A DNA stretch of 45,665 nt, taken from positions 1-45,665 of the forward strand of contig CAIRXZ010000342.1 of assembly GCA_903882645.1 (NCBI GenBank). The letters run 5' to 3'. Within the stretch, counting starts at the first letter, position 1, and every line of letters begins with the position of its first letter. Shown in pieces: positions 1-45,665 of the stretch. The position numbers were made by a program, and so were the translations under genes. Source of the stretch: an uncultured Acidobacteriia bacterium. Its GTDB lineage: Bacteria > Acidobacteriota > Terriglobia > Bryobacterales > Bryobacteraceae. Below the pieces are notes generated by a model, which was given only the letters and a program-made list of their open reading frames with translations, was not told the DNA's origin and made no database searches.

Positions 1-213
1 CACTTTTTTGTCGTGCACCCTGCCTCGCGCGGGTAAGATCCCGGCGAGGGCCGCGCGCTCTTCGCTTTCGGACCGCCGGATTGCGCAAACTCCAAGCGTG
101 GGGATCGGGCATGCCCTGAACCCAAGCCCACCCCCGCTTGAATCGGAACCGGCAACAAGGGAGAATAAAGATTCGAGGTCTTAAAGACCGAATTCACGGG
201 CGGTGATACGCCC

Positions 214-219
214 AGGAGG
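214..219 (+). promoter_or_regulatory. Ribosome binding site deciding a GTG start
   Basis: A perfect AGGAGG lies five bases before the GTG at 225. It supports that GTG over an overlapping ATG at 203 that opens a different reading frame. Confidence 0.75.
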
Positions 220-224
220 TATTC

Positions 225-1412
225 GTGGTCCATTCATCGTCTCGCCGAAGTTTTCTAGGAGCCACTCTGGCGCTTCCCGCGGCGGCCGCCGCGTCGACCG
301 GTTCCGGCTCTCCGGGCCAGGCGCCGGCCGCCAAGTCCCCCGCCCCGCCGGCAGCCCCCAAGTTCACATACGCAACTTTGGGCAAGACGGGCGTGCGCCT
401 CACGCGGCTGTCGTTCGGCTGCATGACCACCTCCGATCAAAGCGTGATCGAGAGGGCCGCCGACATGGGCATCGTTTACTTCGACACGGCCCGCGTCTAT
501 CAGGGCGGCAACAACGAACGCATGGTGGGCGCCGCGCTCAAGAAGTACCGCTCGAAGGCGTTCATTGCCAGCAAGTCGCTGGCGCGGGACGGGAAAGGCG
601 CTTTGGCGGATCTCGATGCCAGCCTGAAAGAACTGCAGACCGACCATCTGGACCTGTGGTATCTGCACAGCCGGCAAGCGCCGAACACGGTCACCGACGA
701 CCTTCTCGAGGCGCAGAACGCGGCCAAGAAGGACGGCAAGATCCGGTTCGCCGGCGTCAGCTTCCACGGCGGCCACGCGGAGATGATCCCGGCGATGCTC
801 AAGACGAACCACTTCGACGTGTTCCTGATGAGCTACAACTTCACCATGGATCCGTCCATCGAGCCGCTGATCGAGACCGCGCACAAGGCCAACGTCGGCA
901 TCGTTGCTATGAAGGGCCTGGCGGGCGGGGTGAAACCCACGGTGGGTTCCTACCGGATCCCCGCGGAGCAACTGAACAAGCTGACTCGCGAAGGGGCTCC
1001 GGTGGCGGCGCTGAAGTGGGTGCTGAAGAATCCCAACGTCGATACGGTGATTCCCAGCATCGTCGACAACGAGCAGCTCGAACAGAACATCGCGGCGATG
1101 AGCTCGCCTTTCAGCCAGAACGACGCCAAGCTGCTGGCCATGCGACTCGAGGAGATCAAGCCGCTGTACTGCCGGATGTGCGGGCATTGCGAGGGCCAGT
1201 GCCCGAAGGGTTTGCCGGCGTCCGATATCCTGCGCTTCCTGATGTACGCCGAGGGCTACGGCCAGTTCGCGATGGGACGCGAGAGCTTCCAGGGGCTGCC
1301 GGCGGAGGTCGCCGCGGTCCGCTGCGGCGATTGCGCCAGTTGTTCGATTCAGTGCCCCAACGGAGTGCAGGTAGCGAGCCGGCTCCGGCGCGCGCAGGAA
1401 CTGTTCGCATAG
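225..1412 (+). CDS. Tat-exported aldo/keto reductase with C-terminal 2x[4Fe-4S] domain
   Basis: The 395-residue protein starts at a GTG behind a strong Shine-Dalgarno sequence. Residues 1-25 form a twin-arginine type signal (SSRRSFLG followed by an alanine-rich hydrophobic run), so export in folded form is likely. The body is an aldo/keto reductase barrel: the expected Asp and Tyr occur in FDTARVYQGG, the Lys in ASKSL and the His in DLWYLHS. The last 80 residues carry two CxxCxxCxxxC motifs (C316/319/322/326 and C367/370/373/377), enough for two [4Fe-4S] clusters. Similar fusions are common in Acidobacteria and Planctomycetes under the name aldo/keto reductase family protein; their substrates are unknown. 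A periplasmic electron-transfer oxidoreductase is inferred. The enzyme class is clear, the reaction is not. Confidence 0.9.
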   Translation: MVHSSSRRSFLGATLALPAAAAASTGSGSPGQAPAAKSPAPPAAPKFTYATLGKTGVRLTRLSFGCMTTSDQSVIERAADMGIVYFDTARVYQGGNNERMVGAALKKYRSKAFIASKSLARDGKGALADLDASLKELQTDHLDLWYLHSRQAPNTVTDDLLEAQNAAKKDGKIRFAGVSFHGGHAEMIPAMLKTNHFDVFLMSYNFTMDPSIEPLIETAHKANVGIVAMKGLAGGVKPTVGSYRIPAEQLNKLTREGAPVAALKWVLKNPNVDTVIPSIVDNEQLEQNIAAMSSPFSQNDAKLLAMRLEEIKPLYCRMCGHCEGQCPKGLPASDILRFLMYAEGYGQFAMGRESFQGLPAEVAAVRCGDCASCSIQCPNGVQVASRLRRAQELFA

Positions 1413-1418
1413 GGCGCG

Positions 1419-1438
1419 GGCGGGCCGGGGGGCCTGCC
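1419..1438. repeat. REP-like hairpin, 8-bp stem and 4-nt loop
   Basis: GGCGGGCC, a GGGG loop and GGCCTGCC form a stem with one G-T pair just after the reductase stop codon. It has the same architecture as the elements at 7124, 8131, 38163 and 43259. It may also act as a weak terminator, although no T-run follows. Confidence 0.6.
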
Positions 1439-1545
1439 TCACGCGCAAATAGATATTTCCGATCCGCCGCATAGAAACTTCTGTCTTCTGGCGCGGGAAT
1501 CATCGCGCGACAATGGCGTTGTCCCACGTTCGGACGTGATCCACG

Positions 1546-2931
1546 ATGAGATCCTTTTCCCCCGCGTGCGCGCTTGCGCTCCTTTCCACCTCCGTTGCGT
1601 CGGCGGCGGCCCCCGATATCGAGTCGCGTCTGACGGCCGTGGAAGCCGCCGCGCAGTCCGCCCAAAGCGCGGGGGACAACGCGTGGATGCTGGTCAGCGC
1701 AGCCCTGGTCCTGATGATGACCGGTCCGGGCCTCGCCCTGTTCTACGGCGGCCTGGTGCGGCGCAAGAACGTGCTCAGTTCCATGATGCACAGCTTCATC
1801 CTGATGGCGGTGGTGACCGTGATCTGGGCGGTGCTGGGATATAGCCTGGCGTTCGGCGGGTCCTCTCCCTTTATCGGCGATCTGCACTTCGCGTTCTTGA
1901 ATCATGTAGGCAGCGCGCCGAATCCGGACTACGCGCCCACCATCCCGCAGCAGACGTTCATGATTTACCAGTTGATGTTCGCGGTCATCACGCCGGCCTT
2001 GATTTCCGGCGCGTATGCGGAACGCATGAAGTTCAGCGCCATGCTGCTGTTCACTGTCCTGTGGACCCTGCTGGTTTACTTCCCGATGGCCCACATGGTG
2101 TGGGGCAAGGGCGGCTTTCTCAACGCGGCGCTGGGCGGCAGGGTTCCGTGTTTCGATTTCGCCGGCGGCACGGTGGTGCACATCACCTCGGGCGTTTCCG
2201 CGCTGGTGTGCGCGCTATACCTCGGGAAGCGTCTGGGTTATCCCAACGAGCCTTCAAAACCGCACAACATGGTGATCAGCGTCATCGGCGCGTGCATGCT
2301 GTGGGTCGGCTGGTTCGGCTTCAACGCGGGCAGCGCGCTGGCGGCGTCCGGTCTGGCCACCAGCGCCTTCGTGGCCACGCACTTCGGAGCGGCCGCGGCT
2401 GCGCTCGGCTGGATCGCCGCCGAATGGATCCACACCGGCAAACCCAGCGTGCTGGGCGGGATTTCGGGCGCGGTGGCGGGGTTGGTGGCCATTACGCCGG
2501 CTTCGGGCTTCGTGCAGCCGTTCCCGGCATTGCTGATCGGCTTGTGCGCCGGAGTCGCATGCTACTTCATGGTCGTCAAAGTGAAGAGGATCTTCGGCTA
2601 CGACGACGCGCTGGACGCCTTTGGCGTGCACGGGGCGGGCGGAACGCTGGGCGCCATCCTCACCGGGGTGTTCGCCACTAACGCCGTGAACGATGCATTC
2701 AAGGACGCCTCCGGGCGGACCCTGCCGCTCGGCCTGGTGGACGGCCACGGCGCGCAAGTGCTCAACCAGATCGTGGGCTGCGCGATCGCCTGGGCGCTGG
2801 CCGCTGTCGGCACGCTCGTCATCCTGAAGATCTGCGACGTCGTCGTGGGGGTGCGCGTGAGCGGGGAGCAGGAAGTCGAGGGGCTTGACCTCAGCATGCA
2901 CGGCGAGGAGGGATATATCCTGGAGAGCTAG
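1546..2931 (+). CDS. amtB: Ammonium transporter Amt
   Basis: A 461-residue polytopic membrane protein of the Amt/Mep/Rh family that conducts ammonium/ammonia across the inner membrane. It opens with a cleavable-looking signal peptide (about residues 1-20), as in E. coli AmtB. Family landmarks include the GLVRRKNVLSSMMHS segment after the first helix, the conserved FAVITPALISGAYAERM stretch, FDFAGGTVVH with the first pore histidine, and DAFGVHGAGGTLGAI with the second. The cytoplasmic tail EQEVEGLDLSMHGEEGY is the element that PII proteins bind. The gene for a PII protein follows directly, as in the classic amtB-glnK pairing, so transport is probably gated by nitrogen status. Confidence 0.95.
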   Translation: MRSFSPACALALLSTSVASAAAPDIESRLTAVEAAAQSAQSAGDNAWMLVSAALVLMMTGPGLALFYGGLVRRKNVLSSMMHSFILMAVVTVIWAVLGYSLAFGGSSPFIGDLHFAFLNHVGSAPNPDYAPTIPQQTFMIYQLMFAVITPALISGAYAERMKFSAMLLFTVLWTLLVYFPMAHMVWGKGGFLNAALGGRVPCFDFAGGTVVHITSGVSALVCALYLGKRLGYPNEPSKPHNMVISVIGACMLWVGWFGFNAGSALAASGLATSAFVATHFGAAAAALGWIAAEWIHTGKPSVLGGISGAVAGLVAITPASGFVQPFPALLIGLCAGVACYFMVVKVKRIFGYDDALDAFGVHGAGGTLGAILTGVFATNAVNDAFKDASGRTLPLGLVDGHGAQVLNQIVGCAIAWALAAVGTLVILKICDVVVGVRVSGEQEVEGLDLSMHGEEGYILES

Positions 2932-2934
2932 GCG

Positions 2935-2968
2935 CAAGGGCTTCGCCCTTGAAATCCCTTCGGGATTT
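2935..2968. promoter_or_regulatory. Two adjacent perfect hairpins between amtB and glnK
   Basis: CAAGGGC-TTC-GCCCTTG (2935-2951) is followed without a gap by AAATCCC-TTC-GGGATTT (2952-2968), two perfect 7-bp stems with the same TTC loop. They start three bases after the amtB stop. In this position they could stabilise or attenuate the amtB-glnK transcript, or be degenerate repeats. No T-run follows, so a classic terminator is unlikely. Confidence 0.5.
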
Positions 2969-2994
2969 GGGAGTCGGGAGACAGAAGTCGGAAG
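2969..2994 (+). repeat. Degenerate heptamer tandem repeat
   Basis: AGTCGGG, AGACAGA and AGTCGGA follow one another with a 7-nt period in the amtB-glnK gap. This is a weaker member of the heptamer arrays seen at 8427, 9287, 30515, 30627 and 35364. Confidence 0.45.
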
Positions 2995-3038
2995 GCGGGG
3001 CGCGCCTGGCGGAGCCGAACGAGGGTAGTCTAAAGATA

Positions 3039-3377
3039 ATGAAGAAAATCGAAGCCGTCATTCAGCCGTTCAAACTCGATGAAGTCAAGGAAGCGCTCAA
3101 GAGCATCGGCATCGATGGCATGACCATTAGCGACGTCCGCGGCCACGGACGCCAAAAGGGTCACAAGGAAATCTACCGCGGCCAGGAGTATAACGTCGAC
3201 CTCCTGCCGAAGGTCAAGGTGGAAATGGTGGTCTCCGAAAGCCGTTGTCCGGAAGTCTTGAGAACCCTCGCCACGGCCGCGCGCACCGGGAAGATCGGCG
3301 ACGGAAAGATCTTCGTCTACGAGGTCGCCGAAGCGATCCGCATCCGGAACGACGACCGTGGAGAATCGGCTCTCTAG
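3039..3377 (+). CDS. glnK: Nitrogen regulatory protein PII (GlnB/GlnK type)
   Basis: A 112-residue PII signalling protein, exactly the family length. The ATG at 3039 gives the canonical MKKIEAVIQPFKLDEVKEAL start; an in-frame upstream codon at 2949 would add 30 residues of non-PII sequence and is rejected. Tyr51 in the T-loop (RGQEYNVDLLPK) is the residue uridylylated by GlnD. The ARTGKIGDGKIFV stretch belongs to the nucleotide/2-oxoglutarate site. Lying between amtB and glnD, it probably binds the Amt channel when nitrogen is plentiful and is modified by the neighbouring uridylyltransferase when it is scarce. GlnK is preferred to GlnB because of the amtB linkage; sequence alone cannot separate them. 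Confidence 0.95.
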   Translation: MKKIEAVIQPFKLDEVKEALKSIGIDGMTISDVRGHGRQKGHKEIYRGQEYNVDLLPKVKVEMVVSESRCPEVLRTLATAARTGKIGDGKIFVYEVAEAIRIRNDDRGESAL

Positions 3378-5781
3378 CTTCGACCCCGCCGCCTCCTTGG
3401 CTGAACGAACGGCGCAAGTGGACGGCGCCGCGCTGGAGGCGGCCGCCGCTTCGCTGTTTCCCCCGGATGGGCCGGTTTCGGGACTCGCGCTCCTGGCGGT
3501 AGGCGGCTACGGTCGCCGCCAGTTGTTCCCCCATTCCGACGTGGACCTCCTGCTGCTCTTCGGCAAGGAGGGCGCGGCGCTCGATCGCAAAGCGAACGTC
3601 TCGGCATTCCTTCAGCGGCTTTGGGACGGCGGCATGCGCGTCAGCCAGTCGGTTCGGACGCCGGAAGAGTGCCTCTTGGTGCACGACCAGAACGCCGAGT
3701 TGAACATCAGCCTGCTCGACCGCCGCTACCTGGCCGGCGACCGCGCGCTTTACGACGCTCTGGACGCAAGATTGCCCCGCTTTCTGCACGCCAATCGGGA
3801 CGCGCTGATCGGCAACCTGGCGCGCCTGACCCACGAACGGCACGCCAAGTACGCGGAAACCTTCTATCACCTGGAGCCGAACGTCAAGGAGACTCCGGGC
3901 GGACTGAGGGACTACCAACTGATCTGCTGGCTGGAGCAACTGCGCGGGGCGGCGTTCGCCGAGCCGGCCCTGGAATTGCGGCAGGCGTTCGACCACCTCG
4001 CGCGCATCCGCTGCAAGCTGCACGCGGACGCCGGACGCGACCAGAACGTCCTCTCTTTCGACGAGCAGGACGCCATCGCCGAGCGCTGGGGCCAGGGCGG
4101 CGCGGCCGAATGGATGCGCGAATACTATCGCCATTCCCGCGCGGTCTACCGCGCCGCCATTCGCGAACTCGAGAGCCTGGAGGCGCAGACCAGCGGCCTG
4201 TTCGCGCAATTTCGCGACTGGCGCTCACGCCTGGGCAACGCCGATATCGGCGTGCGCCGCGAGCGCGCCCATTTCCGCGAGCCGCAGTTGCTGGAAGCCG
4301 ATCCCACTCTCGCGCTGCGCCTGTTCGAATTCGTGGCGCGGCACGGCATCCGGCCCTCGCCCGAGACCGAACGGCGCCTCGAATCGCAGTTTGGCCGCCT
4401 GGAAGCGCACTTCGGCGGGCGGACGCCGGCCTGGCCGGCTTTGAGCCGCATGTTCGCCCTCCCGCATGCGGCGCTGGCCCTGCGCTCGATGCACGAAACC
4501 GGCGCCCTGTGCGCCTTCTTTCCGGAATTGAAGAGCATCGAATGCCTGGTGATCCGCGATTTCTTTCACCGGTACACCGTGGATGAGCACACGGTAGTGG
4601 CGATTGAGCGTCTCCTGAAGCCGCAAGATCCTTACGCCGGTCTGCTGGCCGAGACCGGCCAGTTGGGCGCGCTGGTCTTCGCGACGCTGTTCCACGACGC
4701 CGGGAAAGGAGCGCCCGATCGAGGCCACGTGGATGCATCGCTCGATCTGGCCGACGCCGCCATGGGCCGCATCGCGGCGCCGGGGCCGGACCGCGAGACC
4801 GTTCTCTTCCTGATCCGGAACCACCTGGTGCTTTCCGCCGCGATGCAGTCGCGCGACGTCTTCGACCCGCAGACCATTCGCGAGGTGGCCGCGCAGATGG
4901 AGACCGTGGAGCGTCTCAAGGCGCTCACCCTGCTGACTTACGCCGACATTTCCGCGGTCAACCCTTCCGCCATGACGCCCTGGCGCGCCGATCAGCTTTG
5001 GCAGCTCTATTTGATGGTCTACAACGAGCTGACGCGGGAGCTGGAGACGGGCCGCATCCAAAGCGCCCCGGCGGCGAACCCCGAACGCGCCGCGTTCCTC
5101 GAAGGCTTCCCCAAGCGTTACCTGCGCACGCACTCGGAAGGCGAGATCGCTTCTCACATGGCGCTCGAAGCGAAGGCGCGGGATCCGAAGGCTCCGCGCG
5201 GGGCGGCCGTGGAGGTCCGCAAAGTCGATGCGGCGTGGCAACTGACGCTGGCCGCGCCGGACCGTCCCGGCCTGTTCGCCTCGGCCGCCGGCACGCTCTC
5301 CGGCTTTGGCCTGAACATCCTCCGCGCCGAAGCGTTCACGAACCGGCGCGGCATGGTGCTGGACACCTTCACCTTCGCCGACCCCCTCCGCAACCTGGAG
5401 CTGAATCCCAGCGAAGTGGACCGCCTGCGCTCGACCGCCAAGCGCGTCATAGCGGGCAAAATGGGCGTCAAGGACTTACTGCGCAACCGCCCGAAGCCCT
5501 CCCTGCCGAGCCGGAAATCCCGGATTCCCGCCACGGTCACCTTCGATGCAAATGCCAGCCAGACCGCCACGCTGATTGAGATCGTCGCGCAGGACCGCCC
5601 CGGCCTGCTTTACGACCTGGCCTCCGCGATTTCCTCGCAAGGCGCGAACATTGAAGTAGTTCTCATCGACACCGAAGCCCACAAAGCCATCGACGTGTTC
5701 TACGTGACCGCCGAGGGGAAGAAGCTGACGCCGGAGAAGCAAGAGGCGTTGGCGGAGGCGTTGCGGCAGGCGGCGGGCTAG
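3358..5781 (+). CDS. glnD: [Protein-PII] uridylyltransferase / uridylyl-removing enzyme
   Basis: An 807-residue bifunctional nitrogen sensor that adds UMP to PII and removes it. Order of domains: a nucleotidyltransferase core at about 40-110 with GGYGRRQLFPHSDVDLLLL (metal-binding D61 and D63), a GlnD linker region, an HD hydrolase domain at about 400-540 with H446-D447 in LFHDAGKG, and two ACT domains (about 610-680 and 730-807, each with a DRPGLF/LY motif) that sense glutamine. It starts at a GTG overlapping the last 20 bases of glnK, so translation of the two is probably coupled. It is somewhat shorter than the E. coli enzyme of about 890 residues, mainly at the N-terminus. Both active sites look intact. 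Confidence 0.95.
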   Translation: MENRLSSFDPAASLAERTAQVDGAALEAAAASLFPPDGPVSGLALLAVGGYGRRQLFPHSDVDLLLLFGKEGAALDRKANVSAFLQRLWDGGMRVSQSVRTPEECLLVHDQNAELNISLLDRRYLAGDRALYDALDARLPRFLHANRDALIGNLARLTHERHAKYAETFYHLEPNVKETPGGLRDYQLICWLEQLRGAAFAEPALELRQAFDHLARIRCKLHADAGRDQNVLSFDEQDAIAERWGQGGAAEWMREYYRHSRAVYRAAIRELESLEAQTSGLFAQFRDWRSRLGNADIGVRRERAHFREPQLLEADPTLALRLFEFVARHGIRPSPETERRLESQFGRLEAHFGGRTPAWPALSRMFALPHAALALRSMHETGALCAFFPELKSIECLVIRDFFHRYTVDEHTVVAIERLLKPQDPYAGLLAETGQLGALVFATLFHDAGKGAPDRGHVDASLDLADAAMGRIAAPGPDRETVLFLIRNHLVLSAAMQSRDVFDPQTIREVAAQMETVERLKALTLLTYADISAVNPSAMTPWRADQLWQLYLMVYNELTRELETGRIQSAPAANPERAAFLEGFPKRYLRTHSEGEIASHMALEAKARDPKAPRGAAVEVRKVDAAWQLTLAAPDRPGLFASAAGTLSGFGLNILRAEAFTNRRGMVLDTFTFADPLRNLELNPSEVDRLRSTAKRVIAGKMGVKDLLRNRPKPSLPSRKSRIPATVTFDANASQTATLIEIVAQDRPGLLYDLASAISSQGANIEVVLIDTEAHKAIDVFYVTAEGKKLTPEKQEALAEALRQAAG

Positions 5782-5816
5782 ATCTTCGATCGCGCGATGT
5801 TGCGCTCGTGGGTAGG

Positions 5817-5841
5817 AACCGCTCCCTCACGGTCGCGGCCC
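5817..5841. repeat. Solo copy of the ACCGCTCCCT...CGGTCGCGGC element
   Basis: This 25-bp stretch in the glnD/thioesterase gap matches each arm of the inverted pair at 28301-28375 nearly base for base (CTC in place of CTG). It is a single, unpaired copy of that dispersed element. Confidence 0.6.
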
Positions 5842-5904
5842 TAAACGGGGGTTTGAGCGCGAACGAGCGGCTTGTCGATAGCGCCGGGTTTCGCGTTCGC
5901 GGAG

Positions 5905-6309
5905 CTAGATCCCGAACAAGGCGTGGTACTTCGCGGGCAGGCGTGTGCGCTCGATTGCGCGGTTGACAAAAACGTGGCGGGTGTGTCCGGTGGCGAGGAT
6001 ACGACCCTGCCCCGCGAGGCGCATTTCATAGGCGAAGACGACGATGCGGGCGTTGGCGTCGTCCACCCAAGTCTTGACGATCACCTCGTCGTCGAAGCGC
6101 GCCGGCGAGCGGTAGCGGCATTGGGATTCGGCCACCGCCAGAAAGACGCCGTCCTGGTTTTCCATGTCGCGGTAGTTGAAGCCCAGGGATTTGCAGAGAT
6201 CGACGCGGCCCACCTCCATCCAGACCAGGTAGTTCGCATAATAGACCACGCCCATGCAGTCGGTTTCGGCATAGCGCACGCGCAAGCGGGTTTCGGCGAA
6301 GGGTTTCAT
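5905..6309 (-). CDS. Acyl-CoA thioesterase, hot-dog fold (YbgC/4HBT family)
   Basis: A 134-residue single hot-dog-domain protein, the usual length for YbgC-type thioesterases. The signature RYAETDCMGVVYYANYL holds the catalytic aspartate (D17) and the helix that binds the CoA thioester. It hydrolyses an acyl- or aryl-CoA thioester in the cytoplasm; the substrate is not predictable. The ATG at 6309 is chosen because everything upstream in frame is antisense to the next gene and does not align with the family. It stands alone on the minus strand, divergent from the molybdopterin synthase gene 75 bases away. In proteobacteria YbgC sits with tol-pal, but no tol genes are present here. Confidence 0.88.
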   Translation of the reverse strand: MKPFAETRLRVRYAETDCMGVVYYANYLVWMEVGRVDLCKSLGFNYRDMENQDGVFLAVAESQCRYRSPARFDDEVIVKTWVDDANARIVVFAYEMRLAGQGRILATGHTRHVFVNRAIERTRLPAKYHALFGI

Positions 6310-6384
6310 GGGTAAGAGTATTGTAGCCCGCCGCAACGGGGAGCCGTCCGGGACCGTCTGATAGACTGGGAGACACGGTTCAGC

Positions 6385-7098
6385 ATGCGCGCGCGAGTGC
6401 TGTTTTTCGGCGTCCTGAAGGACTTGGCGGGGCGGCCCTCGGAAGAGGCCGAAGTCCCCGCCGGTACGACCGTGGGCGGCATTCTGGAGTCCTGCACGGC
6501 GCGGTTTCCGCGGCTGCGGGAGATGGCCGGAAGCATCGCCGCCGCGCGGAATCGGCAGTTTGCGGACTTTTCGGCGGCGGTGGAAGAGGGCGACGAAGTG
6601 GCCTTCCTGCCGCCTGTGAGCGGCGGGACGGCCGACGGGGCGGCGGAGATCGCCGAGGACGGAAACTACTACGCGCTGACCCGGCGGCCGATCGATCCGC
6701 GGGCTCTCGCGACGCGCCTGATCGCCGGCGCGGAGGGCGCGGTGGTGACCTTCGAGGGGACGGTCCGGAACAACACCAACGGCCGCCCGACGCGCTTCCT
6801 GGAGTACGAAGGCTACGAGCCGATGGCCCTTGCCGCGATGGCGGGGATCGGCCGCGAGATCGCGGCCGCGCGCCAGATCGGCCGTATCGCCATCGTGCAT
6901 CGCCTGGGCCGCGTGCTGGTGGGCGAAACCAGCGTGGCGGTCGTGGTGACGGCCCCGCACCGGCGGCCGGCTTTCGAAGCCGCCATCGAGGCTATCGACC
7001 GGCTAAAGAGAATCGTTCCCATCTGGAAGAAGGAGTGCTTCGCGGATGGCGAAGTGTGGGTGGAAGGGGAGCGGGACCGCGATGCGCCGGCGGGCTAG
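6385..7098 (+). CDS. moaX: Fused molybdopterin synthase, MoaD-MoaE (MoaX-like)
   Basis: A 237-residue fusion of the two molybdopterin synthase subunits. Residues 1-80 are the ubiquitin-like MoaD domain, ending in PPVSGG, the Gly-Gly whose carboxylate is normally converted to a thiocarboxylate. Residues from about 90 to 228 are MoaE, with FEGTVRNNTNGRPT, the YEGYEPMA segment, the HRLGRVLVGETSV core and IVPIWKKECFADGEVW near the end. Together the subunits put sulfur into precursor Z to make molybdopterin. The Gly-Gly is internal here, so the chain must be cut after it, or work in an unusual way. A comparable mycobacterial fusion, MoaX, is reported to be processed. No other moa gene is in the window. 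Confidence 0.92.
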   Translation: MRARVLFFGVLKDLAGRPSEEAEVPAGTTVGGILESCTARFPRLREMAGSIAAARNRQFADFSAAVEEGDEVAFLPPVSGGTADGAAEIAEDGNYYALTRRPIDPRALATRLIAGAEGAVVTFEGTVRNNTNGRPTRFLEYEGYEPMALAAMAGIGREIAAARQIGRIAIVHRLGRVLVGETSVAVVVTAPHRRPAFEAAIEAIDRLKRIVPIWKKECFADGEVWVEGERDRDAPAG

Positions 7099-8116
7099 GA
7101 TCGTGCGCGATCCAACGAAGCGAGGCAGGCCAGGAGGCCTGCCCCGCGTGGTGGTGGCTATTCTGTGCATGGCCGGCCCGGCCGTCGCCCAGGAAACGCC
7201 CGCGTTCCGCACGAACGTCACCCTGGTACACGTCGTGGCCACGGTGAAGAACCGGGCGGGCGAGCTGGTGGGAGCGCTTCGGAAGGACGATTTTGAGATT
7301 TACGACAACGGCGCGCGGCAGGACATCGCCGTGTTCGAGCGCCAGACGGAGCAGCCCCTCTCCGTGGTTCTGATGATCGACACCAGCGGGTCCACCGGCA
7401 AGGACCTGAAGTACGAAACCGATTCGGCCAGCCGCTTTCTGCGCGCGCTGCTTTCCGAGGGCAACCCGCGCGACGCCGTCGCGTTGTACGGCGTGAATGC
7501 CGACGTGACGCTGCTCCGCGACTTCACGCACAACTACGCGTCGCTCGAACAGCAGTTCCGGCTCCTGCATCCGGAAGGGGCGACGGCGCTTTTCGACGCG
7601 ATCTTCTGGGGTTCGCAGTCTCTCGAGAAGCGCGAAGGCCGCAAAGCGATCGTTATCGTCACCGACGGCGACGACACGTACTCGAAGACCACTTCGCACC
7701 AGGCGCTCGAAGCGGCCCACCTGGCCGATGCCGTAATCTACCCGGTGGTGGTTGTGCCCATCGCGAACGACGCGGGGCGCAACATCGGCGGCGAGCACGT
7801 CCTGACCTTCATGGCGGAAGGAACGGGAGGCCGCACTTTCTTGCCGGCCCTGGGCCCGGACCTCAACAAGGCGTTCGCCGATATCGTCACGGAGCTGCGC
7901 ACGCAATACCTGCTGGCTTTCTACCCGCGCGGCTCGCAATCCACGAAGGACCGGTTTCACAAGCTGGAGGTGCGGGTGAAGGGGCCGGAATTGCAGGTGT
8001 CGGCGCGCAATGGTTATTATGGGGAAGTCGAGGCCGGCGGCGGCCCGGCGGATGCCCGCGTATCGGTAGGCTCCGAAACAACAGGGACGGCGCCCGAGAA
8101 GGGCAAGAAGCCGTGA
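7082..8116 (+). CDS. Secreted VWFA-related acidobacterial domain protein
   Basis: A 344-residue protein with a von Willebrand factor A domain. After the signal segment (cleavage likely at PAVAQ-ETP) comes the domain typical of Acidobacteria: FRTNVTLVHVVATVKNRAGELV, then a MIDAS metal site with DTSGS in VVLMIDTSGSTG, the supporting ATALFD threonine region and VTDGDD. The family is usually secreted and of unknown role, presumably protein or metal binding. The ATG at 7082 is preferred because it gives a shorter leader and a 17-bp overlap with the upstream gene; an in-frame ATG at 7046 is the alternative and also has a possible RBS. The signal region is long because a REP-like hairpin (7124-7143) encodes its RGRPGGLP part. 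Confidence 0.85.
   Translation: MRRRARIVRDPTKRGRPGGLPRVVVAILCMAGPAVAQETPAFRTNVTLVHVVATVKNRAGELVGALRKDDFEIYDNGARQDIAVFERQTEQPLSVVLMIDTSGSTGKDLKYETDSASRFLRALLSEGNPRDAVALYGVNADVTLLRDFTHNYASLEQQFRLLHPEGATALFDAIFWGSQSLEKREGRKAIVIVTDGDDTYSKTTSHQALEAAHLADAVIYPVVVVPIANDAGRNIGGEHVLTFMAEGTGGRTFLPALGPDLNKAFADIVTELRTQYLLAFYPRGSQSTKDRFHKLEVRVKGPELQVSARNGYYGEVEAGGGPADARVSVGSETTGTAPEKGKKP
7124..7143. repeat. REP-like hairpin inside the coding region of the VWA protein
   Basis: GGCAGGCC, an AGGA loop and GGCCTGCC make a perfect 8-bp stem. The element is translated as part of the n-region of the signal peptide, so it either inserted in frame or lies in what was formerly the 5' leader. Confidence 0.6.
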
Positions 8117-8130
8117 TTGCCCCGCGGCAA

Positions 8131-8150
8131 GGCGGGCCGGGAGGCCTGCC
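8131..8150. repeat. REP-like hairpin downstream of the VWA gene
   Basis: GGCGGGCC, GGGA and GGCCTGCC form an 8-bp stem with one G-T pair. It is 15 bases after the VWA stop codon and 28 before the Hfq-like start. Confidence 0.6.
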
Positions 8151-8177
8151 CCACTGGGGCAAGAAACGCTGGGAGAG

Positions 8178-8420
8178 GTGACTACGTTACAACAGGGCGG
8201 AAAGTCCGGACGCGCGCCGGAACAAACCTTCGAAGAGGCCAAGTACCTCAAGCGCCTGATCGAGAGCGCTACGCCGGTGCGCGTGAAGCTGGCGGACGGG
8301 GAAGAAGTGGCCGGGACCATCGAGTATTACGACCAGTCCTTCATTCGCCTGACGCGCAAGGGCGAGCCGAACCTGTTCGTGTTCAAGCACGATATCAAGT
8401 ACCTGCTGGAAGAGGGGTAA
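8178..8420 (+). CDS. hfq: Hfq-like Sm-fold RNA chaperone
   Basis: An 80-residue protein with the Hfq/LSm fold. Residues 14-30 form the N-terminal helix; the Sm1 strands follow (VRVKLADGEEVAGTIEYYDQ) with the bend glycine and the FD-like YDQSFIRL; Sm2 is FVFKHDIKYL, matching the YKHAIS signature of Hfq with FKH at 69-71. Hfq forms hexamers that bind U-rich small RNA ends and A-rich mRNAs. The protein lacks the long disordered tail of enterobacterial Hfq. It starts at a GTG preceded by GGGAGAGG. It lies between the VWA and inositol-phosphatase genes rather than next to miaA, the usual proteobacterial setting, so orthology is likely but not certain. Confidence 0.78.
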   Translation: MTTLQQGGKSGRAPEQTFEEAKYLKRLIESATPVRVKLADGEEVAGTIEYYDQSFIRLTRKGEPNLFVFKHDIKYLLEEG

Positions 8421-8426
8421 GAAGCT

Positions 8427-8454
8427 GTCGGCGGTCGGCGGTCGGCGTTCGGCT
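8427..8454 (+). repeat. Heptamer tandem array (GTCGGCG x3 plus a variant)
   Basis: Three exact GTCGGCG units and a fourth, TTCGGCT, lie directly between the Hfq-like gene and the phosphatase gene, filling most of the 57-base gap. Confidence 0.75.
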
Positions 8455-8477
8455 CTTCACGCTTCAGTAAGCGCATC

Positions 8478-9287
8478 ATGAGTTACTTGGAAACGGCTGT
8501 CGAGATCGCGCGCGAAGCGGGCGCGCTGCTGGCGAACTACTTCGAGCGCCGCGTCCGGTTCGAGCTCAAGGGCGAATTCGACCTGGTGACCGAGGCCGAC
8601 CGGGCGTCCGAGGCGCTGGTGGTGGAGCGCCTGCGCTCGCATTTCCCCTCGCACGCCATCGTGGCCGAGGAGGGCGGCGGCCACGAAAGCCCCTCGGAAT
8701 ATCGCTGGTACGTGGACCCCTTGGACGGCACCACGAACTTCGCGCACGGCTTTCCGATGTTCAACGTGACGCTGGGCCTGGAACGCGCGGGCGAAGCCGT
8801 GGCGGGCGTGGTCTACGATCCGCTGCGGCAGGAAATGTTCGCGGCCGAACGGGGGGCCGGGGCGTACCTGAATGGCAAGCGCGCGCGGGTTTCCACGGTG
8901 CGGAACCTGGGCGAGAGTCTGGCCTCCACGGGGTTTCCGAGCCGGAAGCGCAGCCACGACGTGAACGTTCATTTCTTCTACCAGGTCGCCATGGCGTCAC
9001 ACGGCGTGCGGCGCACGGGCTCGGCCGCTTTGGACCTGGCGTACGTGGCGAGCGGCCGGCTGGACCTGTTCTGGGAGTTCGGCCTGAAGCCCTGGGACAT
9101 GGCCGCCGGCGCGCTGCTGGTGCGGGAAGCGGGCGGCCGCGTCTCCGACATGAACGGAGCGCCGCACAACATCAATTCGTCGCCGCATCTGCTGGCCGAT
9201 AATGGCGCGCTGCACGCGCCGGCGCTCGAGTTTTTGGCCGAAATCTTCCAAGGCAACTTCCGCACGCCGATGCCGGAGATTAAATAG
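8478..9287 (+). CDS. suhB: Inositol monophosphatase family protein (SuhB-like)
   Basis: A 269-residue metal-dependent phosphatase, the usual family size. The signature WYVDPLDGTTNFAHG (D80-D83) binds two Mg ions together with the acidic pair E64-E65 in IVAEEGG, and the C-terminal motif KPWDMAAGALLVREAGG supplies the last metal ligand and substrate contact. Members hydrolyse inositol-1-phosphate or related sugar phosphates such as fructose-1,6-bisphosphate, and E. coli SuhB also acts in rRNA transcription complexes. No inositol pathway gene is nearby, so the physiological substrate stays open. The ATG at 8478 matches the family start. It follows the Hfq-like gene in the same direction and may be co-transcribed with it. 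Confidence 0.9.
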   Translation: MSYLETAVEIAREAGALLANYFERRVRFELKGEFDLVTEADRASEALVVERLRSHFPSHAIVAEEGGGHESPSEYRWYVDPLDGTTNFAHGFPMFNVTLGLERAGEAVAGVVYDPLRQEMFAAERGAGAYLNGKRARVSTVRNLGESLASTGFPSRKRSHDVNVHFFYQVAMASHGVRRTGSAALDLAYVASGRLDLFWEFGLKPWDMAAGALLVREAGGRVSDMNGAPHNINSSPHLLADNGALHAPALEFLAEIFQGNFRTPMPEIK

Positions 9288-9307
9288 CTATCGGCTATCG
9301 GCCTTCA
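9287..9307 (+). repeat. Heptamer array after suhB
   Basis: GCTATCG, GCTATCG and GCCTTCA follow each other, starting on the last base of the suhB stop codon. Confidence 0.6.
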
Positions 9308-9434
9308 GCGTTGGCCGGACTCCGCTTCGCGGAGCCGGCTTCCCTGCCCTTCCCTTGCGTTTGGCGCCCCCAAGGCCGGATAATGAGGCCGTCTCCTGTT
9401 CTTTACTATCGCCACGGAAAACCGCAGGTAGGTA

Positions 9435-10409
9435 ATGCGAAAACACCCACGGATGATCGCCCTGGCGCTGGCGGGCGCGCTGCCGCTGGCCAGTTCCTTC
9501 GCGGCCGACACCAAGATGGTGAAAGCCGTTTCCGACCACTTCGAACTTTACACCACCGACAACGAAGCTTTGGCTAAACCGGCCTTGGAGCACTTCGAGA
9601 CGGTGCGTGCGTACCTCCTCAAGGCCACCAACGCCCAGGATCCGTTTGCGGCGCCGGTGCGGATCGTCGGTTTTAAGTCCTTTGGCGAGTTCGGCGCCTA
9701 TAATACAAAGCACGATCCGGGCGTGAACGCCTTCTCTCAAGCCAGCCCCGCACGCGTCACCATCGTCATGTCGGGTCTCAAGAAGGAAATGTACGAGTAC
9801 GGCGTGCGCGAATACGTCACCCTGCTGCTGGACCGCACCGCGCCGAAGTTGCCGTACTGGCTCAAGCTGGGGTTTGGCGAGCTTTACTGCACGCTGCGCG
9901 TGGAAAACGGGCAACTGCTGCTCGGCGCTTCCCCCGCACGGAGTTATCGCAGCAGCACGTCGCCGGACTTCGACATGGGCATGTTGGTTACGCTACAGCC
10001 AGGATCTCATGGCAACAAGGGAGCGGCCGATTTCTACTCGCAGGCGAAAAATGCCGCGTTCGGCAAACAGGACGGCATGGGAACCATCGAGGCCAGCCAG
10101 ACGGTGGACTACCCCGTCCTCACCTGGCAATTGACTCACATGCTGATGTTCAAGAAGGAGTACGGTTCGAAGTTCGGAGCCTTTGTCGGGGCCCTTTCGA
10201 ATGGCGAGGACTCCGTCGCTGCGCTGGGACGAATCTACGACCAATCGCTGGCGGGCCTGAAACAGGACGTCATCCTTTACATGAAGATGCCGTCACACGC
10301 CGTGGCGGGCCTCAAGTTCCAGTTGGACAAGCCGGTGACGCCGCAGGTCGGCCAGCTCTCCCCAGCCGATTCCGCGGCTGTGCTGGCCGAGCTAAAGTCC
10401 TCGAAATAG
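9435..10409 (+). CDS. Secreted protein resembling an inactive gluzincin peptidase
   Basis: A 324-residue protein with a signal peptide (residues 1-24, cleavage near SSFAA-DTK). The layout recalls secreted peptidase-MA/DUF1570-type proteins, in which an HExxH helix is followed about 15 residues later by a WLxEGxAEY segment. Here the helix reads GVREYVTLLLDR (R125 and T129 replace both zinc histidines) and the second segment reads LPYWLKLGFGELY, so the zinc site appears lost. The preceding strands (FELYTTDNE, VRIVGFKSFGEFGAYN) fit the same fold. If the comparison is right, this is a pseudo-enzyme, perhaps a scaffold or binding protein. The match rests on pattern only, so the function is unknown. 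AGGTAGG precedes the ATG. Confidence 0.8.
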   Translation: MRKHPRMIALALAGALPLASSFAADTKMVKAVSDHFELYTTDNEALAKPALEHFETVRAYLLKATNAQDPFAAPVRIVGFKSFGEFGAYNTKHDPGVNAFSQASPARVTIVMSGLKKEMYEYGVREYVTLLLDRTAPKLPYWLKLGFGELYCTLRVENGQLLLGASPARSYRSSTSPDFDMGMLVTLQPGSHGNKGAADFYSQAKNAAFGKQDGMGTIEASQTVDYPVLTWQLTHMLMFKKEYGSKFGAFVGALSNGEDSVAALGRIYDQSLAGLKQDVILYMKMPSHAVAGLKFQLDKPVTPQVGQLSPADSAAVLAELKSSK

Positions 10410-10417
10410 GCTGCGGA

Positions 10418-11032
10418 TCACACGCATTTTCGATGCGGGCGGACCGGCCCGGCATCTGAAGCCGCCGGTCCGCGGTAGAGGCCTTCCTCGAAGATGTAGT
10501 CGAGGACCTGCCTGGGGACCCCGGCGGGGCGTTGGCCGCCCGCCAGGGCGGCGCGGATTGCGGAAGACGAGGCGGCTGATTCCAGCGTATCCAAACGCTG
10601 CGCGCGCACGCCCTCGGGGACTTCGCAGGAATAGCCGGGGCGGCCCACTACCAGGAACTCGACGGCGCGCGCCACTTCACGCCACCGGCGCCAGGAGCGG
10701 ATTTCTGCGAACGCGTCGGCGCCAATAAGGAAAAACAGATCGTCCGCGTCTATTTGCGCCCGCACCTTTTCGATGGTGTCTATGGAATAGCTGCGCCGCG
10801 CGCTCTCTTCCAGGCGCGACACCTCGAAGCGCGGTTCCCCCTGGCAGGCCAATTGCGCCATGCGCACGCGCGCGTCATAGGGCGCGTGGGTTGCGCCGGC
10901 CTTATGGGGCGGGCGCGCGGCCGGCACGAAGAGAACGCAGTCCAGCGAGAACCGGCCCGCGGCGGCCCGGGCGATGGCCACGTGCGCGTCGTGGATGGGG
11001 TCGAACGTGCCGCCGAATATCGCCAATCTCAT
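10418..11032 (-). CDS. nadD: Nicotinate-nucleotide adenylyltransferase
   Basis: This enzyme makes nicotinate adenine dinucleotide from nicotinate mononucleotide and ATP, a late cytoplasmic step of NAD synthesis. The N-terminal GGTFDPIHDAHV holds the (H/T)xGH-type nucleotide motif, YSIDTIEKVR is the conserved mid-region, FLIGADAFAEIRSWRRW follows, and SSSAIR near the C-terminus corresponds to the ISSTxIR motif. The ATG at 11032 places MRLAIFGGTF at the start as in the family; the in-frame codon at 11044 adds only four residues. At about 204 residues it has normal length, with a short basic tail. nadD often sits near obg and rsfS, which are absent here. It is convergent with the preceding gene and upstream of nothing on its strand. 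Confidence 0.93.
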   Translation of the reverse strand: MRLAIFGGTFDPIHDAHVAIARAAAGRFSLDCVLFVPAARPPHKAGATHAPYDARVRMAQLACQGEPRFEVSRLEESARRSYSIDTIEKVRAQIDADDLFFLIGADAFAEIRSWRRWREVARAVEFLVVGRPGYSCEVPEGVRAQRLDTLESAASSSAIRAALAGGQRPAGVPRQVLDYIFEEGLYRGPAASDAGPVRPHRKCV

Positions 11033-11080
11033 GGTCGCGCACACAGACAGGCCAAGGGCAGCGATGGCCCGCCCCGCTAT

Positions 11081-11572
11081 TCAGCCCTGCCTTTCGATCT
11101 TTACGGAACTTATGCGCACTTCCTTCTTGGGCCGGTCCTGCGCGCCGCGCGGAACCAGCGAGATTTTCTCCACAACCTCGTAGCCCTCGACCACTTCTCC
11201 AAACACGGTGTGGTGGTTGTCCAGCCACGGCGTGGCGGCAACGGTGATGAAGAACTGGCTGCCGTTGGTGTTCGGCCCGGCGTTGGCCATCGAGAGGATG
11301 CCGGGTTTGGAGTGCTTGAGATCCTTGTGAAACTCGTCGGCGAACTTGTAGCCGGGGCCGCCGCGGCCGGTTCCTTCCGGGTCGCCGCCCTGAATCATGA
11401 AGTTGGGAATGACGCGATGAAAAACGGTTCCGTCGTAGAAGGGCTTTCCGGTCTTGCTTCCTTCCGCCAGGGCGATGAAGTTCTCAATCGTGCGCGGCGC
11501 CTGCTCGGCGAACAGTTTGATCTTGAAGGTCCCTTCCGAGGTGTCGAATCGGGCGTGGATTTCGTTGGGCAT
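11081..11572 (-). CDS. Peptidyl-prolyl cis-trans isomerase, cyclophilin type
   Basis: A 163-residue cytoplasmic cyclophilin that speeds isomerisation of peptide bonds before proline. It has no signal peptide. The active-site landmarks are all there: [14 protein letters not shown] with the catalytic arginine, [30 protein letters not shown] and [19 protein letters not shown]. The ATG at 11572 is used because [14 protein letters not shown] is the typical N-terminus of bacterial PpiB-like proteins; the in-frame codon at 11590 adds six unrelated residues. It lies 48 bases upstream of nadD on the same strand and could share its transcript. Confidence 0.93.
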
Positions 11573-11658
11573 CACTAGGGATTGTAGCAATTCGGGATTC
11601 GCCGCCGCGTGCTAGAAAAGCCGCAAAAGAGAGGCGTGCTAAGATTGCGGCTTAAAGA

Positions 11659-11904
11659 ATGCGTCCGGAAGAATCGATCCCGCTGACTCTGGAGGAGCAT
11701 CGGGAGTTGGGCGCCGAGTTGCGCAAGGTCCGGGCTCGGATGCGCGAGTTGTGCGATTTGGTGACGGCGGTCTACGGACCCAACACACAGGCGGCGTTCA
11801 GCTTCTCGAAGGCCGCCGGGGCCGTGGAACGCTTGTGCTCGGACATGCAGGCGCAGGCCGAGCGCGATCTGCCCGGATATCAGGCGGACGAGTTCTATAC
11901 CTGA
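11659..11904 (+). CDS. Small conserved-looking protein of unknown function
   Basis: An 81-residue acidic, helix-rich protein without signal peptide or membrane segment. It contains an EEHRELGAELRKVRARMRELCDLV stretch predicted as a long amphipathic helix, broken here by description only, with a second helix around AAGAVERLCSDMQAQ. It begins with an ATG 87 bases from the divergent cyclophilin gene, and its codon usage looks like that of its neighbours. I recognise no domain. It is kept as a gene because the frame is clean and has no competing overlap on either strand. Confidence 0.6.
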   Translation: MRPEESIPLTLEEHRELGAELRKVRARMRELCDLVTAVYGPNTQAAFSFSKAAGAVERLCSDMQAQAERDLPGYQADEFYT

Positions 11905-11952
11905 ACCCTCTCGTGGCGCGGGGCTTCTTCCCAAGCGGAAAAGGGCGCTGCG

Positions 11953-13746
11953 CTACCAACCGGCCGGTTTGCCCCGGTTCTGCTCGTCAAGCCACTTTTG
12001 AAGGGGCGCGAAATAGTCGCGGATCGCCGAGGCGTCCATTTCGCGCGTGCCCGCGATCTTCTCGAGCGCGTCCTGCCAGGGGCGGCTCTGGCCCATCTCC
12101 AGCATGGCGGCGAGGCGGCCGCCGGCTTTCTTGTCGCCGTAGACCGAGCACCGGTTCAAAGGACCCTGGCGCCCGGCCGCCTGGGCCAGCGCGCGATGAA
12201 ACTGGAACTGCAGGATGTCCGCGAGAAAATAGCGCGCGTAAGGCACGTTGGCGGCCACGTGATACTTGGCTCCGGGGTCGAAATCGGCTTCGTTCCGCGC
12301 AACCGGAGGCGCGATTCCCTGGTACTTCTCGCGAAGCTGCCACCATGCCTCGTTGTATTTCCCGGGAGGGATCTCGCCGGAGAACACCTTCCAGCGCCAC
12401 TGGTCGATCACGAGGCCGAAAGGCAGAAAAGCGATTTTCTCGAGCGCGCGGTGCAGCAGCAGGCCAATGTCCTTGGAGGGATCGGGGGCCTTGTCGAGCA
12501 GCCCGATCTTGACCAGGTATTCGGGCGTGATGGAAAGCGCGATGGTGTCGCCCACGGCCTCGTGGAAGCCGTCGTTGGCGCTGTCGCGGAAGGAGGGGGC
12601 CAGGTTGCTGTAGGCGCGCTGGTAGAAATTGTGTCCCAGCTCGTGGTGCACGGTCAGGAAATCCTCGCCGGTGATTTGGAGGCACACCTTCAGCCGGAGG
12701 TCGCTGAGAGAGTCGATATCCCAAGCGCTGGCGTGGCAGACCACCTCGCGGTCGCGCGGCCGCAGAAACAGCGAGCGTTCCCAGAAGGTGTCCGGCAGCG
12801 GGGCGAATCCCAGCGACACAAAGAAGTTTTCGCCGTACTTGACCATCTGCTTCCAGTCGGTGTTGCGCTTCTTGAGGATCTCGGTCAGGTCGTAGCCGGG
12901 ATCGGCGTTGGCCGGCTCCACCAGGGGATAAATGTTGTCCCAATCCTGCGCCCACATATTGCCCAGCAGGTCGGCGGGAATCGGGCCGCTGGCCGGGACC
13001 GCGTCGCCGTACTTCTCCCGCAGGCGGGCGCGAACGTAGGCGTGCAGCGAAACGTAAAGCGGACGCACCTGGTCCCAGAGCCGGTCCAGTTCCTTGGCGA
13101 AGGCGTCGGGCGGCATGTCGTATTTCGAGCGCCACATGGCCCCGTTGTCCTGGAAGCCGAGCTGACGCGCGCCCTTGTTGGCCAGTTCGACGTAGCGGGT
13201 GAAGTCCTGGCGCATGGGCCGCGAGATGGCGTGCCAGCCGGTCCAGGCTTCCAGCAGTTGCTTGGGGTCGCGGCTCTCGGCAAGGATCTTGCTCAGCTCT
13301 TCCAGGTCCCTGCAACTCGCCGGCCCGCTGGGACAATACTTACCCTTGCCGTACATGCCTTCCATGCCCGCGGTGATGCGGGTCAGCTCCTCGCTTTCCT
13401 TGGGATCGGAGGGCGTGGCGATGGTGAGCGAGAGTTTCAGGAGCTTGATCTTCCGCGCCGTCTCCGGGTCGAGCTTGAGGCCGTCGAAGCGCGTCGACTT
13501 CTTGGCGTAATCCACGGTGGCCGCGATGGCGCGTTCGTCGATCTTGGCGGCCAGCGCCTCGGTGTCGTCGGTGATGTAGGTGGATTTGATCCAATCGGCG
13601 CGGGACGCGTCCACGTCCAGAACGAGCAGCTTCTGTTCCGCGTCCGCGATGAACTTGCGGGCTTCTTCGGGCGTCGCCTTGCGGCCGGCGCCGCTGGCAA
13701 GGACGGCAAACAGGCAGGTGAGGCACAGGGCGGGCTGAATCTTCAT
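11953..13746 (-). CDS. M2 family zinc peptidyl-dipeptidase (ACE-like)
   Basis: A 597-residue secreted metallopeptidase related to angiotensin-converting enzyme. A signal peptide covers residues 1-19 (MKIQPALCLTCLFAVLASG). The zinc site is complete: H368-E369-L-G-H372 in VHHELGHNFYQ and the third ligand E396 in FHEAVGD, exactly 24 residues on, as the M2 family requires. The family removes C-terminal dipeptides from peptides. Bacterial members are common in Acidobacteria and Xanthomonadales; their natural substrates are mostly unknown, and nutrition or peptidoglycan-peptide turnover are possible. It has the length of a single-domain ACE. The gene stands alone, convergent with the small gene at 11659. 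Confidence 0.93.
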   Translation of the reverse strand: MKIQPALCLTCLFAVLASGAGRKATPEEARKFIADAEQKLLVLDVDASRADWIKSTYITDDTEALAAKIDERAIAATVDYAKKSTRFDGLKLDPETARKIKLLKLSLTIATPSDPKESEELTRITAGMEGMYGKGKYCPSGPASCRDLEELSKILAESRDPKQLLEAWTGWHAISRPMRQDFTRYVELANKGARQLGFQDNGAMWRSKYDMPPDAFAKELDRLWDQVRPLYVSLHAYVRARLREKYGDAVPASGPIPADLLGNMWAQDWDNIYPLVEPANADPGYDLTEILKKRNTDWKQMVKYGENFFVSLGFAPLPDTFWERSLFLRPRDREVVCHASAWDIDSLSDLRLKVCLQITGEDFLTVHHELGHNFYQRAYSNLAPSFRDSANDGFHEAVGDTIALSITPEYLVKIGLLDKAPDPSKDIGLLLHRALEKIAFLPFGLVIDQWRWKVFSGEIPPGKYNEAWWQLREKYQGIAPPVARNEADFDPGAKYHVAANVPYARYFLADILQFQFHRALAQAAGRQGPLNRCSVYGDKKAGGRLAAMLEMGQSRPWQDALEKIAGTREMDASAIRDYFAPLQKWLDEQNRGKPAGW

Positions 13747-13936
13747 GCCTACACGGTAGCAGACCAGCGGGTCTCCCGGACGCCGCGTCCGCCAGCCCGC
13801 CGCGACGATCGAGATGGCCGCCCCGGGGGGCTTCGGCGAGAGCCATCCGGCGCCCGCGCGGATTGTCGCTGGCGGCGTCTGGCTTTGCGCCGATCGCGCG
13901 GGACGTGTTAGCCTTTGATAGTCAGCGTGACGTTGC

Positions 13937-14013
<77 letters not shown>

Positions 14014-14070
14014 AGCCCTTCAAACCCTTGCCCGCGTCGAAACGATCCCGGGTCCCGGAAAACGGGCGCT

Positions 14071-15960
14071 ATGCTTCACACAATCCTTTCGGTGGACGGT
14101 GACAATTCCCGCCGCGACGCCACAAGCCAAGCCCTTCGTTTGGCAGGATTCGAGGTGGTCGAAGCCGTGAGCGCGGCGGAGGCGCTGAAGCTGGCATCCC
14201 AGTCGCAGCCGTCGCTCGTTCTGCTTGGCGCGCCGCCCGCCGGGGCCGAAGGACCGGCCGAGTTCTGTCGTCGGCTCAAGGCCGATCCCCGGACCGCCCG
14301 CATCCCGGCGCTGTACATACACGGCGAAGGCGAGTCCGGGCGCCCCTGCCGCGAAGGGCTGGAATGCGGCGCCGACGCCTGCTTGCGCGCGCCCGTTGCG
14401 CAGGAGACCTTGGCCGCCATGGCCGCCGCGTTGATTCGGGCGGGCGCCGCCGGGCGGCAGGGCGATGCGGCCGTCCAGCCGCAGGGTGAGCTGCATGCGC
14501 AGTCGCACGCCATTCTGGAGCGGATGCGCGGCAGCGTCTGCTGGTTCGACCGGGACTTCCGCTTTGTCGATCTGAACGCGGCTGCGGAACGGCTGGCGGG
14601 ACGCGGCCGGGATGCGTTGCTGGGAAAATGCCTCTGGGACGTTTTCCCCGAGACCATCGGGACGAACCTGGAACGGGAATTCCGGCTTGCGGCCGGGCGC
14701 CGCGAGCCACGCGCCTTCGAGTACCACTCCGCACGGCTCGACAATTGGCTTGAGGTCCGGGCGTGGCCCGCGGAAGACGGCGGAATCGCCATGATCGCCT
14801 TGGACATCACCGATCGCAAGCAGGCCGAGCGGGCGCTGGCGGAAAGCGAAGAGAAGTTCTCCAAGACGTTTCAATTGAACGCCGCCGCCATGGCGCTGAC
14901 GCGCCTTTCCGATGGGCTGATCCTGGAAGTCAACGAGAGATGGGCGGAAATCTTCGGGTTCTCCCGTGAGGAGATCGTCGGCCGGAGCACGTCGGATATC
15001 GGCCTTTGGAAAGACCCCGCGGAACGGGCGCGCGCGATGCGCGACCTGGAAACGCATGGCTCCTTCCGCGCCCGCGAATGCCGGTTCGTGCGAAAGAACG
15101 GCGAAACATGGACCGCCCTGGTCTCCTGCGAGGTCATTCCGCTGCAAGGGGCGCGGACGATTCTGAGCTCCGCAACGGACATCACCGAGCGCGAGATGGC
15201 CGAAGAGCGCCTGCGGCAATCCCGGAAACTGGAAAGCGCCGGAGCGCTGGCGGCCGGGGTCGCGCACGACTTCAACAACCTGCTGGTGAGCGTGATCGGC
15301 AATGCCAGCCTGGCCCGGGAGTTTTTGCCGCCGGACAATCCCGCGGCCGCACTGCTCGACGGAATCGTCCAAGCCGGCGAGCAGGCTGCTCATCTCACCC
15401 GGCAGATGCTGGCTTATTCGGGGAAAGGGAGGTTCCTGGTGGAACCGGTGAACCTCTCGGATCTCATTCCGGAGGCGATGGCGCTGGCGCAGCCTTCCAT
15501 TCCCAAAGCCATCGCGGTGCGCCTCGACTTGGCGGCGGATCTGCCGACGATCGAAGCCGACCGCGGCCAGGTGCAGCAGGTATTCCTCAACCTGATGCTG
15601 AACGCCGCGGAAGCGATCGGCGCCGATGCCGGCGCGATCTCGGTCCGCGCTGGCGTTCAGGAGGTGGATGAGCGTTACATCCGCCGCCACCCGGAAACGG
15701 CCGGCCTTCCCCATGGCCCGTACGTCTGCCTGGAAGTGCGCGATACCGGCCGCGGCATGGACGAAGCGACCAAGTCCAGGATCTTCGATCCTTTCTTCTC
15801 GACGAAATTCACGGGGCGCGGGCTGGGTCTTGCGGCCGCCGGCGGAATCCTGCGGGCGCACAAGGGCGCGATCGCGGTGAGCAGCGCGCCGGGCGAAGGC
15901 GCCTGCTTCACGGCGCTGTTCCCGGCGGCGGTCCGGACGGCGCCGCGAGGCGGCGGCTAA
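14071..15960 (+). CDS. PAS sensor histidine kinase with degenerate N-terminal receiver domain
   Basis: A 629-residue cytoplasmic kinase without membrane segments. Residues 3-122 have a response-regulator receiver fold (HTILSVDGDN at the start), but the phosphoacceptor position reads LVLLGAPPAG, Gly53 replacing the Asp, and the usual late Lys is Arg in CLRAPV. Two PAS domains follow (about 148-250 and 261-375). The HisKA box has H399 in AAGVAHDFNNLL, and the HATPase domain shows NLMLNAAEAIG, DTGRGMD, FDPFFSTKFTGRGLGL and the C-terminal strands. The kinase core looks active. With no output regulator adjacent, it is an orphan. The pseudo-receiver may sense or dock something rather than accept phosphate. 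It starts 57 bases after tRNA-Asp. Confidence 0.9.
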   Translation: MLHTILSVDGDNSRRDATSQALRLAGFEVVEAVSAAEALKLASQSQPSLVLLGAPPAGAEGPAEFCRRLKADPRTARIPALYIHGEGESGRPCREGLECGADACLRAPVAQETLAAMAAALIRAGAAGRQGDAAVQPQGELHAQSHAILERMRGSVCWFDRDFRFVDLNAAAERLAGRGRDALLGKCLWDVFPETIGTNLEREFRLAAGRREPRAFEYHSARLDNWLEVRAWPAEDGGIAMIALDITDRKQAERALAESEEKFSKTFQLNAAAMALTRLSDGLILEVNERWAEIFGFSREEIVGRSTSDIGLWKDPAERARAMRDLETHGSFRARECRFVRKNGETWTALVSCEVIPLQGARTILSSATDITEREMAEERLRQSRKLESAGALAAGVAHDFNNLLVSVIGNASLAREFLPPDNPAAALLDGIVQAGEQAAHLTRQMLAYSGKGRFLVEPVNLSDLIPEAMALAQPSIPKAIAVRLDLAADLPTIEADRGQVQQVFLNLMLNAAEAIGADAGAISVRAGVQEVDERYIRRHPETAGLPHGPYVCLEVRDTGRGMDEATKSRIFDPFFSTKFTGRGLGLAAAGGILRAHKGAIAVSSAPGEGACFTALFPAAVRTAPRGGG

Positions 15961-16036
15961 GAGGCGGTTGCCCCGGCCGCCGCGCTTGCGCTATCCTGGA
16001 GACTCCACTACTTTGTAAGGATTCGACTCACCGAAG

Positions 16037-16303
16037 ATGGCTAATACCTATTCCGCACTGAAGCGGGTGCGACAGACTGAACGCCGCACGGATTACAACC
16101 GGCAAAACAAGACGCGCCTGCGGCATCAGATCCGCGCCATGCGGCGCGCCATCGCCAGCAAGGACGCCAAGGCCGCCGAGGAACTGCTCCCCAAGACGTT
16201 CTCCGTGATCGACCGTTCCGCGAAGTTCGGGATCATCAAGAAGAACACCGCGGCCCGGTACAAGTCCAAGCTGCACCTGCGCGTGAAGGCCCTCCAGGCG
16301 TAG
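16037..16303 (+). CDS. rpsT: 30S ribosomal protein S20
   Basis: An 88-residue, strongly basic protein matching S20 throughout, from [17 protein letters not shown] to a lysine/arginine-rich C-terminal helix ending [11 protein letters not shown]20 binds 16S rRNA early in small-subunit assembly. As in most bacteria it is monocistronic: 76 bases separate it from the kinase gene, and a 580-base non-coding stretch follows. TAAGGA before the start may act as RBS. Confidence 0.96.
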
Positions 16304-16310
16304 CAGGCGG

Positions 16311-16330
16311 GGCGGATCTCCCGGTCTGTT
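16311..16330. repeat. Degenerate REP-like hairpin after rpsT
   Basis: GGCGGATC-TCCC-GGTCTGTT resembles the elements at 38163 and 43259 with two changes, and lies eight bases after the rpsT stop. Confidence 0.45.
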
Positions 16331-16428
16331 GGGGGGGGCCTGCGGCCCGGCGGGATTTCATGAGAAACTCCTATGGCGGGGCGGACGCGTGTTTCGCTCG
16401 GTTTCACTACCCCACGCGAGTGGATGCA

Positions 16429-16466
16429 TTGTATCGGGGCATGGCTTGAGCCGTGCCCTGATACAA
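16429..16466. repeat. Long palindrome, 18-bp arms
   Basis: The arms 16429-16446 (TTGTATCGGGGCATGGCT) and 16449-16466 (AGCCGTGCCCTGATACAA) pair over 18 bases with only two G-T wobbles and a 2-nt centre. This could be a dispersed palindromic repeat or a bidirectional terminator stem. Confidence 0.65.
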
Positions 16467-16583
16467 GGCGCGCATCCGGATTATGCAATTTGGAACCCGA
16501 GTGTTTGGTCTAACTTCGGATTTGGGGTTCAATAGCGCCGGCGGCCGCGCGCCCGCCCGGCTGGGAAATCGTCCAAAACCACA

Positions 16584-16614
16584 AATGCTCACCCCCTATT
16601 CGGGGGTGAGCATT
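16584..16614. terminator. Perfect 13-bp hairpin, candidate bidirectional terminator
   Basis: AATGCTCACCCCC pairs perfectly with GGGGGTGAGCATT around a TATTC loop. It lies between convergent genes. The flanking tracts are only partly T-rich (GTTTCCCC on the plus strand, TTGTGGTTTTGG on the minus strand), so Rho-independent termination is plausible but not certain; an RNA-protecting structure is an alternative. Confidence 0.5.
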
Positions 16615-16885
16615 GTTTCCCCTGTTTCACCAGGGTGATGTTCGATGGGAGAATCAGCTTCGACGGAATCGCAACCGTCAAAACTTTGTAGTTGGATCTT
16701 ATTGCCCCGCGGCTCTTAAGTCAAGAGAAATTCCGACTCAAAATTCCGGTTTGTAAGCTGCTCTTACAGGGTGACTTGCGCGTCATGGCATTCTCGCACG
16801 CCCGGCGCAAAGCCCCAAAAAACGTGTTCTCAGACCCAGGATTTCCGGTCTAACGCGAACAAAACCCGCAGCTTATGTAGCGGCA

Positions 16886-17854
16886 TCAACGTCCTTCCAA
16901 ATTCAGCACGATCATGCCCGCGGCATCCACGCCGTGCTTGCCACGCCGCCGCACGGCCCAGAACACGCCCACGGCCAGCCCGGAAACGACGCAGAAGACC
17001 GCCAGTATCGCTGTGAGAATAAAGGCATTTATCACCAAATTGCCGATATTGTCGCGGCGCGATGGCACGTACTCGTTCTGGGTCACGACGGCTTCATAGC
17101 GCACCTGCGCGAGCAGGCGCTCGGCTGCGTCGGGGTCGGCCGGGGCCAGGATTACAGCCACCAAAGGACCGCTGCGTTTCGCTACAGCGCCGGGCAATTT
17201 CTCGAATTCGCCAATCCTCTGCATGGCCATCTGGTTAGTTGGGTAATTGAAAATGGCGAGCGCGATGGGGCCTTTCCGGCTGTGGAAAACTCCAAGCTGC
17301 GCCTCCGCGCCCATGTGAAAGGCAGCCACCGACGGCGGAATTCCCGGAGCGAATTTCTGAAGACCCTCCGGTCCGATGATGTACCGCTCGCTATTGGGAA
17401 CCAAACTGTCCGACGGAAGATAACCGGGAAGGGTCGGAAGGCCGGTCCCATCGACGTTCAGCAACCCAGCGGTTACGGCATCCAGCTCAGGCTTGGTGGG
17501 TTTGTAGCCGTTGAACAAAAGCAGGTAATTGCCGTAGGCCACCAGGAGCGTGTCGGGCGTCTCAGCCGCCAGCGAGGCCGCCTTGGAAGGCGCGGCCCGA
17601 GAGTCGCGCTGCCAGTCGAAAGCCGCCAGCCCGCTGGTGCTGTCCTGGAGCTGGTACGCCGTGGCGGTGAAGCGCTTTCCGTCTCCCTCGTAAACCGCCG
17701 CTTCCGAGGTTTTCAGACCGTACTCCTCCCACACGGGGCGGTCGGAAAGCGCGGCCTGCGGGGTCGAGGTCTTATGGTAAGCGCCGATGGCGTCCGGCCA
17801 GATAGCCGCGCCAGCCAGCGCGGGCAGCAGTAGCGCAGCGAAAAGAAACTTCAC
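16886..17854 (-). CDS. Secreted, membrane-anchored protein of unknown function (DUF6599-like)
   Basis: A 322-residue protein. The GTG at 17854 starts a clean signal peptide (VKFLFAALLLPALAGAAIWP); the frame runs open further upstream, but that part is proline/arginine-rich, non-conserved-looking sequence over an intergenic repeat. The lumenal part has the pattern EYGLKTSEAAVYEGDGKRFTA, then LAAFDWQR, NYLLLFNGYKP and FGxEAQLGVF-like segments. It ends with one strong membrane helix (AFILTAILAVFCVVSGLAVGVF) and a basic tail. This layout recalls acidobacterial proteins catalogued as DUF6599; that assignment is from memory of the pattern and is tentative. No biochemical role can be given. Confidence 0.75.
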   Translation of the reverse strand: MKFLFAALLLPALAGAAIWPDAIGAYHKTSTPQAALSDRPVWEEYGLKTSEAAVYEGDGKRFTATAYQLQDSTSGLAAFDWQRDSRAAPSKAASLAAETPDTLLVAYGNYLLLFNGYKPTKPELDAVTAGLLNVDGTGLPTLPGYLPSDSLVPNSERYIIGPEGLQKFAPGIPPSVAAFHMGAEAQLGVFHSRKGPIALAIFNYPTNQMAMQRIGEFEKLPGAVAKRSGPLVAVILAPADPDAAERLLAQVRYEAVVTQNEYVPSRRDNIGNLVINAFILTAILAVFCVVSGLAVGVFWAVRRRGKHGVDAAGMIVLNLEGR

Positions 17855-18405
17855 TCGCGCCGGAGACTGGAAAGCCCGAAGGGCGAAAGAGAATAGCCCA
17901 CGGCGCAAGCCGTGGGAACCGAACACGCGCGCAACAGCCCTCGTAGGGGGCGGAAGAACGCGCCACCCCGGGCTTACGTCCCGCGGCGGGGCTTCTTGAG
18001 TCTCGCGGTGTCCACACGACCGCGAGCTATTCTCTGCCGCTCTTACCAGCTTGGAACCGGAACATTCCAGGACTTCCACTTTTCTGTCGCGCATCGTCTT
18101 CATTCCTCTATTAGACGCCGAAAAAGGAGTCTTGGAGTCGGCGAAGACCCCAATCCTGAGATGAGCGCGCAGCGCCGGAGGCGGCGAGGCGCGAGACGGG
18201 ATCCGGCGGGACACATGGCGCGGGGAAAGGCCGGAGTGGATATGGCACAAAAGGAGGACGCGCTCCGGTTTCCCGGATTCAAGGCCCCATTGGGGCGCGC
18301 CCTGACGCCCCAGGGTGTTTCACCATCCGTCCCTGGTACTTGGGCTGGTGCTCCACCACTCCGGCAAAACCAGATTATCACACCATTGACGCGGCGGGTT
18401 GGCGC
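17855..18405. other. Repeat-bearing intergenic region upstream of the DUF6599-like gene
   Basis: No convincing gene lies in these 551 bases; open frames here read as arginine/proline-rich shadow sequence. A hairpin CCCACGG-CGCAAG-CCGTGGG occupies 17897-17916, with a second version near 40977-40996. Short inverted repeats around 18284-18296 (GCCCC/GGGGC) and 18300-18315 (CCCTG/CAGGG) lie close to the stop of the downstream lipoprotein gene. The promoter of the minus-strand gene should be within the first 100 bases above 17854, but I see no clear boxes. Confidence 0.5.
17897..17916. repeat. Hairpin CCCACGG / CCGTGGG
   Basis: A 7-bp perfect stem with a CGCAAG loop. A near copy (CCCGCGG-CGCGAG-CCGTGGG) is at 40977-40996, and the stem at 33135-33154 uses the same bases in the other order. 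Confidence 0.5.
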
Positions 18406-19743
18406 CTACCTGCCGGTGAACCGCCTGGTGATGGCGCCCCACGCTCTTTTCAGCCGTTGCGCCAATGTTTCGGGGCGGCGCGGTGCGGGAGCGGCCGGCT
18501 GCCCGGCGGCTGCGGGAGGAGCAGTCTGGACGGTGAGAGGCCGCGGCGCTTCGCACGGGCGCTCTCCGGCGAATCGGACGACGCCGCTCATGAATGCGTA
18601 CTCACGGCGCCGCTGTTGCCCATCGGCCTTCTCCACGCAAATGGAAAAACCCGGATACCTGGCCGCCGCGGGCTGGCTCTTCGACTTGGAACCGGCGGAG
18701 AATTCGACCTCCTCCAACAGCACGGGCGAATGGCCCTTGAGGTTGCGCTCAATGTGGGCGGTCTCATAGCGGTGGTGGCGCAGGCTCCAGACAAACACGC
18801 GAAAGCTGTCGAAATCGTGGGTCGTGGCGGCGCCTTCGATGGTGGTCCATAGCCACTGGCGCTTGACTTCGCCGCCATCCGTCACTTGGCCCAGGGGGAA
18901 GTACGAGACGATGCGGCGGCCCTCGGCGTACTGCGCCACCTCGTCCGGAATGTTCATGGACAACCGGCGCGTCAAGACCCAACCGGACTCCCCTCCGCCC
19001 GTGCGTATCAAGCTCCAATCGTCCGATGGGACTGGCTTGCCGGCCTCTTCCGCGGAGGCGCCGGCCGCCGGAGCATTGTCCGCATCTTCGGCTGGGTTTG
19101 TCCTGGACAGGTCGAGCCAATTGGGCGGAGGACCGGGCGGCTTAGGAGGCGGCGGGGGGGGGTACTTGGGCTGCTTGGCGGCCTTTGGGGCTTGCGCAGT
19201 CGCCTTTTTCGGAGCGGGAGGGACCAGGGGCTGCCGCGGGACGGAGGTCCGGGCAACGGCCACGTGCGCCAGCACATCGAACTTCTCGTTCTCCTTGATG
19301 AGGAGAAAGCTGGGGGCGCCGGACGAGGGCTGGGTACGCACCCTGAGATCGCTGTAGACCGTCGCCTCGCCTTGCGAGGGCATGCGCCGGGCGCGCTCGG
19401 CGAGGTCGCGCAGGCTGGCCATCTCCTGCGCCGACAGCAACTGTCTGGCGTCCGTCCATCCTTCAGCCCCGCTGCGCGTTCGGACCCGCAGGAAAATGTT
19501 GCGCCGCTGTTGCAGAATCTCCAGGCGGTCGCCGTGCCGCACCGTGGTGACGGTGGAGGATTCGAGCGGGATATCGCTCCGGATCTTCAGTTCGGAGGGG
19601 CCTACGTAGGCCTCCCCGATGGACGCCGCGCGCTGAGGACCGCTTGAGCAAGCCGCCAGAAGAAACAGGGCGCACGACAGGAGAATCCAGACCACACAGG
19701 GGGCGCGCCTGAAGATGCCGAACTGTTCCCGGTGGACCGCCAT
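18406..19743 (-). CDS. SH3-domain lipoprotein
   Basis: A 445-residue predicted lipoprotein. The ATG at 19743 starts a signal ending in the lipobox L29-A-A-C32; upstream in-frame codons would overlap the next gene and put the signal in the interior. Two bacterial SH3-like regions are visible: about 42-105 (YVGPSELKIRSDIPLES through FLRVRTRSGAEGWTDARQL) and about 130-280 (VYSDLRVRTQPSSGAPSFL ... ESGWVLTRRL). The second is split by a low-complexity proline/lysine linker at about 180-220. The remaining C-terminal half has no recognised domain, and the last residues are basic. Such proteins usually bind cell-wall peptides or partner proteins in the periplasm. The specific role is unknown. Confidence 0.82.
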   Translation of the reverse strand: MAVHREQFGIFRRAPCVVWILLSCALFLLAACSSGPQRAASIGEAYVGPSELKIRSDIPLESSTVTTVRHGDRLEILQQRRNIFLRVRTRSGAEGWTDARQLLSAQEMASLRDLAERARRMPSQGEATVYSDLRVRTQPSSGAPSFLLIKENEKFDVLAHVAVARTSVPRQPLVPPAPKKATAQAPKAAKQPKYPPPPPPKPPGPPPNWLDLSRTNPAEDADNAPAAGASAEEAGKPVPSDDWSLIRTGGGESGWVLTRRLSMNIPDEVAQYAEGRRIVSYFPLGQVTDGGEVKRQWLWTTIEGAATTHDFDSFRVFVWSLRHHRYETAHIERNLKGHSPVLLEEVEFSAGSKSKSQPAAARYPGFSICVEKADGQQRRREYAFMSGVVRFAGERPCEAPRPLTVQTAPPAAAGQPAAPAPRRPETLAQRLKRAWGAITRRFTGR

Positions 19744-19792
19744 CACGAAAACCATGATAACGGACGCGCCATCGACAGACCACAGTCGCGGA

Positions 19793-21322
19793 TCATCTGA
19801 CGCGCTCCTGAGCCGCGGCAACAGATCGATGAACCGCCACACATTCGGGAAAGCCGTTTGCGAAGAACCATACGCCGTCCAACGTTGCCGGGACTTCGGG
19901 TTCCAGAATGGCCGCGGGCTGCATGGCGACCGCCGAGCAGAGCTGCTGCGCCCGCGCCGCAGCGCGGCGCCAGGTTCCCAGGTTGTGCTCCAAAATGCCC
20001 AAGTACCCCAAAAGCAATAGGAATAATACCGCGAGACGGTGCCTCGAACTGAATAGAAAGAGACTCGCAACTAACAACGCGAATGGAACGCCAGGTAAAT
20101 ACAAAACTCGCGAACCGAGTCCGGACTGGCCGATCAGGACTAAATGAATAGCCGGCAGCGCCGCGCAGATGGTTGCGACGATTAGACCAATCCGTACTCT
20201 CTTTTCGTGTTGGATGCCAGTGGCCATCGTGGCCGACAATAGCAAGAAACTTGTCATGATCGCCAGTAGCGCCAAGGCGACGAAAGGGGAGGTCGGAGCA
20301 TCCCAGTTGAGCGGCAGCAGCAAAACCGTCCACATCCGTAGTAAGACGCCCTTAAGTGCAGGCAGTACGGCTAGTGATAGGATCGCGGGACGACCTGTCC
20401 TGGAATCGAGGTAGCCCCCTGGACCGTGGAAAAGCCACCATCGGTAGGCGAATAGCGCAACGCAGACGCCCACGGAACCCGTCACGAAGGGCCTCAGATC
20501 TCGACGGCATCGATTGGACAAAAGCAAGCCCAAGGCGAAGACAGGCGCTACGTAAGCGCTTTCCTTGCACAAGACGCCGGCCGCCACGAGTAGAAGAGCG
20601 CAGGCGACAACCGGGGTTCGGCGGGGAATTCGTTCAATCAGCGCAACATTGATTGCGGCCAGCACAAAGAAGCACGCCAGCAGGTCGAAATTGCCGGCGG
20701 TCCATATTACGACCTCCGGGCGCGTAGCGTTTAATCCAAAAATCAACGCCGCGGATGCCGATGCAGTGATGTCGCGCCATAGCCGAGTTGCGACCGAGAA
20801 CACGAGAGCCGAGTTCAGGAGATGAAGCGCGAGGGCGCAAAGATGCCATTTGAGTGGATTGAAGCCAGCCCACATTGCCACTAAATGGTAATAGAGAGCG
20901 CCGAGAGGGCGAAAGGCGCCGTCGCCTCCCGGCGCGCAAAAAGTGGCCAGGAGAGCGGCGCGTCCAATAGACTGTGCTCGACTTACGAGGATATAATCGT
21001 CGCTGAGAAACGGATCGGACAAATTTCCAGCGAATGCAAGAGCGATGAGGCATAGACAGATCGCCAACGCGATACGCCGAAAGCGCGCGCTGGCGTTTGT
21101 TCGCGATATTGCGTTCCGTTCCCGTTGCGTCAACAGCAATCCACAGATGGCGATCCAGAATGCGCTCTCCATCGAAAAAGGCGAGTGGATCGGGAGACGG
21201 TTGCCCCATACCTGGAATGGTCCAATTCCGGCCCTCAAGACCAGCACTACCATAGCCGCGATTGCCAGAATACGTAAAACTACCCGAAGGCTCGTCCGGA
21301 ATCGTAGATCCATGGTCGCCAT
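19793..21322 (-). CDS. Polytopic membrane protein, GT-C glycosyltransferase-like
   Basis: About 509 residues with roughly ten or more hydrophobic helices. Near the start, after the first helices, comes NLSDPFLSDDYILVSRAQSIG, an acidic loop like the catalytic loop of GT-C/PMT-type transferases, then FRPLGALYYHLVAMW and HLLNSALVFSVATRLW, a pattern common in that superfamily. It may transfer a sugar from a lipid carrier on the outer face of the membrane, but no family is certain. The ATG at 21322 follows the stop of the flavin reductase by six bases. The coding sequence is visibly less GC-rich with more A/T-ending codons than its neighbours, which hints at horizontal origin. Confidence 0.72.
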   Translation of the reverse strand: MATMDLRFRTSLRVVLRILAIAAMVVLVLRAGIGPFQVWGNRLPIHSPFSMESAFWIAICGLLLTQRERNAISRTNASARFRRIALAICLCLIALAFAGNLSDPFLSDDYILVSRAQSIGRAALLATFCAPGGDGAFRPLGALYYHLVAMWAGFNPLKWHLCALALHLLNSALVFSVATRLWRDITASASAALIFGLNATRPEVVIWTAGNFDLLACFFVLAAINVALIERIPRRTPVVACALLLVAAGVLCKESAYVAPVFALGLLLSNRCRRDLRPFVTGSVGVCVALFAYRWWLFHGPGGYLDSRTGRPAILSLAVLPALKGVLLRMWTVLLLPLNWDAPTSPFVALALLAIMTSFLLLSATMATGIQHEKRVRIGLIVATICAALPAIHLVLIGQSGLGSRVLYLPGVPFALLVASLFLFSSRHRLAVLFLLLLGYLGILEHNLGTWRRAAARAQQLCSAVAMQPAAILEPEVPATLDGVWFFANGFPECVAVHRSVAAAQERVR

Positions 21323-21327
21323 GGCCG

Positions 21328-21843
21328 TCAGCGCTTCCCGGCCGGCAACTTCCGGTAGCGGCTGGCGAAATGAATGAGCGGCTCGCCTTTGTGAACGCGC
21401 GCGCGCACGACCGCGCCGATGAAGATATCGTGGTCGCCCGCACTGACCCGGCGGACGGCCGCGCATTCCATCTGGGCCGGCGCTCCGGCCGGCAATGGAA
21501 CGCCGGTTTCTCCAGGCAGCCACTCCAGCCCATCGAAGCGGTCGTGGCCCTGGCGCGCGAAATGCTCCGAGACGGCGCGCTGATTCTCCCCTAAAATATT
21601 AATTCCACAGTATTTAGCAGCTAGGAAGAACCTCAGGGAAGCGGCCCCGCGTCCTAGGCGGATGAGGATCGGCGGAGGGTCGAGCGAGACCGAACTGAAT
21701 GAGGTGACGGTGAGACCGTGGGGCGTCCCCCGGCCGTCCATGACGCTGACAATTGTGACTCTGGCCGCGAAACGCCCGCGGGCGCGCCGGAACTCTTCCC
21801 CGGAGAGCGCCGCGAACGCCCCCGCGGGCTTGTCGCTTGACAT
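21328..21843 (-). CDS. Flavin reductase family protein (HpaC-like)
   Basis: A 171-residue FMN-binding split-barrel protein. The signature VTIVSVMDGRGTPHGLTVTS and SLDPPPILIRLG are typical of NAD(P)H:flavin oxidoreductases such as HpaC; CGINILGENQRAVSEHFA and DHDIFIGAVVRARVHKGEPL follow in the right order. Such enzymes supply reduced flavin to a partner monooxygenase, but none is encoded nearby, so the partner is unknown. It starts with ATG at 21843 in a 78-base divergent promoter region shared with the HU-like gene. The membrane protein gene follows six bases after it on the same strand. Confidence 0.88.
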   Translation of the reverse strand: MSSDKPAGAFAALSGEEFRRARGRFAARVTIVSVMDGRGTPHGLTVTSFSSVSLDPPPILIRLGRGAASLRFFLAAKYCGINILGENQRAVSEHFARQGHDRFDGLEWLPGETGVPLPAGAPAQMECAAVRRVSAGDHDIFIGAVVRARVHKGEPLIHFASRYRKLPAGKR

Positions 21844-21910
21844 GGGAATAAATTCAATCTTATCATGTAGTTGACCGATGCGGGAACCAATCTCGCCCTG
21901 CGCCTGGGGA

Positions 21911-21916
21911 AGGAGG
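21911..21916 (+). promoter_or_regulatory. Ribosome binding site selecting the TTG start of the HU-like gene
   Basis: AGGAGG lies five bases before the TTG at 21922. The only longer alternative is another TTG at 21871 with no Shine-Dalgarno sequence. Confidence 0.7.
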
Positions 21917-21921
21917 CTTTT

Positions 21922-22191
21922 TTGATCAAGCTGGACATCATCAACGAGGTCGTAAACAGAACCGGCATCACCAAGACCAAAGCCGAGATGGCGGTTGAGA
22001 CCGTCTTCGAATCCATGAAGAAAGCGCTCGAGGTGGGGGACCGCATCGAACTGCGGGGCTTCGGCGTTTTCAATGTGAAGCCTCGCAAAACCGGGATCGG
22101 GCGCAACCCGCGCACCGGCGCCGAGGTGTCCATACCGCCCGGAAAGGCCGTGCGCTTCAAGCCGGGCAAGGAGTTACAAACGCTGCAGTAG
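21922..22191 (+). CDS. HU/IHF family DNA-binding protein
   Basis: An 89-residue histone-like protein. It has the two N-terminal dimerisation helices (IKLDIINEVVNRTGITKTKAEMAV in outline), the FESMKKALEVGDRIELRGFGVF core, and the DNA-intercalating arm RKTGIGRNPRTGAEVSIPP followed by the C-terminal helix. The TTG at 21922 is chosen over an upstream TTG (21871) because of the perfect AGGAGG and because it gives normal family length. The arm and GRNPRTG motif are compatible with HU or IHF, and a single-gene homodimer is likely. It could bend DNA for nucleoid structure. The gene is divergent from the flavin reductase and 22 bases upstream of the protease gene. Confidence 0.9.
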   Translation: MIKLDIINEVVNRTGITKTKAEMAVETVFESMKKALEVGDRIELRGFGVFNVKPRKTGIGRNPRTGAEVSIPPGKAVRFKPGKELQTLQ

Positions 22192-22213
22192 AGTTCTGCA
22201 CGCGGCGGCTACC

Positions 22214-23179
22214 GTGTCCTCTCAGGATTTCTCTCCTGCGCCGTACCCTCTCTTCGCGGAGAGCGGCGACGGCCGGGAATATGCCATTCCGGCGGCCCGC
22301 CAGCGCGAGCGCTATTGGATTTACGGCCTGCTATTCGCGCTGACCGCGCTGACCACAACGGTGGTTGGGGCCGGCATGCAGTACAGTTTCGAGCGCAACC
22401 TGCCGTTTGATATCGAGCGTTCCTACACGCAGTTCGGCTGGTTCTGGCGGCATCCCGCGGAGTTGCTCGGCGGTCTGCCGTTTTCGCTCACATTGATGAC
22501 CATCCTGCTCGCTCACGAGTTCGGCCATTATGTGGCGGCGGCGTATCACGGCGTGGATGCCAGTCTGCCCTACTTCCTGCCATCGCCGATCTTTGGGACA
22601 TTCGGCGCTTTCATCCGGGTCCGCTCTCCGATCTACTCCAAGCGGGTTCTGTTCGATATCGGCGCGGCCGGGCCGCTGGCGGGTTTCATCTTCCTGCTGC
22701 CGGCGCTATCGGTAGGGCTGGCGTTTTCCAAGGTGATCCCCAACATCGCCCGCCAGGGGGTGATGCAATTCGGCTCTCCGGGTCTGGAATGGCTCATGGA
22801 GCGGTTGATTTTCCCGGGAGTCCTTTCCGCCGATATCTACTTGCACCCCGTGGCGCGGGCCGCGTGGTTCGGGATGTTCGCCACCGCCCTCAATCTGCTT
22901 CCCATCGGGCAGCTCGATGGCGGCCACATTCTGTATTCCTTCTTCCCCCGGCGCCACCGCACTATCTCGAAAGCGCTGTGCATCGTGCTGCTGCCGATGG
23001 GGTGGTTGTGGCCCGGATGGCTGTTATGGGGGCTGATCCTGCTGTGGGTGGGACGCCGGCATCCCTTGATCTGCGACGACTCCGCGCTGGGCGCCGGGCG
23101 CCGCAGGCTGGGCTGGACCGCCCTGGCCATTTTTTTCCTGTGCTTTACCTGCTCGCCGATCATAGCCGGCGGACTTTGA
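22214..23179 (+). CDS. Site-2 protease family membrane metallopeptidase (M50)
   Basis: A 321-residue intramembrane zinc protease. Two hydrophobic helices precede the HEFGH motif (H101, E102, H105) in MTILLAHEFGHYVAAAYHG, and the second signature NLLPIGQLDGGH supplies the aspartate ligand D235. The intervening GAAGPLAGF and LPYFLPSPIFGTFGAFIRV segments are typical of plant EGY-like and bacterial site-2 proteases without a PDZ domain. The substrate is unknown; the family cleaves membrane-bound anti-sigma factors or other transmembrane proteins. It starts at a GTG, 22 bases after the HU-like gene, and is followed within six bases by the GT2 gene, so an operon is likely. Confidence 0.9.
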   Translation: MSSQDFSPAPYPLFAESGDGREYAIPAARQRERYWIYGLLFALTALTTTVVGAGMQYSFERNLPFDIERSYTQFGWFWRHPAELLGGLPFSLTLMTILLAHEFGHYVAAAYHGVDASLPYFLPSPIFGTFGAFIRVRSPIYSKRVLFDIGAAGPLAGFIFLLPALSVGLAFSKVIPNIARQGVMQFGSPGLEWLMERLIFPGVLSADIYLHPVARAAWFGMFATALNLLPIGQLDGGHILYSFFPRRHRTISKALCIVLLPMGWLWPGWLLWGLILLWVGRRHPLICDDSALGAGRRRLGWTALAIFFLCFTCSPIIAGGL

Positions 23180-23185
23180 GCCGCC

Positions 23186-23923
23186 ATGAAGATCACCGCC
23201 ACCATCATCACCCTAAACGAAGAGCGGAACATTGCCCGCGCCATCGAGAGCCTGCGCTGCGCGGACGAAATCCTGATTGTCGATAGCGGCTCGACGGACC
23301 GCACCGTGGAGTTGGCCCAAAACCTGGGCACGCGCGTCATCGAGGCCAACTGGCGGGGCTTCTCCGCGCAGAAGAACTGGGCCGCCGAGCGGGCCTCCAA
23401 CGAGTGGATTCTCTCGCTCGACGCCGACGAGGCCCTCAGCGAGGCGCTCGAAGCCGAGATCTGGAGCCTCAAGAAGACCGGCCCGCAATACGACGCATAC
23501 ACGATGCCGCGCCTAGCTCGCTACATGGGGCGCTGGATTTTTCATTCAGGCTGGTATCCCGACCGCAAGATCCGCCTGTACCGCCGCGAGAAGGCGAGTT
23601 TCGTCGGCAGTTTCGTCCACGAGAGCGTGCAGGCCCGAGGCCGCGTCGGAAGCCTCGAAAACAACATCCTTCACTTCACTTGCGATTCGCTCTCGGAGCA
23701 CGTGAAAACCGTGGACCGCTTCACCACCCTGGCGGCTCAGGAGCTGGCGGCGCGCAAAGTGAAGGTCCCACTGGCTCGCGTGATCGCGGAGCCTGCGTGG
23801 ACGTTCGTCAGAACCTACTTCCTCCAGCGCGGCTTTCTGGACGGACCCGAAGGACTGACCATCGCGCACATGGCGGCCTTCTACACGTTCCTGAAATACT
23901 CCAAAGCGAGAAACATGAGCTGA
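23186..23923 (+). CDS. Glycosyltransferase family 2 (WaaE/KdtX-like)
   Basis: A 245-residue cytoplasmic GT-A enzyme. It opens with ITATIITLNEERNIARAIES, then IVDSGSTDRTVELAQ and the metal-binding DxD at D79-A-D81 in WILSLDADEAL. The later GRWIFHSGWYPDRKIRLYRR and FVGSFVHESV segments are typical of the group that adds a sugar to lipopolysaccharide inner core (WaaE). It probably acts on surface polysaccharide or LPS. The stop codon overlaps the start of the next glycosyltransferase by one base (TGATG), indicating coupled translation and a shared pathway. Confidence 0.9.
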   Translation: MKITATIITLNEERNIARAIESLRCADEILIVDSGSTDRTVELAQNLGTRVIEANWRGFSAQKNWAAERASNEWILSLDADEALSEALEAEIWSLKKTGPQYDAYTMPRLARYMGRWIFHSGWYPDRKIRLYRREKASFVGSFVHESVQARGRVGSLENNILHFTCDSLSEHVKTVDRFTTLAAQELAARKVKVPLARVIAEPAWTFVRTYFLQRGFLDGPEGLTIAHMAAFYTFLKYSKARNMS

Positions 23924-24942
23924 TGCGGGTCCTGCACTTGGACGCGGGCAAGACGATGCGCGGGGGCCAGTGGCAGGCATTGCGCCTGATCGAAGGCCTG
24001 CAGCGCCCGCGGAATCTCATGCAAGACTCGGACCTCCACGTTACCCCTGTGGAGTGGGCCTCCCGGCCTGCCATGCCGGCTTTCTTGCCGGCATCTCTTG
24101 GTTCTTCGACCCTGTCTTCTTCACCCGAAAGAATCGAATCCACCCTGCTCTCCCCCGCCGGTTCGCCCCTGGCCTCTGCCGCGCTGCAATCCGGCATCCG
24201 CGTGGAACCCATCGGCTTCGCGCGCGCCGCGATTCTGGCGCGCCGCCACGACCTGATTCACGCGCACGATTCGCGCAGCCACACCATAGCGGCGCTGGCT
24301 GGCGGCGCTCCGCTGGTGGTATCGCGCCGGGTGGCGTTCGGCGGCGCCGGAACTGCCCTGGCGCGGTGGAAATACGGCCGGGCCGCGCGCTACATCGCGG
24401 TTTCCGAGTTCGTGAAGCGGATCCTGATGGAACGCGGCGTCCCGATCGAGAAGATCGTCGTCGTCCACGATGGCGTACCCTTGCTCGAATCGGCCTGCCA
24501 GACCCCAACCTGCGCGCTTGCGCCCGCCAACGCCGCCGATCCCCGCAAAGGCGCCGCGCTGGCGCTCGAAGGCGCGCGCCGCGCGGGAATCGAACTGCGG
24601 CTGTCGGACAATCTCGAGCGCGATCTGCCCAACGCCTCGCTGTTTCTCTACATCACCTACAGCGAGGGGCTCGGCTCCGGGGTCCTGCTGGCGATGTCGG
24701 CGGGCGTGCCGGTGGTGGCAAGCAACGTCGGCGGCCTGCCCGAGATCGTTCGCCATGGCGAAAACGGACTGCTCGTCGAGAACGAGCCGGAGGCCATCGC
24801 CGCGGCTGTCCGGACATTGATCGAAGATCCCGGCCTGGCCCGCAGCTTGGGCCGCGCCGGCCGCCGGACCGTGGCGGAGCGTTTCACCGTCGAGCGCATG
24901 GTTCGCGGCGCCATTGGCGTCTACCGGCAGGTGCTCTCGTGA
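23923..24942 (+). CDS. Glycosyltransferase family 4-like protein carrying an in-frame repeat insert
   Basis: A 339-residue GT-B type transferase. The N-terminal domain starts VLHLDAGKTMRGGQWQALRL; the acceptor side has LIHAHDSRSHTIAALAGG and VVSRRVAF; the donor-binding side has YITYSEGLGSGVLLAMSAG and GLPEIVRHGENGLLV. Between about residues 40 and 75 (PVEWASRPAMPAFLPASLG and a serine-rich run) the DNA is a palindromic repeat rather than family sequence. The region around residues 190-225 that normally holds the GRLDPRKG donor site is also unusually short (NAADPRKGAAL). It follows a GT2 gene with one-base overlap and overlaps the prepilin peptidase gene by four bases. It is probably a surface-glycan enzyme. 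Whether it is still active is uncertain. Confidence 0.82.
   Translation: MRVLHLDAGKTMRGGQWQALRLIEGLQRPRNLMQDSDLHVTPVEWASRPAMPAFLPASLGSSTLSSSPERIESTLLSPAGSPLASAALQSGIRVEPIGFARAAILARRHDLIHAHDSRSHTIAALAGGAPLVVSRRVAFGGAGTALARWKYGRAARYIAVSEFVKRILMERGVPIEKIVVVHDGVPLLESACQTPTCALAPANAADPRKGAALALEGARRAGIELRLSDNLERDLPNASLFLYITYSEGLGSGVLLAMSAGVPVVASNVGGLPEIVRHGENGLLVENEPEAIAAAVRTLIEDPGLARSLGRAGRRTVAERFTVERMVRGAIGVYRQVLS
24050..24094. repeat. Palindromic repeat translated within the GT4 gene
   Basis: A TGGGCC-TCCC-GGCCTGCC hairpin like the intergenic REP-like elements is followed directly by a perfect stem ATGCCGGC-TTTCTT-GCCGGCAT (24073-24094). Both are read through in frame. Confidence 0.6.
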
Positions 24943-25757
24943 CCGCCGCGATTCTTGCGCTCCTGTTCGGACTGCTGATCGGCAGCTTTCTCAACGTGTG
25001 CATCCACCGCTGGCCGCGCGACGAGTCCGTTGTCAGGCCTCGCTCGCATTGCCCTTCGTGCGGGACGACGATCGCGTGGTACGACAATATTCCGCTCCTG
25101 AGCTACGCGCTGCTCGGCGGGCGCTGCCGCCATTGCCGCGCCCATATCTCCGTCCGCTACCCCGTCGTCGAGGCGCTCGCCGGGCTGCTCTTCTTCTATT
25201 TCGTCCGGACGCTCGGGCCCACGCCCGCCGCGTTCAAGATGTGCGTGTTCGCGGCCATGCTGGTGGTCCTCTTTTTCTCCGACCTCGAAGAGCGCATTCT
25301 GCCGGACGAGCTGACGCTGGGCGGCGCCCTGGCGGGCCTGGTGTTCGCGCTGTTCGTGCCCATGCCGGACGTCACTGCGCACTTCGCCGCGGACATGGCG
25401 TTCCTGATCGCCGGCGTGAACCTGACCGGCGCGGCGGAATCCCTGGCCGAATCCGCGCTCGGCGCCGTCCTCCCCGCCGCTTTCCTTTGGGGCGCCGGCT
25501 GGCTCTATCGGAAGGTGCGGCGCCGCGACGGCCTGGGGCTTGGGGACGTGAAATTCATGGTAATGGCGGGCAGCTTTCTCGGGGTTCGCGGCGTCCTGTT
25601 CACCTTGTTCCTGGGGTCGCTCTGCGGCGCCATTCTGGGCGGCGCCTACGAGTTCTTCAAACGCAAGGACCCGGCGACGTACGGGCTTCCCTTCGGCACG
25701 TTCCTGGCCGGGGCCGCGCTGATCGTAGCCATGCTGGCGCAGCGAATCCTGGGGTAG
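24939..25757 (+). CDS. pilD: Type IV prepilin peptidase / N-methyltransferase
   Basis: A 272-residue inner-membrane aspartic protease that cleaves the leader of type IV pilins and pseudopilins and methylates the new N-terminus. The start GTG overlaps the preceding stop (GTGA). Residues 1-20 are the first helix with the GSFLNVCIHR motif. The cytoplasmic domain carries the two Cys pairs C38/C41 and C63/C66. The catalytic aspartates are D115 in FFSDLEERILPDE and D203 in GLGLGDVKF. There are about eight membrane helices. No pilin or secretion genes are in the window, so the gene is detached from its usual pilB/pilC partners and linked to glycosyltransferases instead. Confidence 0.94.
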   Translation: MTAAILALLFGLLIGSFLNVCIHRWPRDESVVRPRSHCPSCGTTIAWYDNIPLLSYALLGGRCRHCRAHISVRYPVVEALAGLLFFYFVRTLGPTPAAFKMCVFAAMLVVLFFSDLEERILPDELTLGGALAGLVFALFVPMPDVTAHFAADMAFLIAGVNLTGAAESLAESALGAVLPAAFLWGAGWLYRKVRRRDGLGLGDVKFMVMAGSFLGVRGVLFTLFLGSLCGAILGGAYEFFKRKDPATYGLPFGTFLAGAALIVAMLAQRILG

Positions 25758-25804
25758 GAACCGGCGGATGGCGGCGCCAAGCGGGCCCGGCTCTCACGTG
25801 GGGC

Positions 25805-25861
25805 CGGGCCTTTTGGCCCGCGATGACGCCTTCCGGCGTCATCAACCGGGCGTCAGCCCGG
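25805..25861. repeat. Three consecutive 4-nt-loop hairpins
   Basis: CGGGCC-TTTT-GGCCCG (25805-25820), GATGACGCC-TTCC-GGCGTCATC (25822-25843) and CCGGGC-GTCA-GCCCGG (25846-25861) are all perfect stems, in a row, in the 180-base gap after the prepilin peptidase gene. They may terminate that operon or be a cluster of REP-like elements. Confidence 0.6.
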
Positions 25862-25937
25862 CCCAGTCGGCCCGCGCGATCGTCCCCGCCACGTAACGCC
25901 CGCGGCCGCGAACCAGTCTATTCTTAAATAAGCGACC

Positions 25938-26447
25938 GTGCTTCCGGGGAATACAAGAATTAGCCGACTGGCCCTGCGGGCGACCTGTGTCTTGGCGCTG
26001 TCCTGCGCCGCGGCGCTTCCGGCCGATGCGCCGATGGTCCCCCTCACCGTGTGCGAGGTGGTCCGCGACTTGCCGTCGCGCGACGGCCAGGGCATCGCGG
26101 TCCTGGGCCGCTACTCGTTCCGGACCGGCGGCGTCTTGCTGGGCGAGCAGGCTTGCGATCCGCCGGTGAAGGAGACGCCGCAGTTCCGGCTGGTGGAAGA
26201 CGGGAAGGACGGCCCCAAACCTCCCGGCGGTTTCGATCTGGATGCGGCGGCGCTGCAACGCAAGCTGGCCGACGTGCGGAAGCGCACATCGCTCGCGAAG
26301 TTCCGCTTCGGAACGCCGGATTACGACCGCTGGGCGGTGGTCTACGGGCGCGTTCAAGCGCGCCAGGGACAGGACGCCGCGAAAGCCCCCGCGGACTTGG
26401 TGTTCCGGGGCGATGGCGTAGTACTATTCGTCCAGGCGGATCAGTGA
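25938..26447 (+). CDS. Secreted protein of unknown function
   Basis: A 169-residue protein starting at a GTG. A signal peptide is clear (basic n-region, then LALRATCVLALSCAAALPADA). The mature part has the pattern LTVCEVVRDLPSRDGQGIAVLGRYSFR, a strand-rich start, a conserved-looking EQACDPP and, near the end, FGTPDYDRWAVVYGRVQAR, which suggests a small beta-barrel of the kind found in many acidobacterial exported proteins. I do not recognise a named family. It lies between the prepilin peptidase and an epimerase in the same direction, 180 bases from the former with hairpins between, so it is probably its own transcription unit. Confidence 0.7.
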   Translation: MLPGNTRISRLALRATCVLALSCAAALPADAPMVPLTVCEVVRDLPSRDGQGIAVLGRYSFRTGGVLLGEQACDPPVKETPQFRLVEDGKDGPKPPGGFDLDAAALQRKLADVRKRTSLAKFRFGTPDYDRWAVVYGRVQARQGQDAAKAPADLVFRGDGVVLFVQADQ

Positions 26448-26473
26448 GCCACCGCTCCTGGCCTGTCTTGTAG

Positions 26474-26493
26474 GGGTCGGGCATGCCCGGCCC
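26474..26493. repeat. Palindrome of the GGGTCGGGCATGCCCGACCC type
   Basis: A 10-bp stem without loop and with one G-T pair (GGGTCGGGCA/TGCCCGGCCC). It lies just before the RBS (AGGAG, 26494-26498) of the epimerase gene. Related copies are at 27401 and 29133. Confidence 0.6.
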
Positions 26494-26506
26494 AGGAGCT
26501 GACAGC

Positions 26507-27400
26507 GTGAAGATCGCAATATCGGGAGCGTCCGGGCTGATTGGGCGGCGGCTGCTCAAGGTACTCGGCAAAGCGGGCCATGCATTGCATGTTCTCAGCC
26601 GCCACGCGGGCACGAACCTGCCGCCCGGCGTGCGGCTCTCGGTATGGGACCCGGCCAAGGGCGAGCCGCCCGCCGAAGCGTTGCGCGATGCGGACGCGGT
26701 GGTGCATCTTGCGGGCGAGAACGTGGCCCAGAGATGGACGGCGGAGTCCAAGCGCCGCATCCTCGAAAGCCGGGTGGCCGGCACGCGCAGCCTGGTGGAG
26801 GCGCTCCGGAAGCTGCCGCGCCGGCCTGCCGCGCTGATTTGCGCTTCGGCGGTGGGATACTACGGCTCACGGGGAGACGAGGTTCTCACGGAGGCATCCG
26901 CCCCGGGGACCGGCTTCCTCCCGGACGTCTGCATGGCGTGGGAGCGCGAAGCGCAAACCGCGGAGACGCTGGGCATGCGGGTAGCCCGGATACGCATCGG
27001 CGTGGCGCTCGACCGCCGCGGCGGCGCCCTCGCGCGCATGTTGCCTCCTTTCCACGCGGGCGTGGGCGGTAGGCTCGGCGATGGCCGCCAGTGGATGTCC
27101 TGGATTCACCTGGAAGACTTGGCGGAGCTATTCCGGTTCGCGGTGGAGAACCCCGTCGGGGGACCCGTGAACGCCGTAGCCCCGGAGCCGCTGACGAACG
27201 CCGGTTTCACACGGGAGTTGGCCCGCGCCCTGCACCGCCCGGCCATCTTCCCGATGCCCAAGCTGGCCCTGCGCCTCCTGTTCGGCGAGATGTCCGAGGT
27301 GCTGCTGGCGAGCCAGCGCGCGCTTCCGCAAGCCGCCCAGGCCGCCGGGTTCCTATTCCGCTTTTCCCAGTTGGGCCCGGCGCTGGCGGATCTGCTGTAG
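26507..27400 (+). CDS. TIGR01777 family NAD(P)-binding epimerase (YfcH/SDR39U1)
   Basis: A 297-residue extended short-chain dehydrogenase-like protein. The Rossmann start VKIAISGASGLIGRRLL has the glycine motif; VVHLAGENVAQRWT, SAVGYYGSRGDEVLTE, and LGDGRQWMSWIHLEDL are hallmark stretches of the TIGR01777 group. The GTG at 26507 is chosen because it directly precedes the Rossmann strand and has AGGAG eight bases away; the ATG at 26483 lies inside a palindromic repeat. Relatives include human SDR39U1 and E. coli YfcH. Their substrates are not known. It has full length, with an intact YxxxG-type site. Confidence 0.9.
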   Translation: MKIAISGASGLIGRRLLKVLGKAGHALHVLSRHAGTNLPPGVRLSVWDPAKGEPPAEALRDADAVVHLAGENVAQRWTAESKRRILESRVAGTRSLVEALRKLPRRPAALICASAVGYYGSRGDEVLTEASAPGTGFLPDVCMAWEREAQTAETLGMRVARIRIGVALDRRGGALARMLPPFHAGVGGRLGDGRQWMSWIHLEDLAELFRFAVENPVGGPVNAVAPEPLTNAGFTRELARALHRPAIFPMPKLALRLLFGEMSEVLLASQRALPQAAQAAGFLFRFSQLGPALADLL

Positions 27401-27420
27401 GGGCCGGGCACGCCCGGCCC
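27401..27420. repeat. Palindrome directly after the epimerase stop codon
   Basis: GGGCCGGGC-AC-GCCCGGCCC is a perfect 9-bp stem that begins on the base after the stop codon. It belongs to the same group as 26474 and 29133. Confidence 0.6.
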
Positions 27421-27451
27421 GCGCAGGCCAGCAGGTCCGCGCCACTTGCTC

Positions 27452-28255
27452 CTATTTCCCGCCGCCCGCGCCCTCCCGCTGGTACACCCTCACATAGTCC
27501 ACCAGCATCCGCTGCGGGAACTGCGTCGTGGCGTCCGGATTTCCAGGCCATTGGCCGCCCACGGCGACGTTCATGATCAGGAAAAACGGATGGTCGTAGG
27601 CCCAGGTGGTTCCCGCTGGAATGCCCGTCGATAGCAGCTTGTGATAGGAATTGCCGTCCACGAAGAACTCGATGCTGCCCGGGTTCCACTCCACCGAGTA
27701 CACGTGGAAATCGTCGGCGAATCGCGTTCCCGCGGGCAGCGCGTGCGGTTTGCCGATGCCGTTGCCGCCGGAATAGCCCGGTCCGTGGACCGTGCCGTGA
27801 ACCGTGGAAGGCTCCTTGCCGATGTTCTCCATGACGTCGATCTCGCCGATCGCCGGCCAACCGCGGGCCTTGGAGTTGTCGCCCAGCATCCAGAACGCCG
27901 GCCAGATCCCCTGGCCAAATGGGATCTTGATGCGGGCTTCGATCTTGCCGTAGGTGAATGAACACAGCCCCTGGGTCTTCAACCGCGCCGACGTGTATCC
28001 GGTGTCCGTTTTCTGGGCCTCGATCACCAGGTTCCCGGCGCCGTCCATGTAGGAGTTGTCGCGGGAATTGGTGTAGTTCTCCAGCTCGCGGTTGCCCCAG
28101 CCGCTGGCCCCCAGGTCGTACGTCCACTTGGCCGGGTCCGGCGCCGAGCGGGCCGGGCCGTTGAATTCGTCGCTCCACACGAGCTTCCAGTCGTTCTGCG
28201 CCAGGGCCGGGGCAGCCATGGCCGCCACAACCACCAGCACGCGCGCAAAGGTCAT
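27452..28255 (-). CDS. Secreted GH16 beta-glucanase
   Basis: A 267-residue glycoside hydrolase family 16 enzyme, with a signal peptide (residues 1-19, ending APALA-QND). The catalytic motif is GEIDVME with nucleophile E138, D140 and acid/base E143. The aromatic WSDEFNG start, WGNRELENYTNS, YGKIEARIKIPFGQGIWPAFWMLG (in pieces) and the C-terminal MLVDYVRVYQ are typical of bacterial laminarinases (endo-1,3-beta-glucanases). Fungal or algal beta-glucan degradation is a fair inference for a soil acidobacterium, but lichenase or another GH16 activity cannot be excluded. It is a single gene on the minus strand, with an inverted-repeat element just upstream. Confidence 0.93.
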   Translation of the reverse strand: MTFARVLVVVAAMAAPALAQNDWKLVWSDEFNGPARSAPDPAKWTYDLGASGWGNRELENYTNSRDNSYMDGAGNLVIEAQKTDTGYTSARLKTQGLCSFTYGKIEARIKIPFGQGIWPAFWMLGDNSKARGWPAIGEIDVMENIGKEPSTVHGTVHGPGYSGGNGIGKPHALPAGTRFADDFHVYSVEWNPGSIEFFVDGNSYHKLLSTGIPAGTTWAYDHPFFLIMNVAVGGQWPGNPDATTQFPQRMLVDYVRVYQREGAGGGK

Positions 28256-28300
28256 GTCCTGAGTATCGCGCGAATCGCGGGTCGGGGTTTGCCCACAAGC

Positions 28301-28375
28301 AACCGCTCCCTGACGGTCGCGGCTCGTAATGATGTGCGCTCCTGCGCAACGAGCCGCGACCGTCAGGGAGCGGTT
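28301..28375. repeat. REPIN-like element: perfect 27-bp inverted repeat
   Basis: The arm 28301-28327 (starting AACCGCTCCCTGACGG) is the exact reverse complement of 28349-28375, with a 21-nt spacer. A single copy of the same arm is at 5817-5841. Two REP-type units in opposite orientation around a short spacer are the definition of a REPIN. It lies between the GH16 start and the ABC ATPase stop. Confidence 0.75.
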
Positions 28376-28390
28376 GGTGTGGCTATCTCG

Positions 28391-29095
28391 TTAGCCGGAC
28401 GCGCCCGAAGCCTTCTCCCCCTCCAGCAACTCGCCCTTTTCCAGGTGATAGACCCGGCTCGCGAACTGGGCGGCGTGCGGATCGTGCGTCACCATGACGA
28501 CGGTCTTTCCGAATTCCTTGTTGAGCCTCCCGAGGACCGTCAGGACTTCCAGCGCGGACGCCGCGTCCAGATTGCCGGTCGGCTCGTCGGCCAGGATCAG
28601 GGCCGGGTCCGTCACGATCGCGCGCGCGATGGCCACGCGTTGCTCCTGGCCGCCGGAAAGCTGCCGCGGATAGTGCGACAACCGGTCGCCCAGACCGACC
28701 AATTGCAGCGCCGTGGTTGCGTGCGCGATCCGCTCGGCCTTCTTCAAATTGGTGAGCTTGAGGGGCAGTTCGACGTTCTCCAGCGCGGTGAGCACGGGAA
28801 TCAGGTTGAACTGCTGGAACACGAAGCCCACATGCTCGTTGCGCCAATGCGCGATCTGGCGCTCGCCCAACTCGCGCAGGTTGTGGCCGAGCACCTGGAT
28901 CTCGCCTTCGGTGGGCCGGTCCATCGCGGCGATCAGGTGCAGCAGCGTGGATTTGCCCGAACCGGACGGCCCCATCAGCGACACAAATTCGCCCTTGCCG
29001 ATCTCCAGGCTCACGTTTTGCAGCGCGATTACGTGGAATTCGTCGCGCATGTATTCTTTGGTGAGATTGCGTGTTGCGATGATGGCTTCGCCCAT
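28391..29095 (-). CDS. ABC transporter ATP-binding protein (MacB/LolD type)
   Basis: A 234-residue ATPase. Walker A is GPSGSGKST (42-50), the Q-loop [10 protein letters not shown], the signature LSGGQ (146-150), Walker B ILADEP (167-172) and the switch histidine in VVMVTHDPH. The spacing and GNLD motif place it in the o228/LolD/MacB-ATPase group, which works with FtsX-type permeases in mechanotransmission or export rather than ordinary substrate import. It is the last gene of a minus-strand set of two permeases and an adaptor. It is the only ATPase for four such permeases in the window. Confidence 0.93.
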
Positions 29096-29132
29096 GATCT
29101 TAGATTCCGACTCCCGATCCCACTCCGCCGCC

Positions 29133-29160
29133 GTAGGGGTCGGGCATGCCCGACCCCTAC
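29133..29160. repeat. Perfect 28-nt palindrome
   Basis: GTAGGGGTCGGGCA is followed by its exact reverse complement with no loop. It fills the gap between the adaptor stop and the ATPase start. Shorter versions are at 26474 and 27401. Confidence 0.7.
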
Positions 29161-29171
29161 CCAGTCCTCCG

Positions 29172-30506
29172 CTAAACCTTCCGCCGCACCCTGTCCCCGT
29201 CCTTCAGACCGGCCGGGGGATTCACAATCAGGTCCTCGCCGCCGATCAACCCATCCTCGATCCGGATTCCCTGCCCGCTCACCGCGCCCGTCTTGACCGG
29301 CCTGCGCACGGCCCTGCCATCCAGAACCACGAACACCGCGTTGTCGCGAACGGCCGAGGCCGGCACGATCACCACCGCCCTGGCCGGGGCGCCGGCGCCC
29401 GCGGCGGTTTTCTCATCGGAGATAAACGCCACGCTCGCGTTCATTTCAGGCCGCAGATACTCGTCCGGCTTGGCGATTTTCACCTTCACCTGCACGGTGG
29501 CCTTCTGGCGGTTGGCTTCCGGCGAAATCTCCTTGATAAAGCCCTCGTATTTACGGTCCGGGAACGCGTCCGTGGTCACGATGCCGCGCTGGCCCGAGCG
29601 CAGCTTGCCGAAATCGCTCTGGCTGATGTCCAGCTCCACCTCCAGATCGCTGAGGTCCGCCTCCGATACCACGTAGCCCTTGGCGCCGCGGTCGCCCACG
29701 AAGCTGGTGGTGAGGAACTCGCCCTTCTCCACCGCCCGCTCCAGAATCGTGCCGGTGACCGGCGCCTTGATCACCGTATCGTTCAGGTTGGTTTCGGCGT
29801 ACGCGACGATGCCCTTGGCCTGCTCCAATTGGCCGCGCAACGCGTCGATCTCCTCCTGCCGCGGACCGATCTTGACCAGGTCGTAGGACTTCTCGGCCGC
29901 GTTGAGCTTGGCCGCGGCGCTGTCGTAACGCGCCTGCGCGTCGTCGAGCGTTTGCTGCGCCGCGAGGTTCTCCCCTAGAAGCTCTTTCGTGCGCTTCAAG
30001 CTAACGCGGGCATTTTCGAGATCCGACTTGGCGGAGTTCACGTTGGCGGCCGCCTGCGCGATCTCCTCGGGACGCGAGCCGTGCAGCGCCTCATCCAGCT
30101 TGGCTTGCAGCATGGCGAGTTGCCCCTTGGCCTGCTGAACCTGCGCCTGGTACTCGTCGTCTTCCAGGCGAACCAGCACCTGACCCTCCTGCACGCGGTC
30201 GCCCTTCTCGACGCCGATCCATTTCACCTTGCCGATAACCTTGGCGGCCACTTCGATGGTATGCGCCGCCACAATGTAGCCGGTGGCGTTGAGGACCACG
30301 CCCTGCGGCGCGGCGGAGGCGCTAATGGCGGCGACCCGCTGAACGTCCACCAGCGGCGCCGCGTCCGCGTTCCGCGAGATCAGCCGCCAGGCGCCCAGTA
30401 AGACGATGAGCAAGACGCCGGCGACAATCCAGGCCGTGGCCCATCTCGAGGCCCGCGGCTCCCGCCGCTTGTCGCGATCAATCTTCAGATTCTTCAGTTC
30501 AGCCAT
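29172..30506 (-). CDS. Periplasmic adaptor of an ABC export system (MacA/HlyD type)
   Basis: A 444-residue membrane fusion protein. One N-terminal membrane anchor (about 24-44, [14 protein letters not shown]), a lipoyl half-domain ([19 protein letters not shown] ... [18 protein letters not shown]), a long coiled coil at about 115-245 rich in Ala/Gln/Glu, the second lipoyl half ([20 protein letters not shown]) and a beta-barrel domain complete the usual plan. It links the inner-membrane permease to an outer-membrane channel such as TolC, which is not encoded here. The start lies 8-9 bases after a heptamer array that provides GAAGG as a possible RBS. It sits between permeases upstream and the ATPase downstream. 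Confidence 0.92.
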
Positions 30507-30514
30507 AAGAAAAA

Positions 30515-30538
30515 GCCTTCAGCCATCAGCCTTCAGCC
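30515..30538 (-). repeat. Heptamer array at the adaptor start
   Basis: Read on the minus strand: GGC, then TGAAGGC, TGATGGC and TGAAGGC units, ending nine bases before the ATG at 30506. The last GAAGG can pair with the 16S rRNA tail, so the array probably supplies the ribosome binding site. The same array is at 35364-35386. Confidence 0.7.
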
Positions 30539-30626
30539 AAAACCTCCCGGAACCTCGCCCCCCTGTTCTTCATTGTTCTCACATCCAGTAGGCAAAGCCG
30601 CCGGCTTTCAGCCAAGCGTTCACTAA

Positions 30627-30650
30627 GCTGATGGCTGACGGCTCATGGCT
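30627..30650 (+). repeat. Inverted heptamer array
   Basis: GCTGATG, GCTGACG, GCTCATG and GCT lie eight bases below the stop codon of the permease at 30658. In orientation it is opposite to the array at 30515, so the two could pair across the 90-base interval. Confidence 0.6.
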
Positions 30651-30657
30651 GCCTTCA

Positions 30658-31821
30658 TCACGCCTCCCGCAGCGCCGTAAGGATCTCCTTCTTAGATGCC
30701 ATTCGCGCCGGAAAAAGTCCGCCGATGCTGCCTAAGACCACGGCGAACGCCATCCCGATAGCCATGCTCCGGGGGGTGACGCGGAAATCGAACGCCATCT
30801 CCGCGAAGTTGGTGCTGCCGATCCCGGTGGTAATGCCGTTCAGCGGGAGCGCCAGCAGGCAGCCCAGCGCGCCGCCCAGCGCCGAAAGCAACACGGCCTC
30901 CACCCAGAAACTGAACAGAATGCTGCCGCGCGAGAAGCCCAGGACGCGCAGCGTGCCGATTTCCCGCGCACGGCGGGCCACCGCCGCGTACATCGTATTC
31001 ATAGCGGCGAAGCTGCTGCCGATAGCCATGATGATGGAAACGAAGATCCCGGTGTACTCGACTGGCGCAGCCTGGCTGGTCTGTAATTCGTAGTACTGCC
31101 GTTCCGGCATGGCGGTCATGTCCAGCCGTTGGTCGTTGGAGATATCGTTGACCAGGGCCTTGGCCGCCACCTCGTCGGTGGCGCGCACGAGGGCGGAACT
31201 GAGCACCTCTACGCGCTGAAGGTCGGCGGCGATCTGGTTCAGGTCGCCCCAGATCTCGCTCGCCTGCGCGCTGTCGCCCGCCGCCATTACTCCCACGATG
31301 TCCCAATCGCTGCGGCCGAGCTTGATCTTCTTGCCGATCTGCGCGTCGGGGAACCGTCCAGCCGCCGTCCTGCCGACCACCAACTCATGCCGTCCCTGCT
31401 CGAACCATCGTCCGCTCTCGATATGCAAGCCCTGGCGCATTTCGATGCCCGCCGGGGGCACGCCGCGAACGGTCAGGTTCGCCCCATTGGGGTTCTCCAC
31501 GTTGGCCAGGTTGACCACCGTCACCACCTCGAGCGACGCTAGCGGTTGGCCGTCGCGTCCCGCCGCGATCCCCCGTTTGAATTTCAAATCCTGGAACTGC
31601 GCGCGGGTGAAGTTGCTGACCAGCTCGGATTCCGACCCCTTGCGCAGCGCCAGCACGTTGAGAGGGTCGCCGGAAGCGGAAAGCGTTGCGCGCAGCCCGC
31701 TCACCAGTCCCAGAATGGAGAGCAGCACGGCCACCGTCAGCCCGATTCCGAGCGCCGTCATGAACGTCGTGGTCTTCCGGACCACCAGATTGCGCAAGTT
31801 GTAGGCGAGAGGAATGGCCAT
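30658..31821 (-). CDS. ABC transporter permease, FtsX/MacB type
   Basis: A 387-residue permease with four membrane helices: one near the N-terminus (TFMTALGIGLTVAVLLSILGLV) and three near the C-terminus within the FtsX domain (GIFVSIIMAIGSSFAAMNTMY, ILFSFWVEAVLLSALGGALGC and AIGMAFAVVLGSIGGLFPA). A periplasmic MacB-like domain of about 200 residues lies between. The ATG at 31821 gives MAIPLAYNLRNL, the family start; an upstream in-frame codon would run into the preceding gene. One base separates it from the preceding permease stop, so they are co-translated and probably pair as a heterodimer. Confidence 0.9.
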   Translation of the reverse strand: MAIPLAYNLRNLVVRKTTTFMTALGIGLTVAVLLSILGLVSGLRATLSASGDPLNVLALRKGSESELVSNFTRAQFQDLKFKRGIAAGRDGQPLASLEVVTVVNLANVENPNGANLTVRGVPPAGIEMRQGLHIESGRWFEQGRHELVVGRTAAGRFPDAQIGKKIKLGRSDWDIVGVMAAGDSAQASEIWGDLNQIAADLQRVEVLSSALVRATDEVAAKALVNDISNDQRLDMTAMPERQYYELQTSQAAPVEYTGIFVSIIMAIGSSFAAMNTMYAAVARRAREIGTLRVLGFSRGSILFSFWVEAVLLSALGGALGCLLALPLNGITTGIGSTNFAEMAFDFRVTPRSMAIGMAFAVVLGSIGGLFPARMASKKEILTALREA

Positions 31822-31822
31822 G

Positions 31823-32983
31823 TTAGTCCGTGCTCCGAAGCGCGTCGACGATCGGCGTGCGCGCGGCGCCAACCGCGGGCACGAGCGAGCTGAGCAGCCC
31901 GATGGCGCAGGCAACGCCAATGCAGGCCAGCGCCACGGGAATCTGGAACGGAGGAATGTGAGGCAGCATCCCGCCGTAGGGACTCTTGCCGATGCCCGCC
32001 GTCAGCCCCATGGAAATCAGGTAGCCAACCGCCCCGCCCGCCACGGAAATCAGGCCCGCCTCGCCGAGGATGACGCCCAGAATGACCGCCGGCGTGAATC
32101 CAAGCGTTTTCAGTACGCCCACCTCGCGGACGCGCTCGCGCACGGACATCGCCATGGTGTTGGCCGAAACCAGCAGGATCGTGAACATCACCGCCCCGGA
32201 GATGCCGATCAAAAGCGCCTTTACGTTGCCCAGTAGCGCCAGGAAGCCCACGGTGAAGGCCTGCTCGGATTCGGTTTTAGTCTGCGCCGTGGAGTTGCGA
32301 AACTCCGCGTCGATGGCTTCGCCGATGCGGCCGCCGTGGCTGGGATCGTCCATCATGACGTAGAAAGCGCCGACCTCTCCGCGCCGGCCCTCGGGCAGCG
32401 TCTGCTCCAGGTAGTCGCGGCTGAAGAACATCACGTCGCTCGAGCGCGGGCTGTCGAATATGCCGCGGACCGTGAACTCGTATTTCCCGGGGAAGATGTC
32501 GCCCACCAGGTTGATGCGGTCGCCCACGTGGAAGTTCAAGTTGTTGGCCAGGTCGCGGCCCACCACGCAGGCCGTCCGCTCGCGCTCAAACGCCTTCCTC
32601 TGGTCCGAGGGCATGCTGTACTCGGGGAACATGGCGAAGAGCTTGTCGGGTTCAATGGCGAGACGCGCGAAAAAGTTCTTCGGATCGCGCGCGTCCTTGT
32701 ACGTTCCGCCGAACCACTGCGAGATCATGACGCCACGCACGCCGGGTACCTGCCTGATACGCGCCGCGTAGAATTCCGGAATCTCCACAGTCAAGGAAAT
32801 GCGGTTGCGCACCACCATCCGCAGCGCCTCCTCGGGGGCCGGGGCGGTCAGATAAAACGCATGATAGATCGAGATCATCACGCCCAGCAGGCACATGGAA
32901 ACCGCGATGCTCGCTACCGTCAGGACGGTCCTGCGCCGGTTGCGCCAGCAGTTTTTCAGAATGAGAGGCAGGTAACGAAGCAT
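31823..32983 (-). CDS. ABC transporter permease, FtsX/MacB type
   Basis: A 386-residue permease with the same plan: LPLILKNCWRNRRRTVLTV opening, first helix at about 20-42, a periplasmic domain, then an FtsX domain with the conserved AVMFTILLVSANTMAMSVRERVREVGVLKTLGF stretch (seen in part) and two last helices ending SLVPAVGAARTPIVDALR. It is the first gene of the second export module. It pairs with the downstream permease and should use the ATPase at 28391. Sequence does not reveal the transported substrate; related systems export peptides, lipids or antibiotics. Confidence 0.9.
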   Translation of the reverse strand: MLRYLPLILKNCWRNRRRTVLTVASIAVSMCLLGVMISIYHAFYLTAPAPEEALRMVVRNRISLTVEIPEFYAARIRQVPGVRGVMISQWFGGTYKDARDPKNFFARLAIEPDKLFAMFPEYSMPSDQRKAFERERTACVVGRDLANNLNFHVGDRINLVGDIFPGKYEFTVRGIFDSPRSSDVMFFSRDYLEQTLPEGRRGEVGAFYVMMDDPSHGGRIGEAIDAEFRNSTAQTKTESEQAFTVGFLALLGNVKALLIGISGAVMFTILLVSANTMAMSVRERVREVGVLKTLGFTPAVILGVILGEAGLISVAGGAVGYLISMGLTAGIGKSPYGGMLPHIPPFQIPVALACIGVACAIGLLSSLVPAVGAARTPIVDALRSTD

Positions 32984-33134
32984 ACCGGGTGGCTTACGTA
33001 TTATCCCAAAGATTCCTCGCCGCGCGAGAACCGCTTAAGGCCTGTCGCGAAATAACATTACCAGCGGCCGTTGTGGCGTACGCTTTAGCGTGCTGTGGCG
33101 CGCTTCAGCTCGCCATCTTCGGAGGGCCGCCAGA

Positions 33135-33154
33135 CCGTGGGCTGAAGCCCACGG
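33135..33154. repeat. Perfect hairpin CCGTGGGC / GCCCACGG
   Basis: An 8-bp stem with a TGAA loop, of the same sequence group as 17897 and 40977. Confidence 0.55.
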
Positions 33155-33211
33155 CTGGAGTTTCTACATTCCTGTGAAATTATCTGAGTGATCGGAGCGC
33201 TTGATTTGGTG

Positions 33212-33233
33212 GGGCAGGCGGTTTCGCCTGCCC
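33212..33233. repeat. REP-like hairpin ten bases upstream of the RAYT remnant
   Basis: GGGCAGGCG-GTTT-CGCCTGCCC is a perfect 9-bp stem. A second copy with CTTT loop is at 42269-42288. A REP next to a RAYT gene is the usual genetic arrangement. Confidence 0.65.
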
Positions 33234-33243
33234 GGCCCCTGGC

Positions 33244-33411
33244 ATGCCGGACTATCGCAGGAGATTCCCTTATTCTCATCCGCGGGACGCCTGCGTGTTC
33301 CTGACTTGGCGCCTCTGGGGATCGCTGCCGCTCAGAGCGGATTCCGCGGGCCGCGCCGCTGCCTTTCGGCGAATGGACTCCGCCCGCCGGCAAACACCGC
33401 TTCAGCGCCCC
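33244..33411 (+). pseudogene. Truncated REP-associated tyrosine transposase (RAYT)
   Basis: The first 30 codons translate to MPDYRRRFPYSHPRDACVFL followed by TWRLWGSLPL, which matches the N-terminus of RAYT (Y1 transposase family) proteins, where an F(V/L)TWRLxGSLP strand follows a short basic opening. The next part (GRAAAFRRMD) still resembles the following helix, then similarity fades and the frame runs antisense into the stop of the next gene. The catalytic HxH and Tyr regions are absent, so this is a relic of about 50 codons. It suggests that a RAYT once mobilised the hairpin elements in this genome. The identification is by pattern, not by alignment. Confidence 0.65.
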
Positions 33412-34013
33412 TCTTCAGGCGGCGCTTCCGGGACCTTCACCACGGCCTCGCGCTTGGGACCCAGACCCAGCGCTATCAGTGAAAGCGAGTTGATCTTGCC
33501 CGTGGCTTCGATCTTCTGAGCGGCCTGAAACTTCTTCAGGGCGTCCACCGAACTCTGGCCCCACGCGCCGCTGGCATCCGCCGGGTCGAGAAAACCCTTG
33601 GCCGCCAGCGCGTCCTGGATCTGCTTGTACCGCTCCGGCGCGGGCGCCGTCTGGCGATTGCGCCACGTGACGCGTGGCGCCTGTTTGCCGCGCTTCGACG
33701 CGGCGCCTTTCTTCCCGGCCTTGCCGGGGGCCTTGGCGCCCGGCGCCGCCGGTGTGGCGGCCTTTCCGCCGGATGTGGCCTTGGCCGCGGTCTTGCCGCT
33801 GGAGGCGGTCTTCTTGCCGGTCTTACCGGCCGCCTTCGACGGCGGGGCGCCCTTCCTCTTCGGCGCCGTCTTCACGCCGCTCTTCTTGGTCCCCGGCTTG
33901 GAGGACGTCTTCGGGCTTGCGCTGGTCTTCTTCTCGTCCGCCGCGGCGCCGCCCGCGCGCAGGCAGAGCCCCGCCCAAGCAAAGATGCACGCCCATCCAA
34001 GGATCTTCCGCAT
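33402..34013 (-). CDS. Secreted protein with Lys/Ala/Pro-rich linker and peptidoglycan-binding domain
   Basis: A 203-residue protein. A signal peptide spans 1-25 (KILGWACIFAWAGLCLRAGGAAA). Residues 26-118 are a low-complexity Lys/Ala/Gly/Ser/Thr stretch that looks like a histone-H1-type tail and is very basic. Residues 126-190 fit the PG_binding_1 fold: YKQIQDALAAKGF, SGAWGQSSVDALKKFQAAQ and GKINSLSLIALGLG. It probably binds the cell wall, with the basic tail contacting acidic wall polymers, DNA or LPS. It sits between the two export modules on the same strand, with short gaps on both sides, and may be transcribed with the permease upstream of it. Confidence 0.8.
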   Translation of the reverse strand: MRKILGWACIFAWAGLCLRAGGAAADEKKTSASPKTSSKPGTKKSGVKTAPKRKGAPPSKAAGKTGKKTASSGKTAAKATSGGKAATPAAPGAKAPGKAGKKGAASKRGKQAPRVTWRNRQTAPAPERYKQIQDALAAKGFLDPADASGAWGQSSVDALKKFQAAQKIEATGKINSLSLIALGLGPKREAVVKVPEAPPEEGR

Positions 34014-34098
34014 GCCTATCGCCTTAGCTTATCAGGCTGAGACGCGGTCCTTGAGTTGGGTCGCCCGATGAGCCATGGCCGGGGCCCTGCCCCGCTCT

Positions 34099-35358
34099 CT
34101 ATTCGTAGCGCAAGGATTCGATGGGATCCAAACGCGCGGCCTTGATGGCGGGCAGCAGGCCGGCGATCAGGCCGACCGCTTCCAGCAGACCCGTGGAGGT
34201 TATGACGGCGAACGCGGAGATGCCGAGCTGGACGTCGCCCGCTCCATTGGTGGTGTGGAATAGCGGCCCGAGAAGCGGCAGGCCGCCGAGGATGCTGGTA
34301 ATCGCCCAGCCCGCGGCCACGCCCAGCGCGCCGCCCACCGTGACGATGGCCACGGCTTCCAGCAGGAACTGCGCCAGGATGGCCCTCTGCGTGGCGCCGA
34401 TGGATTTCAAAATGCCGATCTCGCGCGTGCGCTGCGTGACGGAAACCAGCATGATGTTCGCCAGGCCGACGCCGCCGATGGCCAGCGTGAGCGTCCCCAC
34501 GAACCCCAGCAGCAGGCGCAGGGCGATTCCCATGCTATCGACCAGATGGATGAACTCGTTGAACACGAAGGTGCGGATGGCGTGATCGTCGTTGGGCGAG
34601 AAATTGTGCAGGCGGGCCAGCGTTTCGGTCACCTGGCGCACCGCCGTTTCCCGAAACAGCGGGTTGGCCGGCATCCAGACGATATCGTCCGGGTACTTCA
34701 GATCCCGGAACAGCGAGGCGGTCTGGAAGGGGATGAAGACGCACTCGTTGTCGGGGGTGTTGTAGTTGGCGATCTGGGTCTTGGTTCGGAGCACGCCGAC
34801 GACTGTGAAGCGGAGGCCATCGATGGTGATGTCCTCGCCCTCCGGAGGAACCTCGCCGAAGAGCTTGTCGGCGGCCTGCGCGCCGAGCACGGCCACGCGG
34901 TGCTTTTCATTCTCGTCGTCCTGATCGAGCCATCGCCCGGATTCCATGGTCTGGTTGCGGATGCGCCCGTAAGAGGGACGGACGGAGCGCACCATGGTGG
35001 CGTAGGAGCGGTGCTCATGCACTACCGTCCTTCCGCCGTCCATCATTTCGGGAGAAATAGCCAGGACCAGGGGAACGGTGGCGCGGATTTCGTCGACGTC
35101 GGTGGTTTCCAGACGCACGCGGCGCCCGGCGCGCTCGCCGCCCGCCTGGCTGGAGGTTCGGCCCCCGAACATGAGGACGAGGTCTTGCCCGACGGTTTGG
35201 AACGCGGTCCGCAGCGCCAGGTGGAAACCATCGCCATAAGAGTAAAGAATGACGAAGCAGGCCACCCCCCAGGCCAGGCTGACGGTGGTGAGGATGCTGC
35301 GCTGCCGGTTGAATTTCAGCGCCTGCCCGGCTTCGTGAATGATGGAGGAGAAAGACAT
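34099..35358 (-). CDS. ABC transporter permease, MacB type
   Basis: A 419-residue permease of the MacB family without its own ATPase domain. The N-terminal helix follows a short basic LKFNRQRSILTTVSLAWG segment; a MacB periplasmic core domain (about 45-250) has MMDGGRTVVHEHRS and VAVLGAQAADKLFGE features; the C-terminal FtsX domain shows TLAIGGVGLANIMLVSVTQRT and REIGILKSIGATQRAILAQF, then two helices and a DPIESLRYE tail. It belongs to the first module with the permease at 35631 and the adaptor at 36899. The start ATG (35358) is six bases from a heptamer array. Confidence 0.92.
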   Translation of the reverse strand: MSFSSIIHEAGQALKFNRQRSILTTVSLAWGVACFVILYSYGDGFHLALRTAFQTVGQDLVLMFGGRTSSQAGGERAGRRVRLETTDVDEIRATVPLVLAISPEMMDGGRTVVHEHRSYATMVRSVRPSYGRIRNQTMESGRWLDQDDENEKHRVAVLGAQAADKLFGEVPPEGEDITIDGLRFTVVGVLRTKTQIANYNTPDNECVFIPFQTASLFRDLKYPDDIVWMPANPLFRETAVRQVTETLARLHNFSPNDDHAIRTFVFNEFIHLVDSMGIALRLLLGFVGTLTLAIGGVGLANIMLVSVTQRTREIGILKSIGATQRAILAQFLLEAVAIVTVGGALGVAAGWAITSILGGLPLLGPLFHTTNGAGDVQLGISAFAVITSTGLLEAVGLIAGLLPAIKAARLDPIESLRYE

Positions 35359-35363
35359 AAGAA

Positions 35364-35386
35364 GCCTTCAGCCATCAGCCTTCAGC
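35364..35386 (-). repeat. Heptamer array at the MacB-type permease start
   Basis: Read on the minus strand: GC, TGAAGGC, TGATGGC, TGAAGGC, then TTCTT and the ATG at 35358. The final GAAGG lies at ideal RBS spacing. It is the same array as 30515-30538. Confidence 0.75.
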
Positions 35387-35556
35387 TTGGCTTTGCGGAA
35401 ACCACGCCACCGGCTCATCCGCGTGGTTTCGGCGAGGGCGCTCTCGCTATATCGCGCTGGAATGTCGGGGTTTAGCATATTCCTCCGCTCCCTCTGCGCC
35501 CGAACCTCGGGAAGGGCACAGTCGCGGGTCGTAAGTCGTGCCCTTCGAAACGGTTT

Positions 35557-35619
35557 TCTCTGCGTCTCTGCGTCTCGGCGGTGAATTCTCAGCTTCCTCC
35601 GCGCCTCCGCGTCTCCGCG
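35557..35619 (+). repeat. Two octamer tandem arrays
   Basis: TCTCTGCG, TCTCTGCG, TCTCGGCG (35557-35580) and CCTCCGCG, CCTCCGCG, TCTCCGCG (35596-35619) lie between two permease genes, 15 bases apart. They are 8-nt cousins of the heptamer arrays. A degenerate third piece (CCTCCGCT, then CCTCTGCG) is at 35482-35499. Confidence 0.7.
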
Positions 35620-35630
35620 TCAAAGACGGC

Positions 35631-36890
35631 CTATCTCTCATACCGCAAAGCCTCCACGGGAGTCAGGTTGGCGGCGCGCCACGCCGGCCAGATGGCCGAT
35701 CCCACGGCCACGATGCCGAGGGCGGCGAAGGAGAGAGCCGTGGTCAGGCCGCTCACAGGCAGGCCTGCGAACATCTCCTGCTTAGGCAATCGGTTCACCG
35801 CGGCGGCGACGCCAAAGGCTCCGAACCAGCCGCACAAGCCGCTGGCCAGGGCGAGCATCAGGCCCTCCAGGAAAAAATCGGCCAGTATCCGCCGCTTGGT
35901 GGCGCCCACGGCTTTGCGCAGCCCGATCTCGCGCGTGCGCTCGGTAACCGACACCAGCATGATGTTCATCACGCCAACCCCGCCTAGAGTGAGCGTCACC
36001 AGCGAGATGGCCGCCAGAAACACCGTCATCGAGGTGAAGATGTTGTCCACCAGGCGGGCATTCTCGACCGTGTCCCAGATGTGGATGGCGCCGCCATCGG
36101 CCGGGTCGAAACGATGATTGCGCGCCAGCACGCGCACCACTTGGTCGCGCGCCGGCTTCCATTGGTCGAGCGAAGCGGGGACGTAGATCAGATCGCTCAC
36201 GATTCCGGGGTGAAAGTTCGCGTCGGCCAGGGGAATGTCGCGGACTATGGCGGAGTACGGGATGAAGATCTTGTCGCTGTCCAGGCCGTTGTAGCTGCTG
36301 TTCTGGTTCTTGGGAGGCGTTAGGCCGACGATGCGGTAGGGCAGACCGTTCAGGTTGATCGTGGCGCCCGGCTGGACAGGGCGTTCGCCGTACAACTGCT
36401 TGCGTACGTTGTCGCCGAGCACCGCCACGCGCGCCGCTTCGGCGCCGTCGGCCTCCACCAGGAAGCGCCCGCGGTCCACGGGAATGTTGCGCACCTCGGA
36501 GTATGCCGGCTCGACGCCCATGATGCGGAACACGCCGCTATTGAATGGGCTCGCTACGTTGGCTTGGCTCTGGAGCTCTGCCACGGCCGTGCGTACCAGG
36601 TAGCACTCGGAGCGGATGGCGCGAACGTCGTCGTAATCGAGCCGGATGTCTCTGCCGGCGCGGCGTCCGCCCGGCTGCATCTCGGTGCGGCCGTTGAACA
36701 CGATGACGATGTTCTCGCCGAGCTCGCGGAAGCGGTCGCGCTGTCCTTCCTTGAACCCGTCGCCCATGGCCACAATGAGGACCATCGACGCCACGCCCCA
36801 CGCGATCCCCGCCATGGTGAGGACGCTGCGCAGCTTGTTGCGCAACAGGCTCGACACAACGTGCCCGAATAGTTCCTTGAGGAATTCCAC
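35631..36890 (-). CDS. ABC transporter permease, MacB type
   Basis: A 419-residue MacB-family permease closely resembling the one at 34099 and of identical length, but with its own periplasmic sequence. The opening LLRNKLRSVLTMAGIAWGVA, the MacB core with NIVIVFNGRTEMQPGGRRAG, and the FtsX domain with TLTLGGVGVMNIMLVSVTER, REIGLRKAVGATKRRILADF and a TPVEALRYER tail are all clear. It starts eight bases after the adaptor stop. The two permeases most likely arose by duplication and form a heterodimer. No ATPase domain or gene accompanies them in this module. Confidence 0.92.
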   Translation of the reverse strand: MEFLKELFGHVVSSLLRNKLRSVLTMAGIAWGVASMVLIVAMGDGFKEGQRDRFRELGENIVIVFNGRTEMQPGGRRAGRDIRLDYDDVRAIRSECYLVRTAVAELQSQANVASPFNSGVFRIMGVEPAYSEVRNIPVDRGRFLVEADGAEAARVAVLGDNVRKQLYGERPVQPGATINLNGLPYRIVGLTPPKNQNSSYNGLDSDKIFIPYSAIVRDIPLADANFHPGIVSDLIYVPASLDQWKPARDQVVRVLARNHRFDPADGGAIHIWDTVENARLVDNIFTSMTVFLAAISLVTLTLGGVGVMNIMLVSVTERTREIGLRKAVGATKRRILADFFLEGLMLALASGLCGWFGAFGVAAAVNRLPKQEMFAGLPVSGLTTALSFAALGIVAVGSAIWPAWRAANLTPVEALRYER

Positions 36891-36898
36891 GGCGCGGC

Positions 36899-38101
36899 CT
36901 ATTGAAGGATGACTTGCTGCCCCAGCGACAGGCCCTTGGCGACCTCGGTCTTGGAGCCGTTGCTGATGCCGGTGGTCACCGGGACGCGCCGTTTTCCGGC
37001 TTGGACCGTCGCATCCGGGATTTCGACCTCCGTGGAACGGTCCTTCTTGTATATGATCGCGCCCTCGGGAATGGCCAGCACGCCCTTGCGCTCCTCCAGC
37101 ACGATTTCCGCGTTCGCCGTCATCGTGGCCAGGAGCTTGCGCGATTCGTTGGAAATGGAGACGCGCACCTCGAAGGTGGTGACGTTGTCCTTCTCGATTC
37201 CCATGGGCGAAATCTTGGTGACTTTCCCGTCGAACTTGAGGTCCTTGAAAGATTCCACCGTGATGCGCGCGGGCTGCCCGAGGTAGACCTTGCCGATGTC
37301 GCTCTCATCCACCTTGCCCTTCACGTAGACTTCGCGCAGGTCGCCGACGGTCATGATAAGGGTGGCGCCGGAACCCATGACCAGGATGGAGCTGACGGCG
37401 TCGCCCACTTCACGGTCGCGCGAGAGCACCACGCCGTCGAAGGGAGACACGATAGTGGCGTTGCGCAAGTCCTCCTCGGACTGGTTGAGGGAGGCGCGCG
37501 CCTGTTCCACCTGCGCTTCCCCGCGGGCGATCGCGGCCTTGGTAACCCCCAGGTTGACTTCCGCCTGCTGCTGCTTGTTCACCCCCAATTGGTAGTTCTT
37601 CTCGGCGTCCTCGCGGGTGTTTTGGGAGATCAGGTTGTCCTTGAACATCTCCGCGGCGCGCTCCACGTCGTGCTTCAGGAAAGGCAGGTCGGGACCGGCG
37701 GCTTCCACCTTGTTGCGCTCGTAATCGGCCTGGGCGCTCTTGAGGCTGGCCTCGGCCATCGAGAGAGCCGCCTGGGCCTGGCGAAGCTTGGGCAGCAGGT
37801 CGTTCTGATCCAGCTCGCAGATCACCTGCCCGGCCTTGACCGTGTCGCTGACGTTCACGGGAAGCTTCAATATGATGCCGCTGGCTTTGGATTTGATTTC
37901 CACCTGCGTGACGGGCTGGATCTTGCCGGTGGCCACCACGGACCGGACAAGGTCGATGCGCTCCACGGCGGCGAGCTTCTCCGGATCGATCTTGGCCGGC
38001 GCGCGGCTGAGGGCGCGCAGCGAGAAGAACGCCACGCCGCCACCGGTCGCCAGCAGCCCCAGCAATATCCAACGAAGAGGTTTTCTTTTCCGATTTGCCA
38101 T
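36899..38101 (-). CDS. Periplasmic adaptor of an ABC export system (MacA/HlyD type)
   Basis: A 400-residue membrane fusion protein. It has an N-terminal anchor (about 10-28), lipoyl half-domain (SKASGIILKLPVNVSDTVKAGQVICELD), a coiled-coil hairpin at about 105-215 (QAALSMAEASLKSAQADYER ... QVEQARASLNQSEEDL), the second lipoyl half (TIVSPFDGVVLSRDREVGDAV) and a beta-barrel with a VLAIPEGAI stretch near the end. It heads the first export module on the minus strand. It is only distantly similar to the adaptor at 29172, so the two modules are paralogous rather than recent copies. Confidence 0.92.
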   Translation of the reverse strand: MANRKRKPLRWILLGLLATGGGVAFFSLRALSRAPAKIDPEKLAAVERIDLVRSVVATGKIQPVTQVEIKSKASGIILKLPVNVSDTVKAGQVICELDQNDLLPKLRQAQAALSMAEASLKSAQADYERNKVEAAGPDLPFLKHDVERAAEMFKDNLISQNTREDAEKNYQLGVNKQQQAEVNLGVTKAAIARGEAQVEQARASLNQSEEDLRNATIVSPFDGVVLSRDREVGDAVSSILVMGSGATLIMTVGDLREVYVKGKVDESDIGKVYLGQPARITVESFKDLKFDGKVTKISPMGIEKDNVTTFEVRVSISNESRKLLATMTANAEIVLEERKGVLAIPEGAIIYKKDRSTEVEIPDATVQAGKRRVPVTTGISNGSKTEVAKGLSLGQQVILQ

Positions 38102-38162
38102 AAACAGGTCTTATCGACATTGTTACGCACACGGACGCCCCGATGTTCCGTGGGGTCGGTGG

Positions 38163-38182
38163 GGCGGACCTCCTGGTCTGCC
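38163..38182. repeat. REP-like hairpin, GGCGGACC type
   Basis: GGCGGACC-TCCT-GGTCTGCC with flanks GGTCGGTG before and TTCTTG after. The element at 43259-43278 is identical but for one loop base, flanks included. Confidence 0.65.
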
Positions 38183-38311
38183 TTCTTGTTCCCCACACGG
38201 CGGGCCGAAGGCTGCCCAAAGTTCGTGGCGCCCCGACTTCTTGGGCGGACCCTAGACCGCGGGCCGTGGTCCGGTCCGGCGGAGCCTGTCGGCCGCCGCC
38301 GGCCGGCCGTA

Positions 38312-38599
38312 TCAGGCGGCGAACAACTTCGTCACGTGCAGCGACTTCCGGTTCCTTTCCGCGTGCCAGAGGTCGTACTGAAGCTGCTGGTTGAGCCAGC
38401 TTTCGGCGCTGGTGTTGAAGGCCATCGAGAGACGGACCGCCATCTCCGGGCTGATCCCGGTACGCCCGTTAAGTATGCTGGACAGGGCCTTCCGGCTCAC
38501 GCCGAGCGACCGCGCGGCGTCCGTGACGGTCAAATTCAGGGGTTCCAGGCATAGTTGCCTGAGCACCTCACCGGGGTGCGGCGGATTATGCATCTTCAT
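38312..38599 (-). CDS. higA: HigA family antitoxin
   Basis: A 95-residue XRE-type helix-turn-helix protein. The opening [20 protein letters not shown] is the standard HigA/VapI signature, and [21 protein letters not shown] is the DNA-binding helix-turn-helix. It neutralises the HigB nuclease and represses the operon. It is encoded after the toxin, seven bases downstream of its stop, as is characteristic of higBA. The C-terminal half ([14 protein letters not shown]) has no further domain. Confidence 0.93.
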
Positions 38600-38606
38600 G
38601 TCGCCC

Positions 38607-38888
38607 TCAATGGTAATCCTCGTAGTCTACGCGATCTACGTCCTTCCCGACACAGGTGAACGTCACGCGCCAGTTGCCGATCGCTCCGACGGCCCACGCG
38701 CCCCTTCGCGAGCCGCGGAGTTCATGGAGATCCAAGCCGGGCAAGCTCATATCGCGCGCGCTGGTTGAGACGTTCGGACGGCCGAGGATGAGGCGGAGCC
38801 GGCCGGCGTGCTTGGCTTGAATTCCAGACACGTTTCCGGTGGCGAAGAACCGTTCGATCCCTTTGTGCCGAAACCCTCTGATCGCCAC
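38607..38888 (-). CDS. higB: HigB family toxin (RelE/ParE superfamily)
   Basis: A 93-residue ribosome-dependent mRNA interferase. It matches the HigB pattern: [18 protein letters not shown] at the start, then [10 protein letters not shown]-like [12 protein letters not shown], a [15 protein letters not shown] segment with basic catalytic residues, and [22 protein letters not shown] at the end. The toxin gene precedes the antitoxin. It begins with GTG, has no visible Shine-Dalgarno sequence, and starts seven bases after a putative -10 box, so its mRNA may be leaderless. Confidence 0.93.
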
Positions 38889-38895
38889 GTCTACT

Positions 38896-38924
38896 AGTGT
38901 AACCTACATGGTTACAGTCCGCAA
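38896..38924 (-). promoter_or_regulatory. higBA promoter and operator
   Basis: On the minus strand TTGCGG and TACACT (last base at 38896) are 17 bases apart. The perfect palindrome TGTAACC-N5-GGTTACA (38898-38916) covers most of the spacer and the -10 box, a classic place for HigA to bind and repress. The GTG of higB starts seven bases after the -10 box. Confidence 0.6.
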
Positions 38925-39002
38925 CCGGCCGCACGGCCATGGGACGCCGGTTGGGCCACTTTCCCGATATTCCCACTTTCATGGCGTCACACCCCGCCGG
39001 CA

Positions 39003-39031
39003 TTGTTCTATGGTGCCGTATTCGGTACCAT
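39003..39031 (+). promoter_or_regulatory. hicAB promoter and operator
   Basis: TTGTTC (39003-39008) and TACCAT (39026-39031) are 17 bases apart. The palindrome ATGGTGCCG-TATT-CGGTACCAT (39010-39031, one mismatch per arm) overlaps the -10 box. The GTG of hicA follows after six bases. It is a likely binding site for the ribbon-helix-helix domain of HicB. Confidence 0.5.
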
Positions 39032-39037
39032 GTAGTC

Positions 39038-39286
39038 GTGTCCAATTCCAAGAAGATCCTTGCGGGGATGCGGAGGAACGCCCACAACTGGCGCATGGAG
39101 GACCTGGAAGTCGTCGCCCGTCGCTTCGGGGTCGACGTTGACAGTCAGGGCGGCACAAGCCACGTGACATTCCGCCACCCGAGGGCGGGCAGGACAACTG
39201 TGCCGAAGCACATTCCGATCAAGCCCTGGTATGTGCGCGACTTCCTAGAGTTTATTAGCAAGTTGGAGGATCCCGAACATGACTGA
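39038..39286 (+). CDS. hicA: HicA family mRNA interferase toxin
   Basis: An 82-residue double-stranded-RNA-binding-like toxin. The catalytic histidine H42 lies in GGTSHVTFRHP, the HicA signature GxSH, followed by TTVPKHIPIKPWYVRDFLEFI, the usual C-terminal strand and helix. The GTG at 39038 gives normal HicA length; an upstream ATG at 38939 would add 33 residues across the promoter and is rejected. Its last eight bases overlap the hicB start. It cleaves mRNA and tmRNA when HicB is lost. Confidence 0.92.
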   Translation: MSNSKKILAGMRRNAHNWRMEDLEVVARRFGVDVDSQGGTSHVTFRHPRAGRTTVPKHIPIKPWYVRDFLEFISKLEDPEHD

Positions 39287-39668
39287 TTTCGCCAATGTCG
39301 ACAAGTATCCATTCACGATTCGCCCGCTTTCAGATGCAGACGGCGGTGGGTTCTTGATCGAGTACCCGGACCTTCCGGGGTGTCACTCGGATGGTGAAAC
39401 GCCCGAACAGGCCATAGTAAATGGCCGGGACGCCGTGCGTTCCTACCTGCTGAGTTGCCGCAAGCACGGCGATCCCATACCGAAGCCAAGCTCGCCTGCG
39501 GGGTCGAGCGGCCAATTCCGGTTACGGATGCCCAGGAGTCTCCACGCCCGATTGGCGGCCGAAGCTGAAATCGAAGGCGTGAGCTTGAATATGCTGGTGG
39601 TCGCCGCCGCCGCCCAGGCTTTAGGGCGGCGCGAAACAGCCGCGCCCAGGAAAAGGTCTCGTAGCTGA
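39279..39668 (+). CDS. hicB: HicB family antitoxin
   Basis: A 129-residue antitoxin. The N-terminal partial RNase-H fold (YPFTIRPLSDADGGGFLIEY, then PDLPGCHSDGETPEQAIVNGRDAV) blocks HicA. The C-terminal part, GQFRLRMPRSLHARLAAEAE and EGVSLNMLVVAAAAQAL, is a ribbon-helix-helix DNA-binding domain of the Arc/HicB type, so this is the long DNA-binding version that autoregulates. It overlaps hicA by eight bases. Confidence 0.93.
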   Translation: MTDFANVDKYPFTIRPLSDADGGGFLIEYPDLPGCHSDGETPEQAIVNGRDAVRSYLLSCRKHGDPIPKPSSPAGSSGQFRLRMPRSLHARLAAEAEIEGVSLNMLVVAAAAQALGRRETAAPRKRSRS

Positions 39669-39787
39669 CGCGCCGCAACGCAAGTGCCGGCGCTCGCCCA
39701 GAAATCCCACGTCAGGGCCGCAATCGGCCATGGCCTGGCAGGAACCACTTCTGCGGCCAGGGCGTCACACGCTGATGGGAGCGCATT

Positions 39788-40822
39788 TTGAAGAATAATT
39801 GTCTGGAAATGGCGGCGGTGATGCTGGCGGCTATGGCACCAACTGTAACCTCCGCGAGTTACCGCAAGCCCTTGGGCGAAATCGACTTTTTCGGGTACAA
39901 AGGTCTAGATGTTGCGGCCATTCGATCCGCCTTTCCGTTCCATGAGGGGGACTTGTTTCCTCCTGCCAAGGCGAAATCTTCAGATGACCTGAAGCAGCAA
40001 GTGAGCGAGAAGGTAAAGCAGATCATCGGTCGCGAGCCCACAGATGTTTCGTTCGTCTGCTGCGACTCGAAGCAAGAGTGGATGGTGTACATTGGGTTGC
40101 CGGGTGAATCGTATAAGGCGCTGGCCTTGAACCCGACGCCTGCCGGGGACATCCGGTTGCCGGGGCCCGCAGTCGCGCTTAGCCAGAAAATGGACAGGGC
40201 ATGGAGTGACGCTGTCATGAAGGGGCACGCCACGGAAGATGACTCAGAGGGTTTTGCTCTCACGGGCGATCCAAGAGCAAGAACAGCGCAATTGGCGATT
40301 CGGGACTACGCTCTTAGCAACGAGACACTAATCTTGCAGGTACTGGCCTCGTCCTCTGATGCGCGGCATCGCGCCATGGCTGCCCAGATGATCGGGTACG
40401 GGCGTCAATCCGAGGAGCAGGTCGATGCGCTGGTCCGGGCAAGCCTTGACCCAAATGATGAAGTTCGCAATAACGCCGTGCGCGGGCTGTGGGTACTAGC
40501 AGGCGCGAAGCCGAACATGGCTCAACGGATTCCGCTGGAGCCTTTCGTGCGCCTCCTTCGGTCTGGCTCGTGGTCGGATCACAATAAGGCGTCCCTACTC
40601 CTGGCAGCGCTGACGAGGAGCCGTGATCCGAAAGTGCTGGCGTCAATTCGGGCGGAGGCGATCGATCCACTCGCAGAGATGGCTCGATGGCGGAGCTTGG
40701 GGCATGCCGAAGCCGCACTTTTGATACTCGGTCGAATCGCCGGCCTCGATGAGGATGCGTTGAAAAGGTTGATTGACGCCGGTCAGTCGGACAGGATTAT
40801 CGGCAAACTAAATTACCAGTGA
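39788..40822 (+). CDS. Secreted protein with HEAT-like repeats, function unknown
   Basis: A 344-residue protein. The TTG at 39788 has GGGAG seven bases upstream; an ATG at 39809 is the alternative start. A short hydrophobic segment (MAAVMLAAMAPTVTSA) may be a signal peptide. Residues 30-130 form an unassigned alpha/beta part (FFGYKGLDVAAIRSAFPFHEG is like the proregion of a POTRA-type fold, a weak impression). Residues 150-330 look like HEAT repeats: LASSSDARHRAMAAQMIGYG and SLDPNDEVRNNAVRGLWVLA are two clear units. Base composition is lower in GC than the flanking genes, as is that of the toxin-antitoxin pairs before it. No function can be assigned. Confidence 0.75.
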   Translation: MKNNCLEMAAVMLAAMAPTVTSASYRKPLGEIDFFGYKGLDVAAIRSAFPFHEGDLFPPAKAKSSDDLKQQVSEKVKQIIGREPTDVSFVCCDSKQEWMVYIGLPGESYKALALNPTPAGDIRLPGPAVALSQKMDRAWSDAVMKGHATEDDSEGFALTGDPRARTAQLAIRDYALSNETLILQVLASSSDARHRAMAAQMIGYGRQSEEQVDALVRASLDPNDEVRNNAVRGLWVLAGAKPNMAQRIPLEPFVRLLRSGSWSDHNKASLLLAALTRSRDPKVLASIRAEAIDPLAEMARWRSLGHAEAALLILGRIAGLDEDALKRLIDAGQSDRIIGKLNYQ

Positions 40823-40976
40823 CCCTAATCGCCGTTGCCCATGGGTGGTCGGTTCCGGCCGTGAAGCTCGTTGTGGCAAAAAAACGGGGTTGTCGGAAAA
40901 ATGGTCGTCGGGCGCCCCACGCAGGTCCGCCGAACAATCCTAGCGTTCCGAAGTTGGCGCACAGACCCTGCAAACG

Positions 40977-40996
40977 CCCGCGGCGCGAGCCGTGGG
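40977..40996. repeat. Hairpin CCCGCGG / CCGTGGG
   Basis: A near copy of the 17897-17916 hairpin, in the 210-base gap before the metallo-hydrolase gene; nothing else is seen in that gap. Confidence 0.45.
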
Positions 40997-41033
40997 GACG
41001 AGGCCCCAGCTCAGGACGGAAGATCACGCGGCG

Positions 41034-41882
41034 CTACTCCCCGTTCCCAAGCGCAAACCCCGTCTTCGCGTTCTTCACAATCCGCGCGAGATCGGTCTCG
41101 ACGTCGTGGGCAAACCCGCACAGCCAGCCCCCCTCGGCCGCCGCCCCCAGCCACTGGTTCTTGGTTTCGATGGCTTGCAGCGGAAACAGGTCGAACGCGG
41201 CGATCCAGGAAGGCTGCAAGTGCGCGGCGGTAGGCGCGAGGTCGGAGAGAAAACAGAAGGTCTGGCCGCCGCTCTGGGCCGTCACCACCGTCATGTCGCG
41301 GTTGTGGCCGGGGGCGCGGCGCATCCGGACGCCCGGCGCCACTTCGCAATCGCCATCCACCAAAGTCATTTGGCCGGATTCGACCAGCGGGTCGTAGTTG
41401 GCGGCGATGTAGCTGACGCTGTCCCGCGCGAGGTTCTCGTGCGCATGTTCCCACTCCCCGCGCGACGCGAAGTAGCGGGCGCGCGGGAAGGCCGGCCGCG
41501 CCACGCCGCCCTCGAGGATCGTGTTGCCGCCGCAATGGTCCCAGTGGAGGTGGCTGTTTATGACGATATCGATGGATTCCGGGTCGAACCCGTGGCGGGC
41601 GATCACGGAAGGGAGCGGTTCCGGCTCGGGTGGCAGCTTCATGCGTTCGCGGGCGCGCCCGTCCATCTTGTCCCCGCCGCCCGTTTCCACCAGGATGGAA
41701 TGTTCGCCCGTGCGGATCAGGTAGCAGTTGAAGCCCGCCGGGATGCGGTTGAGCTCGTCCGCGGCGATGCGGCGGCTCCACAGGGTCTTGGGCACGACGC
41801 CGAAGAACGCGCCCCCGTCCCACCAGTAGATGGACTCCCGGATCGGGGAGATTTCGAAGCTGCCCAGGACGGTGCCGGACAT
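41034..41882 (-). CDS. Metallo-beta-lactamase-fold hydrolase
   Basis: A 282-residue cytoplasmic MBL-fold enzyme. The metal-binding HxHxDH motif is H111-L-H113-W-D115-H116 in NSHLHWDHCGGN, preceded by the AGFNCYLIRTGEHSILVETG strand and followed by APGHNRDM (third metal histidine), FLSDLAPTAAH with the bridging Asp and the late FAHD histidine. It has no signal peptide. The pattern is close to the AHL-lactonase/quorum-quenching-like and glyoxalase II-like groups, but the substrate cannot be predicted. It is followed upstream, on the same strand, by a YtxH gene 13 bases away. Confidence 0.88.
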   Translation of the reverse strand: MSGTVLGSFEISPIRESIYWWDGGAFFGVVPKTLWSRRIAADELNRIPAGFNCYLIRTGEHSILVETGGGDKMDGRARERMKLPPEPEPLPSVIARHGFDPESIDIVINSHLHWDHCGGNTILEGGVARPAFPRARYFASRGEWEHAHENLARDSVSYIAANYDPLVESGQMTLVDGDCEVAPGVRMRRAPGHNRDMTVVTAQSGGQTFCFLSDLAPTAAHLQPSWIAAFDLFPLQAIETKNQWLGAAAEGGWLCGFAHDVETDLARIVKNAKTGFALGNGE

Positions 41883-41895
41883 TCGCTCGAAGGGA

Positions 41896-42180
41896 TCAGC
41901 CCTGGACCAGCTTGCGGCCGCGCTCGAACAGCTCCGCGGCGTCCTCCACCAGCTTGCGCCCGCGCTCGAACATATCCTTGCCCGCGTCGGCGATGTCCTT
42001 GCCGGTTTCGGCGACCGCTTCTTTGCCTTTGCGTCCCGTGTCGGATAGCAACCGGCGGGTATCCTTGCCGCTCTTAGGCGCGTAAAGAATGGCCACGGTC
42101 GCGCCGATGACCGCGCCGGTCAGGAACCACGCCAGCCTGGCGCTCAAGTCCGCGCATGTATCGGTTCGTTGCTCTGACAT
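41896..42180 (-). CDS. YtxH domain protein
   Basis: A 94-residue protein. An N-terminal membrane helix (about 15-33, WFLTGAVIGATVAILYAP) is followed by the SGKDTRRLL motif typical of YtxH/gas-vesicle-like stress proteins, then a charged amphipathic helix of repeating AGKDMFERGRKLVEDA-type units. The family includes general-stress membrane proteins in Bacillus; the molecular role is unknown. It precedes the metallo-hydrolase gene on the minus strand and is divergent from the DUF4159 gene. Confidence 0.85.
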   Translation of the reverse strand: MSEQRTDTCADLSARLAWFLTGAVIGATVAILYAPKSGKDTRRLLSDTGRKGKEAVAETGKDIADAGKDMFERGRKLVEDAAELFERGRKLVQG

Positions 42181-42268
42181 TTTGCCGCCTCCGCGGGGAG
42201 CCCGTTCTCAAGGGCGCTCCCTCCACATTCTGCGATATCCTTGGGGCATGGCGCAAGAGGCAGGGTCG

Positions 42269-42288
42269 GGCAGGCGCTTTCGCCTGCC
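42269..42288. repeat. REP-like hairpin GGCAGGCG / CGCCTGCC
   Basis: A perfect 8-bp stem with CTTT loop upstream of the DUF4159 gene; a copy of 33212-33233. Confidence 0.6.
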
Positions 42289-42346
42289 AACGTCCTTGCG
42301 CGGCGGAATCTCCTGGACCGTTACGCGCCCCTGGGTCGGGAATCCG

Positions 42347-43249
42347 ATGCTGCGCGTGATGTTCCGGCGAGGCAACCCGGCGGGGATTTCCCGCGCAACG
42401 GCGTGGCTGCTGTGCGCCGGGCTGGCGGCGGCCGGCGCGCTGTGCGCGTTTCAACGCCCGTTCCGGGTGTATTTCAGCGTCGAGCGCTACGACGACATCC
42501 CCCTGCCGCCGGATTACCGGGAAAAAGCCGAGTGGGTATTCGGGCGGCTGATGTACCCGGAGCACCCCTATGGTATTTTCGCCGGCGGAGGCCGCGGCCG
42601 CGGATTCCGGTTCGGCTCCGCGTTCGACTGGCGCAATGGAGGGACCGGTTGGACGCAGGATTACCCCCGCGCCGACCGTCACTTCGCCCAGGCCGTGAGG
42701 CGCCTCACGCGCGTCGACGCGCGCAGCGTGGAACAACCCGTCAACCCCGACGACTTGGACGATTTCTACAACTGGCCGTGGCTGAACGCCGGCGAGATGG
42801 GCGACTGGCTGCTGACCGATGCCCAGGTGAAGACGCTCCGCGAATACCTGCTGCGCGGGGGATTCCTGATGCTGGACGACTTCTGGGGTCCGGTCGAGTA
42901 CGCGCGTTTCAACGAGACCATGAGCAGGATCTTTCCGGACCGTCCGATTGTCGAAATGGAGAGCCGCGACCCGATTTTCCATACCGTCTACGATCTCGAC
43001 GACCGCTACCAGATTCTGGGCCAGTGGGCGCTCCCGCGCGGCGGCTTCATGTCGCAGCGCGCCGCCGGCACGGTGGCCCACTGGCTGGGCATTTACGACG
43101 ATAAGGGCCGCGTGATGGTGGCGATCTCCTTCAATTCCGACGTGGGCGACTCATGGGAATGGGCCGACGATCCATCCTATCCCGAGAAGTTCTCCGCCCT
43201 GGGCATCCGCCTCGGCGTGAACTACGTGGTCTATTCGATGACGCACTAG
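42347..43249 (+). CDS. DUF4159 domain protein
   Basis: A 300-residue protein. The ATG at 42347 gives a signal anchor (AWLLCAGLAAAGALCAF); the in-frame ATG at 42248 and others upstream would translate a palindromic repeat and are rejected. The mature part matches DUF4159: YFSVERYDDIPLPPDYREKA, the YPRADRHFAQAVRRLTRV and LTDAQVKTLREYLLRGGFLM segments and LDDFWG. DUF4159 proteins resemble glutamine-amidotransferase-like folds and often occur near MoxR/BatA genes in Bacteroidetes and Planctomycetes; here it is solitary. Its role is unknown, perhaps in envelope integrity. Confidence 0.85.
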   Translation: MLRVMFRRGNPAGISRATAWLLCAGLAAAGALCAFQRPFRVYFSVERYDDIPLPPDYREKAEWVFGRLMYPEHPYGIFAGGGRGRGFRFGSAFDWRNGGTGWTQDYPRADRHFAQAVRRLTRVDARSVEQPVNPDDLDDFYNWPWLNAGEMGDWLLTDAQVKTLREYLLRGGFLMLDDFWGPVEYARFNETMSRIFPDRPIVEMESRDPIFHTVYDLDDRYQILGQWALPRGGFMSQRAAGTVAHWLGIYDDKGRVMVAISFNSDVGDSWEWADDPSYPEKFSALGIRLGVNYVVYSMTH

Positions 43250-43258
43250 GGTCGGTGG

Positions 43259-43278
43259 GGCGGACCTCCCGGTCTGCC
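43259..43278. repeat. REP-like hairpin, GGCGGACC type
   Basis: GGCGGACC-TCCC-GGTCTGCC directly after the DUF4159 gene; near-identical to 38163-38182 over about 35 bases including flanks. Confidence 0.65.
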
Positions 43279-43419
43279 TTCTTGCGCCAACGCCGTGCTC
43301 GGGTTCCTCCAGCGCTCGGACCGAATCAACCCCCCGCGACTGCCCCGCCGCCGCGTTCTGAAGCAGCGTCCGGTCTTCTGGCCGCGCCGCGCCGATCGCT
43401 CACTCGACCTGGGATGGCG

Positions 43420-43425
43420 TATAAT
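43420..43425 (+). promoter_or_regulatory. Candidate -10 box of the FecR/DUF6600 gene
   Basis: A perfect TATAAT lies 69 bases before the start codon in an otherwise GC-rich leader. No good -35 box lies 16-18 bases upstream, so an extended -10 or activator-dependent promoter is possible. Confidence 0.4.
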
Positions 43426-43494
43426 GCTTCTGTCTTATTGCACTGCTAATGATATGGCGACATCATGAGTCGGCTTGCTTGGAAAGGTTGTGAA

Positions 43495-45665
43495 ATGAAA
43501 CACTTGCTCTTGTGGGCATCGTCCCTGGTTGCGCTTCTCGCTGTCTCCGGCATCGCGGCGGCGCAGGATGCGGATCCGCCCTCGCGCGTAGCCCGCGTTG
43601 CGTATATCTCCGGCCGCGTATCGTTCGAGCCCGCCAGCGTGGATCAGTGGGCCGACGCATCACTGAATTACCCGATGACGACCGGCGACAACCTGTATAC
43701 CGACATCGGCGCCCATGCCGTGCTGCGGATCGGTCAGAATTCCATCCGTCTGAACTCGGGAACCAATTTCCAGTTCGTGAACCTGAGCGATAACGTGGTT
43801 CAGACCAGCATCAACGCCGGCGATCTGAGCCTCAACGTGCGTCATCTCTTCAATGGCGAATCCTGGGAGGTCGACACTCCCAACGGCGCAGTCACCCTCC
43901 TGCGCACGGGCGAATACCGGGTCGACACCGATACCTCCCGCAACGCCACGATGGTCACCGTCCGCGCGGGTGACATCGAAGTAACCGCCAACAACCAGAG
44001 CTTTCCCGTTCATTCCGGCCAGACTGCCTACTTCGACAACTCCGGCAACCCGCCCGACGTTCAGGCTGCAAACCAACCCGACGATTTCGATTCTTTCGTC
44101 TCTTCGCGGGACCGCCTGGAAGATGTCCCGCCGCCCCAGTACGTCTCACCCGACATGGCCGGCTATGAAGATCTGAATGCCAATGGCGATTGGCGCAACA
44201 CGCCGGACTACGGCCCGGTATGGACTCCGCGCGTCGCGGCGGGCTGGGCCCCCTATCGCGAGGGGCGCTGGGCCTGGGTCGAACCATGGGGTTGGACCTG
44301 GGTGGATGATGAACCCTGGGGCTTCGCGCCGTTTCACTATGGACGCTGGGCTTACATCGATAACAGGTGGGGCTGGTGCCCCGGCCCGGTTGCCGAGCGT
44401 GTTTACTATGCTCCGGCGCTGGTCGCTTTCGTCGGTGGTGGAGGATTCAGCGTGGGTGTCTCGATTGGCGGTGGGGGCGGCGGTCTCGTCGGCTGGTTCC
44501 CACTCGGCCCGCGCGAAGCGTACTACCCCTCGTATCATGTGTCACAGGGTTACGTCCGCCAGGTGAACGTCACCAACACGCGGATTACGAACATCAATGT
44601 CGCGAATATCAACGTCACCAACGTCAACTACGTGAACCGCAGCGCTATAGTGGCGATGCCGCGGGATTCCTTCGCCTCGGCGCAGTCTGTCCAGCGCGCC
44701 GCGGTGCGCGTCGACGCCAACCAGATGCGCCAGGCCCAGGTGATCGGCGCCGCGCCTCGAGTGGCGCCGCAACGGGAGAGCGTTCTTGCGAATAGCGGCG
44801 GTCGTACTGCCGTCGCGCCCCCGGCCGCTATTGCGAATCGTCCCGTAGTCGCCAGACTCGCTCCACCTCCGCCTGCGGTTCCGTTTGCCGCTAAGCGGCA
44901 AATACTCGAGCAGCATCCCGGGATCCCGGCGGCGCCGGCGCAATTGCAGACTATGCGCGCACAGGCCGCCGGCCGGAACCCGGCGCCCGGACGCATGCAG
45001 GTCCAGCCGATCGACGCGAAACAGGTTCATTCGGTCACCCCGACCGTGCGCCCCGGTCCTGCGCCGGCCTTTGCCCAGCGCCCGGCCCAGCCCCAAAACG
45101 GTCCAGCGCGGCCACCTAACCAGCAACCGCTCACCCAACCCGTCCCGGCCGCCCGGCCACAGAGTCTTCCCCCGGCCCCCGTACAGGCTCAACCCCCAAT
45201 GCGCCAGACGCCCCCGGCCCGCGAGCAGGCTCAACCCCCGGTACGCCAGACGCCCCCGGCCCGCGAGCAGGCTCAACCCCCAATGCGCCAGGCGCCGTCG
45301 GCCCCCGTGCAAGCTCAACCCCCGGTGCGCCAGACGCCTCCGGCCCGCGAGCAAGCTCAACCCCCGGTGCGCCAAGCGCCTCCCGCCCCCGCGCAGCCTC
45401 AACCCCCGGTGCGCCAGGCGCCTCCCGCCCCCGTGCAAGCTCAACCCCCGGTACGCCAGGCGCCTCCGGCCCGCGAGCAAGCTCAACCCCCGGTGCGCCA
45501 GGCGCCTCCAGCCCCCGTCCAGGCTCAACCCCCGGTACGCCAGGCGCCTCCGGCCCGCGAGCAAGCTCAATCCCCGGTGCGCCAGGCGCCCCCGGCCCCC
45601 GCGCAGGCTCAACCCCCGGTGCGCCAGGCGCCCCCGGCCCCCGCGCAGGCTCAACCCCCGGTGCG
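43495..45665 (+). CDS. Secreted FecR / DUF6600 protein with 42-bp repeat tail (3' partial)
   Basis: At least 723 residues, running off the window. The ATG at 43495 has GGAAAGG seven bases before it and opens a signal peptide (KHLLLWASSLVALLAVSGIAAA-QDA); an in-frame ATG at 43465 would add ten residues. Residues 30-190 are FecR-like (ARVAYISGRVSFEP, then YPMTTGDNLYTDIGAHAVLR). Residues 220-340 are the DUF6600 type, with Trp-rich WTPRVAAGWAPYREGRW, WVEPWGWTWVDDEPWG and FAPFHYGRWA. A Gly- and Asn/Val-rich stretch follows (TNINVANINVTNVNY). From 45184 the protein consists of 14-residue repeats with consensus QAQPPVRQAPPAPV or PPARE endings. It is probably an envelope protein with a Pro-rich, wall-spanning tail. 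The end is not seen. Confidence 0.88.
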   Translation, partial: MKHLLLWASSLVALLAVSGIAAAQDADPPSRVARVAYISGRVSFEPASVDQWADASLNYPMTTGDNLYTDIGAHAVLRIGQNSIRLNSGTNFQFVNLSDNVVQTSINAGDLSLNVRHLFNGESWEVDTPNGAVTLLRTGEYRVDTDTSRNATMVTVRAGDIEVTANNQSFPVHSGQTAYFDNSGNPPDVQAANQPDDFDSFVSSRDRLEDVPPPQYVSPDMAGYEDLNANGDWRNTPDYGPVWTPRVAAGWAPYREGRWAWVEPWGWTWVDDEPWGFAPFHYGRWAYIDNRWGWCPGPVAERVYYAPALVAFVGGGGFSVGVSIGGGGGGLVGWFPLGPREAYYPSYHVSQGYVRQVNVTNTRITNINVANINVTNVNYVNRSAIVAMPRDSFASAQSVQRAAVRVDANQMRQAQVIGAAPRVAPQRESVLANSGGRTAVAPPAAIANRPVVARLAPPPPAVPFAAKRQILEQHPGIPAAPAQLQTMRAQAAGRNPAPGRMQVQPIDAKQVHSVTPTVRPGPAPAFAQRPAQPQNGPARPPNQQPLTQPVPAARPQSLPPAPVQAQPPMRQTPPAREQAQPPVRQTPPAREQAQPPMRQAPSAPVQAQPPVRQTPPAREQAQPPVRQAPPAPAQPQPPVRQAPPAPVQAQPPVRQAPPAREQAQPPVRQAPPAPVQAQPPVRQAPPAREQAQSPVRQAPPAPAQAQPPVRQAPPAPAQAQPPV
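45184..45665 (+). repeat. 42-bp in-frame tandem repeat, 11 full units and a partial one
   Basis: Units start at 45184 and every 42 bases after that (45226, 45268, ... 45604, partial at 45646). Each encodes 14 residues, QAQPP(V/M)RQ(A/T)PPA followed by RE, PV or PA. Units differ by a few substitutions only, and the array is cut by the window end. Confidence 0.95.

Follow-up and report, generated by a model that had tools for sequence, protein, structure and literature searches.

A RAYT relic as the probable left end of a cassette carried by a hairpin-targeting insertion sequence

The window analysed here, contig C342 (45,665 bases) of genome G000 (5.27 Mb in 366 contigs), probably carries the truncated left end of a non-autonomous cassette, composed of a terminal inverted repeat (TIR), a REP, a RAYT gene, an inverted REP and a second TIR, which would be moved in trans by a hairpin-targeting insertion sequence (IS). 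RAYTs, of the Y1/HUH type, are genes thought to multiply small DNA hairpins, the REPs. The TIR of the cassette is the TIR of an IS701-like DDE insertion sequence with many copies in G000. This IS adjoins hairpins of many sequences. Direct repeats of a whole hairpin were found around one complete IS, around two cassettes with a RAYT and around one with an IS200-type gene.

The RAYT relic, its REP hairpins and intact RAYTs

A sequence-only reading of the window had placed a RAYT fragment at 33244-33411, starting ten bases past a 9-bp hairpin. The spacing to the hairpin was right. A protein match within G000 to an intact RAYT on contig C155 (76% over aa 1-41, E 1.7e-17) and the DNA alignment of window positions 33155-33363 with the same contig (186/209 bp, 89% identity) identify 33244-33363 as the 5' relic of a RAYT gene. 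The homology ends at 33363, therefore the final 48 bases of the proposed interval (33364-33411) are not RAYT. Comparison of the 40 codons with the C155 RAYT gave dN 0.109 and dS 0.181. The profile search that had been suggested for the relic was negative by itself, as its translations (56 aa and 91 aa) showed no Pfam or NCBIfam matches at E 10.

Table 1. Features of the window around the relic and REP-type hairpins elsewhere in it
Feature	Position	Strand	Basis
Hairpin CCGTGGGCTGAAGCCCACGG, 8-bp stem, 4-nt loop; presumed landing hairpin of the cassette	33135..33154		perfect, directly outside TIR; target role presumed
Left TIR GGAGTTTCTACATTC, one mismatch to the IS repeat	33157..33171	+	TIR search
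Subterminal stretch common to the C155 and C336 copies	33172..33204	+	alignment
REP-A hairpin GGGCAGGCGGTTTCGCCTGCCC, TTTGGTG in front	33212..33233	+	perfect; same stem and loop on both sides of C155 RAYT
RAYT 5' relic, about 40 codons	33244..33363	+	protein and DNA match to C155 RAYT
Stretch after the break, without homology to the RAYT unit	33364..33401		alignment to C155
Gene downstream of the break	33402-34013	minus	
Second REP-A hairpin of the window, CTTT loop	42269..42288	+	perfect
REP-B type hairpin GGCAGGCC/GGCCTGCC	7124..7143		perfect
REP-B type hairpin, one G-T position	1419..1438	+	stem check
REP-B type hairpin, one G-T position	8131..8150	+	stem check
REP-B hairpin GGCGGACC TCCT GGTCTGCC, one G-T	38163..38182	+	same sequence flanks C6 RAYT
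REP-B hairpin GGCGGACC TCCC GGTCTGCC, one G-T	43259..43278	+	stem check

The alignment marks the relic as an additional truncated copy, whose left limit is a transposon terminal repeat adjoining an unrelated hairpin, and not the REP. Homology between the window and C155 opens at 33155 with CTGGAGTTTCTACATT, immediately past the unrelated hairpin, at the 15-bp TIR GGAGTTTCTACATTT. An ordinary REP-RAYT unit, with the REP as its outer limit and a RAYT that decayed in place, would also present a REP and a RAYT relic side by side, like known REP-RAYT units, and RAYT-A relatives of 61-63% identity in G017 (L141) and at L199 have REP-like hairpins and no TIR that we could find. We nevertheless consider decay in place very unlikely. 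The homology to C155 extends 50 bp beyond the REP and stops at a TIR beside a different hairpin, an intact cognate RAYT exists, and as a full account decay in place is contradicted by the C155 alignment together with the left-end structure shared with other copies.

Perfect hairpins (stem at least 8 bp, loop 3-5) number 12 in the window versus 2-8 in ten dinucleotide shuffles. Eight REP-like hairpins had been listed by the sequence-only reading; those at 7124, 33212 and 42269 are perfect, those at 1419, 8131, 38163 and 43259 each contain one G-T position, and the one at 16311 is degenerate. The genome-wide stem count proposed along with the list gave 75 exact sites of pattern A across G000 versus 0 for the reversed control. 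For pattern B the strand matches were 112 and 105, versus 0 and 3 in the control, sites with fully palindromic arms being scored on both strands. The window hairpins belong to real, high-copy REP families, which also flank RAYT genes. GTGG stands immediately before the hairpin on one strand in 20 of 23 distinct A hairpins with enough context. Another perfect hairpin, of 12 bp (GTAGGGGTCGGGCATGCCCGACCCCTAC, 29133-29160), is of a type used elsewhere in the genome as a landing site of the IS and has no TIR match nearby.

The notion that the local RAYT has decayed holds for the window copy, but intact RAYTs persist in G000 on contigs C155 and C6. A search for an intact RAYT between the same stems found RAYT-A on C155 (195 aa), with inverted A hairpins on both sides; the cognate RAYT is therefore not lost. 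RAYT-A scored 28.5 bits against Pfam Y1_Tnp (cut-off 23) and 65.2 bits against NCBIfam REP_Tyr_transpos, below the cut-off of 80, and matched the PDB chain 4er8 'TnpArep' with E 2.4e-5. It contains the HUH-like motif NHVH and YIEGNP, is a Y1/HUH transposase gene (IS200-related), and lies between inverted, genome-abundant REPs. The RAYT profile gave six matches in G000, two of them above the cut-off. The C6 gene (RAYT-B; 80.0-80.5 bits against REP_Tyr_transpos) has B hairpins on its flanks, and RAYT-C, at C223 and C296, is flanked by hairpins GTGGGGCAGCC...GGCTGCC. Among named records, the nearest RAYT relatives come from MAGs of Bryobacterales and other Acidobacteriota. Relative to the RAYTs of L197, L198 and L140, the C155 gene showed dN/dS of 0.15-0.22, a rough value because dS is about 1.0-1.65. 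The cassette RAYT is conserved between species and is probably still working on its own REPs.

Further RAYT-like genes were observed in G000. The two RAYT-C copies (L057 on C223, L058 on C296) are 92% identical over 745 bp, and their similarity stops outside the REPs, without the IS TIR, so that this RAYT unit is present twice in one genome. On C214 (L054), another RAYT-like gene lies between inverted copies of AAAGGGGACAGACGCATT, which resemble the GGGGWSAS repeats of TIRYT genes as given in the available passages of PMC3733652. A 179-aa Y1 protein on C316 (L059) is encoded among CAACCGCTCCCTTGCGGTCGCGGCTCTGAC repeats, seemingly a further REP family.

A terminal inverted repeat shared with a hairpin-adjoining insertion sequence

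Exact copies of the TIR 15-mer number 38 in G000, and allowing up to two mismatches raises the count to 64 (control 0); the 13-mer ATGTAGAAACTCC has 40 occurrences versus 0 in the control. Of the 36 distinct flanks of exact TIRs, one IS accounts for 34 (18 left and 16 right ends, mostly at contig ends) and the C155 RAYT unit for the other two. In 35 of these 36 flanks a perfect stem (≥7 bp) adjoins the TIR within 0-4 nt, compared with 110 of 20,000 random window positions (0.55%), and the sole exception, the left flank of C155, has a hairpin with one mismatch. The sequences of these landing hairpins differ widely. REPs are among the landing sites of the IS, for example one of type A at C110 and REP-B-like ones at C68 and C256. 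Degenerate TIRs in G000 adjoin hairpins less often (7/13 with one mismatch, 4/9 with two). For exact TIRs in relatives, 18/29 adjoin a perfect stem (≥6 bp). An exact 16-base TIR is present in 7/61 genomes, with 37 occurrences in G000 and 27 in G023 (control 0).

The right end of the IS encodes a transposase C-terminus, detected at 17 G000 locations and in 4/61 genomes; this 89-aa stretch alone matched no Pfam family. The G000 assembly contains no full-length copy of the IS. Fuller copies, G022:C59 and G003:C327, gave the IS701 profile NF049999 as best match, with 131 and 157 bits (130.7 and 156.7), under its cut-off of 170. The G003:C327 copy is complete, with 1,876 bp, and bears a 23-bp direct repeat of a whole hairpin on both sides, compared with the target duplications of 4 bp reported for IS701 elements. 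An IS1182-type identity had first been supposed because the targets are hairpins; it was dropped, as the transposase profiles point to IS701/IS4 relatives.

In the longest open reading frames of eleven TIR-bearing loci (from G022, G023, G033, G037, G039 and G003), no transposase was recognised by inspection except that of the G022 IS; L302 gave none, the exact TIR not being found there. For the G023 elements, neither this inspection nor the search with the IS C-terminus yielded a moving enzyme. The G022:C59 copy (L284) has a second open reading frame ahead of the transposase, for a short protein ending TGKNTFGLRPEAR. At L127 (G000:C131), a single hairpin lies between two facing TIRs, one being the IS right end and the other the end of another element with internal hairpin repeats.

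RAYT and IS200-type genes between the repeats

At C155, the TIRs surround a REP-RAYT-REP unit of 682 bp, and the unit is flanked by a 24-bp direct repeat, with one mismatch, which is the target hairpin in full. The left ends on C155, in the window and on C336 share the TIR and the subterminal sequence and adjoin three different hairpins; the C336 end has no RAYT. The arrangement is repeated around RAYTs in other Acidobacteriota. In the MAG palsa_129 (L201, the same place as G023:C4) both TIRs are exact and a 20-bp hairpin is duplicated. L198 (palsa_124) has both TIRs without a duplication, and L140, from the same genus, has both TIRs in decayed form. One-sided TIRs were detected at L197, L159 and L149 (left) and at L242 (right). 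Altogether, a TIR with up to three mismatches borders 8/110 distinct RAYT stretches (113 loci) on one or both sides; the majority of the RAYTs tested lack one. The reversed TIR was never found at RAYT loci with up to three mismatches, and a TIR in the wrong orientation once.

The RAYT stop codon lies inside the right TIR at C155, L140 and L201, and at C155, L140 and L197 the REP hairpin supplies the codons for the C-terminus of the RAYT, WQAKPPAPP. RAYT fragments are situated just inside the TIR at the G023 loci L345, L348, L350 and L360. In the same genome, 11/27 exact TIR ends run into the same hairpin-containing 30-mer, while four are too close to a contig end to be judged. Pieces like the right end of the RAYT-A cassette, with CCCAGGCGATCGAGCC before a decayed TIR, occur in G000 on C81 (L125) and C1 (L130); some of them stand beside REP-A hairpins, and no RAYT gene was seen there.

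A second kind of passenger is an IS200-type transposase gene (150 aa; 62.2 and 56.0 bits against NF033573, cut-off 55). At G023:C45 it has the same TIRs at both ends and a duplicated hairpin of 24 bp. One or two TIRs lie near this gene at 3/4 other places: on both sides of a broken gene at G000:C361, on the right at G000:C275, and on the left, with three mismatches, at G023:C75. The fifth place, G000:C64, has no TIR. IS ends around a passenger with no IS transposase gene inside are seen at C155, L201 and G023:C45.

Whole-hairpin repeats are present in 4/9 two-ended elements and absent in 5/9, the nine being those met along the way and not a systematic sample. The four repeats scored 20-24, compared with 17 for the best of 72 mismatched flank pairs. 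This bears on a reading by which separate IS or TIR insertions on either side decayed to bare ends, so that the unit came to be bracketed by accident and was never mobile in its entirety. REPs around RAYTs would be targets of the IS because they are hairpins, and the IS does land on REPs (C110, C68, C256). TIR orientation, spacing and subterminal sequence, however, agree among C155, the window and C336, and both the C155 and the L201 unit are enclosed as a whole by a single duplicated hairpin, which weakens accidental bracketing to the point that we hold it to be highly improbable.

Alternatively, the TIRs could be part of the Y1 element, like those of TIR-associated tyrosine transposases (TIRtrons), and the unit would be moved by the Y1 enzyme instead of a DDE enzyme. 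Y1 genes with terminal inverted repeats have been described, with Acidobacteria included (passages of PMC3733652), and G023 combines 27 exact TIRs with no match to the IS C-terminus. Yet an IS that encodes a DDE transposase of its own terminates in this TIR, 34/36 distinct exact flanks belong to that IS, and the TIR is common to two distantly related Y1 types; RAYT-A relatives without a TIR exist, and long target repeats are no trait of IS200/IS605 elements as portrayed in the consulted part of PMC2817692. Movement by the Y1 enzyme therefore seems very improbable to us.

On the RAYT tree, the TIR label needs five changes, at least three of them forced by well-supported branches. The tree comprises 80 rows, 7 of them TIR-bearing; sequences with <42% identity or <75 residues were dropped, identical rows entered once, and L149 was recognised as TIR-bearing only after the tree was made. 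Several captures and one capture followed by losses fit this tree alike. An empty-site comparison for the window insertion found the neighbouring permease in 3/6 relatives, whereas in the four loci compared nothing matched the gene across the insertion at E 1e-3. The genomes compared are mostly drafts.

The preferred reading, a cassette carried by the IS, would have the following course. A hairpin-targeting IS would have taken up REP-RAYT units as passengers between its ends, and its transposase may act in trans on the TIRs of the RAYT cassette, as the shared ends and duplicated hairpins suggest. We infer that the transposase joins the cassette ends to an extruded hairpin at both of its feet; duplication of the hairpin would then follow from repair. 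The window copy would have landed beside the hairpin at 33135-33154 and lost its right part later. Roles would be divided between the RAYT (Y1/HUH), credited with spreading hairpins, and a DDE enzyme that lands on hairpins and carries the RAYT. Such IS-ended cassettes with duplicated target hairpins are a concrete candidate vehicle for the spread of RAYTs and suggest how normally immobile RAYT-type genes can move. Hairpin duplication could moreover add hairpin copies without RAYT activity, which bears on explanations of REP populations.

A wider proposal, which we put forward tentatively and judge somewhat doubtful, is that two unrelated transposition systems are coupled: the Y1 enzyme would seed hairpins, and the DDE IS would land on and copy hairpins and repeatedly package the hairpin-maker between its ends, the packaged hairpin-makers being RAYTs of several lineages and the IS200-type gene. 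If this is true, RAYTs are truly mobile and every landing of the IS is a second route of REP multiplication.

Comparison with known transposition systems

Mobile insertion cassettes and MITEs consist of a passenger between IS ends without the IS transposase gene. The elements described here differ in their passenger, a REP-RAYT unit, which is a transposition-type system in its own right. No report of a RAYT carried by an IS was found in the open-licence literature searched, which is weak evidence of absence because only open-licence papers were covered. Known singly are REP-targeting ISs, hairpin-targeting ISs with passengers, and Y1 genes with inverted repeats, as far as the consulted passages go (PMC1525189, PMC4923244, PMC3733652, PMC6006769).

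The REPtron was defined as a Y1 transposase gene between inverted genome-abundant REPs, conserved in evolution (Nunvar 2010, PMC2817692, in part), and the C155 unit shares all these traits. The same paper, which named the RAYTs, states in the passages available that they show neither multiple copies nor changed positions and lack IS-like mobility. In contrast, the units described here have extra terminal repeats outside the REPs and copies at different positions. TIRYT/TIRtron genes are likewise RAYT-like genes between inverted repeats, also in Acidobacteria, but in the excerpts consulted their repeats, often GGGGWSAS, replace the REPs (PMC3733652, PMC6006769), whereas here both REPs and TIRs are present. 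The TIR is moreover found on a DDE IS and with another type of Y1 gene, which sets the present elements apart from TIRtrons.

Other REP-targeting ISs also use REPs as landing sites (PMC1525189, in part); here the landing sequences are many, and a REP-RAYT unit is found between the IS ends as well. The IS701 family gave the best transposase profile, with scores under its cut-off, and agrees with the IS in a length of about 1.9 kb. Its duplications are given as 4 bp in the part consulted of PMC2266710, compared with 23 bp around the one complete copy here, and duplications of 20-24 bp are therefore unusual.

A parallel in target choice is offered by IS1272 and TnSha1 of the IS1182 family, which insert at hairpins with no sequence preference, TnSha1 with a passenger gene (PMC4923244, PMC5678879, both in part). 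The transposase here is of another family by profile. According to the same excerpts, IS1272 replaces or partly deletes the hairpin, whereas here the hairpin is duplicated (PMC4923244, PMC5678879). Duplication of the hairpin is drawn there as the other route, alternative (b) of the IS1272 model (PMC5678879), to which the strand transfer at the hairpin feet proposed above would correspond. The whole-hairpin duplications seen around the IS and its cassettes would then be a natural case of a route merely drawn for IS1272 in that part of the model (PMC5678879).
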